Positions 1 to 64,000 of a stretch of 64,000 nt of DNA are shown piece after piece (position 1 is the first letter of the stretch; each line of letters opens with the position of its first letter). This stretch comes from Halobacillus yeomjeoni (GTDB lineage Bacteria; Bacillota; Bacilli; Bacillales; Halobacillaceae). The stretch is from contig NZ_JAIVAI010000007.1 in assembly GCF_020171525.1 (NCBI RefSeq), positions 1-64,000 on the forward strand. Direction: 5' to 3'. The translations under genes and the position numbers were made by a program. The notes beneath the pieces are model-generated. The model saw only the letters and a program-made list of their open reading frames with translations. It did no database searches and was not told the DNA's origin.

Positions 1-102
1 CTATATCAAGACTGGTAAGGAGGCCGAAAAACGCTCCTCTTCTTAAAATCGGCTAAAATCAACCCAATACCTACGGGAAGTAGAGGAATTTGACAGTTTC
101 GT

Positions 103-240
103 TCATATCAGGAGGCTCACCGCGCTCCCGCGGAAAGCGAGTGATTCCCCGCAGCCCATCCGCACATATCGATATAAACTCTTTAGCTATTATGTCCTTA
201 TTTTGAAGACTAAATATCAACAATCAACTTTAACAGAGCC
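103..240. mobile_element. Remnant or right part of the MITE-like repeat family
   Basis: The stretch ends at 214-240 with a close copy of the terminal repeat found at both ends of the complete element at 12806-13185 (ATCAACA, then ACTTTAACAGAGCC). Just inside lies a GC-rich block with CCCGCGGAAAGCGAG and CCCCGCAG, resembling the GC-rich core of the complete copy. The left boundary is unclear and may lie before the window. No coding frame is supported here. Confidence 0.55.
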
Positions 241-260
241 AAAAAATTAAATATTAAAAT

Positions 261-275
261 TGAATAAAGTATTCA
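261..275. promoter_or_regulatory. Candidate ARG box (AhrC/ArgR operator) of argC
   Basis: The inverted repeat TGAAT-AAAGT-ATTCA has the half-sites of the ARG box and sits just upstream of the argC promoter. The spacer is 5 bp, whereas the usual core (TGAAT-N4-ATTCA) has 4, so it is a slightly atypical site. Regulation by the arginine repressor is inferred from the site and from the operon's role. Confidence 0.55.
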
Positions 276-284
276 AAAAACAGG

Positions 285-313
285 TTGACATTTCAATGGA
301 AAGAAGGAATAAT
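285..313 (+). promoter_or_regulatory. Putative sigma-A promoter of the arg operon
   Basis: A consensus -35 TTGACA (285-290) is followed after 17 bp by AATAAT (308-313). The ARG-box-like palindrome lies directly upstream and the argC ribosome site (AGGTGG) about 40 bp downstream. Confidence 0.55.
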
Positions 314-363
314 ACTTTAAATATACAGTAGATATTATATTTATACATGAAGGTGGTTTTGTA

Positions 364-1401
364 GTGAAAGCAGGAATTGTAGGAGCTACCGGGTATGGGG
401 GTATTGAGTTATTTCGCTTACTCCGTGAGCACCCTGAAATAGAAGCCATTCATTTATATTCTTCTTCACAGGCAGGAGAAGATTTTACAAATATTTATAA
501 ACACTTGAACAGTCAAGAAACGATTGTTTTGGAAGAACTCCAGCCGGAAGTGATGAAATATGAGCTGGATGTCGTATTTTTAGCCACGCCGGCAGGAGTT
601 TCCCGAAATCTGACTCCTGATCTTCTGGGTGGATCTGCAGTCATCATAGATTTGTCCGGAGATTTACGGTTGAAAGACCCTGAGTCATACGAGGAATGGT
701 ACAAGAAGGAGTCAGCTTCTGACCACATTTTGAAACAGGCGGTTTATGGACTTCCTGAATGGAATGAAGAAGAGATTGTAAATGCAAAGGTCATTGCTAA
801 TCCGGGCTGTTACCCGACTGCGACGTTACTAGGACTGGCTCCATTAATCAAAGATCGCCTTGTAGAGCCTCACTCGATTGTTGTAGATGCTAAATCAGGC
901 GTATCTGGAGCAGGGAAGAATCCTAATCCAACGACACACTTTGCTCATACACAGGAAAATTTTCAAATCTATAAAGTAAATCAACATCAGCATATCCCTG
1001 AAATTGAACAGGCACTTCATGGATGGGATGAAGCAATCGAACCCATTACATTCTCTACTCATTTAGCCCCTATGGTACGGGGGATCATGTCTACGATTTA
1101 TTTAAAAATGAAAGAGCCTCTATCGGAAAGAGAATTACATGAAAGATTTTCCAGTTATTATGATAGCCGACCATTCGTCAGAGTACGGCAAGAAGGCAAT
1201 TTCCCATGCACGAAAGAGGTGTATGGATCGAATTACTGTGATATCGGGCTGACTTTGGATCCGAGGACAAACCGGGTGACGATCGTATCGGTGATTGATA
1301 ATTTGATGAAAGGTGCGGCCAGTCAGGCTGTACAAAATATGAATCTAGTATTTCACTTCGATGAGGAAGCTGGTTTACTACGGTTACCTGTATACCCTTA
1401 A
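364..1401 (+). CDS. argC: N-acetyl-gamma-glutamyl-phosphate reductase
   Basis: This cytoplasmic enzyme reduces N-acetylglutamyl phosphate to the semialdehyde, the third step of ornithine/arginine synthesis, using NADPH. The N-terminus shows the dinucleotide-binding pattern GIVGATGYGGIELFRLL. The active-site cysteine lies in ANPGCYPTA (about residue 149), and the family motif around HTQENFQIYKVNQHQHIPEI is present. At 345 residues it has the usual length. The start is GTG at 364, supported by AGGTGG about 8 bases upstream. It is the first gene of an arg operon whose later genes overlap one another, with a promoter and ARG-box-like palindrome upstream. Identification is firm from motifs and context together. 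Confidence 0.96.
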   Translation: MKAGIVGATGYGGIELFRLLREHPEIEAIHLYSSSQAGEDFTNIYKHLNSQETIVLEELQPEVMKYELDVVFLATPAGVSRNLTPDLLGGSAVIIDLSGDLRLKDPESYEEWYKKESASDHILKQAVYGLPEWNEEEIVNAKVIANPGCYPTATLLGLAPLIKDRLVEPHSIVVDAKSGVSGAGKNPNPTTHFAHTQENFQIYKVNQHQHIPEIEQALHGWDEAIEPITFSTHLAPMVRGIMSTIYLKMKEPLSERELHERFSSYYDSRPFVRVRQEGNFPCTKEVYGSNYCDIGLTLDPRTNRVTIVSVIDNLMKGAASQAVQNMNLVFHFDEEAGLLRLPVYP

Positions 1402-1421
1402 TAAAGAAAGGAAGAGATGAT

Positions 1422-2648
1422 TTGGTACATACGGCGAAAACATATTCCGTCGAAAAAGTGGAAAACGGAACGATTTTGTCTCCTAAAGGCTATCAAGCAG
1501 GCGGCATGCACTGCGGACTACGATATAAAAAGAAAGACTTTGGAATGCTGGTCAGCGAAACACCGGCAGCTGCAGCTGCCGTTTACACGCAAAGCCACTT
1601 TCAAGCGCCCCCTTTAAAAGTTACTCAGGAAAGTATTAATGATAAAGGGAAACTGCAAGCCGTGGCCATTAATAGTGCGATCGCGAACGCCTGTACAGGT
1701 AAGCAGGGGTTGGAAAATGCGTATCAAATGCGAAAGATGGTAGCCGACCGCTTTTCTCTTCCGGAAGAGTATGTGGCTGTTGCATCTACCGGGGTCATCG
1801 GTGAACAGCTTAAAATGGACGAAATTACAAAAGGCTGTACCAGTGTAGAGGTCAGTAAACAAGGAGCCGTGGATTTTCAAAAAGCTATTTTGACGACGGA
1901 TACTTGTGAAAAATCCGCTTGTTATCAAGTACAGATAGATGGAGAAACCGTCACAATCGGGGGAGCGGCTAAAGGATCTGGGATGATTCATCCGAATATG
2001 GCCACTATGCTCGGTTTTATTACAACGGATGCCTCTGTTGAACAAGACGTTCTTCAAAGAGCTTTAAGCAGTTCGATCGATCAGACATTCAATCAAATTA
2101 CAGTAGATGGAGAGACGTCTACCAATGACATGGTGCTGGCGCTGGCAAATGGGATGGTGCAGCATCAACCCCTTGATCAAAACCACCCGGATTGGGAAGG
2201 ATTCCAGGCGGCTTTACAGAAGGTTTGTGAAGATCTGGCTAAGCAAATCGCTAAAGATGGAGAAGGAGCGACTAAGCTTATTGAAGTTAATGTAGCGGGC
2301 GCAAAGACGAATCAGGAAGCGCAGATCATCGCAAAGAAAGTGGTTGGATCAAGCTTGGTGAAAACAGCCATCTATGGGCTGGACGCAAATTGGGGGCGGA
2401 TCGTTGGAGCCATTGGTCACAGTGATGCTCAAGTGAATCCTGAGGCGTGTGATATTTATATTGAAGATCAACTGGTCTTCAGTAATGGGACGCCTTGTCA
2501 ATTTTCAGAAGAGCAGGCAAGTGAAGATATGAGCAATGATGAAGTGACCATTGATATTCAACTCTATGAAGCGGATGGACACGGAACTGCTTGGGGGTGC
2601 GACCTGACCTATGATTACGTCAAAATCAACGCAAGCTACAGAACATAA
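1422..2648 (+). CDS. argJ: Bifunctional glutamate N-acetyltransferase / ornithine acetyltransferase
   Basis: ArgJ transfers the acetyl group from N-acetylornithine to glutamate, recycling it; many Bacillus-type ArgJ proteins can also use acetyl-CoA. The self-cleavage site that generates alpha and beta chains is visible as NMATMLGF, with the expected cut between Ala194 and Thr195, the Thr becoming the nucleophile. At 408 residues it has the normal length. The start is TTG at 1422, chosen because AAGGAAGAG lies about 6 bases upstream and the product then begins MVHTAKTYSVEKV. It lies 20 bases after argC and its 3' end overlaps argB by 38 bases in another frame, so translation is probably coupled. 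Confidence 0.95.
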   Translation: MVHTAKTYSVEKVENGTILSPKGYQAGGMHCGLRYKKKDFGMLVSETPAAAAAVYTQSHFQAPPLKVTQESINDKGKLQAVAINSAIANACTGKQGLENAYQMRKMVADRFSLPEEYVAVASTGVIGEQLKMDEITKGCTSVEVSKQGAVDFQKAILTTDTCEKSACYQVQIDGETVTIGGAAKGSGMIHPNMATMLGFITTDASVEQDVLQRALSSSIDQTFNQITVDGETSTNDMVLALANGMVQHQPLDQNHPDWEGFQAALQKVCEDLAKQIAKDGEGATKLIEVNVAGAKTNQEAQIIAKKVVGSSLVKTAIYGLDANWGRIVGAIGHSDAQVNPEACDIYIEDQLVFSNGTPCQFSEEQASEDMSNDEVTIDIQLYEADGHGTAWGCDLTYDYVKINASYRT

Positions 2649-3426
2649 AACGAAGCCGGTGGTGGTTGTGAAACTGGGTGGAAGCATGATCTCCCGTTTA
2701 AGCGAAAAATTTTACGAGAGTTTTTCAGAATTGATGCTCCATTATCACGTGATCATCGTTCATGGTGGAGGACCTGCTATTACGCGAATGATGGATAAAC
2801 TCGGTGTGTCGGGAGAGTTTCATCAAGGCTTACGAAAAACGAATGAAGAAACCTTGGAAATTGTAGAAATGGCGTTATGTGGAAAGGTCAATGGAGAAAT
2901 CACTTCACGCTTAGCAGCTGAAAAGATCAATGCGCTGGGTATGAAAGGATCGGATGCTTCCATATTGACGGCTCGCTTCATAGATCAGGAGAATTTAGGG
3001 TTTGTCGGTGAAGTAGAAGAGGTCAATGCAGATATCCTTTATCGATTATTACAAGCCGGGTACCTCCCAGTTCTGGCCCCGCTTGGAAAAACAATAACAG
3101 GACAAACCGTCAATATAAACGCTGATTTGTCAGCAGCTGCGGTAGCAAAAGCTGTCAACGCTGAGAAGTTGATTTATGTCACTGATGTTCCAGGGATTTT
3201 ACGTGGAGAAGAGGTAATTGAGCGGATCACTCCTGAAGAAATCAACACATCCATTGATGAAGGTTGGATTTATGGGGGGATGATTCCAAAAGTTCAATCA
3301 GCGATGGAAGCTTTGTCTGATCAATTGAAAGAAGTCATGATTGTTAGTGGAGAACATGCATTAATTTCAAATCAAATAATGAACGGAACGACAATTCAAC
3401 ACAAGTCGAAAGAAGGGGTAGAATGA
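2611..3426 (+). CDS. argB: Acetylglutamate kinase
   Basis: This enzyme phosphorylates N-acetylglutamate, the second step of the pathway. The amino-acid-kinase fold is evident from [20 protein letters not shown] and YVTDVPGIL. At 271 residues it is slightly longer than usual (about 258), because the ATG at 2611 adds about 15 residues before the conserved [10 protein letters not shown]. Only a weak ribosome site (GGGGGT, 12 bases away) precedes that ATG. A GTG at 2659 would give a more typical N-terminus but has no visible ribosome site, so the exact start is uncertain. It overlaps argJ by 38 bases and argD by 4. Confidence 0.93.
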
Positions 3427-4586
3427 GTTTATTTCCAACCTATAACCGTTTTCCATTAACCCTTGTTTCCGGGGAAGGGACGACGGTGACGGATGATCAA
3501 GGGAAGACGTACTTGGATTTCGTATCGGGCATCGCTGTTTGTAATTTAGGCCACAGGCCTCCAGAAGTCCATCAAGCAATTGAGGAACAATTGAGTCGAC
3601 TTTGGCATGTATCAAATCTATATCACATCCCTGTCCAGGAAGAAGCGGCGGATCTTCTTACGGAGCATACGGATTTGGATCGTGTTTTCTTTTGTAACAG
3701 TGGCGCTGAAGCTAACGAAGCTGCAATCAAATTAGCACGTAAACATACGGGGAAAGAAAAGATTGTCACATTTGAAAAATCGTTTCACGGTCGAACGTTT
3801 GCAACGATGAGTGCGACGGGACAGGAAAAAATCCATCAAGGTTTTGGTTCATTGCTGCCGACATTTGAATATTTACCCTTTAATGATGTGGATGCAATCA
3901 CCGATTTAGAGGGAGAAGAAGTTGCAGCAATCATGGTGGAAGTGATTCAGGGGGAAGGCGGGGTTGTCCCTGCAACTCAGGAATTTCTAACGTCTGTTCA
4001 AAACAAATGCAAAGCCATAGGTGCATTACTGATCATAGATGAGGTTCAAACCGGCATCGGGCGGACCGGCACTCCATTTGCTTATCAAAGGTATGGCCTC
4101 GATCCAGATATTATCACTGTAGCGAAGGGGCTTGGCAGCGGTTTTCCTGTGGGGGCGATGCTCGGGAAGGAAGAGCTATCAACAAGTTTTTCCGCTGGTT
4201 CTCATGGATCGACATTTGGAGGGAATCCTTTAGCAGCAACTGCCGTAAAAGCGACCCTAAACACCATCTTTAAACCTTCATTTCTTACGGAAGTACAGGA
4301 GAAGGGTCATTTCTTCAAAGAGCTCCTTAAGGAGTGCACATCTGATGTGAGTGGAGTCAAAAGTGTTCGAGGAATTGGAATGATGATTGGTATAGAAGTA
4401 GACGACAAAGCTTTGGATATCGTCCACCGCTTGAGAGAAAAGGGGTTTCTTGCTGTAGTAGCCGGCCCTTCAGTCATTCGTCTGCTCCCTCCTTTAAATG
4501 TGAAAGAAGAAGAATTAAAGCAGGCGGCCCGCATTTTGGGTGATGTGCTTCAAAGTGAGTATAAAGAATTGAAACAGTTTGGTTAA
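3423..4586 (+). CDS. argD: Acetylornithine aminotransferase
   Basis: This PLP-dependent class III aminotransferase converts N-acetylglutamate semialdehyde to N-acetylornithine. The PLP lysine is Lys235 in [15 protein letters not shown]. The phosphate-binding SGAEANEAA, the [15 protein letters not shown] motif and the HGSTFGGNP motif are also visible. Its length of 387 residues is normal. The ATG overlaps the argB stop as ATGA, typical of coupled translation. A hairpin resembling a terminator follows before carA. ArgD-type enzymes sometimes double as succinyldiaminopimelate aminotransferase, but the operon points to arginine synthesis. Confidence 0.94.
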
Positions 4587-4590
4587 ATGA

Positions 4591-4630
4591 AAAAAGCGAG
4601 GATCTCTTACGGAGGGAAACTCGCTTTTAT
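4591..4630 (+). terminator. Hairpin between argD and carA
   Basis: The arms AAAAAGCGAG (4591-4600) and CTCGCTTTTAT (4620-4630) can pair around a 19-base loop and end in a short T-rich tail. It may be a partial terminator or attenuator within the arginine cluster, because carA follows with its own ARG-box-like site. Confidence 0.5.
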
Positions 4631-4642
4631 ATAAAAACCAAA

Positions 4643-4656
4643 TGTATAAAAATCCA
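4643..4656. promoter_or_regulatory. Candidate second ARG box, upstream of carA
   Basis: TGTATAAAAATCCA differs from the TGAATAAAAATTCA core at two positions and has the canonical 4-bp spacer. It lies just upstream of a TATAAT-like sequence (4662-4667) and about 40 bases before carA. This suggests arginine-responsive control of carAB-argF separately from argCJBD. No good -35 was seen. Confidence 0.45.
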
Positions 4657-4694
4657 ACAAGTATAATAATTATGCATTTTCGAGGTGGTAAATA

Positions 4695-5759
4695 ATGAAG
4701 GGTTACTTATGTTTTACGGATGGCCTCACTTTTGAAGGGGCAGCTTCGAATCAGTGGGAGTCCGATATACAAGGGGAAATTGTATTTTTTACAGGTATGA
4801 CAGGGTACCAGGAAGTTCTCACCGACCCTTCATACAAAGGTCAAATTGTCGTCTTCACCTATCCTTTGATTGGTAATTACGGCATAAATGAAGATGATGC
4901 AGAGAGTGGGGAGATTCAAGTGAAGGGAGTCGTAATGGCCAGCTGTTCAGATTCAACCTCTCATTATAAAGCTACCACCTCCCTTAAAGACTACTTGAAT
5001 GACCATAACATCCCTTACTTAACGGAAATAGATACGAGGGAGATTGCGAAAACCATAAGAACAGGAGGGACCCGTCAAGCGTGTTTATCCAATCATACGG
5101 CCCCATCCTTTGTCCCTACTGGAAGAGGTCAGGCTTATCAGGCCATTCAAAGTGAGATTGAGAGTCATGGAGATGGCATGATTCATATCGGATTAATCGA
5201 TTTCGGATGGAAAAAGTCGATATTATCATCCTTAATAAGCAGGAATGTCCGAGTCACTATCATTCCATTTACGAACATCGACCATATATGGAACCTTCAA
5301 TTAAACGCAGTGGTATTATCCAATGGCCCCGGAGATCCTAAAGACTTAATGGGAGAATTGCCTGGAATTAAGAAAGTACTGGAACAATATCCTTCGTTCG
5401 GGATTTGTATGGGACATCAGATCATTGCCCTTGCTTATGGTGCAGATACTATGAAACTTCCATTTGGTCACCGTGGAGCCAACCATCCCGTCAAAGATGA
5501 ATGGACAGGGAAAGTCTTTCTCTCATCTCAAAACCACAGCTATGTTGTCGATGAAAGAAGCTTGTCTTCCACACCATTAAAGGTGAGGTTTACGAATGTG
5601 AATGACGGATCAGTGGAAGGGCTGGTCCATGCAGACAAACCGATCATGTCTGCTCAGTTTCATCCAGAAGCGCATCCTGGCCCCGAAGACGCAGAGTGGC
5701 TTTTCGATACCTTTTTTGAAGAGTTGGTCATGAAGAAAGGAGAGACAGTTTATGGGTGA
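4695..5759 (+). CDS. carA: Carbamoyl-phosphate synthase small (glutaminase) subunit, arginine-type
   Basis: This subunit hydrolyses glutamine and channels ammonia to CarB. The N-terminal small-subunit domain (GMTGYQEVLTDPSYKGQIV) is followed by a class I glutamine amidotransferase. Its nucleophile is Cys238 in FGICMGHQIIALAYG, and the His/Glu pair is in SAQFHPEAHPGPED. The length of 354 residues fits. ATG at 4695 follows GAGGTGG by 7 bases. Placement inside the arg cluster, not a pyr operon, marks it as the arginine-dedicated isoenzyme, a known Bacillus arrangement. It overlaps carB by 8 bases. Confidence 0.95.
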   Translation: MKGYLCFTDGLTFEGAASNQWESDIQGEIVFFTGMTGYQEVLTDPSYKGQIVVFTYPLIGNYGINEDDAESGEIQVKGVVMASCSDSTSHYKATTSLKDYLNDHNIPYLTEIDTREIAKTIRTGGTRQACLSNHTAPSFVPTGRGQAYQAIQSEIESHGDGMIHIGLIDFGWKKSILSSLISRNVRVTIIPFTNIDHIWNLQLNAVVLSNGPGDPKDLMGELPGIKKVLEQYPSFGICMGHQIIALAYGADTMKLPFGHRGANHPVKDEWTGKVFLSSQNHSYVVDERSLSSTPLKVRFTNVNDGSVEGLVHADKPIMSAQFHPEAHPGPEDAEWLFDTFFEELVMKKGETVYG

Positions 5760-8700
5760 AAAAGTACTTGTAATAGGTTCAGGGCCTATCATCATCGGTC
5801 AAGCTGCTGAATTCGATTACTCCGGCACACAAGGGTGTCTTGCCCTCCGGGAGATGGGGTATGAAGTGGTTCTCGTCAATGATAACCCGGCATCCATCAT
5901 GACCGACTACACGGTAGCAGATATCGTTTATTGTGAACCCCTTACTGTGGAGAGTATTACAGCTGTTATACAAAAAGAGAAACCTTCTTCACTATTAGCA
6001 GGTTTAGGTGGACAGACAGCGTTGAATTTAGCCGTACAATTAGAAGAAAAAGGCGTTTTGGATAAGTACGGTGTTCAATTGTTGGGGACTAGTGTATCTT
6101 CCATTCAAAAAGGGGAGGATCGTGAACTATTCCGTGAATTGATGAGGGATCTCGGGGAGCCGGTTCCTCAGAGTGAAGTGATCACCTCCTTATCTGAAGG
6201 GCTGAATTTTGTGAACCGTGTGGGGTACCCGGTTATCAGCAGACCTGCGTATACTTTAGGTGGTCGTGGGGGAGGATTTGTCCACGACGAAGGTGAATTG
6301 AAAGAAAAAATACAAAATGGATTGAAAGCAAGTCCGATTGGTCAAGTGATCCTTGAAAAAAGCATTGCCGGTTTCAAAGAAATTGAGTATGAAATTATGA
6401 GAGACCATAAGGGGACTTGTATATCCGTTTGTAACATGGAGAATTTCGACCCTGTAGGCGTTCATACAGGTGATTCCATCGTTGTCGCTCCTTCTCAAAC
6501 CTTGACCGATCAAGAATATCAGATGTTGAGGTCAGCGTCATTCAACGTCGTTTCTGCACTGGATGTCGTAGGTGGGTGCAATGTTCAATTGGCTTTGGAT
6601 CCAAGTAGCGACCAATATTATGTCATTGAAGTCAACCCACGTGTCAGTCGTTCATCCGCCTTGGCTTCAAAGGCTACTGGCTACCCCATAGCGAAATTAT
6701 CTGCAAAACTTGCTGTAGGTTGTACGCTGGATGAGCTTCTCAATCCATTGACCGGTCACACATATGCAAGCTTTGAACCGGCTCTGGATTATGTAGTGGT
6801 GAAATTTCCACGCTGGCCATTCGATAAGTTTACAGAGGCGGACCGGAATCTAGGTACAACGATGAGGGCTACCGGCGAAGCGATGGCGATCGACCGGACA
6901 TTAGAGGCTGCTTTTCAAAAGGCGGTCCAGTCTTTGGATATTAGTGTCCCTTCTATTGAAGAGCCTTGGGCCCATTTAGTCAAAGCTACCGACCTTCGAT
7001 ATTTCGCAATTCTCGACTTGCTTCGTCAAGGAGTGTCCGTACAAGAAATTCACCTCCATACAAAAGTGGATCCGTTTTTCTTGGATGCCATGCTAAATAT
7101 AGTCGATGTACAAAAAGAAATAAAACGTTCAACCTTAGAAAATCTCTCTGAACCCTTACTTAGAAAAGCGAAAAGATATGGGTTTACTGATGCATCGATT
7201 GCCGAGTTGATGGAGTCAACTGAAGAAAAAGTGAAACAGTTGAGGAACACCTATAAACTACAAAGAAACTACAAAATGGTAGACACATGTGCTGCAGAAT
7301 TTGAGGCATCTACTAATTATGTCTACAGTACCTTCGCAGGTGAAAATGAAATAAAACCTTTGGAAGCGGATAAGAAAGCATTGATTATAGGGGCAGGTCC
7401 AATAAGGATCGGGCAGGGTGTCGAGTTTGATTACAGTGCTGTCCAGGCCATTCAAAGTTTACGGAAATCAGGGTGGACGACCATAATGGTCAACAATAAT
7501 CCTGAAACAGTGAGCACAGATTATGAAACAGCTGACCGACTCTATTTCGAACCGATTCATAAAGAATCTGTCCAAGCCATTGCCGAACATGAAGATGTGG
7601 ATTTGATATTTACGTCCTTCGGTGGTCAAACCGCTCTTAATGTAGGGAATGAACTGAAAGATACGAATCTTCCTCTTGCTGGTGTAAGTATGGATACGAT
7701 CAGTGATCTTGAAGATCGTGACCGTTTTTATGCAGCCCTTGATTCTATGCAAGTCCCTAGAATTAAGGGAGGGACCTGTTATTCAAAAAACGAAGCGTGG
7801 AAAATTTCCGATGACCTGTCATTCCCGCTCCTATGCAGACCCTCCTACGTGATAGGTGGACAGGGGATGGTGAAGGTCGAAAGTGAAAGTTCTCTTAATG
7901 AGGCGCTGAACCAAACCGAAAACCGTCACTATCCAATCATCATCGATCAATTTGTCACAGGGAAGGAAATAGAAGTCGACTTGGTGGCAGATGGAGCCCA
8001 TGTCTTTATCCCTGGGATCATGGAACATATAGAACCGGCAGGGGTTCATTCAGGAGATAGTATGGCAGTTTTTCCTTCTGAAGTCTCTGAAGAAGTGACT
8101 GGACTGGTTCATCAATACGCTAAGAAAATTGTTGAATTCTTCCGTTATGTCGGACCTATGAACATTCAGTTTTTATGGACTGAGGAACAACTCTATGTTT
8201 TGGAAGTGAATCCGCGATCAAGTCGTACAGTGCCAGTGATCAGTAAAGTTTCCGGTACTTCCTTGATTGATTTGGCTGTTCAAGTCATGACACATGAAGA
8301 ACAAAGTATATTAAGTCATCTCACTCCACCAACCCTGTCGCATGTAGCGGTGAAGTACCCATTGTTTTCATATCATGCTTTACCGGAGCTTGACCATAAG
8401 CTGGGGGCGAATATGAAGTCTACGGGCGAGGGCATGTGTATCGGCAGTACTCGTGAAGAAGCTCTTGGCAAAGTATTTTCCCATTTACCGAGTCCTTATG
8501 AGAATTTCGAAGCTTATTTCATCGATGGAGTTGAGTCAGGAATCCCCAATAGTTCTGATTCTTTTGATACATGGGTGAAGTCGGACAAGGCAGCTGTTTA
8601 CTTCAATGATCAAGATACAAAAGAAGCCAAAGCAAGAAGAATACAAGCATTAAAAAATGGACTTTCCGTATTTAGTGAATCAACAACTTTTCAAGCTTTG

Positions 8701-8778
8701 TTAGAGTCTTTGAATAGTGAAAATATCGAACCAATCCCTCTTCCCGGAGGAAAAACAAAAGGAGTGCTTACCCCATGA
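5752..8778 (+). CDS. carB: Carbamoyl-phosphate synthase large subunit, arginine-type
   Basis: CarB makes carbamoyl phosphate from bicarbonate, ammonia and two ATP. Two homologous ATP-grasp halves are visible. The first begins VLVIGSGPIIIGQAAEFDYSG and contains SRPAYTLGGRGGG; the second begins LIIGAGPIRIGQGVEFDYS at about residue 550 and contains RPSYVIGGQGM. At 1008 residues it is shorter than pyrimidine-type CarB (about 1070). This is consistent with a reduced C-terminal allosteric domain, as expected for an arginine-type enzyme. ATG at 5752 overlaps carA, and the stop overlaps argF as ATGA. Confidence 0.95.
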   Translation: MGEKVLVIGSGPIIIGQAAEFDYSGTQGCLALREMGYEVVLVNDNPASIMTDYTVADIVYCEPLTVESITAVIQKEKPSSLLAGLGGQTALNLAVQLEEKGVLDKYGVQLLGTSVSSIQKGEDRELFRELMRDLGEPVPQSEVITSLSEGLNFVNRVGYPVISRPAYTLGGRGGGFVHDEGELKEKIQNGLKASPIGQVILEKSIAGFKEIEYEIMRDHKGTCISVCNMENFDPVGVHTGDSIVVAPSQTLTDQEYQMLRSASFNVVSALDVVGGCNVQLALDPSSDQYYVIEVNPRVSRSSALASKATGYPIAKLSAKLAVGCTLDELLNPLTGHTYASFEPALDYVVVKFPRWPFDKFTEADRNLGTTMRATGEAMAIDRTLEAAFQKAVQSLDISVPSIEEPWAHLVKATDLRYFAILDLLRQGVSVQEIHLHTKVDPFFLDAMLNIVDVQKEIKRSTLENLSEPLLRKAKRYGFTDASIAELMESTEEKVKQLRNTYKLQRNYKMVDTCAAEFEASTNYVYSTFAGENEIKPLEADKKALIIGAGPIRIGQGVEFDYSAVQAIQSLRKSGWTTIMVNNNPETVSTDYETADRLYFEPIHKESVQAIAEHEDVDLIFTSFGGQTALNVGNELKDTNLPLAGVSMDTISDLEDRDRFYAALDSMQVPRIKGGTCYSKNEAWKISDDLSFPLLCRPSYVIGGQGMVKVESESSLNEALNQTENRHYPIIIDQFVTGKEIEVDLVADGAHVFIPGIMEHIEPAGVHSGDSMAVFPSEVSEEVTGLVHQYAKKIVEFFRYVGPMNIQFLWTEEQLYVLEVNPRSSRTVPVISKVSGTSLIDLAVQVMTHEEQSILSHLTPPTLSHVAVKYPLFSYHALPELDHKLGANMKSTGEGMCIGSTREEALGKVFSHLPSPYENFEAYFIDGVESGIPNSSDSFDTWVKSDKAAVYFNDQDTKEAKARRIQALKNGLSVFSESTTFQALLESLNSENIEPIPLPGGKTKGVLTP

Positions 8779-9740
8779 ATTTGATGAAAACAACCATGGA
8801 TACGTCCCTATCTATACAAGGCAGACACCTTTTGAGTTGGACGGATTTCTCTCAATCGGACGTTTCGAAGCTGTTAAGTATGACCCAGTACTTGAAAGAG
8901 AATCCATACTCCAAAGCGCTTAGTGGAAAAGTATTGGCTCTTCTTTTTGAGAAATCCTCTACAAGAACACGAGTATCTTTTGAGGTCGGAATGACACAGA
9001 TGGGCGGGCATGCTCTTTATTTGAATTCCAATGACATTCAACTCGGACGGGGGGAATCGATCCATGACACGGCAAAAGTGCTCTCGGGCTACGTGGATGG
9101 CATTATGTATCGGACGACCTCTCATGAAAAATTAAAAGAGTTATCTGAACACGCCACTGTACCCGTCATCAATGGACTTTGTGATCTATATCACCCTTGT
9201 CAGGCATTGGCGGATCTATTTACGATCGTGGAATTAAAAGGAAGTCTTAAAGGTATGAACGCAGCGTTTATCGGTGATGGAAACAATGTAGCTCACTCCT
9301 TCATGATTTTAGCTTCTATGATGGGTGTCAACGTCAAAGTTGCAACACCAAAAGGGTATGAGCCTGATCCTGAGCTGGTAGAGAAATCGATGCAGCTTTC
9401 CAAAGATGCGGCGGGGGCTGTTCAGATCACTCATGATCCTGAAGAAGCTGTGCAAAATGCGGATATCATTTATACAGACGTATGGACAAGCATGGGGCAG
9501 GAAGAAGAGGCGGAAAAACGATTGCAGGCGTTTGAAGGGTTCCAGGTCAACGAACGTTTGATGAGTAAAGCTGAACCTGATGCACATTTCCTGCATTGTT
9601 TACCTGCTCATCGAGAGGAAGAGGTCACGACTGGTGTTATTGATGGGCCTCAGTCTGCAGTGTTTCAGCAGGCAGAGAACCGTCTTCATGCACAAAAAGC
9701 GATCCTTCATGCTTTGTTAGCATCTAAAGATACCCTATAA
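8775..9740 (+). CDS. argF: Ornithine carbamoyltransferase
   Basis: This enzyme joins carbamoyl phosphate and ornithine to give citrulline. The carbamoyl-phosphate motif STRTR is visible in FEKSSTRTRVSFEVG, and the ornithine-side motif HCLP in DAHFLHCLPAHREEEV. HPCQALADLFT is also typical. The length of 321 residues is normal. The ATG overlaps the carB stop by 4 bases. argG and argH are absent from this window, so conversion of citrulline to arginine must be encoded elsewhere. No clear intrinsic terminator follows. Confidence 0.95.
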   Translation: MNLMKTTMDTSLSIQGRHLLSWTDFSQSDVSKLLSMTQYLKENPYSKALSGKVLALLFEKSSTRTRVSFEVGMTQMGGHALYLNSNDIQLGRGESIHDTAKVLSGYVDGIMYRTTSHEKLKELSEHATVPVINGLCDLYHPCQALADLFTIVELKGSLKGMNAAFIGDGNNVAHSFMILASMMGVNVKVATPKGYEPDPELVEKSMQLSKDAAGAVQITHDPEEAVQNADIIYTDVWTSMGQEEEAEKRLQAFEGFQVNERLMSKAEPDAHFLHCLPAHREEEVTTGVIDGPQSAVFQQAENRLHAQKAILHALLASKDTL

Positions 9741-10031
9741 GTCACCTTAACTTAACGTATATCACCGAAGATAACCGGTTAATAAGGTCGCTTCCCCCAT
9801 TTGAATTTTTCTTAATGTATGAAGTGTAATAAAAATGCATGCAGGGTAAAGGGAAGAAATATAATGATGGGAATAGCTATATTTTTAGTGAATCATTTTA
9901 CTCTTTTAAAGGCGAAATTTTTATCGAAAAGCTACGAATATCATCGAATGGGGAATTTTTACAAGGGAAATATCGATTCGTGTTGAAGTAGTAAATGGAG
10001 AGTGATCAAATAAAAAAGGAGTGGCCCAATA
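9741..10031. other. Intergenic region after argF
   Basis: No gene or strong hairpin was found. A possible promoter (TTGAAT at 9801-9806, TGTAAT at 9825-9830, 18-bp spacer) could serve the downstream GyrI-like gene, but it is weak. Confidence 0.3.
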
Positions 10032-10517
10032 ATGAGTGAGCAAGTCTCGACGGCAGTCGAACCGAAAGTCGTAAAGAAATCCAGCTTCAAAGTGGTCGGG
10101 AGCTATTGCCAGACGATGATGGATGAACGGGAAGTAAAAATCCCGAGGCTGATGGAACATTTTCATACATCCAAACTTCATAAAGTGAGAAATCGAATCA
10201 ATTCCCCGTGTTCAATCGGAATGTTTGTCGACCCTCCGAATTGGAACGAAGATACAGAGGCGTTTTATTGGATTGCTGCTGTCGAAGTCGATCGCTATGA
10301 AAAAGTTCCTCAAGACATGATCACAAAAACGATACCTGCTCACACATATGCTGTTCTGGAGTATGATCCTTCTATGCACGACTTCAACCCTTATCCTTAT
10401 CTATTCAAATGGATCAAAGAAGAAGGCTATGAATTAGTCGAAGGTTTCGGGTTTGAGGTTTATCACCCGTATACTGGGTCAGAAACGAAATTCACATTAC
10501 ATCTTCCGGTCGAATAA
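10032..10517 (+). CDS. GyrI-like / effector-binding domain protein
   Basis: This is a 161-residue soluble protein with the GyrI-like small-molecule-binding fold of AraC-type effector domains. Visible hallmarks are the stretch around CSIGMFVDPPNWNEDTEAFYW, the strand AAVEVDRYEKVPQDM, the pattern TIPAHTYAVLEYDP, and a C-terminal GFEVYHP. There is no DNA-binding domain, so it is a stand-alone ligand-binding protein. Such proteins bind or sequester small lipophilic compounds, but the ligand here is unknown. ATG at 10032 follows AAAAAGGAG. A good terminator ends the gene. Confidence 0.75.
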   Translation: MSEQVSTAVEPKVVKKSSFKVVGSYCQTMMDEREVKIPRLMEHFHTSKLHKVRNRINSPCSIGMFVDPPNWNEDTEAFYWIAAVEVDRYEKVPQDMITKTIPAHTYAVLEYDPSMHDFNPYPYLFKWIKEEGYELVEGFGFEVYHPYTGSETKFTLHLPVE

Positions 10518-10525
10518 GTATCAAG

Positions 10526-10553
10526 GGTGGTTGAATAAACCACCCTTTTTTTA
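10526..10553 (+). terminator. Intrinsic terminator of the GyrI-like gene
   Basis: GGGTGGTT and AACCACCC pair around GAATA and are followed by a run of seven T. Confidence 0.85.
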
Positions 10554-10735
10554 TTTGGTCTCCGTTTATATAAGCTCTGAGGTCCCGCCCAAGTCTTTTT
10601 TTCTGCAGGAATCTATCTGTTTTCTCTTTCCTTCTCCGGGCTGACTTCCATCGAACTCTTTAACGGAAAGAGCTGATACAAGCCCGCGCGCGAAAGATTA
10701 ATACCATGCATGAACCGGATCACACATTAAATGAA

Positions 10736-12139
10736 TTATTGTAAAAAAGAAAAACAGAAATACAGTAAGGAGGCTGCTCCGGCAGCTATTAAAGCCGGTT
10801 TCAACTTGAATTTTGCATAACGTATTGCATTCAAACCGAGAATTCCTGCTGTAGTGTTCGTGTCATCACTAAGGGGGGATGCAAATGCACCGAAGGTACC
10901 GCTGGCAAACACCGCCCCAATAACAATTGGCAGCGGGCTCCCAGCTGTTACTGCTAATGAAACGCCGACAGGCATGAGTATTCCCCACGTCCCCCAAGAC
11001 GAACCGATAAAGTAAGAGAGTCCGCATCCTGCAATAAATAGGATGACAGCGACAAAATCAGGAGGTATCCATTGAAAATAAGAAGAAACGGTTTCTGAAA
11101 AATTCAGAGCCTCCGAACCTTTACTCAGTCCCCAAACGGTAGCCAGCAGTAAGATTACGCCCATCATTTCATTACCACCATCAATCAAGTGGTTCATCAT
11201 TTTCCGGAGAGGCTCATCTCTGAACTTCAAATAAACGACGAATGCGATCAGAGTAAGGACGACTCCGAACACCATTGCATCTAAAACACTGGCATTAATG
11301 AAGGCACGAAAGCCAGTTTCACCCTCTTCTCTACCTAATTGATACATAAAGAAGAAAGTCAGTAAAATGACGCCTGCCAAGGGAACAATCAAATTCCAAG
11401 GTTTTGAAGGAAGCTCTTTCGTTACTGCAGGATGACAGTCCTCCCATTGATCGTCTTTCTGTTGGACATCTCCAGTTTCCGCATCTGTCGCCGGCTTTTT
11501 ACTATGGTGGAAGAAACTTAAATAAAAACCCAGCACCAACATGGAGAATGCAAAGAAATTGAAGGGGATGCTCTGTATATAAAGTGAATAGGCATCTCCT
11601 TGTGCCCCCGATTGTTGTAAGGAAAGCTCAATGACTGAGGTCATATACCCTACAAAAGCGGTAGCGACAGGGATGATTACAACGAGAGGACTGGCAGTAG
11701 TTTCGATCACGAAACCAAGCTCCTGCTTACTCATCGGGATGGTTTTTCGAAGAGACTTCATCACAGGTGCTATCGTTACGATTCGAAAACTAGGCGCAGC
11801 AAATGTCCCGATGGATGAGAGCCACGTTAAAATAAATGCACCGCGCTTCTTTTCGATTCTTTCGGTGGCTTCTTGTACGAACCCTTTGATTCCACCGGAC
11901 ATTTTTACTACTCCAATCAATGCAGAGAAGGCATATAAAAAAATGATGATCTTTAAATTGTTTTCATCAGAAAGCCCCTGGACAATGAACGATAAAGCTT
12001 CCAGCATCCCTCTAAGCCAGTGAGAATCGACTAAATATCCGGAAACGATGACTGCAAATAGTAAGCTGGGAATTACTTGCTTCGTCCAAATTGCTGCTAG
12101 AATGACGATAACGAAAGGGATCACAGGAGTCCATTCCAT
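10736..12139 (-). CDS. NhaC-family Na+/H+ antiporter
   Basis: A polytopic membrane protein of about 467 residues resembling NhaC-type antiporters. It has repeated hydrophobic helices, a polar segment SIGTFAAPSFRIVTIAPVMK, TTASPLVVIIPVATAFVGY, and GSSWGTWGILMPVGVSLA near the C-terminus, all typical of the family. Sodium/proton or related solute/sodium exchange is inferred. The open frame extends to 12382, but an internal ATG at 12139 is preferred. It has GAGAGG 8 bases upstream, starts at MEWTPVIPFV, and avoids overlap with the divergent gene at 12279. Substrate specificity cannot be read from sequence. Confidence 0.8.
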   Translation of the reverse strand: MEWTPVIPFVIVILAAIWTKQVIPSLLFAVIVSGYLVDSHWLRGMLEALSFIVQGLSDENNLKIIIFLYAFSALIGVVKMSGGIKGFVQEATERIEKKRGAFILTWLSSIGTFAAPSFRIVTIAPVMKSLRKTIPMSKQELGFVIETTASPLVVIIPVATAFVGYMTSVIELSLQQSGAQGDAYSLYIQSIPFNFFAFSMLVLGFYLSFFHHSKKPATDAETGDVQQKDDQWEDCHPAVTKELPSKPWNLIVPLAGVILLTFFFMYQLGREEGETGFRAFINASVLDAMVFGVVLTLIAFVVYLKFRDEPLRKMMNHLIDGGNEMMGVILLLATVWGLSKGSEALNFSETVSSYFQWIPPDFVAVILFIAGCGLSYFIGSSWGTWGILMPVGVSLAVTAGSPLPIVIGAVFASGTFGAFASPLSDDTNTTAGILGLNAIRYAKFKLKPALIAAGAASLLYFCFSFLQ

Positions 12140-12278
12140 TGGTTGTACCTCTCTTTCATTCAAGACTCTTAGTAGCATGTGTGGAAATAAATAAAGATAT
12201 GCTATGGTCCCGGCAGGAATTGCAGGAAAGAAAACGAATATGTGTAAAAGATTGAAACAAGAATAGAGGAGGGGTCCG

Positions 12279-12725
12279 ATGTCTTTTATAAATAAGACCG
12301 TAATCATCAGAAAGCCTATAGAAGATGTGTTTGATGAGGCGACAAACTTTAAAAATGGTCCTGAAGTCATGGATAACGTCATTGATGTAGAAATTTTGAC
12401 TGAAGGACCGGTCCGAGAAGGTTTTCAGTTTAAAGAGACAAGAGAAATAAGAGGGCGGAAAGCCTCGGCGGTTATTGAAATAACCGATTACAAACATAAT
12501 AAAAGCTATACGGCAAGAAGTGAGCAGAACGGGATCGATCTCCGCTACCATTATTCTTTTACAGAGACAACTGAAGGGACACGTGTGGACTTTGAAGGGG
12601 AATTGATCACAAAAGGGTTGAGAAATACACTGACGAAACCGTTGATTCAAATGATTATTAAAAAAGAAGATGAGAATCATCTGGATCACCTGAAAAAGCA
12701 TATCGAAACCGTTCCATCAGAATGA
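12279..12725 (+). CDS. SRPBCC-family (START-like) protein
   Basis: A 148-residue protein with the polyketide-cyclase/dehydrase-like SRPBCC pattern. An N-terminal strand (TVIIRKPIEDVFDEATNF) is followed by alternating strands (GFQFKETREIRG, ITDYKHNKSYTARSE, RYHYSFTETTEGTRVDFEGEL) and a C-terminal amphipathic helix. Such proteins form a cavity for hydrophobic ligands. The biological ligand is unknown. ATG at 12279 has GAGGAGGGG upstream. It is divergent from the NhaC-like gene. Confidence 0.75.
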   Translation: MSFINKTVIIRKPIEDVFDEATNFKNGPEVMDNVIDVEILTEGPVREGFQFKETREIRGRKASAVIEITDYKHNKSYTARSEQNGIDLRYHYSFTETTEGTRVDFEGELITKGLRNTLTKPLIQMIIKKEDENHLDHLKKHIETVPSE

Positions 12726-12757
12726 TATAATAAGGGTAAGCTATGGATACTATTGAA

Positions 12758-12798
12758 AGGTTCTCACACCCATCTAAATGGGAGAGAACCTGTTTTTT
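12758..12798 (+). terminator. Intrinsic terminator of the SRPBCC gene
   Basis: The arms AGGTTCTC (12758-12765) and GAGAACCT (12784-12791) enclose an inner CCCA/TGGG hairpin and are followed by T6. The MITE-like element is inserted about 8 bases beyond the T run. Confidence 0.85.
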
Positions 12799-12805
12799 AT
12801 ATTAT

Positions 12806-13185
12806 GGCTCTGTTAAAGTTTAGTGTTGATTTATTCGTTTTGCTCCTTTTGTGAGTGAATAGATACTATAACCATACTTTACTTCCATTTAAAAAGTTTA
12901 ATTTACAAATTAGAAACTCTTAAATAGGATGTCGTATTTTTTGACCTTCACTCTTTTAACGAAAAAGGAAATTTCAAGAGACAATCATTGAAAGGGGCGT
13001 CGGGGAAGGGGGAGACTCCCGCGGGAGAAGGAGACAGGCGAGATCCCACAGGGCTTTAGCCCGAGGAAGCTTGCCGGTTCCCCCGCAGGAAAGCGGACCC
13101 TTCCCCGACGACCCTGCACTGAATTTATTTCTGTCAAACAAATTTTATAAAACAGAGAATATCAACAACAGATTTTAACAGATCC
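12806..13185. mobile_element. Complete MITE-like element with TIRs and 8-bp target duplication
   Basis: The 380-bp unit begins GGCTCTGTTAAAGTTTAG and ends in the near-complement (CAACAACAGATTTTAACAGATCC), giving about 25-bp terminal inverted repeats. It is flanked on both sides by the identical octamer TATATTAT (12798-12805 and 13186-13193), a target-site duplication. It has no transposase frame. The core contains a GC-rich segment whose ends GTCGGGGAAGGG (12999-13010) and CCCTTCCCCGAC (13098-13109) are perfect complements and could extrude as a large hairpin. The GG-start TIR and 8-bp duplication recall ISL3-type transposases, but this link is inference. Related copies or ends lie at 103-240, 21430-21456, 46128-46352 and 63944 onward. 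Confidence 0.8.
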
Positions 13186-13246
13186 TATATTATAAATATC
13201 CGCAGTAACAGGCAAAAAAGCTTATATAAGGGTATAAGGAAAGGGA

Positions 13247-14395
13247 ATGAAACGAATGAATGAAGATACACAACAATGGCTGGAAGACTTACCTTCTTTT
13301 CTAAGTGAGGCTTGGAAGAATGCAGAATTCACGTCATTGACCACAGTACAAGATGAAGCGATCCCTCACATCACGCGAGGAGCGGATGTACTTGCTGAAG
13401 CACCGACGGGCAGTGGGAAGACGCTGGCTTATTTACTTCCGCTGCTTAAAGAAGTAGATCCTGATTCGAAGCGGACACAGGTGCTGATTCTGGCATCCTC
13501 TCATGAGTTAGTCATGCAGCTGCATCAGGAAATCCTGGACTGGACTCAGGGAAGCGGTATTAAGAGTACAGCTTTGATTGGCGGAGCGAATATCAAACGC
13601 CAAATGGAAAAGTTGAAGAAAAAACCTCAAGTCATCGTCGGAACTCCTGGTCGCGTTTATGAACTGATGAAAAAGAAAAAAGTCAAAGCCCATGAGTTAC
13701 GGACAGTCGTTATGGATGAAGCCGATCAGCTTCTCATCCCTGAACATTTGGATGTTGTCCGCGGAATTTTAAGCAGTACGTTGAAAGAGTGTCAAAAGCT
13801 TATGTTCTCTGCGACTTTGCCGGAAGAGGTTTTAGACCTTGCTCATGATTTCATGGATGAAGAGGCAGAAGTGATCCGGATCGAGAAAGAAGTCGAAAAG
13901 CCGGATGTAGACCATACGTATATTGTCAGCGAAGATAGAGATAAATTAGAAACGTTAAGAAAACTGGCGCGGATGGAAGGATTCAAAGGGCTGGCATTCA
14001 TGGGAGATATTACGAAATTGAATGTATTTGCTGAAAAGTTGGCGTATCAAAATTTAGATATCGGTCTTTTGCATAGTGATGCAGATAAGCAGCAGCGGGC
14101 GAAGGCAATTCGAGAGTTCCGAAAAGGAGAATTTCCATTGTTGATGGCAACCGATGTAGCTGCAAGAGGAATAGATATGAAAGATATTAACTATATTGTC
14201 AACTTGGATATGCCGAAGAGCATCAGTGCTTACATCCACCGGGCAGGGCGTACTGGAAGGTTGGGAGCTACTGAAGGAACGGTTGTTTCTTTAGTGAATC
14301 CTGTTGAGGAGAAACGCTTGAAAAAATATGCTCGTGAATTAGACTTGAATTTATTAGAGAAGAAAATGTATAAGGGGCAGCTCCAGGACGCTTAA
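13247..14395 (+). CDS. yfmL: DEAD-box ATP-dependent RNA helicase (YfmL-like)
   Basis: All core helicase motifs are visible in order: Q-like LTTVQDEAIP, motif I APTGSGKT, TPGRVYEL, motif II DEAD (VVMDEADQLL), motif III SAT, ATDVAARGID (motif V), and motif VI HRAGRTGR. At 382 residues there is only the helicase core and no C-terminal RNA-binding extension, matching the compact YfmL type rather than CshA/CshB/DbpA. YfmL-type helicases are linked to ribosome assembly in Bacillus. The start is ATG 13247 (ATG 13256 is possible), with GGAAAGGG upstream. It stands alone, directly downstream of the mobile element. Confidence 0.85.
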   Translation: MKRMNEDTQQWLEDLPSFLSEAWKNAEFTSLTTVQDEAIPHITRGADVLAEAPTGSGKTLAYLLPLLKEVDPDSKRTQVLILASSHELVMQLHQEILDWTQGSGIKSTALIGGANIKRQMEKLKKKPQVIVGTPGRVYELMKKKKVKAHELRTVVMDEADQLLIPEHLDVVRGILSSTLKECQKLMFSATLPEEVLDLAHDFMDEEAEVIRIEKEVEKPDVDHTYIVSEDRDKLETLRKLARMEGFKGLAFMGDITKLNVFAEKLAYQNLDIGLLHSDADKQQRAKAIREFRKGEFPLLMATDVAARGIDMKDINYIVNLDMPKSISAYIHRAGRTGRLGATEGTVVSLVNPVEEKRLKKYARELDLNLLEKKMYKGQLQDA

Positions 14396-14475
14396 ATCTT
14401 TTCCTGAGCATGCTTAAAGAGATGGTTCGTGTGGAAAGATGGATGATAGACACCTTAGAGTAAGGAGTGGCTGCT

Positions 14476-15192
14476 ATGATTAAGAAATTCATCATTCTCA
14501 TCATAACCATAGGCGCGGCAATTTATTTATGGAATGGAACAGATGCCAAAAAGTGGATGAAAAGTCCCGCAGATCAGTTCCAGCAATTCACTCAGCAAAT
14601 ACAAACATGGATGGACAAAAACGATATCGATCACACGAGTCCACTTTTGGAGAGGTTGAAGCAGTATTTTAATACAGGAGAAATCCCTTTAATAGAACTG
14701 GAAAAGGGAGGCGTGGAAGTTCCTGCTGACTCAAAATCGACCGGCTCCAATGATAAAGTGGGTAAAAATGATAAGGAAATGTCAATTGAAGAAGATTCAC
14801 TATCTGATTATGAGCAAGAGGTTGTGTCTTTGGTGAACGAAGAGCGTTCTCAAGAAGGATTGGCTCCACTGGAAGCTCATGAGAGATTGAGTGGATTAGC
14901 GAGGTTGAAATCCAGAGATATGGCTGAGCACGGTTACTTCAGCCACACCTCACCTAACTATGGCTCTCCTTTTGAAATGATGAATCAATATGATTTTGAA
15001 TATCGCGCAGCAGGTGAAAATATAGCAGCAGGTCAACGTACGCCTGAAGAAGTCGTGGAAGGCTGGATGAACAGCGAAGGTCATCGCGAGAATATATTAA
15101 ATAAAAACTTCACTCATATTGGTGTCGGATATATTGAAGATTCAGGATCATATGGAACTTACTGGACCCAATTGTTCATGACACCACGATAA
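14476..15192 (+). CDS. CAP-domain (SCP/YkwD-like) secreted or membrane-anchored protein
   Basis: An N-terminal hydrophobic helix (IKKFIILIITIGAAIYLW) acts as signal or anchor. A low-complexity charged linker follows, then a C-terminal CAP domain from about residue 115. CAP hallmarks are present: EVVSLVNEERSQEGLAPLE, HGYFSHTSPNYGSPFEMM, AGENIAAGQRTPEEVVEGWM and HRENILN. Bacterial CAP proteins are extracytoplasmic, often linked to the envelope or spore coat; catalytic activity is unproven. An in-frame GTG at 14467 lies immediately after AAGGAG, too close to serve, so ATG 14476 (8 bases away) is chosen. Confidence 0.85.
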   Translation: MIKKFIILIITIGAAIYLWNGTDAKKWMKSPADQFQQFTQQIQTWMDKNDIDHTSPLLERLKQYFNTGEIPLIELEKGGVEVPADSKSTGSNDKVGKNDKEMSIEEDSLSDYEQEVVSLVNEERSQEGLAPLEAHERLSGLARLKSRDMAEHGYFSHTSPNYGSPFEMMNQYDFEYRAAGENIAAGQRTPEEVVEGWMNSEGHRENILNKNFTHIGVGYIEDSGSYGTYWTQLFMTPR

Positions 15193-15225
15193 AACCTCTC
15201 AACTTATAGTTGAGAGGTTTTTTAG
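15191..15225 (+). terminator. Intrinsic terminator of the CAP-domain gene
   Basis: A perfect 14-bp stem, AAAACCTCTCAACT (15191-15204) with AGTTGAGAGGTTTT (15208-15221), ends in T-rich sequence. Confidence 0.9.
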
Positions 15226-15243
15226 ACTTTGGGTCAGGGGCTC

Positions 15244-15876
15244 TTAATAGGAGCTCTTTTGTTTTGAAAGGGGTTCGACCATCCCTTTGACCGTTCTTGT
15301 ATCAATGTGAGATTCGTCATGAGACCAATGTTTAATCAGTACATACAACGAAATGAGCAGAACAGTAAGACCCATGGTCATAAAACCGAAGGTGGGTTTT
15401 ACCTGATAATAATAAGAGGTACCTTCATGATATAGAAAAAATAGTATGCATGTAATCAGAATGTATATAAAGCGGTGGAAATAAGGCCTGTTTTTGTAAA
15501 AACGACATTTGATCAGCAGAGGAATCCAATAGATGAATGATGAAATTAAAAGTAAAGGGAAGTGGATGAAATAGGCAAAGTCTCTTGAAATCATAAGTGC
15601 TAAATCATAGCTGATTAAACCTCCAAACAGGAAAGAAAGAGTGTGGATTGTCAAAGGGGCGTTTTTTCCGACCGCCCATCGGTAACGTTTATGGAACCAG
15701 AGTTGAGATTGGTTGGCGTATAACACCCATAGGGGAGCTAAGATGAAAGCGGTAAATAATCGTATAATGTCAATGAAATGATGGTGGAGGTTGGAATGGA
15801 GTAATATGAATGCAACGATGGCCAGCAGGGAAGAGAACACTATTTTTGCTGTAGATCGGGTGAATTTAATGGGCAC
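15244..15876 (-). CDS. Multi-span membrane protein, possibly CtaG-like
   Basis: A 210-residue protein with about six hydrophobic segments (for example IVFSSLLAIVAFILL, FPLLLISSFIYWIPLLI, FMTMGLTVLLISLYVLI). Histidines near membrane edges and the segment FAYFIHFPLLLISSFIYWIP faintly resemble the CtaG cytochrome-oxidase assembly fold, but the match is weak and I do not assign a function. The start is GTG at 15876 with AAGGAG 9 bases upstream. It stands alone and converges on the CAP-domain gene. Confidence 0.6.
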   Translation of the reverse strand: MPIKFTRSTAKIVFSSLLAIVAFILLHSNLHHHFIDIIRLFTAFILAPLWVLYANQSQLWFHKRYRWAVGKNAPLTIHTLSFLFGGLISYDLALMISRDFAYFIHFPLLLISSFIYWIPLLIKCRFYKNRPYFHRFIYILITCILFFLYHEGTSYYYQVKPTFGFMTMGLTVLLISLYVLIKHWSHDESHIDTRTVKGMVEPLSKQKSSY

Positions 15877-16023
15877 TGAGATCAGCTCCTTAAACCTTTG
15901 CTTTAACTTTCCCGTTGGAGCTGGAAATAAACACTTTTATATTATATAGAATTGTATTTTTATTACAGCTTAAAACTTGATTTGTTATAGTACTTATAAA
16001 GTAGTGAAAAGGGAGGCAGCATT

Positions 16024-17427
16024 ATGGAAATCAAGGAACTACACCAGTACGATGGTACAGCTGTCAGACAAATGTTATATCGCAATGAATTAAAAGAAGA
16101 AGAAGTGATGAAGCATTATCAAGCCGTCATTGATAGGAAAAACCCCGAACTCAATGCGGTTGTACATAAGACATACGAAGAAGTGAATCACTTGAACGAA
16201 AGAACGGGTCCATTAAAAGGGCTGCCTTTTCTGGTTAAGGACCTGAATTCAATGAAAGATCAGCCGATGAGTCTCGGTTCTAAAGTGATGGAAGGTTTTA
16301 AAGCAGGTTTTGATGATGTCATCGTGCAGCGTTATAAACGTGCCGGTTTGACGATTTTAGGAAAGACGAATACTCCTGAGTTTGGGTTTACCCCTGCAAC
16401 GGAATCCATGTACCTCGGTTATACCAAGAATCCATGGAACAAAGACTACTCCCCGGGAGGTTCCAGCGGAGGTGCCGCTGCAGCTGTAGCGGCAGGGATG
16501 GCTCCCTTTGCTCACGCCAGTGATGGTGGAGGATCAATTCGTATTCCAGCATCATGCTGCGGGCTTTTTGGATTGAAGCCGACACGGGGGCGGACGCCTT
16601 TTTCCATCAAGTTGAACAGTTTAGCTGTGAGCCATGCAGTAACAAGGTCTGTGAGGGACAGTGCAGTATTATTGGACGTACTTCAAGGACCACAGGTGGG
16701 GGATTTATTTGCCACACCTGTAAGCGATACGCCATATACAGGCATTGACCACTATTCTCTGCAACCTTTGAAAATTGCTTATTTGGCTGACTTCGGAGAA
16801 TTGATGGAGATAGATGAAGATGTTCAAAAAGCCGTTCAGTCAACGGCAGAGCTTTGTGAATCGCTGGGACACCATGTTGAAATCGCCTATCCTGATTTTG
16901 ATCTACATCGATTTATGGAGGCGTTCGTAACCGTATGGGTGGTAGGTGGAGCGTTAGCTGTCAAAGAAGCTTCACGGATGAATGGAAAAGAACCTTCTTC
17001 TGAAAACTTGGAAAAAATGCTGTATACACTTGTACAAAAAGGGACTGCTTATACAGCGATGGAATATGAAAAAGCCAGAGTTTTCTTAGGAGAAGAAAGT
17101 GTGAAAGTACACCGATTTTTCGAAAAATACGATGTGTTGTTAACCCCGGTTACTTCCAAGCCTTCCTTGCCACTGGGCTGTTACAACGGTGAAGAAAAGA
17201 CAATCGATGAGATTTTGGCAGTATCTGAGCAATACGCTCATTTATCTCCAGTCGCCAATGTGACAGGACAGCCAGCAATGAGTGTACCTCTGTATTGGAA
17301 CAAAGAAAACCTGCCGATTGGATCTCACTTCATGGGAAAATTCGGGGACGAATCTACATTGTTGAAATTAGCCGCTCAGCTTGAGGAAGCACGACCATGG
17401 TGGCATCGTTATAAAGAAATACAGTAA
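16024..17427 (+). CDS. Amidase-signature-family hydrolase
   Basis: The Ser-cisSer-Lys triad of amidase-signature enzymes is readable: Lys72 in GLPFLVKDL, the cis-Ser in [12 protein letters not shown] (Ser147/148), and nucleophile Ser171 in [15 protein letters not shown] followed by [10 protein letters not shown]. At 467 residues it is complete. The sequence resembles the aminohexanoate-cyclic-dimer-hydrolase-like branch rather than GatA, and no gatB/gatC neighbours occur, so tRNA amidation is unlikely. The natural substrate is unknown. GGGAGGCAGC precedes ATG 16024. Confidence 0.85.
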
Positions 17428-17507
17428 ACATTCCTCAAGGATTCTAAATGATGAGTGGGTTTTTAATCTGCTGGAAATTACATGATAGAGAGAGGAAAAA
17501 GGAGGTT

Positions 17508-17978
17508 ATGAAAGTGGATTATATTCATTATCTGCGGTCAATGGTGGGTAAAGAAAAAGTCATCATGACGGTTTGTGGAGCATTCGTCTTAGAAGAGAAA
17601 GACCGTTTACTTCTTCAACTTCGCTCGGATACGAACACGTGGGGACTGCCCGGTGGATTCATGGAAATGGATGAGAAAGTAGAAGAAGCTGCTAGAAGAG
17701 AAACAAAAGAAGAAACAGGGATTGAATTGGGAAATATGAGCCTGTTCGGTATCTATTCAGGGCCCCGATTACATAAGACGTTCCCTAATGGAGATCAAGT
17801 CGCACTTGTGCAAATCCTATTTACATGCCGCGACTTCTCGGGGAATCTTCTTTATAAGGATGAGGAAACCTTGGATGCGCAGTTCTTCCCTCTGAATGAC
17901 CTTCCAAAAAATATATTCGAAAAACATCAGTGGTTCATTGATGATCTGATTCATAAACAACCGCCTGTAATCGGATAA
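17508..17978 (+). CDS. Nudix hydrolase
   Basis: The Nudix box GX5EX7REXXEEXG is present from GGFMEMDEKVEEAARR to ETKEETGIEL, and the product (156 residues) is a single-domain hydrolase of nucleoside-diphosphate-linked substrates. The open frame begins at 17448, but the strong AAAAAGGAGG lies just before ATG 17508, which gives MKVDYIHYLRSMVG, so that start is used. It follows the amidase by 80 bases. The substrate is unknown. Confidence 0.85.
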   Translation: MKVDYIHYLRSMVGKEKVIMTVCGAFVLEEKDRLLLQLRSDTNTWGLPGGFMEMDEKVEEAARRETKEETGIELGNMSLFGIYSGPRLHKTFPNGDQVALVQILFTCRDFSGNLLYKDEETLDAQFFPLNDLPKNIFEKHQWFIDDLIHKQPPVIG

Positions 17979-18003
17979 TTCTGTTTTATTTCAAAAATTG
18001 TGA

Positions 18004-18009
18004 TACAAT
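18004..18009 (+). promoter_or_regulatory. -10 of candidate antitoxin RNA promoter
   Basis: TGTGATACAATAT contains an extended -10 (TG-A-TACAAT). Almost the same sequence, TGTGATACAATATC, occurs in the opposite strand as the toxin promoter (18309-18314). No good -35 is visible for either. Confidence 0.5.
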
Positions 18010-18015
18010 ATAAAT

Positions 18016-18152
18016 AGATTTGGAAAACGTTTCATAAACTTAAAAAAGGCCGCAGCACTCACTGCGGCCATTCGATAGCGGTCCTTCCTGGGATCAGCTA
18101 CTCACTACAGAATAGACCTCTCCCGTTGGCAGACAGGAGGTCTATTTTTTAT
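18016..18152 (+). ncRNA. Candidate cis-antisense antitoxin RNA of a type I toxin-antitoxin locus
   Basis: A transcript from the plus-strand extended -10 at 18004 would end at the hairpin AATAGACCTC (18111-18120)/GAGGTCTATT (18137-18146) with T6. It would overlap the 3' part of the toxin mRNA by about 100 nt, as in the txpA/ratA and bsrG/SR4 systems of Bacillus. The toxin stop codon lies inside this terminator stem. The RNA is inferred from signals only. Confidence 0.5.
18048..18069 (-). terminator. Terminator of the small toxin mRNA
   Basis: GGCCGCAG (18048-18055) and CTGCGGCC (18062-18069) form an 8-bp GC-rich stem. On the minus strand it is followed by six T. It lies about 75 bases beyond the toxin stop codon, inside the 5' part of the proposed antisense RNA. 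Confidence 0.75.
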
Positions 18153-18237
18153 TGGTCATTTTCAGAACCAATGCAAGTAGAGCGATCAGGAATGTTCCGA
18201 ATGAAAAAAGAATCGAAAAAACCTCATACACGCTCAT
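18142..18237 (-). CDS. Small hydrophobic type I toxin (holin-like toxin family)
   Basis: A 31-residue peptide beginning MSVYEVFSILFSFGTFLIAL and ending VLKMTNKK. It has one membrane helix with a lysine-rich tail and the MSxYExxSxLxSFGTxLIALL pattern of Bacillus holin-like (TxpA/Fst-related) toxins. The ribosome site AAAGGGGGTGAT is exceptionally strong, yet a 7-bp stem (CCCCCTT 18249-18255 with AAGGGGG 18267-18273) would sequester it, as is usual in type I toxins. An in-frame ATG three codons upstream (18246) is possible but crowds the ribosome site. It is divergent from the MFS gene. Family assignment is from sequence resemblance only. Confidence 0.75.
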   Translation of the reverse strand: MSVYEVFSILFSFGTFLIALLALVLKMTNKK

Positions 18238-18248
18238 TATAGGCATCA

Positions 18249-18273
18249 CCCCCTTTCTCATTTATGAAGGGGG
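18249..18273 (-). promoter_or_regulatory. Ribosome-site-sequestering hairpin in the toxin leader
   Basis: On the minus strand CCCCCTT pairs with AAGGGGG across an 11-base loop, burying the toxin Shine-Dalgarno sequence. Confidence 0.6.
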
Positions 18274-18308
18274 CAGCCGACCTCCTAAGAAACCGCTATC
18301 TATTTGAT

Positions 18309-18314
18309 ATTGTA
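18309..18314 (-). promoter_or_regulatory. -10 of the toxin mRNA promoter
   Basis: The minus strand reads TGTGATACAATATC, an extended -10 (TG-A-TACAAT) about 70 bases upstream of the toxin start. Confidence 0.5.
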
Positions 18315-18480
18315 TCACAGGAATCAAAGTTCACATGTAGATAAAAGTAAAAATGTTCCAATGAATATTTTTTTTGATATAAAAAAACGTTTACATAATA
18401 AATCTTCGTTTTACTCAAAAGACTGCAGGGTATCTCCTGAAAATGCAATAGATTTTAACTATCATCCAGGAGGTATCATC

Positions 18481-19653
18481 ATGTCAAAAGGAAAAAGCAT
18501 TCATGCTCTCGTCATACTCATGTTTACACAATTCATCTCTGGCGGAGTTACGAATACAAAAGGAATTGTGCTCGATCAAGTAGAAAAAGATTTAGGACTT
18601 GATATGAGTCAGTTCGGTCTTGTCGTACTCATATTTCAGTTAGGGTTTACTCTCGCAAGCGTAGTTATTGGATATTATACCGATAAAAAAGGGTTACGGA
18701 TCATGACCATCATAGGCGCACTTATTATGGGAATAGGATTTTTCGGAACAGGGATAGCTCCGAATATCACGTTCTTCTTAGGATTTTACATGATTGTAGG
18801 GTTCGGTCTTGGTTCGTTAGGCGTAGCATCCAATGCGATCGTACCTGCCGCATATCCAGAAAGGCAGAATCAAATGTTCAACCTGGCAATGGGTGTTTAT
18901 GGCTTAGGAATGGTCCTCTTTCCACAGTTCCTTAACTATATGTTCCAATTTGCCTCCTGGCGATATTTTTATATAGGAATCGCAGCTAGTTTAATCGTAG
19001 TGATCATTTATATTACTGCTGTTGCTTTTCCATCAGGTAAAGCGGAGAAAATTGACCTGAAATCTTTCATTCCGATGTTGAAAGATGCTCAATTCGTGTT
19101 CTTGATGGCATTCTTGGTTTTTGAAGTATCAGCAGAGGTTTCCTTTACAAACTTTTTCCCAACCTACTTGAAATCGTTGGATTTAGGCGGGCTTTCAACA
19201 GCTGAAAAAGAGGATATGGTAGCGACAATCCTCTCTGTCTTCTCCATCTTTTTCATGGCAGGACGGTTAGGGATTGCTTATCTGACCAATTGGATCAACG
19301 AAAGAATCATATTGATTGCTTTTTCAGCAGGATCTTTTTTAATGGTCGGAATCAGCTTTCTGTTCGCTAATGAATTTCCTTACTTATTTTCAGGGGCGGG
19401 GCTGTTCTTCTCAACCTTATTCCCTACGGCAACAGCATTCGGAACTCAAATTTCCAAAAATAGTGGATCGGCTCTCGGCCTTATTTATATTGCCGCAGGA
19501 ATCGGCGGAGGTATTGCAGGTTACATTGTAGGGCTGGCATCAGAAATCTTTGGTCAAGCCGGAGGATTCAGTATCGTCATTCTGTTTCTATTGTTGATGC
19601 TGATTACTTCGTTCTTCATGAATTCAAACAAATCAAAACAGGCAGAAGCGTAA
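18481..19653 (+). CDS. Major facilitator superfamily transporter
   Basis: A 12-helix carrier of 390 residues. The loop 2-3 signature is GYYTDKKGLRIM, followed by GFGLGSLGVASNAIVPAAYPERQNQ and a second-half GRLGIAYLTNWINER. It looks like a solute symporter of the FucP/sugar-porter-like type rather than a drug exporter, but the substrate cannot be told. The frame is open back to 18304, but AGGAGGTATC lies directly before ATG 18481, giving MSKGKSIHALVIL. A strong terminator follows. Confidence 0.8.
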   Translation: MSKGKSIHALVILMFTQFISGGVTNTKGIVLDQVEKDLGLDMSQFGLVVLIFQLGFTLASVVIGYYTDKKGLRIMTIIGALIMGIGFFGTGIAPNITFFLGFYMIVGFGLGSLGVASNAIVPAAYPERQNQMFNLAMGVYGLGMVLFPQFLNYMFQFASWRYFYIGIAASLIVVIIYITAVAFPSGKAEKIDLKSFIPMLKDAQFVFLMAFLVFEVSAEVSFTNFFPTYLKSLDLGGLSTAEKEDMVATILSVFSIFFMAGRLGIAYLTNWINERIILIAFSAGSFLMVGISFLFANEFPYLFSGAGLFFSTLFPTATAFGTQISKNSGSALGLIYIAAGIGGGIAGYIVGLASEIFGQAGGFSIVILFLLLMLITSFFMNSNKSKQAEA

Positions 19654-19661
19654 ATGATTTT

Positions 19662-19696
19662 AAACCCCACCTGGTCTTCCAGGTGGGGTTTTTTAT
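19662..19696 (+). terminator. Intrinsic terminator of the MFS gene
   Basis: A 13-bp stem, AAACCCCACCTGG with CCAGGTGGGGTTT, is followed by a T run. Confidence 0.9.
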
Positions 19697-19752
19697 GATC
19701 AGTTTTAATGAATTCTTCCGGTCTAAAGAAAAAACGTGTCATATAGTTATAG

Positions 19753-19775
19753 CTGTTATATTATATATATAACAG
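19753..19775. promoter_or_regulatory. Perfect palindromic operator, probably of the YtrA-type GntR regulator
   Basis: CTGTTATAT (19753-19761) and ATATAACAG (19767-19775) are exact complements around TATAT, 22 bases upstream of the regulator's ATG. The AT-rich centre doubles as a likely -10 region. Autoregulation is inferred from position. Confidence 0.6.
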
Positions 19776-19796
19776 AAAAGTGGAAGTGGGTGGGTT

Positions 19797-20192
19797 ATGT
19801 TTATAGAAATTGACCTGGAATCAAAGGACCCTTTATATGCTCAATTAAAAAATCAAATCGTTGCCGGCATAGCCCGTGGGGATTTGACTCCTGGCGAATC
19901 ACTTCCTTCCGTGAGAGCCTTGGGCGCAGACTTGGGTATAAACCTGCATACAGTCAATAAAGCTTATCGGCAGTTGGAGCAGGAAGGTTTCATATTGATA
20001 CAGCGGCAAAAAGGAGTGTTCATTCATCCAGAAGGAGTCGCTCCGGCAGATGAAGAATACAAAAACCTTTTAAAAAAGCAGCTGCATCCTCTGATAGCGG
20101 ACAGCGTGTGCAGGAGTATGAGTGAAGAAGAATTTGTGAATCTATCAAGAGAATTGTTCCGTGAATTTGCGAATAGAGAGGGCGGAGAATAA
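19797..20192 (+). CDS. GntR-family transcriptional regulator, YtrA type
   Basis: A 131-residue protein with an N-terminal winged helix. DPLYAQLKNQIVAGIARGDL is followed by the recognition region LPSVRALGADLGINLHTVNKAYRQLEQEGF. Only a short C-terminal helix follows, which marks the YtrA subfamily. These usually regulate their own operon of transport or membrane genes. ATG 19797 follows GAAGTGGGTGGG. The next gene starts 3 bases after its stop, so they are cotranscribed, and a perfect palindrome lies upstream. Confidence 0.85.
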   Translation: MFIEIDLESKDPLYAQLKNQIVAGIARGDLTPGESLPSVRALGADLGINLHTVNKAYRQLEQEGFILIQRQKGVFIHPEGVAPADEEYKNLLKKQLHPLIADSVCRSMSEEEFVNLSRELFREFANREGGE

Positions 20193-20195
20193 AAA

Positions 20196-21311
20196 ATGGG
20201 TTCTACATTCATGGTTTTGATGTTTTTGGTAGTTCTATGTCCTGTATTCTTGTCCGCAATCATGATGCCATCCTGGACAAGAAAAACGGAGAGTTTTGGA
20301 ATTTCAGTTCCGGAACAAATTTATGATCGATCAGATGTGAAGAAAATGAGGCTTACCTACACAAAATGGATGAGTATATTAAGTTTAGGGATCACAGCTT
20401 TATTTATAGCCCTAATCTTAATCTCTCGAGAAAGCGAAGAGGTTTTCAGCATCTTGTTCAGTGGCATTGTTCTATTGTTTTTTCTGCTCTGGTTTTGGGT
20501 CTATCTCATCTTTCATAGAAAAATGAAGCAGATGAAAAGAGAAGAAAGGTGGGAGGAACAATCCACGGCCCGTGTGATTATTGATACGAATTTCAGAAAC
20601 GGAAAACTGACTTATTCGAATCTATGGTACATCGTTCCTTTTACGATTTCGTTTTTGACCATCATTTGCTCCTTGTACGTTTATGAGAAATTTCCCGAGC
20701 AGATGCCTATGCAGTACAACTTTGAAGGAGAAGTGACTCGCTACGCTGAAAAGTCATACCGGACAGTTCTGCTTATGCCTATCATGCAATTGTATATGAC
20801 TTTTCTGTTTTTATTTATAAATATCATGATCTCAAAAGCGAAACAGCAGGTGAGCGATAATCATCCGGAAACATCGGTTTATAAAAATATGGTGTTCAGA
20901 AGAAGGTGGTCAGCGTTTCTTCTTGTTACTGGGATAGGTCTGACGCTGTTGTTCGGATTCATTCAGATATCTTTCTTAGTTGAAATATCTTCACAGGTGT
21001 TAGTAACCGTTCCACTCATCTTTTCAGCTGCGGTTACCTTTGGCGCAATCGCTCTCTCCGTCAATACCGGACAGGGGGGAAGCAGGGTAAAGACAGGGAT
21101 AGGCACGGAAGGTGAGGTTATGAACCGGAAGGATGATACGTATTGGAAGCTTGGTCAATTTTATTTTAATAAAAACGATCCTACACTGGTCATTGAAAAA
21201 AGGTTCGGAATCGGCTGGACTTTCAATTTTGCCAGACCTGCCGCATGGTTGATTCTCATCGGCATCCTGCTTGCAGCCGTAGGTATTCCTTGGCTTCTAG
21301 GTGGATTTTAA
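20196..21311 (+). CDS. DUF1648/DUF5808-domain membrane protein
   Basis: A 371-residue protein with about seven or eight membrane helices. The central part (FTISFLTIICSLYVYEKFPEQMPMQYNFEGEV) matches the DUF1648 pattern, where P..MP.HFN-like residues follow a helix. The C-terminal part around DDTYWKLGQFYFNKNDPT and EKRFGIGWTFNFARPAAW resembles DUF5808. Homologues sit beside small GntR regulators and are thought to relate to cell-envelope functions, but the activity is unknown. It forms a two-gene unit with the preceding regulator. Confidence 0.75.
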   Translation: MGSTFMVLMFLVVLCPVFLSAIMMPSWTRKTESFGISVPEQIYDRSDVKKMRLTYTKWMSILSLGITALFIALILISRESEEVFSILFSGIVLLFFLLWFWVYLIFHRKMKQMKREERWEEQSTARVIIDTNFRNGKLTYSNLWYIVPFTISFLTIICSLYVYEKFPEQMPMQYNFEGEVTRYAEKSYRTVLLMPIMQLYMTFLFLFINIMISKAKQQVSDNHPETSVYKNMVFRRRWSAFLLVTGIGLTLLFGFIQISFLVEISSQVLVTVPLIFSAAVTFGAIALSVNTGQGGSRVKTGIGTEGEVMNRKDDTYWKLGQFYFNKNDPTLVIEKRFGIGWTFNFARPAAWLILIGILLAAVGIPWLLGGF

Positions 21312-21429
21312 AGATTAGGAATGATTTTTTTCATACAATGAGGACTATTTTCCTTCCACCCAAACTCTAATTGAAGAACGGACCGATACTGAAATTCCAG
21401 ACGAGTGGACTTGTAAACTCTTGTTTGAT

Positions 21430-21456
21430 ATACCAACAACAGACTTTTACAGAGCT
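21430..21456. repeat. Solitary terminal-repeat copy of the MITE-like family
   Basis: The sequence CCAACAACAGACTTTTACAG followed by AGCT matches the right terminus of the element at 12806-13185. No matching left end was found upstream, so this is a decayed or solo end. The rest of 21312-21490 shows no gene. Confidence 0.55.
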
Positions 21457-21494
21457 ATCTATAAGAAAGTCCGCTGCCAATAATAATATCTAAT

Positions 21495-21530
21495 AACAAA
21501 CCCTCAGATAACACGATCTGAGGGTTTGTT
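21495..21530 (-). terminator. Terminator-like 15-bp hairpin after the BI-1-like gene
   Basis: AACAAACCCTCAGAT (21495-21509) pairs perfectly with ATCTGAGGGTTTGTT (21516-21530). It is symmetrical enough to act in both directions. Confidence 0.8.
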
Positions 21531-21552
21531 TCTTTATGTGCAGTTTTTGGGG

Positions 21553-22275
21553 TCATCTTCTGATTTTTTGCAGTAAACGGAGAATTTCGATATACAGCCA
21601 TACGAGAGTCACCATTAAACCGAATGCCCCGTACCATTCCATGTACTTCGGCGCCCCTCGTTTCACACCACTTTCTATGAAATCAAAATCCAGCACCAAA
21701 TTCAATGCGGCGATCCCGACAATGAATAAGCTGATACCGATCCCAACAGGGCCGCTGGAGTGAAGGTAGGGGACCTGCATACCGAAGAACAAGTTTAGTA
21801 CAAGGTTAATAACATAAACGAGCAAAATACCGAATGTAGCTGAAATAACCATCAGTCGGAAGTTTTTTGTTACCTTTATAATCCTTGTAGCATACAAAAC
21901 AAGCAGGACGCCCATGACAGCCATCGTCAAGGAAGCAGCCTGGATGACTACACCTGGATAATTCATTTCACCGAATGCAGAGATTCCTCCGATGAAAAAG
22001 CCTTCTAATGCTGCGTAAATCGGAGCAGTAATCGGAGCAGCCTTCGGAATAAATGCAGTAATCAAAGCAAAAATAAGTCCACCAACAGCACCGATTAAAA
22101 TCATCATGGTTACATTTACACCTTGGGAGTACTGATACCAGGTGTAAATTGCAGTCCCTAACAAGAAAACGAACAGCAAAGCGATTTTGGCTACTGTTCC
22201 GCTCAGGGTCATGGTGTCCCCTTTATGGGCGGCCTGGAATGTACTATCTTTCAAGACGGGGTTTCCCGTTCTCAT
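21553..22275 (-). CDS. Bax inhibitor-1 / YccA-like membrane protein
   Basis: A 240-residue protein with seven predicted membrane helices. The order and loop residues (IYAALEGFFIGGISA, RIIKVTKNFRLMVISATFGI, NLVLDFDFIESGVKRGAPKYMEWYGAFGLM) match the BaxI_1/YccA family. The conserved acidic pair in the DFDFIE region is where related proteins such as YetJ form a pH- and calcium-sensing latch. A role in ion leak or membrane homeostasis is inferred from the family. ATG 22275 has AGGAGGGG upstream. It is cotranscribed, if at all, with the two-component system upstream. Confidence 0.85.
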   Translation of the reverse strand: MRTGNPVLKDSTFQAAHKGDTMTLSGTVAKIALLFVFLLGTAIYTWYQYSQGVNVTMMILIGAVGGLIFALITAFIPKAAPITAPIYAALEGFFIGGISAFGEMNYPGVVIQAASLTMAVMGVLLVLYATRIIKVTKNFRLMVISATFGILLVYVINLVLNLFFGMQVPYLHSSGPVGIGISLFIVGIAALNLVLDFDFIESGVKRGAPKYMEWYGAFGLMVTLVWLYIEILRLLQKIRR

Positions 22276-22355
22276 CTTATCCCCTCCTGTTCATCTTTCT
22301 CTTTCATCTTATTCCACATATGGACTTGCTAAAACAAATAAAAAGAGGAGGAGAC

Positions 22356-22976
22356 TTAATGTGTGTACCACTTGTACAGTTTCTTCGGTCGTCCGATTTT
22401 CTGGTGACTGACCACCTGCTTCACTTTACCTTCTTCAAGCAAATGCATGATATATCGATATACAGTCGGGTAGGCAAGCCCCACCTTTTTTGAAATCACA
22501 TCTACGGACGTCGGTTCTCGATACCCTTTCAAAAATTGGGCCACGGATTGAAGTGTTCCTTTACTGATCCCTTTAGCGGTGAAAACATCTTCGTCTTCTT
22601 CTTGTACGTTCTTCATGTTGGCGATTTGTGCATGTAATTTTATGCGGGAAATCAAATCCGGTGCTTTTACTGGTTTCAGGGCAAAATCCGTGGCACCTTC
22701 CTCCAAAAACCGGTCTGCAATTTCCTGACGTTCATCAACGGTCAAGATAAGAAGGGGGATATGTTGATTGTGTTTTCGGATTTCTCTGACTGTCTGCAAA
22801 CCGTCCATCTCAGGCATGTGATAATCAATTAATACGACATCATAGTTTTCCGACAGGAATTTTTCAACCCCTTCACGTCCGTTTTCAGCCGTATCGGATT
22901 CCCATTGAGCATGTTTGCAAAATTCAGTCAGCATAAACCTCAATGACTCATCATTATCAATAATCAATATTTTCAT
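22356..22976 (-). CDS. Response regulator with C-terminal winged helix
   Basis: An N-terminal receiver (MKILIIDNDESLRFML; phosphoacceptor Asp in YDVVLIDYHMPEMDG; Lys in ALKPVKAPD) is joined to a C-terminal DNA-binding part. That part, SVDVISKKVGLAYPTVYRYIMHLLEEGKV followed by KIGRPKKLYKW, resembles DcuR/CitT-type regulators. ATG 22976 (206 residues) is chosen over the longer frame because AAAGGAGAGAG lies upstream. The gene begins 20 bases inside the kinase 3' end, so the two are translationally coupled. The genes it controls are not evident. Confidence 0.88.
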   Translation of the reverse strand: MKILIIDNDESLRFMLTEFCKHAQWESDTAENGREGVEKFLSENYDVVLIDYHMPEMDGLQTVREIRKHNQHIPLLILTVDERQEIADRFLEEGATDFALKPVKAPDLISRIKLHAQIANMKNVQEEDEDVFTAKGISKGTLQSVAQFLKGYREPTSVDVISKKVGLAYPTVYRYIMHLLEEGKVKQVVSHQKIGRPKKLYKWYTH

Positions 22977-24309
22977 CGCGAACTCTCTCCTTTGGCAGGT
23001 GAATCCAGAACGTTGTCCCTTTTTCGGGCTCACTGTCAATCGATAGTTGAGCGTCATGCTCTTTGACTACATTTTTCACGAAGGTCAATCCCACTCCAGG
23101 GTGGGACTTCGTGCTGTATCCTGCATTCCATATTTTTTCGATGTTTTCTTCACTGATACCGTGTCCGTTGTCCTTGACTCCGATGAGGACCCCATCATGA
23201 TCAAGTTTTGTACAAATTGTTACTTTTGCGTTTGTTTTCCCTTCAACGGCGTCACTGGCATTATCAATCAGGTTTACTAAAGCGCGGGTCATTCGGATCT
23301 TATTGATATTGATTTCAATCCGATCGTCTGCTTTCAAATCAAATTCATAGATAGTCTCTGAATCTGATAATTTATTGGCTCTTACGTATTCGATAAACGT
23401 TTTAAGTGTACACCAATTTTTCTTTTCATGGTAAAGGATCTCTGAAACCATATCACTGGTAGATTGGATGGAAGAAGAGATTTTTTCTGTATATTGAAGG
23501 ATGTCCTTATCTTGCGTCTTCATTTGGATGAGGGAATTCAATCCTTCCATAAGTGACAGGGGGGTCTTCAAATCATGGACAAGGTGTAAAGCTTCTCTCC
23601 CTGATCTTGACTCGACCATATCGAGGCGGGCAATTGCCAGATCCTGTCTCATTTGTCTCTTCTGCTCTGAAACAGTCAAATAGGTTGCGAGGACGAGCGC
23701 ATTGATTATGAAAACGCCACAAAACACGAGACTATAAAAGGATAATGTACCTCCGAATCCAAGTTGAGCCGCTGTTTCTTTCACTTCGGTGGAAATCGGA
23801 CCACCACCGAAGCCGAAAGCACTTAAAAACAGAACGGTGTCCAGCCACTGGAAGCCGAACAGCAGTTGTATAAGAATAAATGACTTGAATAGTGGACGAA
23901 GCTGGCCTTTACCTAACAAGTGTAATATTGCAATGGACAGCAGCAATAGTAAAGCAGGCCCTCCGAAATGATAATCCATAGAATTATATCCGTTTATGAT
24001 GAGGTATACGAGAGGAATCAAAACGAATGGAATTACGATTTTAAGCCATGCTTTATCGGTGTTTATACCGATTTCATCACCTAATAGTAGTGCTCCGATA
24101 TAATGAGGAAGCGCCCGTACTGTGTTCAACATCACTAAAGCGAAAGCAGCCAGCATCAAAGTGCTTCCCGTTGGTTCTTCTTTCAAATCTTCCATTAATG
24201 AAGTCAGTCCTACCATTTCAGTAGTGAGCCATAACGGCATAGTGGCTCCGACTATTATTAGAGAAACTTTGATCCATATGCTCCTAGAACGCAGGAGGTT
24301 ACTCCCCAT
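22957..24309 (-). CDS. Membrane sensor histidine kinase
   Basis: About six N-terminal membrane helices (residues 10-220) precede a cytoplasmic kinase. The H-box is LHLVHDLKTPLSLMEGL, the N-box NLIDNASDAVEG, and the G-boxes VKDNGHGIS and GVGLTFVKNVV. There is no obvious extracytoplasmic ligand domain, so the signal is probably sensed in the membrane. The start is ATG 24309 (450 residues), with AAGGGTGG 8 bases upstream. Its partner response regulator overlaps its 3' end. The pairing of a membrane-sensing kinase with a DcuR/CitT-like regulator is slightly unusual, since those normally have PAS-containing kinases. Confidence 0.85.
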   Translation of the reverse strand: MGSNLLRSRSIWIKVSLIIVGATMPLWLTTEMVGLTSLMEDLKEEPTGSTLMLAAFALVMLNTVRALPHYIGALLLGDEIGINTDKAWLKIVIPFVLIPLVYLIINGYNSMDYHFGGPALLLLLSIAILHLLGKGQLRPLFKSFILIQLLFGFQWLDTVLFLSAFGFGGGPISTEVKETAAQLGFGGTLSFYSLVFCGVFIINALVLATYLTVSEQKRQMRQDLAIARLDMVESRSGREALHLVHDLKTPLSLMEGLNSLIQMKTQDKDILQYTEKISSSIQSTSDMVSEILYHEKKNWCTLKTFIEYVRANKLSDSETIYEFDLKADDRIEININKIRMTRALVNLIDNASDAVEGKTNAKVTICTKLDHDGVLIGVKDNGHGISEENIEKIWNAGYSTKSHPGVGLTFVKNVVKEHDAQLSIDSEPEKGTTFWIHLPKERVRDENIDY

Positions 24310-24513
24310 AAACAATTCCACCCTTATGACGATCAATCTTTCTTACATTCTAATATAGTAAAGTGTTTTTTTCGATGCTTTTTCTTAAAGACTCTGATAA
24401 TTATGGATACTATTACAAAGCTCTGAATGATAAAGAGGATAGTTTCTATTCAATGAAGTTGAAAAATTGGCTCTGCTTTTCCTAAAGGACAGGTCTTTCC
24501 ACCTTATAGAAAT

Positions 24514-24542
24514 GTGAAATTCCACTCTGTAGATTGTATAAT
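24514..24542 (+). promoter_or_regulatory. Putative promoter of the pab operon
   Basis: GTGAAA (24514-24519), a partial -35, lies 17 bp before a consensus TATAAT (24537-24542). The pabA start follows 38 bases later. The rest of the 24310-24580 gap shows no gene. Confidence 0.5.
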
Positions 24543-24580
24543 GTATATGTTAAATATTTTTTAGATGAAGGTGCTGGATT

Positions 24581-25186
24581 ATGATATGGATCATCGACAA
24601 CTATGATTCTTTTACTTATAACTTAGTTCAATACTTTAAGCAAATTGAAGATGATGTAGTCGTATGTCAAAACGACAGGACGACTATCCAGGAAATAGAA
24701 ACCAATCGCCCTGACCTGATCGTACTCTCTCCAGGGCCCGGGAACCCACAGGAAACAGGCATCAGCCGCGAAGTCATTAATCATTTCAAAGGGACAATAC
24801 CCATTCTTGGGATATGCCTCGGCCACCAATTGATCGTCGATTTTTTCGGGGGTGAGGTGACTAAAGGCGAGAGGCCGATGCACGGCAAGGTCACCCCGAT
24901 CCTCCATGATGGAAAGACGATTTTTAAAGGGCTTCCCGAAAAGGTGGGTGTGACCCGGTACCATTCCCTTCAAACACCCTGGAAAACTCTACCTGAGGAC
25001 TTAGAGGTAAGCGCCCGAACAGAAGACGGGGTAGTGATGGCTGTCCGTCATGTAGATTTACCGATAGAAGGAATTCAATATCATCCGGAATCCATCATGA
25101 CTGATTATGGTTTTGAAATGTTGAAGAATGCGTATGAAAATGCCTTAACTTATAAGGCCATACAACATCATGAGGTGTTGGTATGA
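24581..25186 (+). CDS. pabA: Aminodeoxychorismate synthase glutaminase subunit
   Basis: A 201-residue class I glutamine amidotransferase that supplies ammonia for 4-amino-4-deoxychorismate synthesis, leading to p-aminobenzoate and folate. The oxyanion segment is LSPGPGNPQETGIS, the nucleophile Cys lies in LGICLGHQLIVDFFGG, and the His-Glu pair in GIQYHPESIMTDYG. Sequence alone cannot separate PabA from TrpG; in Bacillus one subunit often serves both. Overlap by 4 bases with the pabB-pabC fusion argues for folate synthesis. AAGGTG precedes ATG 24581. Confidence 0.9.
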   Translation: MIWIIDNYDSFTYNLVQYFKQIEDDVVVCQNDRTTIQEIETNRPDLIVLSPGPGNPQETGISREVINHFKGTIPILGICLGHQLIVDFFGGEVTKGERPMHGKVTPILHDGKTIFKGLPEKVGVTRYHSLQTPWKTLPEDLEVSARTEDGVVMAVRHVDLPIEGIQYHPESIMTDYGFEMLKNAYENALTYKAIQHHEVLV

Positions 25187-26934
25187 ACCCTTTTCTATTA
25201 TTCGAGTTCAGCGACAAGGATGGAAACAAACAACCTAAGATGTTTGAAAGTCCATTAGAAGTTCTGACTGCTCATACATTGGATGAAGTAGAGAAAGTTT
25301 TTCAGCGAGCAGAACAGGCTTTGAAGGAAGGAAACTATGTCGCAGGTTATGTCTCCTATGAGGCAGCCCCTGCGTTTGACTCGGCATTTCACGTTACACC
25401 TGGGGCAGAATGGCCGCTCGTATGGTTCGGGGTATTCAATTCCCCGATATCAATAAAACGAGAAGACCAGCCGAAGAAAGCGTATAAGGTTTCGGGTTGG
25501 AAAGCTGATGGAGATTATAATCAATATCAGCAGGGGATTTATACCATTAAAGAAGCGATTGAAAAAGGGGATACGTATCAAGTTAATTATACTACGAGGC
25601 TGCAGGCGGATTTTTCCGGTGACGATTATTCTTTTTATCGGCAGCTGGCAGAGAATCAGCAATCATCCTATAGTGCCTATCTCAATATGGGAGAACATCG
25701 GCTGTTATCTGCTTCTCCTGAATTGTTTTTCCGTATCGACCAAGATACGATTACTACTAAACCCATGAAAGGTACAGCCAGGCGCGGGCGTTATTTAAAT
25801 GAAGATAAAGAGCAGAAAGATAAACTGCTGGCTTCAGATAAAGAGCGTTCAGAAAACCTGATGATTGTAGATTTGTTGAGAAACGACTTAGGGAAAATTT
25901 CAATTCCAGGGACGGTGCGTGTTCCTCGTCTCTTTGAAGTCGAAACTTACCCGACGGTCCACCAGATGACATCGACCGTACAAGGGAAACTCCCGGAAGG
26001 AACAACAATGTTGGAAGTTTTTCGGGCTTTGTTTCCGTGTGGATCCATTACAGGTGCTCCCAAAGTTCGAACGATGGAGTATATCAGTCGTCTTGAGCCA
26101 TCGCCGAGGGAAGTGTACTGTGGAGCAATCGGGTACATGACCCCGGAACATGAAGCGGTTTTCAATGTACCGATCCGAACGGTGATGGTTCATTCTCCAA
26201 GTGGAAAAGCCGTGTATGGCACAGGCGGCGGAATCACCTGGGATTCCACTTCAGAAGGAGAGTATGAAGAAATTCATACGAAGGCAAGGCTGCTTACTGA
26301 AAAAAGGCCTCAATTTCAGCTTCTGGAGACAATGAAATTGATAAATGGAGAAGTCCAATCATTAGACCGCCACATGAAGCGGGTCGAGCAATCAGCTATT
26401 TACTTCGACTATAAAATACAAATTGAAAAAGTTCGGGCTGAAGTGATGAAAACCGCATTAACCTATTCTGAAGGAACGTTCAAAATGCGTCTTCTAATAG
26501 CCAGGAACAATGACACGACCATCGAGGTTTCTCCTTTAGGGGAGATCTCCAGAGAGGTGGTCTGCACTTTAGCTGCTTCACCAGTAAACGAACAAAACCC
26601 ATTCCTATATCATAAAACCACGCATCGGGAAGTCTATAACAAACATAGAAAAAAAGGCTTCTTTTCCACATTACTTTGGAATACGAAAGGTGAATTGACG
26701 GAGTTTACAATTGGAAATCTGGTGGTGAAGCAAAACGGAAAGTATTATACTCCTCCTGTTTCTTCAGGATTGCTCGCAGGCTCCTACCGGGAGAAGCTGC
26801 TTGAAGATGGAGTAATAGTAGAAAAAGTATTATATAAACATGAATTGAAACAGTTTGATGAAATCTGGTTCATCAACGGTTTAAGAGGTTGGTTGAAAGT
26901 CGTATTGGAAGGCAATCCATTAAAGGGGGATTAA
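25183..26934 (+). CDS. pabB: Aminodeoxychorismate synthase component I / aminodeoxychorismate lyase fusion
   Basis: Residues about 1-370 are a chorismate-utilising enzyme (KGTARRGR, RSENLMIVDLLRNDLG, ALFPCGSITGAPKVRTMEYI, YGTGGGITWDSTSEGEY). Residues about 385-583 are a class IV aminotransferase-fold lyase (MKLINGEVQSLDRHMKRVEQ, PLP lysine in LYHKTTHREVYN, GELTEFTIGNLVV). Together they turn chorismate into p-aminobenzoate with PabA. B. subtilis has separate pabB and pabC, so this is a natural fusion seen in other bacteria. It overlaps pabA by 4 bases and is followed after 5 bases by a DCC-family gene. Confidence 0.92.
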   Translation: MNPFLLFEFSDKDGNKQPKMFESPLEVLTAHTLDEVEKVFQRAEQALKEGNYVAGYVSYEAAPAFDSAFHVTPGAEWPLVWFGVFNSPISIKREDQPKKAYKVSGWKADGDYNQYQQGIYTIKEAIEKGDTYQVNYTTRLQADFSGDDYSFYRQLAENQQSSYSAYLNMGEHRLLSASPELFFRIDQDTITTKPMKGTARRGRYLNEDKEQKDKLLASDKERSENLMIVDLLRNDLGKISIPGTVRVPRLFEVETYPTVHQMTSTVQGKLPEGTTMLEVFRALFPCGSITGAPKVRTMEYISRLEPSPREVYCGAIGYMTPEHEAVFNVPIRTVMVHSPSGKAVYGTGGGITWDSTSEGEYEEIHTKARLLTEKRPQFQLLETMKLINGEVQSLDRHMKRVEQSAIYFDYKIQIEKVRAEVMKTALTYSEGTFKMRLLIARNNDTTIEVSPLGEISREVVCTLAASPVNEQNPFLYHKTTHREVYNKHRKKGFFSTLLWNTKGELTEFTIGNLVVKQNGKYYTPPVSSGLLAGSYREKLLEDGVIVEKVLYKHELKQFDEIWFINGLRGWLKVVLEGNPLKGD

Positions 26935-26939
26935 ACACT

Positions 26940-27311
26940 ATGAAAAGACATGTCGTTTTTTATGATGCCCAGTGTCCTTTCTGCTTTTATGTAAAAAAAG
27001 TATTCCGTAAGTTTGACTGGTTTGACCAAATCAAGTGGGTATCTGTCCAAGAGGTGGAGCGGTCTGGAAAGTACCCGTACTTGGAGGGGCGTGAAACCCT
27101 TGATGAAATCCATATGCTTACCAAACAAGGGGAAATCAAACATGGATTTTACACGATCCGGACATTGTTGATTTCTTTACCGGTATTCGCCGCTTTCGGC
27201 ATTCTTTTATATCTGCCTGGAGTAGAAAAATTAGGCTCCCCGCTTTATCGGTGGTTTTCAAGTCATCGTCACCAATGGTTCGGCCGTTACGATTTGCCGA
27301 GATATGCCTGA
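26940..27311 (+). CDS. DCC-family (DUF393) thiol-disulfide oxidoreductase-like protein
   Basis: A 123-residue protein with the family signature near the start, VVFYDAQCPFCFYVKKVFRKFDW, whose CPFC is a redox-type CxxC. A hydrophobic stretch (RTLLISLPVFAAFGILLYL) lies in the second half. The redox partner is unknown. ATG 26940 follows AAAGGGGGAT. It lies 5 bases after the pabB-pabC fusion and is probably cotranscribed with it, though no functional link to folate is evident. Confidence 0.8.
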   Translation: MKRHVVFYDAQCPFCFYVKKVFRKFDWFDQIKWVSVQEVERSGKYPYLEGRETLDEIHMLTKQGEIKHGFYTIRTLLISLPVFAAFGILLYLPGVEKLGSPLYRWFSSHRHQWFGRYDLPRYA

Positions 27312-27340
27312 AAAAGATCTTCCAAGGGAGATCTTTTTTA
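27311..27340 (+). terminator. Terminator of the pab operon
   Basis: AAAAAGATCT (27311-27320) pairs with AGATCTTTTT (27329-27338) and ends in T. The 3' end of the minus-strand small membrane gene overlaps it. Confidence 0.8.
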
Positions 27341-27499
27341 TTTATTCTTTTTTCGAAGCATACTAAATGCACCCAGGATGATCACGACAATGGCAATGAT
27401 GAGCGAAGTCCAACTGTCATGACGGATCCCTTGGAACAATCCATTTGCTATGAAGAGTAAACAAAAGAGTAGAAATAATATCAATGATATCTTATTCAT
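27338..27499 (-). CDS. Small two-helix membrane protein of unknown function
   Basis: A 53-residue frame, below usual gene-calling length, encoding MNKISLILFLLFCLLFIANG, a short polar turn (FQGIRHDSWTS), a second helix (LIIAIVVIILGAFSML) and a basic tail RKKNK. GAAAGGAAAGG lies about 8 bases before the ATG at 27499. Composition and topology look like a genuine Bacillus small membrane protein, but I do not recognise a family. It stands alone, converging on the pab operon. Confidence 0.65.
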   Translation of the reverse strand: MNKISLILFLLFCLLFIANGLFQGIRHDSWTSLIIAIVVIILGAFSMLRKKNK

Positions 27500-27566
27500 A
27501 TATGGCCTTTCCTTTCTGACAATCTGATAAGCTTCACCTGTATTTTCGCATAGTTCTGCTATGAAA

Positions 27567-27597
27567 TAAATCCCCCTCTATGAGGGGGATTTATATT
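27567..27597 (-). terminator. Hairpin after the YfmJ-like gene
   Basis: AAATCCCCCTC and GAGGGGGATTT pair around TAT immediately beyond the stop codon. The T tail on the minus strand is poor, but the stem is strong. Confidence 0.65.
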
Positions 27598-28600
27598 AGT
27601 GAGACGGTTCAGAAACTTTAACGATTTGTTTACCCATATTGGCACCTTCAAATAATCCGAAGAATGCATCTGGAATATTTTCAAATCCTTCTGTAACGGT
27701 CTCTTCATACGTAAGTTTTCCTTCTTTCAGCCATTTCGCCAGCTGCATGAATCCTTCCTGGAAGCGATCCTGGTAGTCACCAATAGTGAATCCTTTCATC
27801 AGCGCGCTGGATTTGATTAGGTGCGTCTGCATACGTGGACCTTTATCGTTAGGTACGTTATAAGAAGAAATGGCTCCACATTGAACAATTCTAGCAAACT
27901 TATTCAGCTGTGGATAAACGGCGTCTGAAATTTCACCGCCCACATTGTCAAAGTATACATCGATACCGTTTGGACAAGCGTCTTCAAGAGCTTGATATAC
28001 ATTTTCGGTCTTATAATTGATTGCTTCATCAACGCCGAGTGTTTCTTTTAAGTAGGTTGTTTTTTCATCAGATCCTGCAATTCCTACAACACGGCATCCA
28101 AGGATTTTACCGATTTGGACGACTGTAGATCCTACAGCTCCTGCAGCGCCTGAAACTACAATCGTTTCTCCTTCTTTAGGGTTGCCGATATCCGTCAAAC
28201 CGAAGTAAGCGGTCAATCCTGGCATGCCGAGAATACCTAAGGAAGTGGTCACAGGTCCTAGGCTGGGGTCGACTTTTCTGACACGATCCGCCTGAACCGC
28301 AGCGAATTCCTTCCAAGGAAGCATACCCGTAATGATATCTCCTTCTTCTAAATCTGAGGATTTTGACTCTACAACTTCTGCAACAGCTCCACCCTCTATC
28401 GGTTCATTCAATTGGAAAGGCTCAATGTAAGATTTTACGTTGTTCATTCTGCCGCGCATGTAAGGGTCTACAGAAACGTACAACGTTTTGACTAAGACTT
28501 CACCTTCCTGTGGAACAGGTTGTTCATTTTCTACTGTCTTAAAATGTTCATGGGTCGGTGTTCCTGTCGGTCGTTCGTTTAAATGGATTTCACGATTCAT
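27596..28600 (-). CDS. yfmJ: NADP-dependent zinc-free oxidoreductase (MDR family, YfmJ-like)
   Basis: A 334-residue medium-chain reductase related to leukotriene B4 dehydrogenases/prostaglandin reductases and CurA. Visible features are SVDPYMRGRMN at the substrate side, the nucleotide-binding GAAGAVGSTVVQIGKILGCRVVGIAG, and NYKTENVYQALEDACPNGIDVYFDNVGG. Zinc-binding cysteines are absent, as in the family. It likely reduces the C=C bond of alpha,beta-unsaturated carbonyls. ATG 28600, with AAAGGAG upstream, is preferred over the longer frame. The closest Bacillus protein I recall is YfmJ. Confidence 0.85.
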   Translation of the reverse strand: MNREIHLNERPTGTPTHEHFKTVENEQPVPQEGEVLVKTLYVSVDPYMRGRMNNVKSYIEPFQLNEPIEGGAVAEVVESKSSDLEEGDIITGMLPWKEFAAVQADRVRKVDPSLGPVTTSLGILGMPGLTAYFGLTDIGNPKEGETIVVSGAAGAVGSTVVQIGKILGCRVVGIAGSDEKTTYLKETLGVDEAINYKTENVYQALEDACPNGIDVYFDNVGGEISDAVYPQLNKFARIVQCGAISSYNVPNDKGPRMQTHLIKSSALMKGFTIGDYQDRFQEGFMQLAKWLKEGKLTYEETVTEGFENIPDAFFGLFEGANMGKQIVKVSEPSH

Positions 28601-28720
28601 AAAAATCATACTCCTTTCTGTTTCTAATGTCATTGTAGCTTGAAATAGCCGTTAAACGAAAAGATATTGCTTACCCAAATTTTGTGTTATGCGTTACGAT
28701 AAGGAAAAGGAGGGGAAGAG

Positions 28721-29488
28721 ATGAAAGAAAACCTCTATCAAAAAGTGAAAAAGGTCGAAGGAGAAAAATTCATAACGATTGAAGATACGGAGAGCTTATC
28801 AACAGAAGAATTTTATATATTCATCAAATCTTTGCTAAAAGAGGTACCGCTTAATATAGAGCATTTAACAATTTTGTTAGGACCGGAATTTCCTAGCGAA
28901 GTAGAAGATTTTTTATCGGACAATCAATTCGAAAAGCATGATGAAACGGTTTTTTACCATTGTGACTTGAACCAAGTTCAGAATAAGGGAGGAAGTTTTG
29001 AGCTTAAATCCCTCCATAAATTATCTGAAGAGGAGTTTAAGCAGATTTGGAAAAGTTCGGCAAACGGTTCTTTAAATGCTCCAGGTTCTTTAAATATTGA
29101 GGATCAGATGGAAAGTGTGAAGAAAGAGTTAGGTGAAATGTATAAAAACACCTGTATCGCGACATTTAAGGATGGCGAAGCGATTGGTGTAGTGATGCCC
29201 CACATCGAGCCTGGAACGAAGGAAGAAGGACGATTCTTTTATTTTGGGCTGGTTCCGGAAGCGAGGGGAAAGGGAGTAAGTGTCGGATTATATAATCAAG
29301 GGCTGCAACTTTTGAAAAATGACTTTGGAGCCTCCTATAGTGTAGGAGCGACTAGTGTACATAATAAACCGATGATACGTGTGTTCGATAAGAATAAATG
29401 TACGTTGACCAAAAAAGTAAAAGTGTATAAAAAACATTTAAGGAGAGATCGGAATGATTCTTCACACGAATACGAAGGGGGAAGGTGA
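28721..29488 (+). CDS. GNAT-family N-acetyltransferase
   Basis: A 255-residue protein whose C-terminal half carries the acetyl-CoA-binding signature FGLVPEARGKGVSVGLYNQGL (R-G-K-G-x-S). The N-terminal half is a divergent GNAT-like repeat. The substrate is unknown. GGAGGGGAAGAG precedes ATG 28721. The last 35 bases overlap the downstream hydrolase in another frame, pointing to coupled translation. Confidence 0.8.
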   Translation: MKENLYQKVKKVEGEKFITIEDTESLSTEEFYIFIKSLLKEVPLNIEHLTILLGPEFPSEVEDFLSDNQFEKHDETVFYHCDLNQVQNKGGSFELKSLHKLSEEEFKQIWKSSANGSLNAPGSLNIEDQMESVKKELGEMYKNTCIATFKDGEAIGVVMPHIEPGTKEEGRFFYFGLVPEARGKGVSVGLYNQGLQLLKNDFGASYSVGATSVHNKPMIRVFDKNKCTLTKKVKVYKKHLRRDRNDSSHEYEGGR

Positions 29489-30161
29489 AATCATAATTTT
29501 TCTCCATAGCGGTCTTCAAACAGGGGATGAGGACTTCACTGATCAGGCTGAATATTTAAAAGATATGTATAAGGTTGTCAGACCTGACTTGAGAGGACAT
29601 GGAAAATCTTATTGTAGTGATTTCACCAATTACTTTGAGGAATGTGCAAAGGATCTTAAAGAAACATTGGACCATTTCGGATATACTTCTGTTCATATCG
29701 CAGGGGCATCAATTGGAGCGTTGATCGGGATCTTATTTTCAAAGACTTACCCTGAGTATGTGAAGAGCTTGACCGTTTCAGGAATCTTAGCTGAAAAGCC
29801 TCACAATTGGCAGGAACTGCATCACCAAGAGGTAGCAGCACAAAGGGAAATGCTGAGAGATGAAAAAATGACCCAATACTTTAATCAGTTGCATGATTCC
29901 AACTGGAGGGAGCTCATCTACCTGGCAAGAGACGTTGGTTGGTATCCATTTATACATACAGAAAACTTTGACGCCATAAAGTCGGTACCGGTTCTGTATA
30001 TAGCCGGGGAAGGGAATGTGGCCGAGGTTGAGGGAGCAGCAAAATACGCGCAGGGAGAAAATGTCCATGTTTCGATTCTTCCTTTTGCAGGTCATTTAGT
30101 ACATCATGATCAGCCTGAATTGTATACGACGGTAGTTGAAAAATTTCTGAGTCGGTTATAA
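29454..30161 (+). CDS. Alpha/beta-fold hydrolase
   Basis: A 235-residue hydrolase with oxyanion segment FLHSGLQTGDEDF, a nucleophile elbow GASIG (Ser in HIAGASIGALIG), LRGHGKS, and catalytic His in FAGHLVHHDQPE. ATG 29454 has AAGGAG 8 bases upstream, so the 35-base overlap with the GNAT gene is well supported. The substrate is unknown; the coupled GNAT suggests both act on one metabolite, which is inference. Confidence 0.85.
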   Translation: MILHTNTKGEGEIIIFLHSGLQTGDEDFTDQAEYLKDMYKVVRPDLRGHGKSYCSDFTNYFEECAKDLKETLDHFGYTSVHIAGASIGALIGILFSKTYPEYVKSLTVSGILAEKPHNWQELHHQEVAAQREMLRDEKMTQYFNQLHDSNWRELIYLARDVGWYPFIHTENFDAIKSVPVLYIAGEGNVAEVEGAAKYAQGENVHVSILPFAGHLVHHDQPELYTTVVEKFLSRL

Positions 30162-30211
30162 AAGAAAGATGAAGCGATTATCGGTATCCCTTTACGATTA
30201 AATGGAGTAAA

Positions 30212-30248
30212 AAAACAAACCCTTGCTGAAGAAGCAAGGGTTTGTTTT
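30212..30248. terminator. Bidirectional terminator between the hydrolase and DUF779 genes
   Basis: A 16-bp stem, AAAACAAACCCTTGCT (30212-30227) with AGCAAGGGTTTGTTTT (30233-30248), has T on one side and A on the other. Confidence 0.9.
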
Positions 30249-30617
30249 TTATAGATTTCCAGAGGCTTGTAATTCTTTATATTCGTCTTGTGAGAAAGCA
30301 CGTGATCTGCTTAGGAATCTTTTTCCTTCTACACCTTCGAGTGAAAACATACCACCACGACCGTCGACCACATCGATGATCAGCTGGGTGTGCTTCCAGT
30401 ACTCATATTGTTTCTTATTGATATAGAACGGTGTCCCACCAATTTCACCTAATAGGACATCCTGATTTCCGACGAGCAGATCACCCTCTTGATAACACAT
30501 CGGGGAGCTTCCGTCACAACAACCACCCGATTGGTGAAACATCAAAGGACCGTGTTTCTCTTTCAACGTTTCAATCAACTCTAAAGCATCATCAGTAGCT
30601 GTGACACGTTCCACCAT
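30249..30617 (-). CDS. DUF779 protein, partner of aldehyde dehydrogenase
   Basis: A 122-residue protein with the DUF779 pattern SGGCCDGSSPMCY near residue 30 and FYINKKQYEYWKHTQLIIDVV. The paired cysteines suggest metal or redox chemistry, unproven. DUF779 genes are typically found right next to acetaldehyde-type dehydrogenases, as here, where ALDH lies 45 bases upstream on the same strand. TAGGAGTGAC precedes ATG 30617. Confidence 0.88.
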   Translation of the reverse strand: MVERVTATDDALELIETLKEKHGPLMFHQSGGCCDGSSPMCYQEGDLLVGNQDVLLGEIGGTPFYINKKQYEYWKHTQLIIDVVDGRGGMFSLEGVEGKRFLSRSRAFSQDEYKELQASGNL

Positions 30618-30662
30618 GTAATCGTCACTCCTAACGAATGAAGAATATGCGATTCTTATATT

Positions 30663-32201
30663 TTAGAAGAATCCTAGTTTTTCTGGGCTGTAGCTGACAA
30701 GCATATTTTTCGTCTGCTGGTAGTGATTCAGCATCATCTTGTGGTTTTCACGACCGATACCAGACATCTTGTAACCGCCGAAAGCAGCATGAGCAGGGTA
30801 AGCGTGGTAGCAATTTGTCCACACACGTCCAGCTTCAATTCCACGGCCGAAGCGGTAAGCAGTATTCATGTCACGTGTCCATACACCAGCCCCTAGTCCA
30901 TACAACGTATCATTGGCAATTTCCAAAGCTTCTTCTTCATCTTTGAACGTCGTCACTGAAAGGACAGGACCGAAGATTTCTTCTTGGAAAATGCGCATTT
31001 TGTTATTCCCTTTGAAGACAGTCGGCTTCACATAATAACCATCTTTGAATTCTTCTTCAAGTTCATTCCGCTCTCCACCGACAAGACATTCTGCACCTTC
31101 GTCTTTACCGATATCGATATAGGAAAGGATCTTATCAAGCTGTTCAGAAGAAGCTTGAGCTCCCATCATCACTTCAGGGTCCAGGGGATTGCCCGTTTTG
31201 ATTGCTTTCACACGCTCTAAAGCGCGTTCCATAAACTCATCATAGATATCCTCATGAATCAATGCGCGGGAAGGACATGTACAAACTTCACCCTGGTTAA
31301 GAGCGAACATCACAAAACCTTCAATTGCTTTATCAAAGAATTCATCATCTTTCTCCATTACATCTTTAAAGAAGATGTTCGGTGATTTACCACCCAGTTC
31401 AAGAGTGACTGGAATCAGGTTTTGAGATGCATATTGCATAATCATACGACCAGTCGTCGTTTCACCAGTGAAGGCTACTTTGCTGATACGCTCACTCTGC
31501 GCAAGTGGCTTTCCAGCTTCTACACCGTAGCCGTTAACGATATTCAAAACACCCGCAGGAAGTAAATCTTCAATCATTTCAAGTAAGAATAGAATAGAAG
31601 CTGGTGTTTGTTCTGCCGGCTTAAGAACAATTGTATTTCCAGCTGCAAGAGCAGGAGCGATTTTCCATGTTGCCATCAACAATGGGAAATTCCAAGGAAT
31701 GATCTGCCCTACAACTCCGATGGGCTCATGGAAGTGATAAGCGACCGTATCGTTATCAATTTCTCCTACTGATCCTTCTTGAGAACGAATCGCAGATGCG
31801 AAGTAACGGAAGTGATCCACAGCTAAAGGAAGGTCAGCATTCAATGTTTCACGAACCGCTTTACCATTTTCCCAGGTTTCCGCTACAGCAAGCTTCTCTA
31901 AATTCTCTTCCATGCGGTCTGCAATTTTGTTTAGAACAAGTGCTCGTTCAGCCACAGAAGTCTTACCCCAGGCATCTTTTGCATTATGAGCGGCATCGAT
32001 AGCAAGTTCGATATCCTCTTCCGTTGAACGTGCGACCTGGCAGAATACTTCACCTGTTACCGGTGTAATGTTATCAAAGTATTCACCGTTCACCGGCTTA
32101 GTCCATTCCCCGCCGATGTAGTTGTCATAACGTTCTTTAAACTGTACTATAGATCCTTCTGTGTTCGGAAAAGCGTACGTCGTCATTACTGCGTTCGTCA
32201 T
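30663..32201 (-). CDS. NAD(P)-dependent aldehyde dehydrogenase (ExaC/AdhB type)
   Basis: A 512-residue class I/II-like [25 protein letters not shown] is the coenzyme-binding region, the general base Glu lies in [14 protein letters not shown], and the nucleophile in [13 protein letters not shown]. The CxC at the active site is characteristic of the acetaldehyde/ExaC group. It oxidises acetaldehyde or related aldehydes to acids. TTG-free start at ATG 32201 with AGGAGGAATTC upstream. Two cre-like CcpA sites lie upstream (32240-32284), so carbon-catabolite repression is likely. DUF779 follows in the same operon. Confidence 0.9.
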
Positions 32202-32239
32202 GAATTGAATTCCTCCTAAATAAGTGTTACCCCTTTAAT

Positions 32240-32253
32240 AGTAAGCGTTTACA
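32240..32253. promoter_or_regulatory. Catabolite-responsive element (cre), site 1
   Basis: AGTAAGCGTTTACA matches the TGTAANCGNTTACA CcpA consensus except at the first base. It lies about 40 bases upstream of the ALDH start. Confidence 0.65.
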
Positions 32254-32270
32254 AAAGTTTCTATGTATCT

Positions 32271-32284
32271 GTTAAGCGCTTACA
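32271..32284. promoter_or_regulatory. Catabolite-responsive element (cre), site 2
   Basis: GTTAAGCGCTTACA matches the cre core except for the first two bases, 31 bases from site 1. A minus-strand TTGACA lies at about 32311-32316 upstream of it, so the two sites would sit near and downstream of the transcription start. Confidence 0.55.
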
Positions 32285-32410
32285 TCAAAGCTACCATCTC
32301 TACTGAATATTGTCAATTGTTTGAATAATATACCATTTATAGGGTTATGATGTCTGTTTTACCCGTTTGTTATAATAAGATTATATTTAATTTGAAAAGG
32401 GGAGCGGGAA

Positions 32411-33286
32411 ATGACAACAACAAACAGAATTATGCTCGTAGATGGAATGGCGCTGTTGTTCCGGGCATTTTATGCTACTGCTATGAGCAATTATTTCATG
32501 ATAAACAGTAAAGGAATGCCTACCAATGGTGTATATGGAATGATGAAACACCTTTTTACTGCAATTGACACCTATCAACCTACTCACGTGATTTGCTGCT
32601 GGGATATGGGCAGTAAGACTTTCCGGAATGATCTGTTTCCGGATTATAAGGCCAACCGTGGAGCGCCGCCTGAAGAATTGATTCCTCAATTTGATTTGGC
32701 GAAAGAAGTGGTGGAATCTTTAAATATTCCTAATGTCGGCCAGGCTGGATATGAGGCAGATGACTGTATTGGAACGTTAAGCCGAACGTATAGTGAACAT
32801 TCCCAAGTCTTCATCCTGACTGGTGATCAGGATATGCTTCAGCTTCTGCAGCCCAACGTCAATGTCGTCCTGTTAAAGAAGGGGCATGGAAATTATGCAG
32901 AGTATGGAGAAAGTACCTTTGTAGAAGAAAAAGGGATCACCCCTGAACAAATGGTGGATTTGAAAGCTTTGATGGGGGACAGCAGTGACAATTACCCCGG
33001 AGTGAAGGGGATTGGAGAAAAAACTGCTCTCAAACTTCTTTTGAAGTATGAGAATATAGAAGGAATCTTAGAAAACCTTGATCAATTGACTAAAGGCCAG
33101 CGTTCAAAAATAGAGCAGGATTTAGATATGCTTCATCTGTCTAGAAAGCTGGCGCGGATTCATTGTGAGGCAGATTTGGACTGTTCCTTGGATGATGCTC
33201 TTTTCTATATTGATGATGAAAAGATGGGGGCAAAGTTCGATGAACTTGAATTCAGGAACTGGAAGAAGAATATTGTTGGAATGTAA
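32411..33286 (+). CDS. ypcP: 5'-3' exonuclease / flap endonuclease (YpcP-like)
   Basis: A 291-residue protein homologous to the N-terminal nuclease domain of DNA polymerase I. Metal-binding acidic residues appear in MLVDGMALLFRAFY, EADDCIGTL, FILTGDQDMLQL and LMGDSSDNYPGVKGIGEKTALKLL, the last forming the helix-3-turn-helix. No polymerase domain follows. It probably acts in Okazaki-fragment processing or repair as the stand-alone paralogue of PolA known in Bacillus (YpcP). GGGGAGCGGG precedes ATG 32411. Confidence 0.9.
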   Translation: MTTTNRIMLVDGMALLFRAFYATAMSNYFMINSKGMPTNGVYGMMKHLFTAIDTYQPTHVICCWDMGSKTFRNDLFPDYKANRGAPPEELIPQFDLAKEVVESLNIPNVGQAGYEADDCIGTLSRTYSEHSQVFILTGDQDMLQLLQPNVNVVLLKKGHGNYAEYGESTFVEEKGITPEQMVDLKALMGDSSDNYPGVKGIGEKTALKLLLKYENIEGILENLDQLTKGQRSKIEQDLDMLHLSRKLARIHCEADLDCSLDDALFYIDDEKMGAKFDELEFRNWKKNIVGM

Positions 33287-33289
33287 AAA

Positions 33290-33317
33290 GAGAGAGCCGA
33301 TGCTCTCTCCTATTTTT
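33290..33317 (+). terminator. Terminator of the exonuclease gene
   Basis: GAGAGAGC (33290-33297) pairs with GCTCTCTC (33302-33309), followed by T5. It may also stop the convergent regulator gene. Confidence 0.8.
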
Positions 33318-34578
33318 ATAACAGATCTTTTTTTTGAACTTGTTGATAGTTATTAGCCTCTTTAAAGTACATGGCTGATTTTTTATACAATCGCTTCTCG
33401 TAAAAAATGGAAGCCAGCATTTCTACAAAGTATTTGTAATCTTTATATTCATTAAGTTCACGGAAGGTTGGAATGATTTCATTTTCCAGTTTGTTAATAA
33501 ACTCTTCGGTATGAGTGGACTCTTGCAGCATATTTCTCAAAATATAAAATTTGTGTTTATATTTTGTAAATCCGTGTTTTTTTGCTTCTTTTTCTCCCTC
33601 TTCAATATACTTCATACATTTAGTTCTATCCCCACTGTAAAAGCTGGTCAACGCCAGAAGGTAGATCGTACTAGACATGAATGAAGATTCTTTAGTATCT
33701 ATTTCATACGCTAAAAATAGGTAGTGATAAGCTTTCTCAAACTTTTCCTGGTTAATATAGTTGATCCCGAGATTATGATATATTCTCCGTTTTTCTGTCT
33801 CAGGAATATGGTATTTAGCCAACTTTAATATTTTCAGCAAATATTCTTCTGCTATGTGATAAGCATTTAATGAGTTGTAATTAATAGCAATGATTAAGTA
33901 ATTATCAATCATTTTGGAATAATTAAATGATTTTTGATACCCCTCTAATGCTTCTTGAGCGTAGTAGGTAGATTCTACAAAAGAGCGGGTTTTCGAGTAA
34001 GCAAGGGCTAAATGGAAAAACACTTCATAGTCTTGAAAAGGAATTTTATCCATCACTTTTTTTGCTTTTAAAAATTGATGCAGGGCATCTTTGGGTTGGG
34101 CTGTCAATAAGTAATGAATACCCAGAGTTTTAAAGTATAAGAATTGGTATACAGAAGAAGAGCCGTGTAAGATGTTTTCCAGCTTATTCAGGTCATTTTT
34201 TGAGATAGGTTTATATGTAGTAGTCATTTTTTGACGGACCTGAATCACTGTATATAGGTTTGATAGTTCTATATTGTGGTTTTCTTGAAGATCCTGTTCA
34301 CATTCCTTACTTAACTCTTCAATTAACTCGTTGTCCTTAAGCTGGATAGCTTCATGCCAGTCTAATAATTTCTGGTAAATTCTTTCATCGAATTCCTGGT
34401 TGATATCTGTAAGCTTTATGTTCAACCGTTCTCCTATCAATCTGTAAATTTCATCACTCGCATTGATTGAATTGTGTTCGATTTTACTTAAATAGGAGAC
34501 GGAACAGATGCCTGTAGCAAGCTCCTCTAACGTCATATTCTTAAATTTACGATGCTGCTTTATTAACGAACCTTTCAA
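33316..34578 (-). CDS. Orphan RRNPP-type regulator (Xre HTH plus TPR repeats)
   Basis: A 420-residue protein with an N-terminal HTH (LIKQHRKFKNMTLEELATGICSVSYLSKIE) followed by about 300 residues of TPR-like helical pairs (for example YHNLGINYINQEKFEKAYHYLFLAYEI). This is the NprR/PlcR/Rap-like architecture that senses imported peptides. TTG at 34578 is chosen, with AAAGGAG 9 bases upstream, over TTG 34605. Unlike the similar protein at 48830-50113, no small secreted-peptide frame was found beside it, so its ligand must be encoded elsewhere or be non-cognate. Confidence 0.8.
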   Translation of the reverse strand: MKGSLIKQHRKFKNMTLEELATGICSVSYLSKIEHNSINASDEIYRLIGERLNIKLTDINQEFDERIYQKLLDWHEAIQLKDNELIEELSKECEQDLQENHNIELSNLYTVIQVRQKMTTTYKPISKNDLNKLENILHGSSSVYQFLYFKTLGIHYLLTAQPKDALHQFLKAKKVMDKIPFQDYEVFFHLALAYSKTRSFVESTYYAQEALEGYQKSFNYSKMIDNYLIIAINYNSLNAYHIAEEYLLKILKLAKYHIPETEKRRIYHNLGINYINQEKFEKAYHYLFLAYEIDTKESSFMSSTIYLLALTSFYSGDRTKCMKYIEEGEKEAKKHGFTKYKHKFYILRNMLQESTHTEEFINKLENEIIPTFRELNEYKDYKYFVEMLASIFYEKRLYKKSAMYFKEANNYQQVQKKDLL

Positions 34579-34693
34579 CCGAAACAACTCCTTTAATGCG
34601 CCCAATTGCCTACATTATATCAAACGCTAAATAGGTTCAAGGGTATTATTCTTTTATTTCTGAAGGAGAATGGATGGTTAAACTGGAAATAAG

Positions 34694-34721
34694 AAAACCA
34701 CCCAATATCTCAGGTGGTTTT
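34694..34721 (-). terminator. Terminator of the SDR gene
   Basis: AAAACCACC (34694-34702) pairs with GGTGGTTTT (34713-34721) just beyond the SDR stop. Confidence 0.75.
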
Positions 34722-34729
34722 CACTGTTG

Positions 34730-35362
34730 TTATAATGATTTCAAGGCATCTTCGATTTGTGTATCTCCTGAAATCATTTCGAATGTCTTATGATAAGCAT
34801 TTGGTTCTTGAAGAGCTGCAATCATTGCTTTTGCAACATCTGCTCGAGGAATTGTCCCTTGTTCCACTGTTTCTCCAACTACAATCTTGCTCTTGCTTTC
34901 TTCATCGGTAAGACCACCAGGGCGGACGATGGTGTAATCAAGCTCTGTTGACTTCAAGTATTCATCCGCTTCACCTTTCATCTTCAAATAGTGTTGAAGC
35001 TCTTCAGGTCCGCGTTCAGGATTATCTGCCGCCATACTGCTGAGCATGATGAATTTTTTGATGCCGAGGTTCTCTGTAGCTTTTATCAAATTGATGGCTC
35101 CGTCCCGATCGACGGCTTCTGTCATATCAGACCCAGTGCTTGAACCGGAACCTGCTGCAAATATGACGGCATCCATCCCTTTCACTGCGTGCCCGACATC
35201 CTTCGTTAAATCAGCCAGGACAGGTGTTCCTCCTAGCTGTTCGATTTTAGCTTTCTGGTCTTCTTTTCTGATTAAACCATAAGGTTCATGACCGGCTTCA
35301 TTTAAATATTGAATCAATAAACGTCCTGTACTACCGTTTGCACCAGCTACTAGTACTTTCAT
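34730..35362 (-). CDS. Atypical short-chain dehydrogenase / NAD(P)-binding protein (YhfK-like)
   Basis: A 210-residue single-domain Rossmann protein. It starts MKVLVAGANGSTGRLLIQYL, with the dinucleotide motif GANGSTG, DAVIFAAGSGSS, and KFIMLSSMAADNPERGPEELQHYLKMKGEAD carrying Ser and Lys of the SDR type. It belongs to the atypical SDR5/NmrA-like branch, similar to B. subtilis YhfK. The physiological substrate is unknown. ATG 35362 with GGAAGGAG upstream is chosen over the longer frame. Confidence 0.85.
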   Translation of the reverse strand: MKVLVAGANGSTGRLLIQYLNEAGHEPYGLIRKEDQKAKIEQLGGTPVLADLTKDVGHAVKGMDAVIFAAGSGSSTGSDMTEAVDRDGAINLIKATENLGIKKFIMLSSMAADNPERGPEELQHYLKMKGEADEYLKSTELDYTIVRPGGLTDEESKSKIVVGETVEQGTIPRADVAKAMIAALQEPNAYHKTFEMISGDTQIEDALKSL

Positions 35363-35447
35363 GAAAAAACTCCTTCCAGTATTTGTTTGATCCATTCTTT
35401 ATTTATCCTTTCATAAAGGGCTTCAAACATTGGGATGGGTTCGTCAT

Positions 35448-36383
35448 TCATGAAAAACACAGTTCTTGATAATTGCACCGGGCACATATGTGAGGCTTTT
35501 CCTGCACCGGAAATTCATGAATGGGAAGAGGTTCGTTTTTCTTTTCATCAGCTAAGTACTTTTTCATTTCTTCCATACTGATTTGGTACAAGTGCTGGAC
35601 GTTAATTAAATCTTGTTCAGTCAATTGATATTCCACATGGGTACCTTCGACTAAATATTCATTACGGATGATGATGTCTTCAATAGATTGAATGTTATAT
35701 TTTTGTTTCAGATAGAGAGCATATAAAGCTAATTGATGCCTGTCTTCTTCAGACTTTTTACCTGTTTTCCAATCGACGATCACCCATCGGTTCTTTTGTA
35801 AATCTTTATAAACCAAGTCCATGACTACAAAAATCTTAACATCATCGGCTTTCATATGCCGGAAACTTTCCGAGTCAATGAATTCCATTTCATCTTGTTT
35901 CGATACTTCAATATACGTCTTACTTTTAAAGAAATTTTCTACGGCAGCATTCAAGCGTACATTGATCTTCTCCACTTTTGACTCAGGGAGTTGATTGCTT
36001 TGGCTGTAGTAGATCTCATGGAGCATCGTATAATGTTTAGGACGATTGTTCCATAAGTGTTCTTTTTTTATAGATTCTACGAAGCCTCTATTTAAATGGT
36101 GCCTGATTTCATCAATGACTTCTTCTTGACTGGGCACCTTTTGATTACGGATGACTCTTTGAATGATTTGATAAATTAAATCGTGTACGACACTGCCGAA
36201 ATGCATTTCCAGGTTGGTCATTTTCTTCAATCTATACGTTTGTCTTGCTAACGAATCAGCGTTTTTCAACCAGCCATTATGTGAAACATAATAATCATAG
36301 GCGTATTTTCTTAAACAGGTCAGCATGGTCTTGTGTCGGGAAAGCGACCATGATAATTCGGGGTAAGGCTTGACTTCAAACAT
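35448..36383 (-). CDS. Fe-S PD-(D/E)XK nuclease (Cas4/AddB-nuclease-like)
   Basis: A 311-residue protein with a RecB-type nuclease core: Asp189 in FVVMDLVYKD, then IVDWKTGKK with Asp204 and Lys206, and the following QLALYALYLKQKY helix. Four cysteines, Cys23 near the start (MLTCLRKYAYDY) and Cys300/303/309 at the end (ICARCNYQELC), match the Fe-S clamp of AddB and Cas4. ATG 36383 has AGGGAGG 5 bases upstream. The start lies 8 bases inside the alkyltransferase-like gene, so the two are coupled. No cas genes are near; a DNA-repair role is inferred. Confidence 0.85.
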   Translation of the reverse strand: MFEVKPYPELSWSLSRHKTMLTCLRKYAYDYYVSHNGWLKNADSLARQTYRLKKMTNLEMHFGSVVHDLIYQIIQRVIRNQKVPSQEEVIDEIRHHLNRGFVESIKKEHLWNNRPKHYTMLHEIYYSQSNQLPESKVEKINVRLNAAVENFFKSKTYIEVSKQDEMEFIDSESFRHMKADDVKIFVVMDLVYKDLQKNRWVIVDWKTGKKSEEDRHQLALYALYLKQKYNIQSIEDIIIRNEYLVEGTHVEYQLTEQDLINVQHLYQISMEEMKKYLADEKKNEPLPIHEFPVQEKPHICARCNYQELCFS

Positions 36384-36735
36384 GGCTTCCTCCCTTGATT
36401 TCTCTATCACTCGGCCCTTGCGTTTCCAGGCCTTGATCAGTGAATTGATAGTCTTGTAAGTTTATTTTGTAGTCATATACAAAAACATCTTCATTGAGTA
36501 GTTCCATGCGCTGGATGTCGGCTATGGCTTCGTCTTTAATCGCAATTTCTCCTTGAGCGTTCACTACCCTGTGCCAGGGAAGATTGTATTTTTGACTCAT
36601 TGTATGAAGTATTCTCACAACCTGACGGGCAGCGCGGGGACTCCCTGCTTCACGAGCGATCTGTCCATAGGTCATGACTTTTCCCTCTGGGATGGATTGT
36701 ATGACTTGAATCGTTTTTTGTGTGAAAGGTTTCAT
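36376..36735 (-). CDS. Alkyltransferase-like protein (ATL)
   Basis: A 119-residue protein homologous to the DNA-binding domain of O6-alkylguanine-DNA alkyltransferase (GKVMTYGQIAREAGSPRAARQVV). The reactive PCHRV motif is replaced by PWHRVVN, Trp54 standing for the Cys. This is the defining feature of ATL proteins, which bind O6-alkylguanine without repairing it and hand it to excision repair. A divergent C-terminal tail of about 35 residues follows. It is the first gene of a two-gene unit with an Fe-S nuclease. AAGGAGGTTTAAC precedes ATG 36735. Confidence 0.88.
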   Translation of the reverse strand: MKPFTQKTIQVIQSIPEGKVMTYGQIAREAGSPRAARQVVRILHTMSQKYNLPWHRVVNAQGEIAIKDEAIADIQRMELLNEDVFVYDYKINLQDYQFTDQGLETQGPSDREIKGGSHV

Positions 36736-36860
36736 GTTAAACCTCCTTATCTCTGTTATTCTAACGTAAAAAGATCAGATCAGCATATCTTTTAATTGAT
36801 CTCTTATTTTGAAAGACTAATTAAATAAAAACCTATACAAGTAAAGAAAGGAGAATGAGA

Positions 36861-37658
36861 ATGACATTGCCAAGGGTATTGACCATAGCAGGTTCTGCTT
36901 CACAAGGAAGTGCAGGTATTCAAGCAGACTTGAAGACTTTTCAAGAGTTAGATGTATATGGAATGAGTGCCATTACAGCAATCGTTGCCAATAACAGTAC
37001 GACAGAACAAGGAATGTTCACTCAAACTCTCGAGTCTATAGAAGCACAAATCCACGCCTCATTGGAACACGTTGGAGTGGATGCGCTGAAAACGGGGATG
37101 TTGTTTACTGAAGACATTATCATAAAGACAGCAGAAATGATTCGAAATGCAGGTGTGAAAAAGGTCGTGGTCGATCCGGTCATGGTCGGAAAGATGGGAT
37201 CAAAACTTCTCCAGGATGATGCGATTGATGCCTTGATCAAACACTTGATTCCAATGGCTTCGATCATTACCCCGAATCTGCACGAAGCTGGTCACATATT
37301 GGGATGCCCACCTCCTGAAACCCCTGAAGATATGAAAATGATGGCTCGGGATCTGTTTCACTTAGGCCCGGATTATATTCTAATCAAAGGAGGCGGGTTA
37401 AAAGGGTATCCAGCGGTTGATATGCTCTATGATGGAAGTGGAATCATAGAGTTGGAATCTGAAAGAGTTTCTACCATACACACTAGTGGAGCGGGATGCA
37501 CCTATTCTGCGGCGATTGCGGCCGAGCTTGCCAAAGGCTGTACCGTAGAGGAGGCAGTTAAAAAATCAAAATCATTCGTTACTAGTGCCATCCGCCACTC
37601 CATTTCCTTTGACCGTGGGATCGGGTCTACTTATCATGCTGCTCACAGGAAGATATAG
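36861..37658 (+). CDS. pdxK: Pyridoxine kinase (PdxK/ThiD family)
   Basis: A 265-residue ribokinase-fold enzyme. The substrate loop is TIAGSASQGSAGIQADLKTFQELDVYG, and the C-terminal anion hole and catalytic Asp are replaced by a cysteine-containing HTSGAGCTYSAAIAAEL. This GAGC form resembles B. subtilis PdxK more than ThiD, although both phosphorylate hydroxymethylpyrimidine-like substrates, so thiamine salvage cannot be excluded. ATG 36861 is used because AAAGGAG is 7 bases away; the ATG at 36855 is too close. Confidence 0.82.
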   Translation: MTLPRVLTIAGSASQGSAGIQADLKTFQELDVYGMSAITAIVANNSTTEQGMFTQTLESIEAQIHASLEHVGVDALKTGMLFTEDIIIKTAEMIRNAGVKKVVVDPVMVGKMGSKLLQDDAIDALIKHLIPMASIITPNLHEAGHILGCPPPETPEDMKMMARDLFHLGPDYILIKGGGLKGYPAVDMLYDGSGIIELESERVSTIHTSGAGCTYSAAIAAELAKGCTVEEAVKKSKSFVTSAIRHSISFDRGIGSTYHAAHRKI

Positions 37659-37711
37659 AAACACGTACGTAAGGATATAATTGAAGAAAAGGCATAGGGG
37701 AGCGTGAGGAA

Positions 37712-38161
37712 GTGGCAGGGCAAGCACCCATAAAAAACAGGGGAGAAAAACAAAAAATCATTCTGTTTATCAGCTTGTTGTTGACATTGACGTTAACCAT
37801 AGTTTTCAGTGGTTTCTTCTTGGGGACGATGGGGTTATTCAAAGTCATGGGCGTTACCTATAAATCCAATTACGGCGTTTTTCTTTTTGCATTGCTGGTC
37901 TTTGCTATTGGATTCTTTTTTGAACTTGGTGGGAAGTTCCTTAAATCAATGAGCCAAAAGTTGAAACCTGCCCCTTATTTACTGGAAATATGGAAGACTG
38001 TACTTGATATAAGTATGACCTGGCTTACCATATATACCGTTGATGAACTCGTAACGAGTGTTCACATGCTTCTTTGGTCTGAGTGGATTTTCGCTCTTTT
38101 GCTGGTCATCATCGATTATGTGTTTGATGAAAAGAAAACGCAATTAAAAAAACTCGCCTGA
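37712..38161 (+). CDS. YrvL-like membrane protein
   Basis: A 149-residue protein with four predicted membrane helices (IILFISLLLTLTLTIVFSGFF, GVFLFALLVFAIGFFFELG, a central TWLTIYTVDELV, and WIFALLLVIIDYVF). The layout and residues GLFKVMGVTYKS resemble the YrvL family, reported to interact with small membrane regulators in Bacillus. Function here is unknown. The start is GTG 37712. It may be cotranscribed with pdxK, 53 bases upstream. Confidence 0.6.
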   Translation: MAGQAPIKNRGEKQKIILFISLLLTLTLTIVFSGFFLGTMGLFKVMGVTYKSNYGVFLFALLVFAIGFFFELGGKFLKSMSQKLKPAPYLLEIWKTVLDISMTWLTIYTVDELVTSVHMLLWSEWIFALLLVIIDYVFDEKKTQLKKLA

Positions 38162-38180
38162 TGCAGCAGGCGAGTTTTTT
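38147..38180. terminator. Bidirectional terminator between yrvL-like and trhO
   Basis: AAAAAACTCGCCTG (38147-38160) pairs with CAGGCGAGTTTTTT (38167-38180). Confidence 0.9.
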
Positions 38181-38181
38181 A

Positions 38182-39123
38182 TTAATTTGAAATTCGATCG
38201 TATTTATCGATTTGTTTTTTGCGTACTGCGTCCCATCGGTTTTCAGGGTGTTCTTTACACTCTGTAGTGCATGCCGCATGCTGTTCTTCTTCACACTCTT
38301 TACAGCATACATACTGGCGGTTGCAAACGGGGTTACTGCAGTTGATCATACGATCTTCCGCTTTTCCACAATGCTCACACTCAGCGATGACTTTATCTTC
38401 TACCTTATTGATTGGAACAGAAATACGTTCGTCGAACACATACATTTTACCATCAAAAAGTTCCCCTTTGACTTCCGGGTCTTTTCCATATGTCGTAATA
38501 CCGCCTTCTAGTTGGTATACATCTTCAACACCATGTTTTTTCAAAATGCCGGTCAGTTTTTCACAACGAATTCCGCCTGTGCAATAAGTGAGAACTTTTT
38601 TACCTTTCCACTTATCTGCATTTTCTGCAACCCACTCAGGGAATTCACGTGAATGGTTAACGTCGGGTTGAATGGCATTACGGAAGTGTCCGATGCGGTA
38701 TTCGTATTCGTTTCGACCATCAATGACAATCGTGTCTTCATCTTTCAACATTTCGTTGAATTCTTTTGGCTTCAAATGCTTTCCGCCAAAAGTTTTAGGA
38801 TCGATGTCATCTTCTTCGATGCTCCAGTTAACAAGTTCAGGCTTTACACGGCAATGCATTTTTTTGAAAGCATGGCCTTCATGTTCATCAATCTTGAAGT
38901 GAATATCAGCGAAGCGTTCATCCGACCGGACGTAATCCATGTATTCTTCAACTTGCTCAACTGTACCTGATACCGTACCGTTAAGTCCTTCAGGGGATAC
39001 AATAATTCGTCCTTTCAATCCAAGATTTTTACAAAACTCAAGGTGGTTTTTGCAATATTCTTCGTAATCAGGAAGGTCCACATACTTATAATACAGCAGA
39101 ACTCGATAGTCTTTTGAGCTCAT
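38182..39123 (-). CDS. trhO: Oxygen-dependent tRNA uridine(34) hydroxylase
   Basis: A 313-residue rhodanese-like protein of the former UPF0176/YceA group. It hydroxylates U34 of tRNAs on the way to methoxy- or carboxymethoxy-uridine. An N-terminal acylphosphatase-like domain (KGRIIVSPEGLNGTVSGT) is followed by the rhodanese domain, with cysteine in TYCTGGIRCEKLTGIL. A Cys-rich C-terminal tail (CEHCGKAEDRMINCSNPVCN, CCKECEEEQHAACTTEC) probably binds zinc. ATG 39123 has AGGAGGAATC upstream. Confidence 0.9.
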   Translation of the reverse strand: MSSKDYRVLLYYKYVDLPDYEEYCKNHLEFCKNLGLKGRIIVSPEGLNGTVSGTVEQVEEYMDYVRSDERFADIHFKIDEHEGHAFKKMHCRVKPELVNWSIEEDDIDPKTFGGKHLKPKEFNEMLKDEDTIVIDGRNEYEYRIGHFRNAIQPDVNHSREFPEWVAENADKWKGKKVLTYCTGGIRCEKLTGILKKHGVEDVYQLEGGITTYGKDPEVKGELFDGKMYVFDERISVPINKVEDKVIAECEHCGKAEDRMINCSNPVCNRQYVCCKECEEEQHAACTTECKEHPENRWDAVRKKQIDKYDRISN

Positions 39124-39232
39124 GATGATTCCTCCTATATTTTTTAACTATCTATATTTTAATTAGAATTTATTAAACAGAAATCTCCAAAATCCATGAT
39201 ATTCAATTTGATGACAAAATTCAAATGTTAAT

Positions 39233-40582
39233 TTATTCAGCATTTTCTAACTTTTTGATATACCGTGTGTAAATAATCAAGGTAAACGAAGAAGCGGCCA
39301 TCAAGGCTACTAAAACTCCAAAAGGTAAGGCGAAAGCTGAAGCTTCATAAGGCTGTTCATTCAACTCTAGTAGAATTCCCGCTAACACGGACCCTGTCGC
39401 ACTGCCTATAAAATGGGTTTGCTGTTTCAATCCAATCCCCGCACCGATTTGTTTATTAGACAATATTCGGGACACCTCGTTGGTCGAGCTGGAGGAGAGG
39501 CTTGAAAACCCAAAGCTTGTAAACATATAAGCGATCATGATCATATATTGGTTAATTCCTGCGAAAAAGAAAAACACCAATGCTGAAATCATTAATAATC
39601 CGTGGGCGAGGAACAACACTTTGATATTTCCATAAGCGTCAATAAGGCGACCTACATAAATCGCTGCCACTGCTGACAGCATCGCTCCAGGGAAAATGAT
39701 GAATCCGATAGCCGCAGCACCACGATCATAAACTTGTTCGAGCATGATCGGCATCAAAAATAAAATCGCAAAATGCAGCGTAAACCCGATGTAACTCATA
39801 AAGACGATCCTTCGATACTGCCTGTTCAAAATGAGTTCGGGCTGAATGAAGGGGGCGTCTGTTTTATTAATTCTCCACCATAACAGAGCGGCGGATATTA
39901 AGCCGCTGAGCAAATAAAGACTGTTGAATGTGGAGATATATAATAAAAACAGAGTGGCGCTCCCACCTGATAACAGGGCTCCGATGACATCGAATTTACC
40001 TCGCTCTGCAGATTGGGTGGGCATGAATTTGAATAATAACGGAATGACGATGAACACCATAACCGTAACGATGAATAAATAATTCCAGTCGAGATGTTCT
40101 GTAATCAAGCCACCTACTACAGGTCCGAGTCCGAAGCCCAGGGAAGTAGCTGAAGCAATCAAGGCATAAGCGCTGCCACGGCGTTCCATGGGTATATATC
40201 GGCCTGCGAAAACCATTGATAAACCTGGGATAGAAGCGGCACCTGCTGCCTGTAATAGTCGGGAAATCAAAAGCCAAATATAATTATCAGCAAAAAATCC
40301 CAGGACAGAAGATAAGCTGAAGATGATAATACCGATCGTTAACAATGTTCGAATAGGAAGATAATCGGATAGGCGGGTGAAAGTGATTGTGAAAATGGCT
40401 AAAATGATTGAATAGCCTGACACAATCCAGGCTCCTTCCGATGGTTGTAATGCAAAGTCTTTCAATATATTAGGTAGTGCGACATTAAACATTGTCGTAT
40501 TCATGACAACGATCAAAATGGAAGCACTGAGTATAAACACGGTTCTAAAATGCTCGTTTGAAGGACGGGGTGAATCTTGCAT
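39233..40582 (-). CDS. MFS exporter, DHA2-like (14 helices)
   Basis: A 449-residue drug-exporter-type MFS protein. The antiporter motif is preserved in GYSIILAIFTITFTRLSDYL, and motif C-like GFGLGPVVGGLI sits in helix 5. The 14-helix spacing resembles TetL/Lmr-type proteins, but nothing fixes the substrate. ATG 40582 (MQDSPRPSNEHF) has AAGGAGGG 7 bases upstream, so the frame's first ATG at 40603 is rejected. Confidence 0.8.
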   Translation of the reverse strand: MQDSPRPSNEHFRTVFILSASILIVVMNTTMFNVALPNILKDFALQPSEGAWIVSGYSIILAIFTITFTRLSDYLPIRTLLTIGIIIFSLSSVLGFFADNYIWLLISRLLQAAGAASIPGLSMVFAGRYIPMERRGSAYALIASATSLGFGLGPVVGGLITEHLDWNYLFIVTVMVFIVIPLLFKFMPTQSAERGKFDVIGALLSGGSATLFLLYISTFNSLYLLSGLISAALLWWRINKTDAPFIQPELILNRQYRRIVFMSYIGFTLHFAILFLMPIMLEQVYDRGAAAIGFIIFPGAMLSAVAAIYVGRLIDAYGNIKVLFLAHGLLMISALVFFFFAGINQYMIMIAYMFTSFGFSSLSSSSTNEVSRILSNKQIGAGIGLKQQTHFIGSATGSVLAGILLELNEQPYEASAFALPFGVLVALMAASSFTLIIYTRYIKKLENAE

Positions 40583-40666
40583 GAACTGTCCCTCCTTTTC
40601 CATAATTTCATTAGATACCCGAAATACTATACCATAACCAGAGAAAAAAGAAAAAAACTATACACG

Positions 40667-40700
40667 AAAAAGCCTCAGGGCACCATACCTGAGGCTTTTT
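40667..40700 (-). terminator. Terminator of pncA
   Basis: AAAAAGCCTCAGG (40667-40679) pairs with CCTGAGGCTTTTT (40688-40700), immediately after the pncA stop. Confidence 0.85.
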
Positions 40701-40701
40701 A

Positions 40702-41253
40702 CTATTCTTGTATGTCAGCTCCTAAAACGGATTCGAAATGACCTAGAGCCCATTCATGCCCAGGGTGGTTGAAACTAGCTACCGCATCTTTGTGGATGAC
40801 AATGCGATAACCGAGGTTATATGCGTCAACTGCAGTGTGGAGGACGCATATGTCGGTACAGACACCGGTTAGATGAACTTCATGTATCCCTCGTTCACGT
40901 AACTTCACATCCAAATCCGTTCCTGCAAAAGCACTGTATCTTGTTTTGTCCATATAATGTAGGTTTTCATGTCGTTGGTTCTTTTCAAACCACGGTTGAA
41001 GAGATCCGTACAGATTTCTTCCTTCTGTGTTTCTTATGTTATGAGGTGGAAAGAGTTTGGTTTCAGGGTGAAAGGGATCACCTTCATCATGAACGTCAAC
41101 CGCTAACACGACAAAATCTCCGCTATCCAAAAAAGCTTGGTTCAACTCAGTTATTTTTTTATCTAAGTTTTGTGCAGGTTCTCCGCAAGTCAAGGCACCA
41201 TCCTCAGCCACAAAGTCATTCGTGTAATCGATCGTAATCAGTGCACGTTTCAA
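40702..41253 (-). CDS. pncA: Nicotinamidase
   Basis: A 183-residue isochorismatase-fold enzyme converting nicotinamide to nicotinate for NAD salvage. Catalytic Asp lies in ITIDYTNDFV, Lys in MDKTRYSAFAGTDL, and Cys in LTGVCTDICVLHTAVDAY. Metal-binding residues are in VDVHDEGDPFHPET. Length and sequence match B. subtilis PncA very closely. GAGGTAACC precedes ATG 41253. Confidence 0.94.
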   Translation of the reverse strand: MKRALITIDYTNDFVAEDGALTCGEPAQNLDKKITELNQAFLDSGDFVVLAVDVHDEGDPFHPETKLFPPHNIRNTEGRNLYGSLQPWFEKNQRHENLHYMDKTRYSAFAGTDLDVKLRERGIHEVHLTGVCTDICVLHTAVDAYNLGYRIVIHKDAVASFNHPGHEWALGHFESVLGADIQE

Positions 41254-41337
41254 CTGGTTACCTCCTCAAAATATCTATTACTTTCATTTTATCAAATATC
41301 CACATGAGCGGGGGCAATTTAAATTTGAAAACGACAA

Positions 41338-41351
41338 TGTTAGCGGTTGCA
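41338..41351. promoter_or_regulatory. cre site at the tre promoter
   Basis: TGTTAGCGGTTGCA matches the CcpA consensus TGNNANCGNNNNCA at every fixed position. It overlaps the -35 box of the tre promoter, so CcpA would block RNA polymerase in the presence of glucose. Confidence 0.7.
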
Positions 41352-41375
41352 AAACTTGTATATACAAATTATAAT
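41347..41375 (+). promoter_or_regulatory. tre operon promoter
   Basis: TTGCAA (41347-41352), a 17-bp spacer and TATAAT (41370-41375) form a good sigma-A promoter. The first TreR palindrome lies within the spacer. Confidence 0.75.
41356..41367. promoter_or_regulatory. TreR operator 1
   Basis: TTGTATATACAA is a perfect 12-bp palindrome of the kind bound by Bacillus TreR, placed between -35 and -10. Confidence 0.8.
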
Positions 41376-41387
41376 AAATCCGGTATC

Positions 41388-41399
41388 TTGTATATACAA
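41388..41399. promoter_or_regulatory. TreR operator 2
   Basis: A second identical TTGTATATACAA (extended to CTTGTATATACAAG) lies 32 bp, about three helical turns, downstream of operator 1, just after the transcription start. The remainder of 41400-41576 is a leader of about 170 bases with no gene. Confidence 0.8.
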
Positions 41400-41576
41400 G
41401 TGAATGGTGAAAGCAGTTTGATTGATAGAATCATTGTTCCAATTGATACATTCTTACCGTTTAGCAGTCCTTGTTTACTGGGAAGTGAAGAGTAGCAAGG
41501 GTGGATATTTCTGTCATATACAGAAGGAGACGATTGTCGGGCTTTTGGTAAGTGAAAAAAACAAGGAGGTTATGGG

Positions 41577-42986
41577 ATGAACCATAAACAACAAGCCGAA
41601 CAAATATTAGAAGCCATCGGCGGAAAAGAAAACCTATCTGCAGCTACCCATTGTGTCACCCGATTAAGGTTAGCTTTAGTGGATGAAGGGATTGTCGATC
41701 AGGAAAAATTAAATCAGATTGATGCTGTCAAAGGTTCTTTTTCTACGAACGGACAGTTCCAGGTTGTCGTAGGACAAGGTACGGTAGACAAAGTTTATAA
41801 AGAGTTCATAGCACTTGCTGGAATTGGAGAATCTTCCAAAGAAGATGTGAAGGAAGCTTCAAAACAAAAAATGAATCCGATTCAGAGAGCAATCAAGACG
41901 TTAGCGGATATCTTCATTCCGATTCTTCCTGCGATTGTAACAGCTGGTTTGTTATTAGGTATAAATAACATTTTGACTGCACCAGGGATCTTCTGGGATG
42001 AGAAGTCTATCATTGATGTTTATCCACAATGGTCGGACATTGCGAATATGATCATTATTATAGCCAATACAGCCTTCGTATTTTTACCAGGTTTGATTGG
42101 TTGGTCAGCAGTTAAGAAATTTGGTGGTAGTCCGATTCTCGGTATTGTCATCGGATTGATTTTAGTCCACCCGGAATTATTGAATGCGTGGGCTTACGGT
42201 GAAGCTGTCAAAGAAGGCACTGTACCGACGTGGAACTTATTTGGCCTTGAAGTAGAAAAGATAGGGTATCAAGGGCAGGTATTACCTGTATTAGTCGCTT
42301 CATACTTACTGACGAAAATTGAGTTGTTCTTACGTAATAAAATTCCTGATAGTGTCCAGCTCCTGTTTGTAGGGCCGATCGCATTGCTCGTTACAGGTTT
42401 CCTTACATTCATTATTATCGGACCTGTCACATTTGCAATCGGTAACTGGATTACAGATGGACTTGTAGCAATCTTCGATAGTTTCTCAGCTCTTGGTGGT
42501 TTGATTTACGGTGGAATTTACGGCGTATTAGTCATCACAGGAATGCACCACACATTCCTTGCAGTCGATATCCAATTGATCGGAAGTACAGGAACAACGT
42601 TCTTATGGCCGATGCTCGCCTTGTCTAATATTGCCCAAGGTTCAGCGGCGTTTGCGATCATGGCAGCTTCAAAAGATGAAAAACTAAGAGGTCTTGGACT
42701 TTCTTCAGGAATCTCTGCATGGCTTGGAATTACAGAACCAGCCCTATTCGGAGTCAACTTAAGGTTCAAGTATCCGTTTATCATTGCGATCAGCTCATCA
42801 GCCATAGCAGGTCTGTATATATCAGCCCAAGGAGTCCTTGCAAACTCTATCGGTGTTGGAGGAGTACCTGGAATTTTCTCTATTGTAGCTGAATATTGGG
42901 GACACTTCTTAGTAGGTATGGCCATTGTCATCGTGCTGCCTCTGGTAGGGACATACCTATATGCGAAACGGAAAAAAGACGTATAA
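41577..42986 (+). CDS. treP: Trehalose-specific PTS IIBC component
   Basis: A 469-residue sugar permease importing and phosphorylating trehalose. The N-terminal IIB domain has phosphocysteine Cys26 in [12 protein letters not shown]. The IIC membrane domain carries [11 protein letters not shown] and [12 protein letters not shown]. There is no IIA domain, so a IIA from another locus must donate phosphate, as with GlcA-type IIA in B. subtilis. AAGGAGGTTATGGG precedes ATG 41577. It is the first gene of treP-treA-treR. Confidence 0.94.
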
Positions 42987-43010
42987 AACCTTAAGAAATG
43001 TGGTGTTAAA

Positions 43011-44696
43011 ATGATGAAACAACCTTGGTGGAAAAAAGCGGCCGTCTATCAAATTTATCCGAAAAGTTTCAATGACACGACCGGAAATGGAGTAGGCGAC
43101 TTACAAGGTATCATCGAAAAATTGGATTACTTGAAGGATCTTGGGGTCGATGTCCTATGGCTGACCCCTCCTTACAAGTCCCCACAAAATGATAATGGAT
43201 ACGATATCAGTGATTATTATGATATCCATGAAGAATATGGGACGATGGAAGACTTGGAGCGTTTGCTCGAAGAAGTCCACCAGCGTGGAATGAAACTGAT
43301 CATGGATATCGTAATCAATCATACGTCCACTCACCATCAGTGGTTTCAGGAGGCAAGAAAGTCGAAAGATAACCCTTACCGGGACTACTATATTTGGCGT
43401 GACCCAGTAGACGGAGGACCTCCAACAAACTGGAAGTCGAAGTTTGGCGGCAACGCCTGGGAATATGATGAACTAACCGACCAGTACTACCTGCACCTTT
43501 TTGATGTAACTCAGGCGGATTTGAATTGGGAAAATGAAGAGGTAAGAGAAGAGCTTTATAAGATGATGAGATTCTGGGCGGAAAAAGGAGTAGACGGTTT
43601 CCGACTGGACGTCATCAATTTGATCTCCAAGGATCAAAACTTCCCTGACGATGATGGCAGTAAGGCCCCGGGGGATGGTCGGAAATTTTACACAGACGGT
43701 CCGAGGGTACATGAGTTTATGAACGAAATGAACCGTGAAGTATTCGCACCTTATGATTTGATGACTGTAGGCGAAATGTCTTCAACGACTGTCGAGCATT
43801 GCATTAAATATACAGCTCCAAACAGAGAAGAACTGAGTATGACGTTCAATTTCCATCATCTAAAAGTCGATTATCCGAATGGGGAAAAGTGGACTGTAGC
43901 TGATTTTGATTTTCACGAACTGAAGGAGATTCTTTCTAAATGGCAGCGTGGGATGAATGAAGGTAATGGGTGGAATGCTCTATTTTGGTGCAACCATGAC
44001 CAACCGAGAGTCCTCTCAAGGTTCGGTGATGACGAAAACTATCCTGATGAATCAGCTAAGATGCTTGCTACAACCATTCATATGATGCAGGGGACTCCCT
44101 ATGTGTATCAAGGAGAAGAGTTCGGGATGACGAACCCTGGGTTTGAGGATATTGAGAAATATAGAGATGTCGAATCTTTGAACATTTACAAGGAGCTGCT
44201 TGAAAAAGGAGTTTCAGAAGAAGCCATTTTAGAGATTCTTAAACAAAAATCCCGGGATAACTCCCGTACACCTGTTCAATGGAATACAGATGAGCATGCC
44301 GGCTTCACATCTGGAACCCCTTGGATTGATGTTGCGGACAACTTTAAGGAAGTCAACGCTGAAACGGTGAAAAAGAAAGAGGATTCCATCTTCCACTATT
44401 ACAAACATTTGATTCAGCTTCGAAAGGATTATGACATCATTACCCACGGGGACTACCGCCTGCTGCTTGCTGAAGATGATCAAATTTTCGCCTATGTACG
44501 TGAATGGAACGGGGAATATTTATTAGTCATCAATAATTTCTATGGAAGGGAAACAGAATTCCATCTTCCAGAATCAGAGAAACTCAACGGAGCGGCAGAA
44601 GTATTGATAAGCAATTACAACGATCCTTCTGAAGATTATCGATCCATGAGATTGCGACCTTATGAATCCGTGGTTTATCATCTGACAACTCACTGA
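43011..44696 (+). CDS. treA: Trehalose-6-phosphate hydrolase
   Basis: A 561-residue GH13 enzyme cleaving trehalose-6-phosphate to glucose and glucose-6-phosphate. Family motifs are visible: DVLWLTPPYKSPQNDNGYDISDY, MDIVINHTS, DGFRLDVINLIS with the nucleophile Asp, TVGEMSS with the acid Glu, and WCNHDQPR. ATG 43011 (or the adjacent 43014) has only a weak GTGGTG ribosome site, so translation may depend on the upstream gene 24 bases away. It sits between treP and treR. Confidence 0.94.
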   Translation: MMKQPWWKKAAVYQIYPKSFNDTTGNGVGDLQGIIEKLDYLKDLGVDVLWLTPPYKSPQNDNGYDISDYYDIHEEYGTMEDLERLLEEVHQRGMKLIMDIVINHTSTHHQWFQEARKSKDNPYRDYYIWRDPVDGGPPTNWKSKFGGNAWEYDELTDQYYLHLFDVTQADLNWENEEVREELYKMMRFWAEKGVDGFRLDVINLISKDQNFPDDDGSKAPGDGRKFYTDGPRVHEFMNEMNREVFAPYDLMTVGEMSSTTVEHCIKYTAPNREELSMTFNFHHLKVDYPNGEKWTVADFDFHELKEILSKWQRGMNEGNGWNALFWCNHDQPRVLSRFGDDENYPDESAKMLATTIHMMQGTPYVYQGEEFGMTNPGFEDIEKYRDVESLNIYKELLEKGVSEEAILEILKQKSRDNSRTPVQWNTDEHAGFTSGTPWIDVADNFKEVNAETVKKKEDSIFHYYKHLIQLRKDYDIITHGDYRLLLAEDDQIFAYVREWNGEYLLVINNFYGRETEFHLPESEKLNGAAEVLISNYNDPSEDYRSMRLRPYESVVYHLTTH

Positions 44697-44716
44697 TATA
44701 CTGAAGCAGGTGATGT

Positions 44717-45436
44717 ATGGTGAAAAATAAATATACGTCGATTTATTCAAAACTTGTTCTTTTGATTGAAGAAGGAAAATATGAACCAGGAGACACTCTG
44801 CCTTCTGAACATGAATTGTGCGCACAATTTGATACTTCCAGGGAAACGATACGCAAATCATTGAACTTGCTCGCTCAAAATGGATATATTCAAAAAGTGA
44901 GAGGGAAAGGGTCTGTCGTTTTAGACCATAGTAAATTTGAGTTTCCTGTTTCAGGATTGACAAGCTTCAAAGAATTGGCCAATCAGTTAGGGAAGGATTT
45001 TCAAACACACGTTCATGAATTGGTCGTTCAACAAGCAGATTCACCTGTTCGGGAACGATTGAATTGTAAGAAGACCGACAACCTTTGGAAAATTACGCGA
45101 ACAAGAGTGATTGCAGGAGAAGGGATCATCCTGGATAAAGATTATATCAGGCAGGACATAGTACCTGGACTGACTAAATCCATTTGTGAGAATTCCATCT
45201 ACGACTATATTGAAAATCAATTACAACTGGAAATCAGTTTTGCGAAAAAAGAAATTATTGTTGAGACCGTTACAGAAGAAGATCAGCAATTGCTGGATCT
45301 CCAAGGGCATCAGCAAGTCGTGGTGATACGAAGCTATGTGTATCTATCAGATGCTACCTTATTTCAATTCACAGAGTCCAGGCACAGACCTGACAAATTT
45401 CAATTTGTAGATTTCGCGAGAAGAACGAAAGTTTGA
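44717..45436 (+). CDS. treR: Trehalose operon repressor
   Basis: A 239-residue GntR/HutC-type regulator. Its winged helix is YTSIYSKLVLLIEEGKYEPG followed by LPSEHELCAQFDTSRETIRKSLNLL. The C-terminal UTRA effector domain (GLTSFKELANQ, RTRVIAGEG, EIIVETVTEED) would bind trehalose-6-phosphate. It is the third gene of the tre operon and presumably binds the two palindromes upstream of treP. GCAGGTGATGT precedes ATG 44717. Confidence 0.93.
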   Translation: MVKNKYTSIYSKLVLLIEEGKYEPGDTLPSEHELCAQFDTSRETIRKSLNLLAQNGYIQKVRGKGSVVLDHSKFEFPVSGLTSFKELANQLGKDFQTHVHELVVQQADSPVRERLNCKKTDNLWKITRTRVIAGEGIILDKDYIRQDIVPGLTKSICENSIYDYIENQLQLEISFAKKEIIVETVTEEDQQLLDLQGHQQVVVIRSYVYLSDATLFQFTESRHRPDKFQFVDFARRTKV

Positions 45437-45441
45437 TGCAA

Positions 45442-45474
45442 AAGGGGGACCTGGAAAATGGTTCCCTTTTTTGT
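45442..45474 (+). terminator. Terminator of the tre operon
   Basis: AAAAGGGGGACC pairs with GGTTCCCTTTT around a short loop and runs into T6. Confidence 0.75.
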
Positions 45475-45589
45475 TTGAGAGTAAAGTCATGATCGGCATT
45501 TGAATAAGAGGGATAAAAAAGTAAAAGCATGTTTTTGCTTTTAGTTATTGGTACACTAGAATAAAGAAATAAAAAGTGAGGTGGATGTC

Positions 45590-46096
45590 ATGTTTGTAAT
45601 TGGAGCAACGAAAAAGCTGCAGGATAAGCTGGACAAAACGATAGAATCGACTGACGACTATGAGCACATTCCAGCTCTCTACCGTTGGCACGCCAACTTG
45701 ATCAAGGTGAACAAAAGAAATTGTTTGATCCTTATGAATGATGAAACAGGTCTTAACTTAACGTTATTAGGTTTGAAAAAACAACAATTTGAAAATCTGG
45801 ATGATGTGATAAAAGGATCATTGAAACAACTTTTACAAGTGCTGAAAGTGGACGAAGCCATCATCAATCAAATGCTTAGTGAAGCGGATCCTATTGTGTA
45901 TACTAAGACAAGCAGTCGACAAATCCTTGGTATGCTAAATGAAATTAAATACAGTATAGAAATTAAGACAGAAGACCAAGCTTATGAAGATATCGATGCT
46001 GTAGAGTTAAATGAATTCAATAATAATCATATTTTCAACCCATTAAAACAATCTACACCAATTAAGACATTTATAAAGCATTTTGAGAAAGAGTAG
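45590..46096 (+). CDS. DUF6933-like protein of unknown function
   Basis: A 168-residue soluble protein that begins MFVIGATKKLQDKLDKTI and contains ALYRWHANLIKVNKRNCLIL and MNDETGLNLTLLGLKK. It resembles the DUF6933 group by its N-terminal 'xxTKKL.. W.ANLI....R..LILMN' pattern; no function is known. ATG 45590 follows GAGGTGG by 5 bases, so the GTG at 45581 is rejected. It stands alone and ends in a terminator. Confidence 0.7.
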   Translation: MFVIGATKKLQDKLDKTIESTDDYEHIPALYRWHANLIKVNKRNCLILMNDETGLNLTLLGLKKQQFENLDDVIKGSLKQLLQVLKVDEAIINQMLSEADPIVYTKTSSRQILGMLNEIKYSIEIKTEDQAYEDIDAVELNEFNNNHIFNPLKQSTPIKTFIKHFEKE

Positions 46097-46121
46097 TTGA
46101 TCAATCAGCTGCTCTTTTTTT
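46091..46121 (+). terminator. Terminator of the DUF6933 gene
   Basis: AGAGTAGTTGA pairs (one G-U) with TCAGCTGCTCT around TCAA-type loop and is followed by T7. A MITE-like copy begins 7 bases further on. Confidence 0.75.
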
Positions 46122-46127
46122 CTATTT

Positions 46128-46352
46128 GGCCCTAGTTAAAGGCTGGTGTTGATAATCTCTGTTTTATAGAACTTGTTTGACAGAGATGAATTCAGTGCAG
46201 GTCGTCATGGAAGGCTCTGCGCACCTGGAGGGGAACCGGCAAGATCAGAGCTTTCTGTTTTTGCCCTGGTTAACATACATAATTGATCCTAAAGCCACTC
46301 TTCACTCATCAGTCTCGAAAGGAATGAATCGAAAAGAAACATTAACAGAGCA
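46128..46352. mobile_element. Degenerate copy of the MITE-like element
   Basis: It begins GGCCCTAGTTAAAGGC and continues TGGTGTTGATAATCTCTG, a diverged form of the element terminus. The following bases, ATAGAACTTGTTTGACAGAG and GAATTCAGTGCAGG, match the reverse complement of 13110-13160 in the complete copy. The right end is reduced to ATTAACAGAGC and no target duplication was found. A hairpin (AAAAGAAACATT 46331-46342 with AATGTTTCTTTT 46369-46380) spans the right boundary. The short open frame within it is not a gene. Confidence 0.65.
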
Positions 46353-46437
46353 TAAGAAAAAGCCTGTAATGTTTCTTTTCTTATAAAAAGGATATTACCA
46401 TTATAAAAGCGAATTTTGTTTGAGTAGATGTTTTGTA

Positions 46438-46455
46438 TATACCATACAGGGTATA
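46438..46455. promoter_or_regulatory. CsoR/CstR-type operator overlapping the promoter
   Basis: TATACC (46438-46443) and GGTATA (46450-46455) are perfect complements around ATACAG, matching the ATACC-N6-GGTAT form of CsoR-family operators. A TATAAT -10 (46452-46457) overlaps its right half, so binding would repress. No CstR gene lies in the window. Confidence 0.6.
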
Positions 46456-46492
46456 ATATAATTAGAGAAAATAAAATGTTGGAGGGTTTCCG

Positions 46493-47902
46493 ATGTTTTT
46501 CAAATCATTTTTTGATGAAAATCTGGCGCAAATGTCTTATATGGTAGGATGTCAGCGAACAGGAGAGGCTTTAGTCATCGATCCTGCGCGTGACTTATCC
46601 CCTTATTTTGAGACAGCTGAAAAAGAAGGTTTCACCATTACAAAGGCAGCAGAAACACACATTCATGCTGACTTTTTATCTGGTGCCCGTGAGCTTGCTC
46701 ACCAAGCGGACGATGTTAAACTTTACTTGTCTGCAGAAGGTGACGAAGACTGGAAATATCAATATTTAGATGAAGTGAATCATGAATTAGTGAAAGATAA
46801 AGATCGTTTTTATGTAGGAAATGTGCGTTTAGATGTAATGCACACGCCAGGGCATACGCCGGAAAGTGTTTCTTTCCTATTGACTGATGAAGGCGGAGGC
46901 TCAGAAGTTCCGATGGGCGTCTTCACAGGGGATTTTGTCTTCGTAGGAGATGTCGGGCGTCCTGACTTGCTTGAAAAATCTACAGGTGCTGAAGGGACAT
47001 CAGAAAGTAGTGCAAAGCAGATGTACGAATCGATCCAACGATTCAAAGAGCTCCCTGACTATGTCCAAGTTTGGCCTGGACATGGTGCTGGCAGTGCGTG
47101 TGGTAAGTCACTGGGAGCAGTGCCTTCTTCAACCGTAGGTTATGAGAAAATCAATAACTGGGCATTGAAAACTGAGGCAGAGAATAACTTTGTTGATGAG
47201 CTGCTGGAAGGACAACCAGAGCCTCCGAAATACTTTGCAATGATGAAGAAGTTGAACAAAGAAGGACCTGCTCTTCTTCCAAATGATGATGTAAAGCGTT
47301 TGTCAGTGGAGCAGCTCAAGAGTGAGAATGATGAGCAAACGATTATCATCGATACAAGATCGTCGTCGGATTTCTCAGATGGACACTTGGAAGGAACAAT
47401 CAATATTCCTTTTAATAAATCATTTGCTAACTGGGCTGGCTGGATCATTGAATATGACCAGGATATCATCGTAATTGCAGATGAAGATAATTTGATCCAT
47501 GTCAAAGAAGCTCTTGAATCCATCGGTCTTGACCGACTTGTCGGCTTTGTTGAATCTGATGAAATCGAAAATCAGAAGGACCTTGAAACCTACACCAGCA
47601 TCACTGCCGATGAACTGGAAGAAACTTATCGCGATCATGACGACTATGTGGTTGTTGATGTTCGTAACCAGTCTGAATGGGATGAAGGGCATATGCCGGG
47701 CGTCCACCATATCATGTTAGGCAAACTTAAAGACAGCTTGGATGATATTCCTGAAGGGAAGACGCCAATCGTTCACTGTAAGTCTGGGGCACGATCTGCT
47801 ATTGGAGCTAGTATCTTACAGGCTTATGGATATAAAAACGTATTGAACTTACAAGGTGGTTTCATGGCCTGGGCTGAAAAGAATGAACCTGTAACTTCAT
47901 AA
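46493..47902 (+). CDS. Persulfide dioxygenase-rhodanese fusion (CstB-like)
   Basis: A 469-residue cytoplasmic protein. Residues 1-250 are a metallo-beta-lactamase persulfide dioxygenase (AETHIHADFLSG, HTPGHTPESVSFLL, TGDFVFVGDVGRPDLL, WPGHGAGSACGKSLG). Two rhodanese domains follow: the first (about 275-360) lacks the active cysteine, and the last (about 370-465) has VHCKSGARSA. This is the CstB layout that detoxifies low-molecular-weight persulfides into thiosulfate. A CsoR/CstR-type palindrome overlaps the promoter. The usual neighbours (cstR, cstA, sqr, tauE) are missing. GGAGGGTTTCCG precedes ATG 46493. Confidence 0.88.
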   Translation: MFFKSFFDENLAQMSYMVGCQRTGEALVIDPARDLSPYFETAEKEGFTITKAAETHIHADFLSGARELAHQADDVKLYLSAEGDEDWKYQYLDEVNHELVKDKDRFYVGNVRLDVMHTPGHTPESVSFLLTDEGGGSEVPMGVFTGDFVFVGDVGRPDLLEKSTGAEGTSESSAKQMYESIQRFKELPDYVQVWPGHGAGSACGKSLGAVPSSTVGYEKINNWALKTEAENNFVDELLEGQPEPPKYFAMMKKLNKEGPALLPNDDVKRLSVEQLKSENDEQTIIIDTRSSSDFSDGHLEGTINIPFNKSFANWAGWIIEYDQDIIVIADEDNLIHVKEALESIGLDRLVGFVESDEIENQKDLETYTSITADELEETYRDHDDYVVVDVRNQSEWDEGHMPGVHHIMLGKLKDSLDDIPEGKTPIVHCKSGARSAIGASILQAYGYKNVLNLQGGFMAWAEKNEPVTS

Positions 47903-47909
47903 ATGTTCA

Positions 47910-47940
47910 AAGCTGCCCGTGATTTCGGGCAGCTTTTTTT
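47910..47940 (+). terminator. Terminator of the CstB-like gene
   Basis: AAGCTGCCCG (47910-47919) pairs with CGGGCAGCTT (47926-47935), followed by T6. Confidence 0.9.
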
Positions 47941-47945
47941 TAGGT

Positions 47946-48602
47946 TCAGCAGTGAAACGGGAAGGGATGATGAGGGGGAGAAGCCGGGTAACTCCACTTG
48001 GGTGAATGGTTGTCACTCGCCCAGTGCCAAGCAGCCAGCCCTGCTAAACAGGCATCAAGTTCATGAGAAGTGGCAGCATCGATCTCAGAAGATAAATCCA
48101 CATCCTTTTCAGTCAACCATTTTAACACATATAGGCGGCTGTCCAGTTCTTTTTTATACTGCATGGCATGCCATCTTAAATCAGTATCAAGTCTTGATGC
48201 TAACGCTACTCCAGGGTGAACTTCGGATATGGCCACTTGATCTCCGAAGCAACTTTGAAGAGAGTGGGCGATGTGTATTCCCCGCATGGTTAAATAAACC
48301 ATTCTGGTCAGGGTTGGGGGCATGATTGAGCCTGATTTCATCCCTAAAGCTTTTGAAAAAGCTCTCAAATCTTTATCCGCTGGCCGGTCTCCACCTCCAT
48401 CTTGGTAGGAAAGAGGGGCATCTATTCCAATATATACTTTTCCTCGAGGGGAAAGCTCTCCCACTAGAGAAAAGATATCATGATCAGAAGCATTACGAAG
48501 GATCTTTTTCAGTTTTAAATGATTATCCGCTGCTTCAAAGGCTGTAACGACTGTGTCTTTGTGGTTTGATGGTCCTGATAAGTCAATTCCTAATACTTTC
48601 AT
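47946..48602 (-). CDS. DUF429-domain protein
   Basis: A 218-residue protein starting MKVLGIDLSGPSNHKDTVV, with the nucleotide-binding/RNase-H-like opening strand of DUF429. VYIGIDAPLSYQDGGGDRPADKDLRA and AISEVHPGVALA are also family-like. Members are predicted nuclease-fold proteins without known function. ATG 48602, with AGAGGTGG upstream, is used rather than the longer frame. It lies downstream of the peptide-gene terminator and is therefore probably a separate unit. Confidence 0.75.
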   Translation of the reverse strand: MKVLGIDLSGPSNHKDTVVTAFEAADNHLKLKKILRNASDHDIFSLVGELSPRGKVYIGIDAPLSYQDGGGDRPADKDLRAFSKALGMKSGSIMPPTLTRMVYLTMRGIHIAHSLQSCFGDQVAISEVHPGVALASRLDTDLRWHAMQYKKELDSRLYVLKWLTEKDVDLSSEIDAATSHELDACLAGLAAWHWASDNHSPKWSYPASPPHHPFPFHC

Positions 48603-48624
48603 ACTGTCCACCTCTTTTCTATAA

Positions 48625-48655
48625 AAAAAGACCTCTACCACACAAGGGGTAGAGG
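48625..48655 (-). terminator. Terminator of the regulator-peptide operon
   Basis: On the minus strand CCTCTACC (complement of 48647-48655) pairs with GGTAGAGG (complement of 48632-48639), followed by T6. It lies about 60 bases after the peptide gene stop. Confidence 0.8.
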
Positions 48656-48713
48656 CAAAAGTTTGTATAGGTATAGGATTAGGGGAGGTGCTAATTACAT
48701 GTAGAACAAATGG

Positions 48714-48833
48714 TTAAGTTTGTTCTACAGCTGATGGACGTGGATGGGTTTCCACTGCCTCATCATGTGTTAATGGAGCTGCAACTGAAAGTAAAATTCC
48801 AGCAGCTGCTATAAAAGCTATAAACTTTTTCAT
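48714..48833 (-). CDS. Candidate secreted signalling pro-peptide (NprX-like)
   Basis: A 39-residue frame too short for routine gene calling. It starts MKKFIAFIAAAGILLSVAAP, a Sec-type signal sequence with two lysines and a hydrophobic core, then LTHDEAVETHPRPSAVEQT. Its ATG overlaps the stop of the TPR regulator as ATGA, and AGGAGG lies 9 bases upstream. Position, size and layout match nprX, phr and papR genes, whose exported C-terminal pieces are re-imported to bind the upstream regulator. The sequence shows no resemblance to the NprX heptapeptide SKPDIVG, so the specificity is different. The mature form cannot be told; a piece within HPRPSAVEQT is the natural guess. Confidence 0.75.
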   Translation of the reverse strand: MKKFIAFIAAAGILLSVAAPLTHDEAVETHPRPSAVEQT

Positions 48834-50113
48834 AACATGATACCTCCTAAATGAGAGTGTTTATTTAATAAATTAATTGCTAACCTTAGATATTCAGAAG
48901 ATTTTTTATACATCCTCTGCTGTTCCAATAAATCAGATAAAAACTTAGAATATCTTATTACATAGACATGCTGGTTTTTATCTTTGAAATAAGGGATTAC
49001 TTTTTTTTCTAAATAATTGATAGTGTCCAAAGAGTTATCGATCAATTTGCTATAAACTTCAAAATGATATTCGTGCGATTCTGAAGGAAAGGACGAAAGT
49101 TTAGCTTTTCCTTTATCAATCCATTCTTTACATCCTTCATTATCCTTAATTCTAAAATGTTCTATGATTAATCCGTGAATGATATTTAACAACTCATACA
49201 AATCAAATGAAGTTTCGGATTCCTGAGAATACTCTAAACTTTTCTTATAATTAATAATAGAAGATTGATGATTTCCTATTCTTGATTCTAGTACAGCAAT
49301 ATTAATATAAACCAACTTTAACTGCTGATTATCCTTAGTTTGGGTAGCTATCTTACGTGCTAAATGATAGTTTTCAAGAGACTTTGCATAGTCCTTCAAT
49401 CTGTTGTAGCTAATCCCCAGTATTATATGACAATCAGCGCTTTTGGCTAGATCATAATGATTTTTATAAAGTTCTAATGCTTTGTCAGCATAATATACCG
49501 AAGCTGATACATGATGGGCTTGGCTAGCACTTAATGCTAAGTGATAATATAAATCACTGTATTCCCAATTTTCAATATGAAGTTTAGAAACATAATTTTT
49601 TGCTTCCATTATTTTTTGGAAGGATTCTTCAAAATTCCCCTTATAATATTGAAGAAGCCCATACACTAGGTGATAGTAAAACTTCATCTCTTCATCAAAG
49701 GTATCGCTATATTGGCGTATACTTTCCCATACTTCATAAGCTTTCTCTACTTCATTTTTCGAAAGAAAGCTTCGAATTCTATACAATTCATAGAAGATAT
49801 GTAAATGATGATTCTCGAACGTCTCTTTCTGTTCCATCAACTTTTCTTTTAAAAGTTCAGCCTCATCCGTACGTTTAAGTACAATTGCCTCATACCACTC
49901 TTTAAGTTTTTCTTTAGAAGGGTGACTAAAAGAAGAGTCATTAAAATCTAGACCAAGACGTTCGTAAAGAAGTTCTAACACTTCAAAAGCAGGAACCGTC
50001 TGATCATTTTCGATCTTAGAAAGATACGCCGGTGAGATAATCCCATCGGCCAGCTGATTTTGAGTTAAACCTTGCTTGACGCGATGAAACCGAAGTATTT
50101 TACCATATTCCAT
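48830..50113 (-). CDS. NprR-like peptide-sensing transcriptional regulator (RRNPP family)
   Basis: A 427-residue protein close in length to B. cereus NprR (423). An N-terminal Xre HTH (GKILRFHRVKQGLTQNQLADGIISPAYLSKIENDQTVP) is followed by TPR-type helices across residues 80-420 (for example YYHLALSASQAHHVSASVYYADKALELY and KDYAKSLENYHLARKIA). These would form the peptide-binding solenoid. ATG 50113 with AGGTG upstream is preferred to GTG 50122. Its 3' end overlaps a small secreted peptide gene, and a thermolysin-type protease is divergent. Control of the protease by the peptide-bound regulator is inferred from the nprR-nprX-nprA precedent. Confidence 0.85.
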   Translation of the reverse strand: MEYGKILRFHRVKQGLTQNQLADGIISPAYLSKIENDQTVPAFEVLELLYERLGLDFNDSSFSHPSKEKLKEWYEAIVLKRTDEAELLKEKLMEQKETFENHHLHIFYELYRIRSFLSKNEVEKAYEVWESIRQYSDTFDEEMKFYYHLVYGLLQYYKGNFEESFQKIMEAKNYVSKLHIENWEYSDLYYHLALSASQAHHVSASVYYADKALELYKNHYDLAKSADCHIILGISYNRLKDYAKSLENYHLARKIATQTKDNQQLKLVYINIAVLESRIGNHQSSIINYKKSLEYSQESETSFDLYELLNIIHGLIIEHFRIKDNEGCKEWIDKGKAKLSSFPSESHEYHFEVYSKLIDNSLDTINYLEKKVIPYFKDKNQHVYVIRYSKFLSDLLEQQRMYKKSSEYLRLAINLLNKHSHLGGIML

Positions 50114-50128
50114 TTTCCACACACCTAG

Positions 50129-50140
50129 TTGATCAACTGT
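50129..50140. promoter_or_regulatory. Short perfect palindrome at the regulator promoter
   Basis: AGTTGATCAACT is a 12-bp perfect palindrome 15 bases upstream of the regulator start. It could be an operator, but palindromes this short also arise by chance. Confidence 0.3.
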
Positions 50141-50236
50141 CGACTTGTCCGAGTAACGTCTCTTTCAAATCTATATTTAGAATACATGTTCGACTGGTAA
50201 ATTTCAACTAGAGTGACAGGTTTCCCAAGTCTGCCT

Positions 50237-50325
50237 AATTTTGACGCTTAAGAGGCTTTTTTCACCCTTAACTTTCACAGATTTATAGTCAGAATATTAT
50301 GATATATTAGAAAAGCGTCAAAATT
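50237..50325. promoter_or_regulatory. Inverted repeats flanking the protease promoter region
   Basis: AATTTTGACGCTT (50237-50249) and AAGCGTCAAAATT (50313-50325) are perfect 13-bp inverted copies, 63 bp apart, on either side of the presumed protease promoter (a TATTAT-like -10 at 50295-50300). The right copy ends 16 bases before the protease start. They are the best candidates for binding sites of the divergent NprR-like regulator; the assignment is inference. Confidence 0.5.
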
Positions 50326-50340
50326 CATAGGAGGGATTCG

Positions 50341-51927
50341 ATGAAGTGGAAATCTGTAATGGCAACCTTTGTATTAGGAACGAGTTTAGTGTCTGGCGGG
50401 GCAGTAACTCACGCAGAGGTTGGAACGGATTTAGAAGGTAAGAGAGATGTGTCGCACTTTGTGAAAGAAGAGTTGAAGGTAAGTAAAGTGATGTCAGAAA
50501 AAGGGGTCAAGCAGTTCATCAATAAGAATAAAAATAAGTTCAATCTTGATGCAAATCAGGATCTTTCCTTATTAAAAACAGAAAAAGATGAATTGGGCAT
50601 GACTCACTATACATTCAACCGAGTTGTTTCTAATGTACCGGTAGCAAATTCGAAAGTGGTCGTACATACCGATAAAAACGGCAATGTAACGTCTATTAAT
50701 GGTGAGTTCCATGAAGATGCTCCGAGAAATATCAAACAGCAAAAACAATTGAACAAAAAGGATGCATTGAGCCTTGCGTGGGAGCACATCGAAGTGAGCA
50801 GGGAAGATGCAGATAAAGTTCAAAAGAGTGAGCTTGGAGAAGACTTCAATACTCTGACAGAGAACTCTGACCTTGTTGTTTTTCATGAAGATGGAAATTA
50901 TACACTTGCTTATCATGTTGAACTTCAATTCGCACAGCCATATCCAGCGAACTGGCAGATGTTCATCAATGCTGAAAATGGTGAAGTCCTTAAGGCTCAG
51001 AACGTTGTCAAGCATGCGACTGGAACAGGTACAGGGGTATTAGGTGATACAAAATCAGTAAACACATATTACTCAAATAACACCTATTACTTGTACGATA
51101 CGACTAAACCGATGAGCGGGGTTATTGAAACATTTGATAACTATAACGGTGGTTACAGCAGTCTTCCGGGGTATTACGTGACAGATTCAGGTAATACATT
51201 CCATGCGGAGTGGCAGAAGGCAGCCGTGGATGCTCACTATTATGCTGGTGAAGTGTTCGACTATTATTATGATACTTTCGGCCGGGTAAGTTTTGATGAT
51301 CAAGGTGCTACCATCCGATCCACTGTGCATTACGGAAACAATTACAACAATGCTGCATGGACAGGGAATCAAATGATTTACGGGGATGGTGATGGTTCCA
51401 CATTCACTTATCTTTCCGGAGCTGATGATATCGTAGCTCACGAACTTACACACGCAGTTACAGATCGTACAGCTCAATTAGTTTATGAAAATCAGTCGGG
51501 TGCTTTGAACGAATCATTTTCTGATGTATTCGGTTATTTCGTAGATTCTGAGGATTGGCTGATGGGTGAAGATGTATACACTCCAGGACAACCGGGGGAT
51601 GCTTTACGTTCCTTATCTGATCCGAACGCTTATGGCCAGCCGGATCATATGAGTGAATACGAAAACCTTCCGAACACGGAAGAAGGAGATTGGGGAGGCG
51701 TCCACACCAATAGTGGTATCCCTAACAAAGCCGCTTATTATACGATCAATAGTCTTGGAATCACAAAAGCTGAAAATATCTACTACCGTGCACTTACGGT
51801 ATATTTGACTCCAAACAGTGATTTCTCTGATGCAAGAGCAGCTCTGGAACAATCTGCTCAAGATCTATATGGAACAACTGAAGTAAACGCCGTTTCCCAG
51901 GCATGGGATGACGTAGGAGTCTATTAA
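50341..51927 (+). CDS. Secreted neutral metalloprotease (thermolysin/bacillolysin, M4)
   Basis: A 528-residue preproenzyme. The signal peptide runs to about residue 25 (cleavage after VTHA). An FTP/PepSY propeptide occupies about 30-220. The M4 catalytic domain has the zinc motif HELTH at 367-371 and ESFSD at 391-395, the Glu being the third zinc ligand. VHTNSGIPNKAAYYTI near 455 supplies the catalytic His region. It degrades extracellular proteins. AGGAGGGATTCG precedes ATG 50341. Divergence from an NprR-like regulator suggests cell-density control, as for nprA of B. cereus. Confidence 0.95.
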   Translation: MKWKSVMATFVLGTSLVSGGAVTHAEVGTDLEGKRDVSHFVKEELKVSKVMSEKGVKQFINKNKNKFNLDANQDLSLLKTEKDELGMTHYTFNRVVSNVPVANSKVVVHTDKNGNVTSINGEFHEDAPRNIKQQKQLNKKDALSLAWEHIEVSREDADKVQKSELGEDFNTLTENSDLVVFHEDGNYTLAYHVELQFAQPYPANWQMFINAENGEVLKAQNVVKHATGTGTGVLGDTKSVNTYYSNNTYYLYDTTKPMSGVIETFDNYNGGYSSLPGYYVTDSGNTFHAEWQKAAVDAHYYAGEVFDYYYDTFGRVSFDDQGATIRSTVHYGNNYNNAAWTGNQMIYGDGDGSTFTYLSGADDIVAHELTHAVTDRTAQLVYENQSGALNESFSDVFGYFVDSEDWLMGEDVYTPGQPGDALRSLSDPNAYGQPDHMSEYENLPNTEEGDWGGVHTNSGIPNKAAYYTINSLGITKAENIYYRALTVYLTPNSDFSDARAALEQSAQDLYGTTEVNAVSQAWDDVGVY

Positions 51928-51939
51928 TAGAAAATAAGC

Positions 51940-51970
51940 AAGAGACAGGACAAAAAGTCCTGTCTCTTTT
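51940..51970 (+). terminator. Terminator of the protease gene
   Basis: AAGAGACAGGAC (51940-51951) pairs with GTCCTGTCTCTT (51957-51968), followed by T. Confidence 0.9.
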
Positions 51971-52072
51971 TCTTTCTTTCAATTTTTTGGGAGTAAGGGT
52001 ATCAAATAAAGGGTATAAATGATATAGAGAATTTTTAGAATAGAGAAAAAATAAGGCGAGGAGGAATGGTGC

Positions 52073-54022
52073 GTGAGTTACAATGTTACACAAAAACTGA
52101 TCAAAGAACATTTGCTGGAAGGAGAAATGAAGCCGGGCTCTGAAATAGGGTTGAAGATTGACCAGACGTTGACACAGGATGCGACGGGAACAATGGTTAT
52201 GTTAGAGTTGGAAGCTATGGGAATTGACAGGGCGAAAACGGAAGCCTCTGCTCAATATGTCGATCATAACTTGATACAGGAAGACAGTAAAAACCCCGAT
52301 GATCATTTGTTCCTGGAGAGTGCTGCGAAAAGGTTCGGCCTTTATTTCTCAAGACCCGGGAATGGTGTCAGCCACCCTGTCCATATGCAGCGTCTGGCTA
52401 AGCCTGGAAAAACACTTTTAGGATCGGACAGTCATACATGCGCCAATGGATGTATGGGAATGCTTGCCATGGGGGCTGGAGGAATTGATGTTGCCATGGC
52501 GATTGCGGGTGAACCGTTCTACGTGAAGATGCCTAAAGTCTGGGGTGTCAAAGTTACCGGAGAGTTACCTGACTGGGTAAGTGCCAAAGATGTCATATTA
52601 GAAATGTTGAGAAGGCACGGTGTCAAAGGCGGAGTAAATCATGTGTTTGAATATTATGGGCCAGGGTTGAAAAACCTTACAGCCATGGATCGCCATGTCA
52701 TAGCGAATATGGGGGCGGAATTAGGAGCCACAGGTACTGTCTTTCCGTCGGATGATGAGACGAAACGTTTCCTGAAACTCCAAGGACGGGAAGAAGACTG
52801 GATCGAGTTGAAAGCTGATGATGGAGCGACGTATGACGTACATGATGAAATCGACTTGTCTGAAATCACCCCGATGGTCGCTAAGCCTTCCAGTCCGGGA
52901 AATGTGGTGCCGATTGAAGAGGTCGACGGCGAGCCTATTTACCAATCATATATTGGATCCTCCGCAAATCCTGGATACAGGGACTTTGCTATTGCCTCTA
53001 AAATAGTCGAAGGAAAAAGAGTAGCTGATGGGGTTTCTCTGGATCTTAACCCCACCTCCAGACAAATGTTGATTGACTTATCTCAACAAGGACATATCGC
53101 TAACTTTCTTCAAGCGGGTGCACGCCTTCACCAAGCTGGATGTAATGGCTGTATAGGAATGGGACAAGCACCTGCTACAGGAAGGAACAGCTTACGGACG
53201 ACGCCGAGAAACTTCCCTGGTCGATCAGGAACGAAAGAAGATAGTGTGTTTCTATGTAGTCCTGAAACTGCAGCTATATCTGCTTTGAATGGAAAAATCA
53301 CTGATCCAAGAAAAGCGGGCTTTGATTATCCGGATGTACAGGAACTGGATCAGCCTACCATAGATACCAGGTTGCTGGATGCGCCATTACCATTCGAAGA
53401 AGCGAAGGAAGTTGAATTGGTGAAGGGGCCGAACGTCGCTTCCATTCCGGAAATGGACGAATTACCGAATGATATGGAACTGCCAATTCTGCTGAAAATG
53501 GGGGACGATATATCCACGGATGAAATTTTAGCAGGTGGAGCAAGAGTGCTTCCATACCGAAGCAACCTTCCTGAAATCAGCAAATTCACTTTTGAGATTG
53601 TTGATGACACGTATTATGACCGTGCGATGGATATACGCGACCAAGGAGGTCATGCCATCGTAGCCGGTGCCAACTATGGGCAAGGATCAAGTCGTGAACA
53701 CGCCGCTTTAGCACCTAAATACTTAGGGATGAAAGTGGCAGTCGTAACGGACTTTGCCAGAATTCACTGGCAGAATCTTGCAAACTTCGGCGTCCTTCCG
53801 CTTACCTTTGTTAATGAATCTGATTTAAACGATTTGGAACAGGGAGACGTCCTGGTATTCAGTGGTCTACGCGATAAAATTAAGCAGTCCAACCAAATAG
53901 AAGTAGAGGTGAAAGGGAAGGATAAAACCTTGAAACTGGAACATGCATTATCTGAACGGCAGATAGAAATCATGCAGATGGGTGGTTTGATCAATTGGGT
54001 GAAGAATCGCCTGGAAGGATAA
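52073..54022 (+). CDS. Short-type aconitate hydratase
   Basis: A 649-residue aconitase interconverting citrate and isocitrate through a 4Fe-4S cluster. Cluster cysteines appear in GSDSHTCANGCMG and HQAGCNGCIGMGQAP, and the C-terminal swivel domain has NYGQGSSREHAAL and LPLTFVNES. This length is that of the mitochondrial/Clostridium-like class. The usual Bacillus CitB/AcnA is about 900 residues and moonlights as an RNA-binding regulator; this protein lacks that extension. A paralogous role (alternative aconitase or a relative acting on another hydroxyacid) is possible. The start is GTG 52073 with GAGGAGG upstream. It is a single-gene unit. Confidence 0.88.
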   Translation: MSYNVTQKLIKEHLLEGEMKPGSEIGLKIDQTLTQDATGTMVMLELEAMGIDRAKTEASAQYVDHNLIQEDSKNPDDHLFLESAAKRFGLYFSRPGNGVSHPVHMQRLAKPGKTLLGSDSHTCANGCMGMLAMGAGGIDVAMAIAGEPFYVKMPKVWGVKVTGELPDWVSAKDVILEMLRRHGVKGGVNHVFEYYGPGLKNLTAMDRHVIANMGAELGATGTVFPSDDETKRFLKLQGREEDWIELKADDGATYDVHDEIDLSEITPMVAKPSSPGNVVPIEEVDGEPIYQSYIGSSANPGYRDFAIASKIVEGKRVADGVSLDLNPTSRQMLIDLSQQGHIANFLQAGARLHQAGCNGCIGMGQAPATGRNSLRTTPRNFPGRSGTKEDSVFLCSPETAAISALNGKITDPRKAGFDYPDVQELDQPTIDTRLLDAPLPFEEAKEVELVKGPNVASIPEMDELPNDMELPILLKMGDDISTDEILAGGARVLPYRSNLPEISKFTFEIVDDTYYDRAMDIRDQGGHAIVAGANYGQGSSREHAALAPKYLGMKVAVVTDFARIHWQNLANFGVLPLTFVNESDLNDLEQGDVLVFSGLRDKIKQSNQIEVEVKGKDKTLKLEHALSERQIEIMQMGGLINWVKNRLEG

Positions 54023-54024
54023 TG

Positions 54025-54060
54025 AAAAATGACTGTGTCATAAGAGACACAGTCATTTTT
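54025..54060. terminator. Bidirectional terminator between aconitase and dioxygenase genes
   Basis: AAAAATGACTGTGTC (54025-54039) and GACACAGTCATTTTT (54046-54060) form a perfect 15-bp stem. Confidence 0.9.
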
Positions 54061-54061
54061 T

Positions 54062-55012
54062 TTATCTTTTCGTATCCAACGGTTCTAAAACTGATTCAAT
54101 TTCAGAACGTTTATCTTCTAAAAAGGGAGGTAACGCCAGCGTTTCTCCTAAGTGCTCGGGCTCCTCATCTGTAGCAAAGCCTGGACCGTCAGTGGCAAGT
54201 TCAAACAGAATATGATTTTTCTCTCTGAAATAGAGTGACTTGAAGTAATAGCGGTCTACGATTCCTGAGTTGAGAAATCCTGCTTTTTGGATCATCTGCC
54301 TCCACTTTTCTAGTTCCTCTTCATCCTGGACTCGGAAAGCTACGTGATGGACACTGCCTCTTCCTGGTTTTTCCCTGTTCAAATCAGGCCTTTCTTCGAC
54401 ATGTACTTGAGCTCCTAAGCCACCTTTTCCAGATTCGAAGATTTGGGTGGACCCATAGTCGCCAACCTTACGAAATCCTAACAGATCGACCAGGACTTCT
54501 ACAGTAAGGTCCGCTTCTGCCACAGTTAAGTGAACAGGTCCCAAACCGATGATCCCATGTTCTTCGGGGACCGTAGATTTTCGCCAAGCCTTACCTGGTT
54601 CAACTCCTTGATTGTTTTCATCAGAGACGAACATCAGCCTCTGCCCTTCCGGGTCTTGAAAAGAAAGTGTCTTTATTCCGTCAATTTCTTTAATTGGCTG
54701 GCTGGTTATCCCATGACGCAGCAAACGTTCCTTCCAGTACAACAGACTCTTGTCATTGGGAACACGAAGGGAAGTGGTAGATATGCTGTGTGTTCCCGGG
54801 TAAGTGTGGCCGGCGTTCGGTATTTCAAAAAACGTCAGGTCGGTCCCGGGATTTCCATACTCATCTGCATAAAACAAATGATACATGGAAGGGGAGTCCT
54901 GATTTACTGTTTTTTTCACTAAACGCATTCCCATCACATTCGTATAGAACTGATAGTTTTTTTTAGCGTCAGCTGTTAATGCAGATACATGGTGAATGCC
55001 TTTGATATTCAT
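54062..55012 (-). CDS. Ring-cleaving dioxygenase of the MhqA/MhqO group (VOC fold)
   Basis: A 316-residue extradiol-dioxygenase-like protein with two vicinal-oxygen-chelate halves. The first opens GIHHVSALTADAKKNYQFYT and the second GLGPVHLTVAEADLTVEVL, with the metal His/Glu set completed by SVHHVAFRV and ILFELATDGPGF. MhqA, MhqE and MhqO of B. subtilis are induced by quinones and catechols and confer resistance to them. A perfect palindrome of the MhqR type lies just upstream, which supports this. AGGGAGGTATCC precedes ATG 55012. Confidence 0.88.
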   Translation of the reverse strand: MNIKGIHHVSALTADAKKNYQFYTNVMGMRLVKKTVNQDSPSMYHLFYADEYGNPGTDLTFFEIPNAGHTYPGTHSISTTSLRVPNDKSLLYWKERLLRHGITSQPIKEIDGIKTLSFQDPEGQRLMFVSDENNQGVEPGKAWRKSTVPEEHGIIGLGPVHLTVAEADLTVEVLVDLLGFRKVGDYGSTQIFESGKGGLGAQVHVEERPDLNREKPGRGSVHHVAFRVQDEEELEKWRQMIQKAGFLNSGIVDRYYFKSLYFREKNHILFELATDGPGFATDEEPEHLGETLALPPFLEDKRSEIESVLEPLDTKR

Positions 55013-55035
55013 AGGATACCTCCCTAAAACTATAA

Positions 55036-55051
55036 ATCTCGAATTCGAGAT
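55036..55051. promoter_or_regulatory. MhqR-type operator
   Basis: ATCTCGAATTCGAGAT is a perfect 16-bp palindrome matching the known TATCTCGAATTCGAGATA-like site of the MarR-family repressor MhqR. It sits 24 bases upstream of the dioxygenase start codon. An additional half-site-like TTTCGAG is present at about 55066. No mhqR gene is in the window. Confidence 0.75.
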
Positions 55052-55092
55052 AAATGATACAATAATTTCGAGCTTAAGTCAAAAAAGTGAAT

Positions 55093-55794
55093 TCAACTTT
55101 TCTTTTCAAAAGGGAAAATCTTCGTTTCCAATGTTTCAGAATAATAAGTTATGGGTTCTTTTGTAAACCAATGGGGAGGTAAGAAGTCGAGTAAATCATT
55201 TGTGGTGATCGCAGCTTTCGCTTTTTGCAATTTCCAATGCCGATGGTGAATAGGACCTTTGTATACATGCTTTCCTTTGGTCGTCCACAACGCATATCGT
55301 TCTGTCAGCCAATACATTAACGATCCTGGGCGGGCAGGTATAGTAGGAGATAATGTTTCAAACATGGCATGAAATTGAGCTTCAGGGTATCCTTTATGGA
55401 TCCTCCTGCTTGTATAATGCAGGGTGGATTCGTTTTGGTCGACACGCATTCGGGCATTTACATAAGGGAGGCTGAAAACCTGTCTGGCTAAGAAGACGCC
55501 TAAACGATGATTGGCATCTAATGTAATGAAGTATACTCCTGGGGCTCCTTTGTACTTGACATAAGTCCGGACATTCAGTTCAATCAGCTTGTTACCAAAG
55601 GGTAGAGAAGGAAGTCCTTTAAAACGGATGTTATTCATTGTAAATGGCACGATGGCAATCCAAGCCATTTCGTCATATTCATCGATCTCAAAAACATTTG
55701 GGACATATGGCCTCAATTCACTCGCAGGGACGGCCCAATGCATAAAGAATAAGTTCTCCCATTCTTGATGCATAATCCATGAGTTTCCATTCAT
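55093..55794 (-). CDS. DUF2071 (YqjF-like) protein
   Basis: A 233-residue protein with the DUF2071 layout. It opens WENLFFMHWAVPASELRPYVP, continues AWIAIVPFTMNNIRFKGLPSLPF, ELNVRTYVKY and GVYFITLDANH, and ends with SLMYWLTERYALWTTKGKHV. The family has an acetoacetate-decarboxylase-like fold but no known reaction. ATG 55794 has GAGGTG upstream. The start codon and ribosome site lie in a perfect 12-bp inverted repeat (see separate entry). It is the last gene before the MhqR-controlled dioxygenase on the same strand. Confidence 0.8.
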   Translation of the reverse strand: MNGNSWIMHQEWENLFFMHWAVPASELRPYVPNVFEIDEYDEMAWIAIVPFTMNNIRFKGLPSLPFGNKLIELNVRTYVKYKGAPGVYFITLDANHRLGVFLARQVFSLPYVNARMRVDQNESTLHYTSRRIHKGYPEAQFHAMFETLSPTIPARPGSLMYWLTERYALWTTKGKHVYKGPIHHRHWKLQKAKAAITTNDLLDFLPPHWFTKEPITYYSETLETKIFPFEKKS

Positions 55795-55818
55795 AAGTTA
55801 CACCTCACTTATGAATGG
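55787..55818 (-). promoter_or_regulatory. Perfect inverted repeat enclosing the DUF2071 start region
   Basis: CCATTCATAAGT (55787-55798) and ACTTATGAATGG (55807-55818) are exact complements around TACACCTC. In the mRNA the start codon sits in one arm and the ribosome site GAGGTG in the loop. It could be a translational control hairpin or a protein operator. Confidence 0.5.
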
Positions 55819-55834
55819 TTTACCCTTTATTCAA

Positions 55835-56020
55835 TCAATCATTCCTGTGGAGAGTGGGAATTAAAGTTTTAGTTTCAGAACTGCTTTTGGATGGAGCTCT
55901 GCTTTTTCTTTTTTTTAATTCTTTTTTCAACATATGTATGAACTCTGAATCAAGTTGTAGTCTCTCGGCTGTGTCTATAGATAATTCCAGTTGTAAATCA
56001 GTAAGTTTTTTCAAATTCAT
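55835..56020 (-). CDS. Sda-like sporulation histidine-kinase inhibitor
   Basis: A 61-residue protein. Its first 40 residues (MNLKKLTDLQLELSIDTAER plus LQLDSEFIHMLKKELKKR) align with Sda, the checkpoint protein that binds KinA/KinB and blocks sporulation under replication stress (Sda begins RKLSDELLIESYFKA and continues MNLNRDFIELIENEIKRR). A basic, Ser-rich tail of about 20 residues is additional to the 46-residue Sda. Spo0E, the other family of this size, is less likely because SQELD is absent. It lies 19 bases after an HTH-PAS gene and is probably cotranscribed. AAAGGGGG precedes the ATG. Confidence 0.6.
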   Translation of the reverse strand: MNLKKLTDLQLELSIDTAERLQLDSEFIHMLKKELKKRKSRAPSKSSSETKTLIPTLHRND

Positions 56021-56039
56021 CAGGAGGCCCCCTTTCTAA

Positions 56040-56567
56040 TTACGACTGAATCTCAGTTGAAGCGGTAGCGGCTCCTATTATTTCACCTGAAGCGTTATAA
56101 ATAGGTTGAGCAAAAACGAAGTATTGAATCATACCGTTGGAAAGAGGAAAAGCAATGGTTTCTTTTACTGTTTTGCCTGTATCAATGACTCTCTGTTTTA
56201 ACTTCATCAGTGCTTGTGTACCTTCATTTGAATCCAGTTCTTCATCCGTTTTTCCAATGATATTTTCCATATTAAAGTCCGGGTGCGGGTTGAACATCCA
56301 TGTATATCTAAGCTTTGTATCACAATGAGCTACAATCACGGGGGAGTTTAATAAAGCCTGTTCAAAAGGTCCATTGAAATGTTCTGAAAAAAACAACATC
56401 GGATTGATGTTCATATGCGTAGCAATTTGAGATGCGACAGCCATACTTGGATTGCGTGTCCCATTTTCAATCTGGGCATAGTAGGCGCGGTCAATATGTG
56501 CACCATCCGCTACTTGTTGTTGTGTGAGTTTTAGTTTTTTTCTTAGTTGAATCAGCCAATCTCTCAT
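56040..56567 (-). CDS. Xre-family HTH protein with C-terminal PAS-like domain
   Basis: A 175-residue regulator. The HTH occupies residues 1-60 (LIQLRKKLKLTQQQVADGAHIDRAYYAQIENGTRNPS), and a PAS-like domain follows (VIVAHCDTKLRYTWMFNPHPDF, IIGKTDEELDSNEG, IYNASGEIIGAATASTEI). The PAS part may sense a ligand or redox state. ATG 56567 with TAGGAAGTG upstream is chosen over the longer frame. It is followed by an Sda-like kinase-inhibitor gene, suggesting that a signal sensed here gates entry into sporulation; this is inference. Confidence 0.78.
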   Translation of the reverse strand: MRDWLIQLRKKLKLTQQQVADGAHIDRAYYAQIENGTRNPSMAVASQIATHMNINPMLFFSEHFNGPFEQALLNSPVIVAHCDTKLRYTWMFNPHPDFNMENIIGKTDEELDSNEGTQALMKLKQRVIDTGKTVKETIAFPLSNGMIQYFVFAQPIYNASGEIIGAATASTEIQS

Positions 56568-56702
56568 ACTTACACTTCCTATTTTCCTGCACTGTTTTAT
56601 TTTCGTAACATTGCTCTTATATCCTTGTGGCATTTTGCTACGTCGTTTGTAATGATTTCCTTTAAATGAAAATAAATGTAATTCCTTGTGATAAAAGCAC
56701 GA

Positions 56703-56756
56703 AAAAACACTGTCATTACAGTGTTTTTAAGGGGGCCTGATAGAAGGATTCTATCA
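56703..56756. terminator. Two adjacent hairpins between divergent genes
   Basis: AAAAACACTGT/ACAGTGTTTTT (56703-56728) has a 4-base loop and is terminator-like in both directions. TGATAGAA/TTCTATCA (56738-56756) follows 9 bases later. Since the flanking genes diverge, no annotated transcript needs a stop here. A small RNA ending at this point is possible; no frame was found. Confidence 0.5.
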
Positions 56757-56861
56757 AAAATTTTGCATTTGTCCACAAACAATAATTGGTTTTCTGTTAT
56801 AATCATTCAGTCAAATCTGTTTTATCATAAAGGTTATTTTTGTATGGGAAAGAGGTGAGCC

Positions 56862-57476
56862 GTGGTGACATGGGAAATCTTAAATATATTGGCAGTAGGA
56901 GCGTTTGCTTTCAGTGGCGCAATCGTTGCATTAAATGAGCGGTATGATATTTTTGGTACATTCATTTTAGGGATAGCTACCCCATTTGCTGGAGGAATCA
57001 TTCGTAACATCGCTCTGGATGTGCCTGTCGTCCACGTATGGGAACAAGGGTATTTGTTGTATGTGGCGTTCGGTACGATCGCCATCGTTTATTTCTTTCC
57101 GAAAAGCTGGGTCATGTCCTGGGACCGATGGAATATATATTTGGATGCTATTGGTTTGTCAGCCTTTGCCCTCCAGGGGGCGTCGTTTGCGATAAAAAAT
57201 GACTTTCCTATTGGGGGTGTCATCTTTGCAGCTATCTTGACCGGTGTCGGGGGAGGGGTTACCAGAGATGTACTCGCTCAAAGGAGGCCGATGGTCCTTC
57301 ACCAGGAAATATATGCGGTTTGGGCGTTGCTGGCAGGACTGTTGATCGGAATCGGTGTCGTCGATATTCAAAGTGCCTGGCAGACATATACATTGTTCAT
57401 CGCTGTCATCGCGCTGCGTGTTCTATCCTATCACTTAGGCTGGCACTTAAGGTTCCGTGATTTATATAGGTTATAA
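56862..57476 (+). CDS. TRIC-family (UPF0126) cation-channel-like membrane protein
   Basis: A 204-residue protein with two repeated three-helix units and a final helix. Both repeats carry the glycine-rich signature: AVGAFAFSGAIVALNERYDIFG with GIATPFAGGIIRNI, and AIGLSAFALQGASFAIK with TGVGGGVTRDVL. These are the TRIC trimeric cation-channel hallmarks. Potassium or related cation conduction is inferred. The start is GTG 56862, with AAAGAGGTGAG upstream. A terminator follows. Confidence 0.88.
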   Translation: MVTWEILNILAVGAFAFSGAIVALNERYDIFGTFILGIATPFAGGIIRNIALDVPVVHVWEQGYLLYVAFGTIAIVYFFPKSWVMSWDRWNIYLDAIGLSAFALQGASFAIKNDFPIGGVIFAAILTGVGGGVTRDVLAQRRPMVLHQEIYAVWALLAGLLIGIGVVDIQSAWQTYTLFIAVIALRVLSYHLGWHLRFRDLYRL

Positions 57477-57478
57477 AA

Positions 57479-57507
57479 AAAGAGTCCGTTTCAATAACGG
57501 ACTCTTT
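57479..57507. terminator. Bidirectional terminator between TRIC and cysK
   Basis: AAAGAGTCCGTT (57479-57490) pairs with AACGGACTCTTT (57496-57507). Confidence 0.85.
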
Positions 57508-57514
57508 GTCGTAA

Positions 57515-58444
57515 TTAAAATCTGAACAAATCACCAGATAGGTACCGCTCACCTGTATCAGGGGCCATACAAACAATCACTTCTCCTGGCTTTCGCTGTT
57601 TAGCCACTTGTATAGCTGCCCAACAAGCTGCTCCGCATGAAGTGCCGAGCAATAGTCCTTCTTCACGGGCAAGCCTTCTCGTAATATCATAAGCATCCTC
57701 ATCGGTCACTTGAAAAATTTCATCATAAACTTCTTGATTAAGAATGTCCGGGATAAACCCTGGGCTTGTGCCCACCAGCTTATGCTTTCCAGGCTTTCCT
57801 CCTGAAAGGACAGGGGAGCCTGCAGGCTCAGCTACGTGAATCGTCATGTCTTCGAAGTGTTTTTTCAATTCTTCACCGGTACCAGTAACCGTTCCGCCTG
57901 TACCTGCAGTCGAAACGAAAGCGGATAAAGGCTTACCTAATTCCTCCATAGCTTCAATGATTTCTGTCGCTGTCGTGAAACGGTGGGAATCAGGGTTGGC
58001 GCTGTTTTCAAATTGCATAGGCATGAAGCTGTTCTCAATTTCATTGACTAGTTCTTTCGCTTTTTCAATCGCTCCCGGCATCTTTTCGTCTCCGGGTGTC
58101 AATACAATTTCCGCGCCATAGGCTTTTAGTAAGTTGATTCGTTCCTGGGTCATCGTATCGGGCATCACCAAGATCGCTCTGTACCCTCTTGCGGCTGCGT
58201 TCATAGCAATTCCGATCCCTGTGTTACCACTGGTTGGCTCAATGATTGTAGAACCTTCTTTCAGTAAACCATCTTCTTCAGCCTGTACGATCATATTGAA
58301 GGCAGCACGGTCTTTGACACTGCCGCTCGGGTTATATTTCTCAAGTTTCATATAGATGTCAGCTCCGCCTTCTGGAGCTACGCGATTCAGTTTCACAAGT
58401 GGTGTATCGCCAATCAAATCGGCAATATTATCTACGACACGCAT
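57515..58444 (-). CDS. cysK: Cysteine synthase (O-acetylserine sulfhydrylase)
   Basis: A 309-residue PLP enzyme making cysteine from O-acetylserine and sulfide. PLP lysine lies in KYNPSGSVKDRAAFNMI (about residue 44), the substrate loop in PTSGNTGIGIAM, and the glycine loop in STAGTGGTVTGTGEELK. The LAREEGLLLGTSCGAACWAA segment is typical of CysK. GAAGGATGTG precedes ATG 58444. No T-box or CymR site was recognised upstream. It is a single-gene unit. Confidence 0.93.
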   Translation of the reverse strand: MRVVDNIADLIGDTPLVKLNRVAPEGGADIYMKLEKYNPSGSVKDRAAFNMIVQAEEDGLLKEGSTIIEPTSGNTGIGIAMNAAARGYRAILVMPDTMTQERINLLKAYGAEIVLTPGDEKMPGAIEKAKELVNEIENSFMPMQFENSANPDSHRFTTATEIIEAMEELGKPLSAFVSTAGTGGTVTGTGEELKKHFEDMTIHVAEPAGSPVLSGGKPGKHKLVGTSPGFIPDILNQEVYDEIFQVTDEDAYDITRRLAREEGLLLGTSCGAACWAAIQVAKQRKPGEVIVCMAPDTGERYLSGDLFRF

Positions 58445-58534
58445 GATGTCACATCCTTCTTCAACATGTTATTATTGTACATTTTATCATAGCTCCGACA
58501 GCCGTTCACGGATAGCGCTCATGCATCAAACGAA

Positions 58535-59164
58535 TCAGAAGTTTTTCTGGACCATCTTTTGTGCAAATTGGAAAGAATCTCTCGGTACCGAAATTTTGAA
58601 CGCCAGCTGATTGGAGTTTAAATTGAAGCGATGGACTCGGACATCGAAGTTGCTTGCTGTTTCCATTTGCGTTACAGCAACATAGATGTTTTCATCCTTC
58701 GGGTTGACGACGACCCACTCTGGGAGCTTGTAATTATCTTTGACGAATTCGAGAACCTTTTTGTTCGGTAAAGGAAGCTGACCTAAGGAGATTCGCTCTT
58801 GTTCTAAAATTAAATCGCCATTTTTCTGTACTACAGGGTTCAGTTCAACTTTGATAGGGATCGTTTGATCAAATGCTTTAATGTTACCTGTGAGAGTCAC
58901 ATTTTTATCAAGAGATATCGAGTAATCGAACACGGTTTGAGTCGAAAGCTCTCCCAAGTAGTCATTCGCAAGCTGCTCCAAGTTCTGCTTTGTGGAAAAA
59001 ATGGTGAACTCAGCCTCTGATGTATGCTTTTGTTTATCCACGTTCACCAATGTATAGGAGCTCGGTAAAAAGATTAGTGCTAATATTCCTATAACGATTC
59101 CGACATTCATGATAGCAAGAATCCAAAATGAAGTTTTCCATTTATTTTTGGAAAGGTGTTTCAT
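58535..59164 (-). CDS. ypmS: YpmS-family membrane-anchored protein (DUF2140)
   Basis: A 209-residue protein with one N-terminal membrane anchor (SFWILAIMNVGIVIGILALIFL) and a long extracytoplasmic beta-rich domain. The sequence layout (PSSYTLVNVDKQKHTSEAEF, YSISLDKNVTLTGNI, ISLGQLPLPNKKVLEFVKDN) matches YpmS. Function is unknown. ATG 59164 is used because GGGTGG lies 9 bases away; the GTG at 59170 is too close. It follows ypmR, 18 bases away, as in B. subtilis. Confidence 0.85.
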   Translation of the reverse strand: MKHLSKNKWKTSFWILAIMNVGIVIGILALIFLPSSYTLVNVDKQKHTSEAEFTIFSTKQNLEQLANDYLGELSTQTVFDYSISLDKNVTLTGNIKAFDQTIPIKVELNPVVQKNGDLILEQERISLGQLPLPNKKVLEFVKDNYKLPEWVVVNPKDENIYVAVTQMETASNFDVRVHRFNLNSNQLAFKISVPRDSFQFAQKMVQKNF

Positions 59165-59182
59165 ATTCACATTCCACCCGTA

Positions 59183-60115
59183 TTATTGTTCAATATCATT
59201 TCTAATATAGTTTAACACGCGTTCTGCCATCTGTTTATAACCATTTTCGTTTGGATGGAAATAATCTTCCTCCCATAGCAACTCATCTTCTGAACCTTTG
59301 AACAAGTCTTTGATAGGAATGAAGTGTACTTGGTCATGACGATCGATGACTTCTTTGCTGATTCGATTGTAGTCACTGATAATTTGTCCCAATTCAGGGA
59401 TGTTATTAAAATAATGATCGAACGGATTATACAATCCAATCAAGTAGATGGGGGCCTCAGAGTTAAGTCCACTCATTTTTTCGATGATAGTGTTTAGACG
59501 ATCTTGATACCCTTGTTGTGCACTGACGAAATCGGAGTATTTCAGGCTGGTAAAGTTACTTTTTACGACTTTCATAACATCGTTGGCACCGATGGTGATT
59601 AAAATGATGTCAGCCTCTCTCAGGGAGGTGCGGATCTCTTCTGATTCCATTCGCTGCAGTAATTGATCGGTCCGGTTTCCTCTTTTTCCATAATTGATGA
59701 TCTCTATTTCTCCAGACCTTTGATTGTTATTGAAATTTTCTTCTAAGATCCCTACATAACCACCGTTATCCGTGCCGTCACCCACGCCTTGGGTCAGAGA
59801 ATCTCCTATCGCCACTATTTTCAAATCTTCCTTTATGAAAAGGTCACGTGCACTATCGATTACGGCTGTAAAAGCTTCACGTAATCCTTCGCTCAAACTT
59901 CCTTCTTTTTCATTAGCACCGAGGCCGCCATTTTCATCATCCGAAGAGTTGGGTTCATTTGATGATGTCTGGTCTTCCTCGACTTCCTCTGTGACTGCAG
60001 GAGAATTATCCTGTTCCAAAGGAAAGGATGATGGCTCATATACAAAAGCCGCTATGATGAAAAAGGCAATCGTAAAGGCGAGAGCAAACGTTGCGCTCCA
60101 TTTCCAAAATTTCAT
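59183..60115 (-). CDS. ypmR: SGNH/GDSL-type lipase/esterase, membrane-anchored (YpmR-like)
   Basis: A 310-residue protein. One N-terminal anchor (FWKWSATFALAFTIAFFIIAA) is followed by an acidic linker and then an SGNH hydrolase domain from about residue 95. The catalytic blocks are VAIGDSLTQGVGD (Ser), GKRGNRTDQ, TIGANDVMK (Asn) and DYFHPNENGYKQM (Asp-His). It probably hydrolyses an acyl or acetyl ester outside the membrane. ATG 60115 with AGAGGTG upstream is chosen. It forms an operon with ypmS. Confidence 0.88.
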   Translation of the reverse strand: MKFWKWSATFALAFTIAFFIIAAFVYEPSSFPLEQDNSPAVTEEVEEDQTSSNEPNSSDDENGGLGANEKEGSLSEGLREAFTAVIDSARDLFIKEDLKIVAIGDSLTQGVGDGTDNGGYVGILEENFNNNQRSGEIEIINYGKRGNRTDQLLQRMESEEIRTSLREADIILITIGANDVMKVVKSNFTSLKYSDFVSAQQGYQDRLNTIIEKMSGLNSEAPIYLIGLYNPFDHYFNNIPELGQIISDYNRISKEVIDRHDQVHFIPIKDLFKGSEDELLWEEDYFHPNENGYKQMAERVLNYIRNDIEQ

Positions 60116-60290
60116 ATAGATCACCTCTGGTTTTCTTTCCTTACTTCTGTCAATATTATATGATTATTTCACCTAATAGAAAATTAAAAACGTCATCTCT
60201 AGTATGGGAGTGAGATAGCTACAATAGACATACGATGACAACTGGGTTAACTTGAGGGTAAGAGTGATCATTTTGAAAGGAGGGTCGAAA

Positions 60291-62567
60291 GTGAATAGGC
60301 AGTTTTCAATATCCGTTCGTGAATTAGTATCCTATGTTTACAGATCTGGCAGCATTGATGATCGGTTCAGATCTTCAACTACGCTTACAGAGGGAACCGC
60401 TATACATCAGGAAGTACAGAAAAGTTATGAAGAGAACGATCAAAGAGAAGTGCACTTAGAGACGTTTTTTGATAAGGAAGATCTGACCATACATCTTCAG
60501 GGCCGCTGTGATGGAATTTTACAGTCTGAACAAGGGCCTGTCATCGACGAAATCAAGTCTACTTCACGAGAGTTAGAGGAACTTACAGAGGAAAGTGATG
60601 ACGTTTATTGGGCGCAGGCGAAAGGTTATGCCTTTATGTATGCCGCTCAGGAATCTTTATCGACGATTCAAGTGCAGTTGACCTATGTGCAAAAACGCAC
60701 GAAAGAAAAAAAGAAGCTGAAAAAAACTTTTTCAATGGATGATTTGGAAGCTTTTATAGAAGAAACACTACAAGAATATCTATCGTATGCTCGTATACTT
60801 TTACATATCAGAGAAGAAAAAGAAAAAACTATTCCTGACCTCTCCTTTCCGTTTCCATCATTCCGTGATGGTCAACGAAAGTTAGCCGGAAGTGTTTTTA
60901 GAACAATTGAAGAAAAACGTGACCTCTTCGCACAAGCTCCTACAGGAATCGGCAAAACCATTTCTACACTATTCCCGGCTATTAAAGCAATGACTACTTC
61001 AGATGTAGACAGAATTTATTATTTAACTGCTAAAACAGTCACAAGAGCCACGGCTGAGGAAGCCTTATTACGTATGGATGACAACGGATTAGCTCTGCGT
61101 TCCGTAACTTTGACTGCGAAAGATAAAATTTGTTTCAAGGAAGAAACCATTTGTCAGCCGGACTATTGTGAGTATGCGGACGGATATTTCGATCGTATCA
61201 ATGGAGCAGTTGTGGATATCCTCATCAATGAAAGAAGAATGACCCGCGAAGTGATTGAGAGCTATGCGCGTAAGCACAGGGTCTGCCCGTTCGAATACTC
61301 TTTGGATTTGACGAATGTGGTGGATGTGATTGTCGGAGATTATAACTACATCTTTGACCCTAGAGTTTCTTTGAAGAGGCTTCTTCCAGAGCAGAAGAAA
61401 AAAACAGCCCTTTTAGTTGATGAATCTCATAATTTAGTCGAGCGCGCCCGTGATATGTACTCCGCTGAACTCTGTCAAAAACAGTTTTCTGATATGATCG
61501 ATGCTTTGAAAGAGTCGAAAGAAAAGGTTGTAAAGTCAGCAGATGCCGTTTATAACGATCTTTCCAGGTTAGGCGGGAATAAAGGCGGGGAATTTATTAT
61601 TGAAGAACTCCCGGGAGAACTTGAAGAGAATCTGGAACGTTTCCTGAGTCATGCAGAAAGCTATCTTCAAGGAGAAGTGGAGGATGAGCGTTCTGAAGAA
61701 ATGCTGGATGTGTATTTCAGTGCCCAGAACTTCTTGAAAATCTATCAGTATGTGGATAAACATTACAAGATTCTTGGTATTCATGGAAGCGGAGGCTTTT
61801 CCGTAAAATTATTCTGCCTGGATCCATCTCATGTATTGAGTGAAACGACAAAGGCTTTTCGTTCCAGCATTTTCTTTTCAGCTACTTTATCACCTTTTGG
61901 ATACTACAAGGACATGCTGGGAGGTGAAAAGGAAGACTATATCCTGCAGCTGCCTTCGCCTTATGACACAGACCAGATCGACTTGAAAATCGCTCCTTTA
62001 TCGACTCGGTATAAAGCGAGAGAAGAAACGGCATCCCGTTTAGCGCAGTTACTTTATGAACAATGGATGAGTAACCCCGGGAATCATTTGTTCTTTTTCC
62101 CTTCCTACCACTACATGGAGCTCGTCTACTACCATTTTAAAAGATATACGGACATAGAAGTTGTCGTACAAGAACAAGGGATGGATGAGTTAAGAAGGGA
62201 AGAATTTCTTCAATTGTTTCAGCCGGGAGGAAAATTAGCGGGTTTTGCTGTGTTGGGTGGCGTTTTTTCTGAGGGGGTGGACTTGAGAGGTGATCGATTG
62301 AACGGAGTTGCTGTCGTAGGGATTGGATTAGCTCCGCGCAGCTTCGAAAAAGAATTGATAAAAGATTACTTTACTCAAAAGGGTAAAAATGGATACGACT
62401 ACTCCTATGTATATCCAGGGATGAATAAAGTACTTCAAGCTGGAGGTCGATTGATACGCTCTGAAGAAGACCGGGGGACAATCCAATTGATTGATGACCG
62501 TTTCTTATCAAGGAAATATTTGAGTCTGCTTCCGAAAGATTGGGGAGAATATCGAATTATAAAATAA
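60291..62567 (+). CDS. PD-(D/E)XK nuclease fused to an XPD/DinG-type Fe-S helicase
   Basis: A 758-residue protein. The N-terminal 180 residues form a RecB-like nuclease (Asp74 in GRCDGI, then VIDEIKS with Asp86/Glu87/Lys89, and AQAKGYAFMYA). The rest is a superfamily 2 helicase. Walker A is APTGIGKT (216-223), four cysteines (about 281, 288, 293, 332) form the XPD-type 4Fe-4S cluster, the DExH box is LLVDESHN (377-380), and motif VI is QAGGRLIRSEEDRG. Such proteins unwind 5'-3' and would couple unwinding to cleavage in repair. GTG 60291 with AAAGGAGGG 7 bases upstream is preferred to the longer frame. Confidence 0.9.
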   Translation: MNRQFSISVRELVSYVYRSGSIDDRFRSSTTLTEGTAIHQEVQKSYEENDQREVHLETFFDKEDLTIHLQGRCDGILQSEQGPVIDEIKSTSRELEELTEESDDVYWAQAKGYAFMYAAQESLSTIQVQLTYVQKRTKEKKKLKKTFSMDDLEAFIEETLQEYLSYARILLHIREEKEKTIPDLSFPFPSFRDGQRKLAGSVFRTIEEKRDLFAQAPTGIGKTISTLFPAIKAMTTSDVDRIYYLTAKTVTRATAEEALLRMDDNGLALRSVTLTAKDKICFKEETICQPDYCEYADGYFDRINGAVVDILINERRMTREVIESYARKHRVCPFEYSLDLTNVVDVIVGDYNYIFDPRVSLKRLLPEQKKKTALLVDESHNLVERARDMYSAELCQKQFSDMIDALKESKEKVVKSADAVYNDLSRLGGNKGGEFIIEELPGELEENLERFLSHAESYLQGEVEDERSEEMLDVYFSAQNFLKIYQYVDKHYKILGIHGSGGFSVKLFCLDPSHVLSETTKAFRSSIFFSATLSPFGYYKDMLGGEKEDYILQLPSPYDTDQIDLKIAPLSTRYKAREETASRLAQLLYEQWMSNPGNHLFFFPSYHYMELVYYHFKRYTDIEVVVQEQGMDELRREEFLQLFQPGGKLAGFAVLGGVFSEGVDLRGDRLNGVAVVGIGLAPRSFEKELIKDYFTQKGKNGYDYSYVYPGMNKVLQAGGRLIRSEEDRGTIQLIDDRFLSRKYLSLLPKDWGEYRIIK

Positions 62568-62695
62568 TTTCCTGGGAAATGAAGGGGAACTGTGTCGAAC
62601 CCACCACTCGTTTACTCGGAAGTTGATACTTCAAAACGAACTTTGTACGCTATCATATTGTGTGTATAGATTATAAGTATAGGAGGAATTTTACT

Positions 62696-63193
62696 ATGCC
62701 TTGGATCAAACCGATGAAACAATCCGCGATGAAAGAAATGCAGACGAAAAATCAAAGCCCGGACCCGGCACCATTATTCAATCGGTTGTTAGCGAATGAT
62801 CCTGAATTGTATGACGCCTTCCTGCCGTTACAGGAAGCGATAAAAGGAACATCACTAAGCGAGGAGCTGCGTGAAACGGTCATTACGTTCGTTTCGATGA
62901 AAAATGGGTGTGAGTATTGCACGAAAAGCCATAAAGAGCTTTTGGAGAATTTGATTGGCCGGGAAGACACCCTGCAATGGCTGGAAAACTATGAGGAGTC
63001 TGACATGGAGGAAGAATGGAAAGCCGTCCTGAATTACGCCGATAAGTTAATCGCTAAACCGGTCAAAGTTACAAAAGGGGATGTTCAACGTCTGAAAGAC
63101 TTCGGATATGATGAGAAGGCCATTGTTCAATTGAATCAAACGATCGCTTATACAAGCTATACAAATCAATTATCGATGGGATTGGGCTTATAA
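62696..63193 (+). CDS. Carboxymuconolactone decarboxylase (AhpD-like) family protein
   Basis: A 165-residue all-helical protein with the AhpD-type redox motif CEYCTKSHKEL (CxxCxxxH) near residue 70. It is probably a peroxidase-like or thiol redox protein rather than a true decarboxylase. The N-terminus (MPWIKPMKQSAMKEM) is polar. ATG 62696, with ATAGGAGG upstream, is chosen over the longer frame. The partner reductant is unknown. Confidence 0.85.
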   Translation: MPWIKPMKQSAMKEMQTKNQSPDPAPLFNRLLANDPELYDAFLPLQEAIKGTSLSEELRETVITFVSMKNGCEYCTKSHKELLENLIGREDTLQWLENYEESDMEEEWKAVLNYADKLIAKPVKVTKGDVQRLKDFGYDEKAIVQLNQTIAYTSYTNQLSMGLGL

Positions 63194-63201
63194 AAGTTAA
63201 A

Positions 63202-63236
63202 CACCTTGATTAAAAATAGATCAAGGTGTTTTTTGT
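63202..63236 (+). terminator. Terminator of the CMD-family gene
   Basis: ACACCTTGAT and ATCAAGGTGT pair and are followed by T6. The T run partly overlaps the BirA-type operator of the next gene. Confidence 0.85.
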
Positions 63237-63262
63237 TAACCTAACATTATTTCACGTTGACA
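63234..63262. promoter_or_regulatory. BirA operator overlapping the bioY promoter
   Basis: TGTTAAC (63234-63240) and GTTGACA (63256-63262) form an inverted repeat with one mismatch and a 15-bp spacer, the Firmicute biotin-operator form. The right half contains the -35 TTGACA; a TATCTT -10 lies 18 bp further on at 63281-63286. Biotin-loaded BirA would repress bioY. Confidence 0.75.
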
Positions 63263-63320
63263 TATGTGGTTGGTTTTCAGTATCTTTATAATTAGTAAGA
63301 ATCGACTGGAGGAATGTCAC

Positions 63321-63908
63321 ATGAGCCAATCACGGTTGTCCGCCTATGATATTACACTTGGGTCACTATTTGTAGCATTAATGGCGGTAGGTGCAAATAT
63401 CGCATCCATAGTTCCATTTTTAGCGATAGCAGGCGTCCCACTTACCCTGCAAACCTTTTTCGCTATCTTGGCAGGCTTGATCTTGGGGAGCCGTTTAGGG
63501 TTCTTTTCCATGCTGGTATATACAGGGTTAGGTCTGGTCGGGGCACCGATTTTCGCCAAATTCCAAGGTGGTTTGTCCGCCGTTGTGTCCCCTACGTTCG
63601 GCTTTATCCTGTCCTTTATTTTATTAGCTTTCATTGCAGGTAAAATTGCTGAGTCGAATCGTAAGCTTCCTACATATATTGCTGCGGCTTTAGTAGGGAT
63701 TGTAATCAACTATGGCTTAGGTGTGAACTGGTTTTACGCTGCTATGAACTTTTGGGTTGGTGGAGAAGGAATGGGTTATGGCGTATCATGGTCACTCATG
63801 CTTCCATTCTTGATCAAAGATACTGCTCTGGCTGTCCTGGCAGGTATGTTTGCATATCGATTGGAAAAGTCAGTCTTGTATCGAACTCAATTAAGAAAAG
63901 CGGCATGA
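63321..63908 (+). CDS. bioY: Biotin transporter BioY
   Basis: A 195-residue S component of ECF-type or stand-alone biotin uptake, with six membrane helices. BioY hallmarks are GSLFVALMAVGANIASIVPF, the glycine-rich ILAGLILGSRLGFFSMLVYTGLGLVGAPIF, SPTFGFILSF and LPFLIKDTALAVLAG. ATG 63321 follows CTGGAGGAATG, so the frame's first Met at 63264 is rejected. The BirA-type operator upstream supports biotin regulation. No bioM/bioN genes are adjacent. Confidence 0.93.
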   Translation: MSQSRLSAYDITLGSLFVALMAVGANIASIVPFLAIAGVPLTLQTFFAILAGLILGSRLGFFSMLVYTGLGLVGAPIFAKFQGGLSAVVSPTFGFILSFILLAFIAGKIAESNRKLPTYIAAALVGIVINYGLGVNWFYAAMNFWVGGEGMGYGVSWSLMLPFLIKDTALAVLAGMFAYRLEKSVLYRTQLRKAA

Positions 63909-63913
63909 CGAAC

Positions 63914-63940
63914 AAGGATCTGTATAACAGGTCCTTTTTT
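63914..63940 (+). terminator. Terminator of bioY
   Basis: AAGGATCTGT (63914-63923) pairs (one G-U) with ACAGGTCCTT (63927-63936), followed by T. Confidence 0.8.
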
Positions 63941-63943
63941 ATT

Positions 63944-64000
63944 GGCTCTGTTAAAGTCTGTTGTTGATATTTCAAACGATTACTAAATAGTCCCTGTCTG
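63944..64000. mobile_element. Left end of another MITE-like copy, running off the window
   Basis: GGCTCTGTTAAAGTCTGTTG then TTGATAT reproduces the terminal repeat of the 12806-13185 element almost exactly. It starts 4 bases after the bioY terminator T run. The rest of the copy lies beyond the window. Confidence 0.65.

Follow-up and report, generated by a model that had tools for sequence, protein, structure and literature searches.

Background

In the NprR-NprX system, as outlined in a 2014 review, nprR lies upstream of nprA and nprX follows nprR (PMC4147580). NprR is reported to require its peptide for activation (PMC4147580, PMC4970707) and the NprR-NprX pair to bind around the -35 box of nprA; the DNA sequence that the pair recognises is described in the same review as still to be determined (PMC4147580). 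Among related receptors, Rap proteins are described as having no HTH domain (PMC9765709), and peptide-free AimR is reported to bind a pair of inverted boxes separated by a long spacer of 25 bp and to be released by AimP (PMC6458997). A published survey also counts a Priestia koreensis plasmid system (NZ_CP061869.1) as NprR-NprX (PMC10075063). Here we analyse a regulator, peptide and protease locus in a window of 64,000 nucleotides (the whole stretch of DNA analysed) from Halobacillus yeomjeoni, which an earlier note, made from the sequence, had read as a divergent cassette of NprR-NprX type.

The regulator and its overlapping pro-peptide gene

The regulator gene (48830..50113, minus strand) encodes 427 residues from the ATG at 50113, or 430 if the upstream GTG is taken as the start, and the ORF together with Pfam domains HTH_3 and TPR_12, both above cut-off, bears out the 427-residue HTH-TPR regulator of the earlier note. 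Using an AlphaFold2 model (pLDDT 89.3), the top fold match was apo NprR (5dbk_B; Z 33.9, rmsd 2.5, 348 aligned residues), the best Rap match was 4gyo_B (Z 32.1) and the AimR match was weaker (Z 19.2). Orthologues are found in 22/22 genomes of the genus, one of them broken (G014), and of the loci retrieved with the regulator all 22 that bear a name are from Halobacillus, which agrees with the proposal of an NprR-type regulator and pro-peptide next to a secreted protease in a non-cereus host. More distant relatives occur on plasmids (24-32% identical) and in phages (23%). Just upstream of the gene, near the regulator start region, lies a palindromic element TAGTTGATCAACT (50126..50138), seen as TAGTYGATCAACT in all 33 family upstream regions, and further upstream is a promoter-like site (TTGAAA, 17 nt, TATTCT; 50179..50207, minus strand) recognised by consensus match only (9/12).

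The family set of 33 distinct intact regulators comprises that of the window and others 59-74% identical to it, from Halobacillus and sister genera; before counting, L023/L024 (the broken G014 regulator) were dropped and identical regulators merged, and the peptide and operator counts leave out ten loci, namely the paralogues L002 and L025-L031 and the NprR-clade loci L129 and L130.

The pro-peptide gene (48714..48833, minus strand) encodes 39 residues with a basic and hydrophobic, secretion-like N-terminus and a core ..ETHPRP.. near the C-terminus. Its start shares the four nucleotides ATGA with the regulator stop, and a terminator-like stem of nine pairs with a T run follows (48631..48656, minus strand), all as had been read from the sequence earlier. 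A search for conserved small frames at the regulator stop, one of the checks suggested at the time, revealed in 33/33 family regulators a frame of 38-42 residues that overlaps the regulator gene, stop codon included, by 4 nt, each with (H/Y/W/F)P near its C-terminus. The check for purifying selection was likewise positive: pooled dN/dS, over 17 pairs that are of equal length and not independent, came to 0.22 for the peptide frame, the two shifted frames giving 0.75 and 3.3. Because the same overlap recurs behind every family regulator and the frame evolves under constraint, we regard the peptide gene as real, and a chance ORF is ruled out by its conservation in 33/33.

The conserved core of the family peptides is (H/Y/W/F)P(R/Q/E/K)P, with ETHPRPSAVEQT in the window and the variant ETYPRPLVVDQI in relatives, and it falls within a broader family of xHPxP peptides encoded after related regulators. 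A short pro-peptide adjoins the receptor gene in 51/55 more distant relatives, as selected by a secretion-like filter devised for this analysis, and [DE]x0-2[HYF]P is present in 43 of 51 relatives' peptides, compared with a mean of 8.3 and a maximum of 16 in shuffles that preserve single-letter composition only; in some relatives the core is repeated in tandem. The earlier note called the peptide unlike SKPDIVG, and neither that string nor a close variant is present in the window peptide or the other 32 family peptides. The peptide is less isolated than was claimed, since an xHPxP-type core is found in many relatives. A distinct signalling specificity is a likely prediction for the Halobacillus-type peptide.

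The M4 protease and its linkage to the regulator

The secreted thermolysin-type protease (50341..51927, plus strand) carries the Pfam domains Peptidase_M4, Peptidase_M4_C, FTP and PepSY, and these together with the strands confirm that it is divergent from the regulator. Its promoter-like site (TTCACA, 18 nt, TATGAT; 50274..50303, plus strand) is also a consensus match only (10/12). Orthologues, 73-78% identical, are present in 16/22 genus genomes including that of the window, adjoining the regulator in eight and located elsewhere in eight. In the remaining six no orthologue of at least 73% identity was found and the regulators are intact, which rules out M4 as the sole target; five of these list another M4 gene (42-48% identical) and the sixth, G010, lists none.

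The view that the arrangement mirrors nprR-nprX and nprA is not supported, on two counts. The window protease is divergent, whereas nprA and the M4 genes of L129 and L130 lie downstream, and the linkage is loose, with regulator and M4 gene adjoining in only 8/22 genus genomes.

A candidate two-box operator

The region between the regulator and M4 genes holds a predicted site which, going by sequence, we propose as a new candidate operator. Box A, TTTCCCAAGTC (50221..50231, plus strand), recurs exactly as TTCCCAAGT in 33/33 family regulator upstream regions and in 7/8 relocated M4 promoters. Box C, CTTTCACAG (50272..50280, plus strand), lies 52 bp from box A and overlaps the -35-like TTCACA of the protease; with a pattern written after the sequences were seen, the 33 upstream regions divide into CTTTC(A/C)CA(G/A) in 23, CTTTCATAG in eight and degenerate forms in two. 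Between the boxes is a central element CTTAAGAGG (50247..50255, plus strand), with a CTT(T/A)AAG-type counterpart in most of the 33. In general form, the operator consists of two TTGGGAA/TTCCCAA-type boxes, 52-55 bp or about five turns apart from start to start, with a spacer of about 46-49 bp; the boxes are direct in the regulator/M4 region and inverted elsewhere.

The pair has stayed with protease genes that moved. Boxes A and C occur at about 53 bp before all eight relocated M4 genes, box A being exact in seven and inexact in one, and a pair at 54-55 bp is present in 15/18 promoters of a secreted subtilase, a count from which the subtilase paralogue L160 (51-54%) is excluded. In G014 the regulator is broken, yet the M4 and subtilase promoters retain the boxes. 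In other genera TTGGGA..TCCCAA at 53-55 bp was seen in 11/40 non-redundant upstream regions against 0-1 in 2000 shuffles preserving single-letter composition only; the other 29 had no box pair, and any hexamer at all was present in only 18 of the 40. Also counting against the proposed switch, the pair is absent from the NprR-clade loci L129 and L130 and from paralogues L025-L029, and a single 11-mer box in the genome itself is at chance level (11 matches versus 14 in the control). Among the matches listed in the open-licence literature we found no paper on the operator or on the Halobacillus regulator/peptide pair, nor among open-licence papers any quorum-sensing literature on HPDPT.

Profile searches and the predicted regulon

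Profile R1 was built on 15 training sites from sequences chosen for the hexamers; both strands of one site were merged in the counts and the training sites excluded. At E<1e-3 it detected 15 sites outside the training set, spread over 11/22 genus genomes, and 13 of the 15 have a fitting neighbour. Among 22 other genomes this threshold was reached in G062 and G058 only. The best G062 site lies directly upstream of a regulator homologue that faces a subtilase; that of G058 is inside a coding frame and chance-like. Of these control genomes, 13 carry a homologue at E<=1e-12, and among them only G062 gave a site at E<1e-3; among the nine that do not, only G058 did. The regulator-subtilase intergenic regions of both G062 and G067 were recovered without training on them. 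Neighbours were assigned by Pfam for the subtilases L133, L068, L073, L078, L189, L190, L192, L194, L209, L214 and L217, the transglycosylases L178 and L195, SdpA L188, L177 and the M4 gene L219, and from sequence for the remainder.

Proposed mechanism and alternatives

Probably, the regulator and its secreted peptide switch on secreted proteases at high cell density. Our best reading is that a regulon of extracellular hydrolases is controlled in a peptide-dependent manner, with DNA binding, its sign and the maturation of the peptide presumed. What can be read directly from the DNA is which genes are present, that they are conserved and constrained, where the boxes lie and at what spacing, that relocated M4 genes retain them, and that two-box sites occur beside regulator homologues in two untrained genomes. 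We consider it likely that the system is an NprR-type (RRNPP) switch in which the liganded regulator acts on the two boxes. The 39-residue precursor would be secreted and then cut, and a short product centred on the conserved xHPRP motif would return to the cell, where the TPR domain would bind it. With this ligand the regulator, which probably forms a tetramer from two dimers that each bind DNA, would then occupy both boxes, the downstream one overlapping or adjoining the -35 region, and would activate the M4 protease along with several secreted subtilases and perhaps also the regulator gene itself.

It is doubtful that the sign is the reverse, the regulator repressing proteases without peptide and leaving the DNA on peptide binding, although this is how AimR, an RRNPP relative, is reported to use its two inverted boxes until AimP releases it (PMC6458997), and a repressor could sit at box C, given the overlap with the -35-like hexamer. 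For NprR, the closest fold, activation is reported to depend on the peptide and binding to take place around the -35 box of nprA (PMC4147580, PMC4970707), and a second box five turns upstream would also suit an activator. A true NprR-NprX orthologue whose sequence has diverged, including Rap-like control of Spo0F without peptide, appears unlikely. The shared architecture, the best fold match, the retained W79 and Y223 and the counting of the sister-group P. koreensis plasmid regulator as NprR-NprX in a survey (PMC10075063) favour it; however, NprR groups with L129/L130 at 100% and not with the Halobacillus clade, the protease is on the opposite side, and the window regulator retains 2/17 checked NprR residues (peptide, Spo0F, lock, dimer and tetramer contacts), with 1/4 Spo0F contacts, a test at about 20% alignment identity that discriminates weakly because L129, of the NprR clade, itself retains only 6/17.

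Two further explanations concern the partners of the boxes and of the peptide. That the boxes serve another conserved exoenzyme regulator, with the peptide regulator as one target that controls something else, strikes us as quite improbable: binding to the boxes is presumed and G014 keeps them despite its broken regulator, but two-box sites precede family regulator genes in several genera, were recovered blind in G062 and G067, and in the nine control genomes without a homologue (E<=1e-12) appear at E<1e-3 only within the coding frame of G058. Some third regulator could also act at these boxes. Very improbable is a secreted peptide of other use, such as an antimicrobial or chaperone, with the regulator sensing something else; the mature form, lengths and processing are presumed, which leaves room for it, whereas the position behind the receptor gene, the secretion-like start and the tandem core repeats in relatives, as described for known RRNPP pheromone precursors (PMC9765709), argue against it.

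Beyond the NprR-type switch itself, we put forward, as a proposal about equally apt to hold or to fail, an xHPxP-pheromone sister subfamily of NprR in many Bacillaceae genera, in which a tetramer-bridged, five-turn two-box operator would control a hydrolase regulon and stay with moved protease genes, the regulon in some species including a peptide-binding transporter protein and an SdpA-type sporulation-delaying gene. A two-box site at near-fixed spacing in several genera would make NprR-type DNA recognition and tetramer bridging directly testable and also yields a predicted regulon, while the peptide core would make signalling groups of protease-producing, salt-loving bacteria readable from genomes.

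Comparison with known systems

By the broad definition of RRNPP systems, both parts are present: a TPR receptor, here with an N-terminal HTH (Pfam, AlphaFold2 model, fold matches to NprR and Rap), and a short pro-peptide gene adjoining the receptor gene in 33/33 of the family. With Rap-Phr the locus shares the TPR fold (4gyo_B, Z 32.1) and a downstream peptide gene, but the window regulator has the HTH that Rap is without. With AimR-AimP it shares an HTH-TPR receptor and an operator of two inverted boxes with an unusually long spacer; AimR, however, belongs to a phage system, its fold match is lower (Z 19.2), and its 6-bp boxes with a 25-bp spacer contrast with boxes of other sequence and a spacer of 46-49 bp here. 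The P. koreensis plasmid regulator is 32% identical and belongs to the group sister to the Halobacillus clade (support for the two together 100%), with a peptide containing ..SEEEFPEPTVAQ..; no protease lies beside it within 9.3 kb, and its 285 bp upstream (L092) hold no box hexamer.

NprR was represented by the 4GPK fragment, since sampling at order and at class level yielded no close B. cereus-group NprR; as a query, the fragment gave plasmid matches about 23% identical. In the tree it groups with L129/L130 (100%), both of which are followed by an M4 gene in the same orientation, and the Halobacillus clade (98%) falls elsewhere, the deeper nodes having 63-80% support with one outgroup. The window regulator differs from NprR-NprX in its separate clade and, by the weakly discriminating residue comparison, in retaining 2/17 checked residues; its peptide has the core xHPRP instead of SKPDIVG and a gene overlap of 4 nt; and its protease gene lies 5' of the regulator and is divergent, not downstream of nprR-nprX, with the orthologue in 14/22 genus genomes either away from the regulator or not found. 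Nevertheless, an HTH and TPR regulator with a shared fold (Z 33.9 against apo NprR), a small secreted peptide gene directly downstream and a link to an M4 protease are common to both, so that the Halobacillus-type regulator probably works like NprR-NprX and the pair is best called a subfamily sister to NprR.

Gene organization and conservation of the peptide

The earlier note had claimed a regulator-peptide-protease layout, and this is borne out by the sequence: the 427-residue HTH-TPR regulator (48830-50113, minus strand) is followed by a 39-residue peptide gene, MKKFIAFIAAAGILLSVAAPLTHDEAVETHPRPSAVEQT (48714-48833, minus strand), which shares an ATGA with the regulator stop and after which a terminator-like stem follows, while the M4 protease gene (50341-51927, plus strand) is divergent from the regulator. 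A palindromic element, TAGTTGATCAACT, at 50126-50138 upstream of the regulator start region, is kept in 33/33 upstream regions. The window encodes a second HTH-TPR regulator (33349-34572, minus strand; 25% identical to the first), and no peptide-like frame was found downstream of it in the loci L002, L030 and L031. Matches similar to this second regulator lie ~13-18 kb from the first in most genus genomes.

The host genome is of Halobacillus type, and the named loci retrieved by similarity to the regulator, 22 in number and 59-74% identical to it, all bear the name Halobacillus. The regulator is matched in each of the 22 genus genomes, own included; in G014 the match is broken into pieces with stops, next to which the peptide frame is intact. 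Together with two further genera of the family, the genus provides 33 distinct intact regulators. Conservation and purifying selection of the peptide frame had been proposed as a check, and both were found: all 33 carry the frame at the 4-nt overlap (38-42 aa; GTG start at 3 loci), with a pooled dN/dS of 0.22 as against 0.75 and 3.3 in the shifted frames (17 non-independent pairs). A proline follows H, Y, W or F in 33/33 peptides and a second follows R, Q, E or K in 32, the exception (L041) being without the spacer residue. The ending of the window peptide, HPRPSAVEQT, differs from the commoner ..PRPLV.. forms and its signalling specificity may therefore differ from that of its neighbours.

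A candidate two-box operator

Box A (TTTCCCAAGTC, 50221-50231) lies between regulator and protease, and box C (CTTTCACAG, 50272-50280) is found 52 bp from it. TTCCCAAGT is exact in all 33 regulator upstream regions, and the second box occurs at a fixed distance as CTTTC(A/C)CA(G/A) in 23, as CTTTCATAG in 8 and in degenerate form in 2 (L009 and L022, both from genomes without an M4 orthologue). Where the M4 gene is relocated, the pair is kept ~53 bp apart in 8/8 cases, the first box being exact in 7, and remnants of the shared intergenic region are recognizable by eye at 6 of the 8. Among 40 non-redundant upstream regions from other genera, 18 contain any hexamer, and in 11 TTGGGA is paired with TCCCAA at a distance of 53-55 bp, against a mean of 0.0005 and a maximum of 1/40 in 2000 rounds of shuffling (part of the 40 are still related). 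The upstream-region scan revealed no boxes at the NprR-clade loci L129 and L130.

A scan of the own genome with the first box was at chance level (11 matches vs 14). One match precedes a secreted subtilase (Pfam), and an inverted pair spaced by 54-55 bp is present in 15 of the 18 promoters of its close orthologues. The near-palindromic form of each box (TT-GGG-AA) may explain why one of the two can take either orientation.

A profile built from 29 sites was used to search the 22 genus genomes and 22 genomes of other genera. Within the genus, 15 untrained sites at E<1e-3, spread over 11 genomes, neighbour SLT transglycosylases (5), second-group subtilases (4), a first-group subtilase, SdpA, a family-5 (oligopeptide-type) binding protein and a regulator/M4 region (1 each), with no neighbour assigned for 2. 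At E<0.1 the own genome yields the trained subtilase, two more subtilases (L189, L194), a transglycosylase (L195) and one more distinct site overlapping an open-frame end (L196). At L188 (G015:C4) a gene for SdpA (Pfam PF17418) has a two-box site ~300 nt upstream, which suggests that a sporulation-delaying-type system is linked to the switch in that species; at L177 (G010:C1) such a site precedes the gene of a solute-binding lipoprotein of family 5 (oligopeptide-type), and the switch may thereby be connected with the uptake of peptides.

A regulator homologue (E<=1e-12) is present in 13 of the 22 other genomes and absent from 9, and profile matches at E<1e-3 were confined to G062 and G058. G058 has no regulator homologue and its site falls within a 531-codon open frame. 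G062 has four sites at this threshold and one more at 0.0011. Its best site directly precedes a regulator homologue of 26% identity, which itself faces a divergent subtilase and has behind it a 42-aa MKK-type frame lacking the exact xHPxP core; of the remaining sites one precedes a subtilase, one an M4 protease, and two have no assigned neighbour. A G067 site (E 0.03) also lies between regulator homologue and subtilase. The profile gave no clear site in the remaining 11 genomes, which also have distant homologues; the operator therefore does not reach every regulator homologue.

Protease linkage and proposed sign of control

M4 orthologues (73-78% identical, own copy aside) are adjacent to the regulator in 8 genus genomes, the window counted, and lie elsewhere in another 8; none was found in the remaining 6. 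M4 adjoins 12 of the 33 distinct regulators and not the other 21; since these 12 span several branches and sister genera, the two genes probably stood side by side in the ancestor, M4 having since moved or been lost in some lines. At 7/8 loci viewed in other genera a divergent subtilase faces the regulator (L068, L073 and L078 by Pfam; L072, L075, L076 and L080 from sequence), L066 being the exception. In the genus set (G000-G021) the M4 orthologue and the first subtilase (judged at E 1e-80) are each absent in 6/22 and never both, a pattern involving too few genomes for significance.

Passages of PMC4970707 and PMC4147580 describe NprR as a peptide-bound tetramer with two DNA-binding sites that binds around the nprA -35 box. 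By analogy, the peptide-loaded regulator would bridge both boxes and activate. The main rival concerns the sign: peptide could act by release of repression in place of activation, for which AimR, as presented in part of PMC6458997, is a precedent.

Wider peptide family

At the level of the order, 101/397 genomes, from 36/135 genera, have a match at E 1e-45 or better, and a secretion-like frame, scored by our own filter, lies just downstream in 51 of 55 more distant relatives. Some precursors are built of tandem repeats, among them (FAGEAEHPDPTSI)n, (SEPDHPKIV)3 and (AAIDQHPDPTASVIQV)n, which suggests that the xHPxP core is part of the mature region. [DE]x0-2[HYF]P occurs in 43 of the 51 peptides (shuffled mean 8.3, maximum 16) and [HYF]PxP in 28 (shuffled mean 1.9, maximum 7).

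Other Halobacillus HTH-TPR paralogues (L025, L026, L027 and L028; 26-28% identical) are each followed by a secretion-like frame ending GDELPFSN or GDELPLSN/GDELPPSN, a candidate separate peptide system. On the Mesobacillus foraminis plasmid NZ_CP033045.1 (L163), a related regulator precedes a 137-aa repeat precursor (..DEEFPPPLAP..)n, and a non-ribosomal peptide synthetase gene is nearby.

Comparison with NprR and Rap

The portion of PMC12167742 that lists nprR among quorum-sensing genes of three Halobacillus strains contains no peptide analysis, and part of PMC10075063 counts two NprR-NprX systems on Priestia koreensis FS-1 plasmids. A maximum-likelihood tree of 81 sequences over 348 columns, with RapH as sole outgroup, groups NprR with L129/L130 at 100% and places the Halobacillus clade (98%) elsewhere, where it forms with three relatives, including the P. 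koreensis plasmid regulator, a joint clade at 100%; deeper nodes have 63-80% support. For 17 NprR residues from passages of PMC4970707, which agreed with the numbering assigned to the 4GPK fragment, the window regulator retains 2 (W79, Y223), a test that separates weakly because the NprR-clade L129 itself keeps only 6. Even L129 has a short frame with ..YEFHPPFRG... Aligning SKPDIVG with DHPKIV and EHPDPT is tempting but conjectural. We call the system NprR-like in its working, but not an NprR member in the strict sense. The best solved match to the confident AlphaFold2 model of the regulator (pLDDT 89.3) is apo NprR (5dbk_B; Z 33.9, rmsd 2.5, 348 aligned), followed by Rap (4gyo_B; Z 32.1, rmsd 3.8, 347 aligned).
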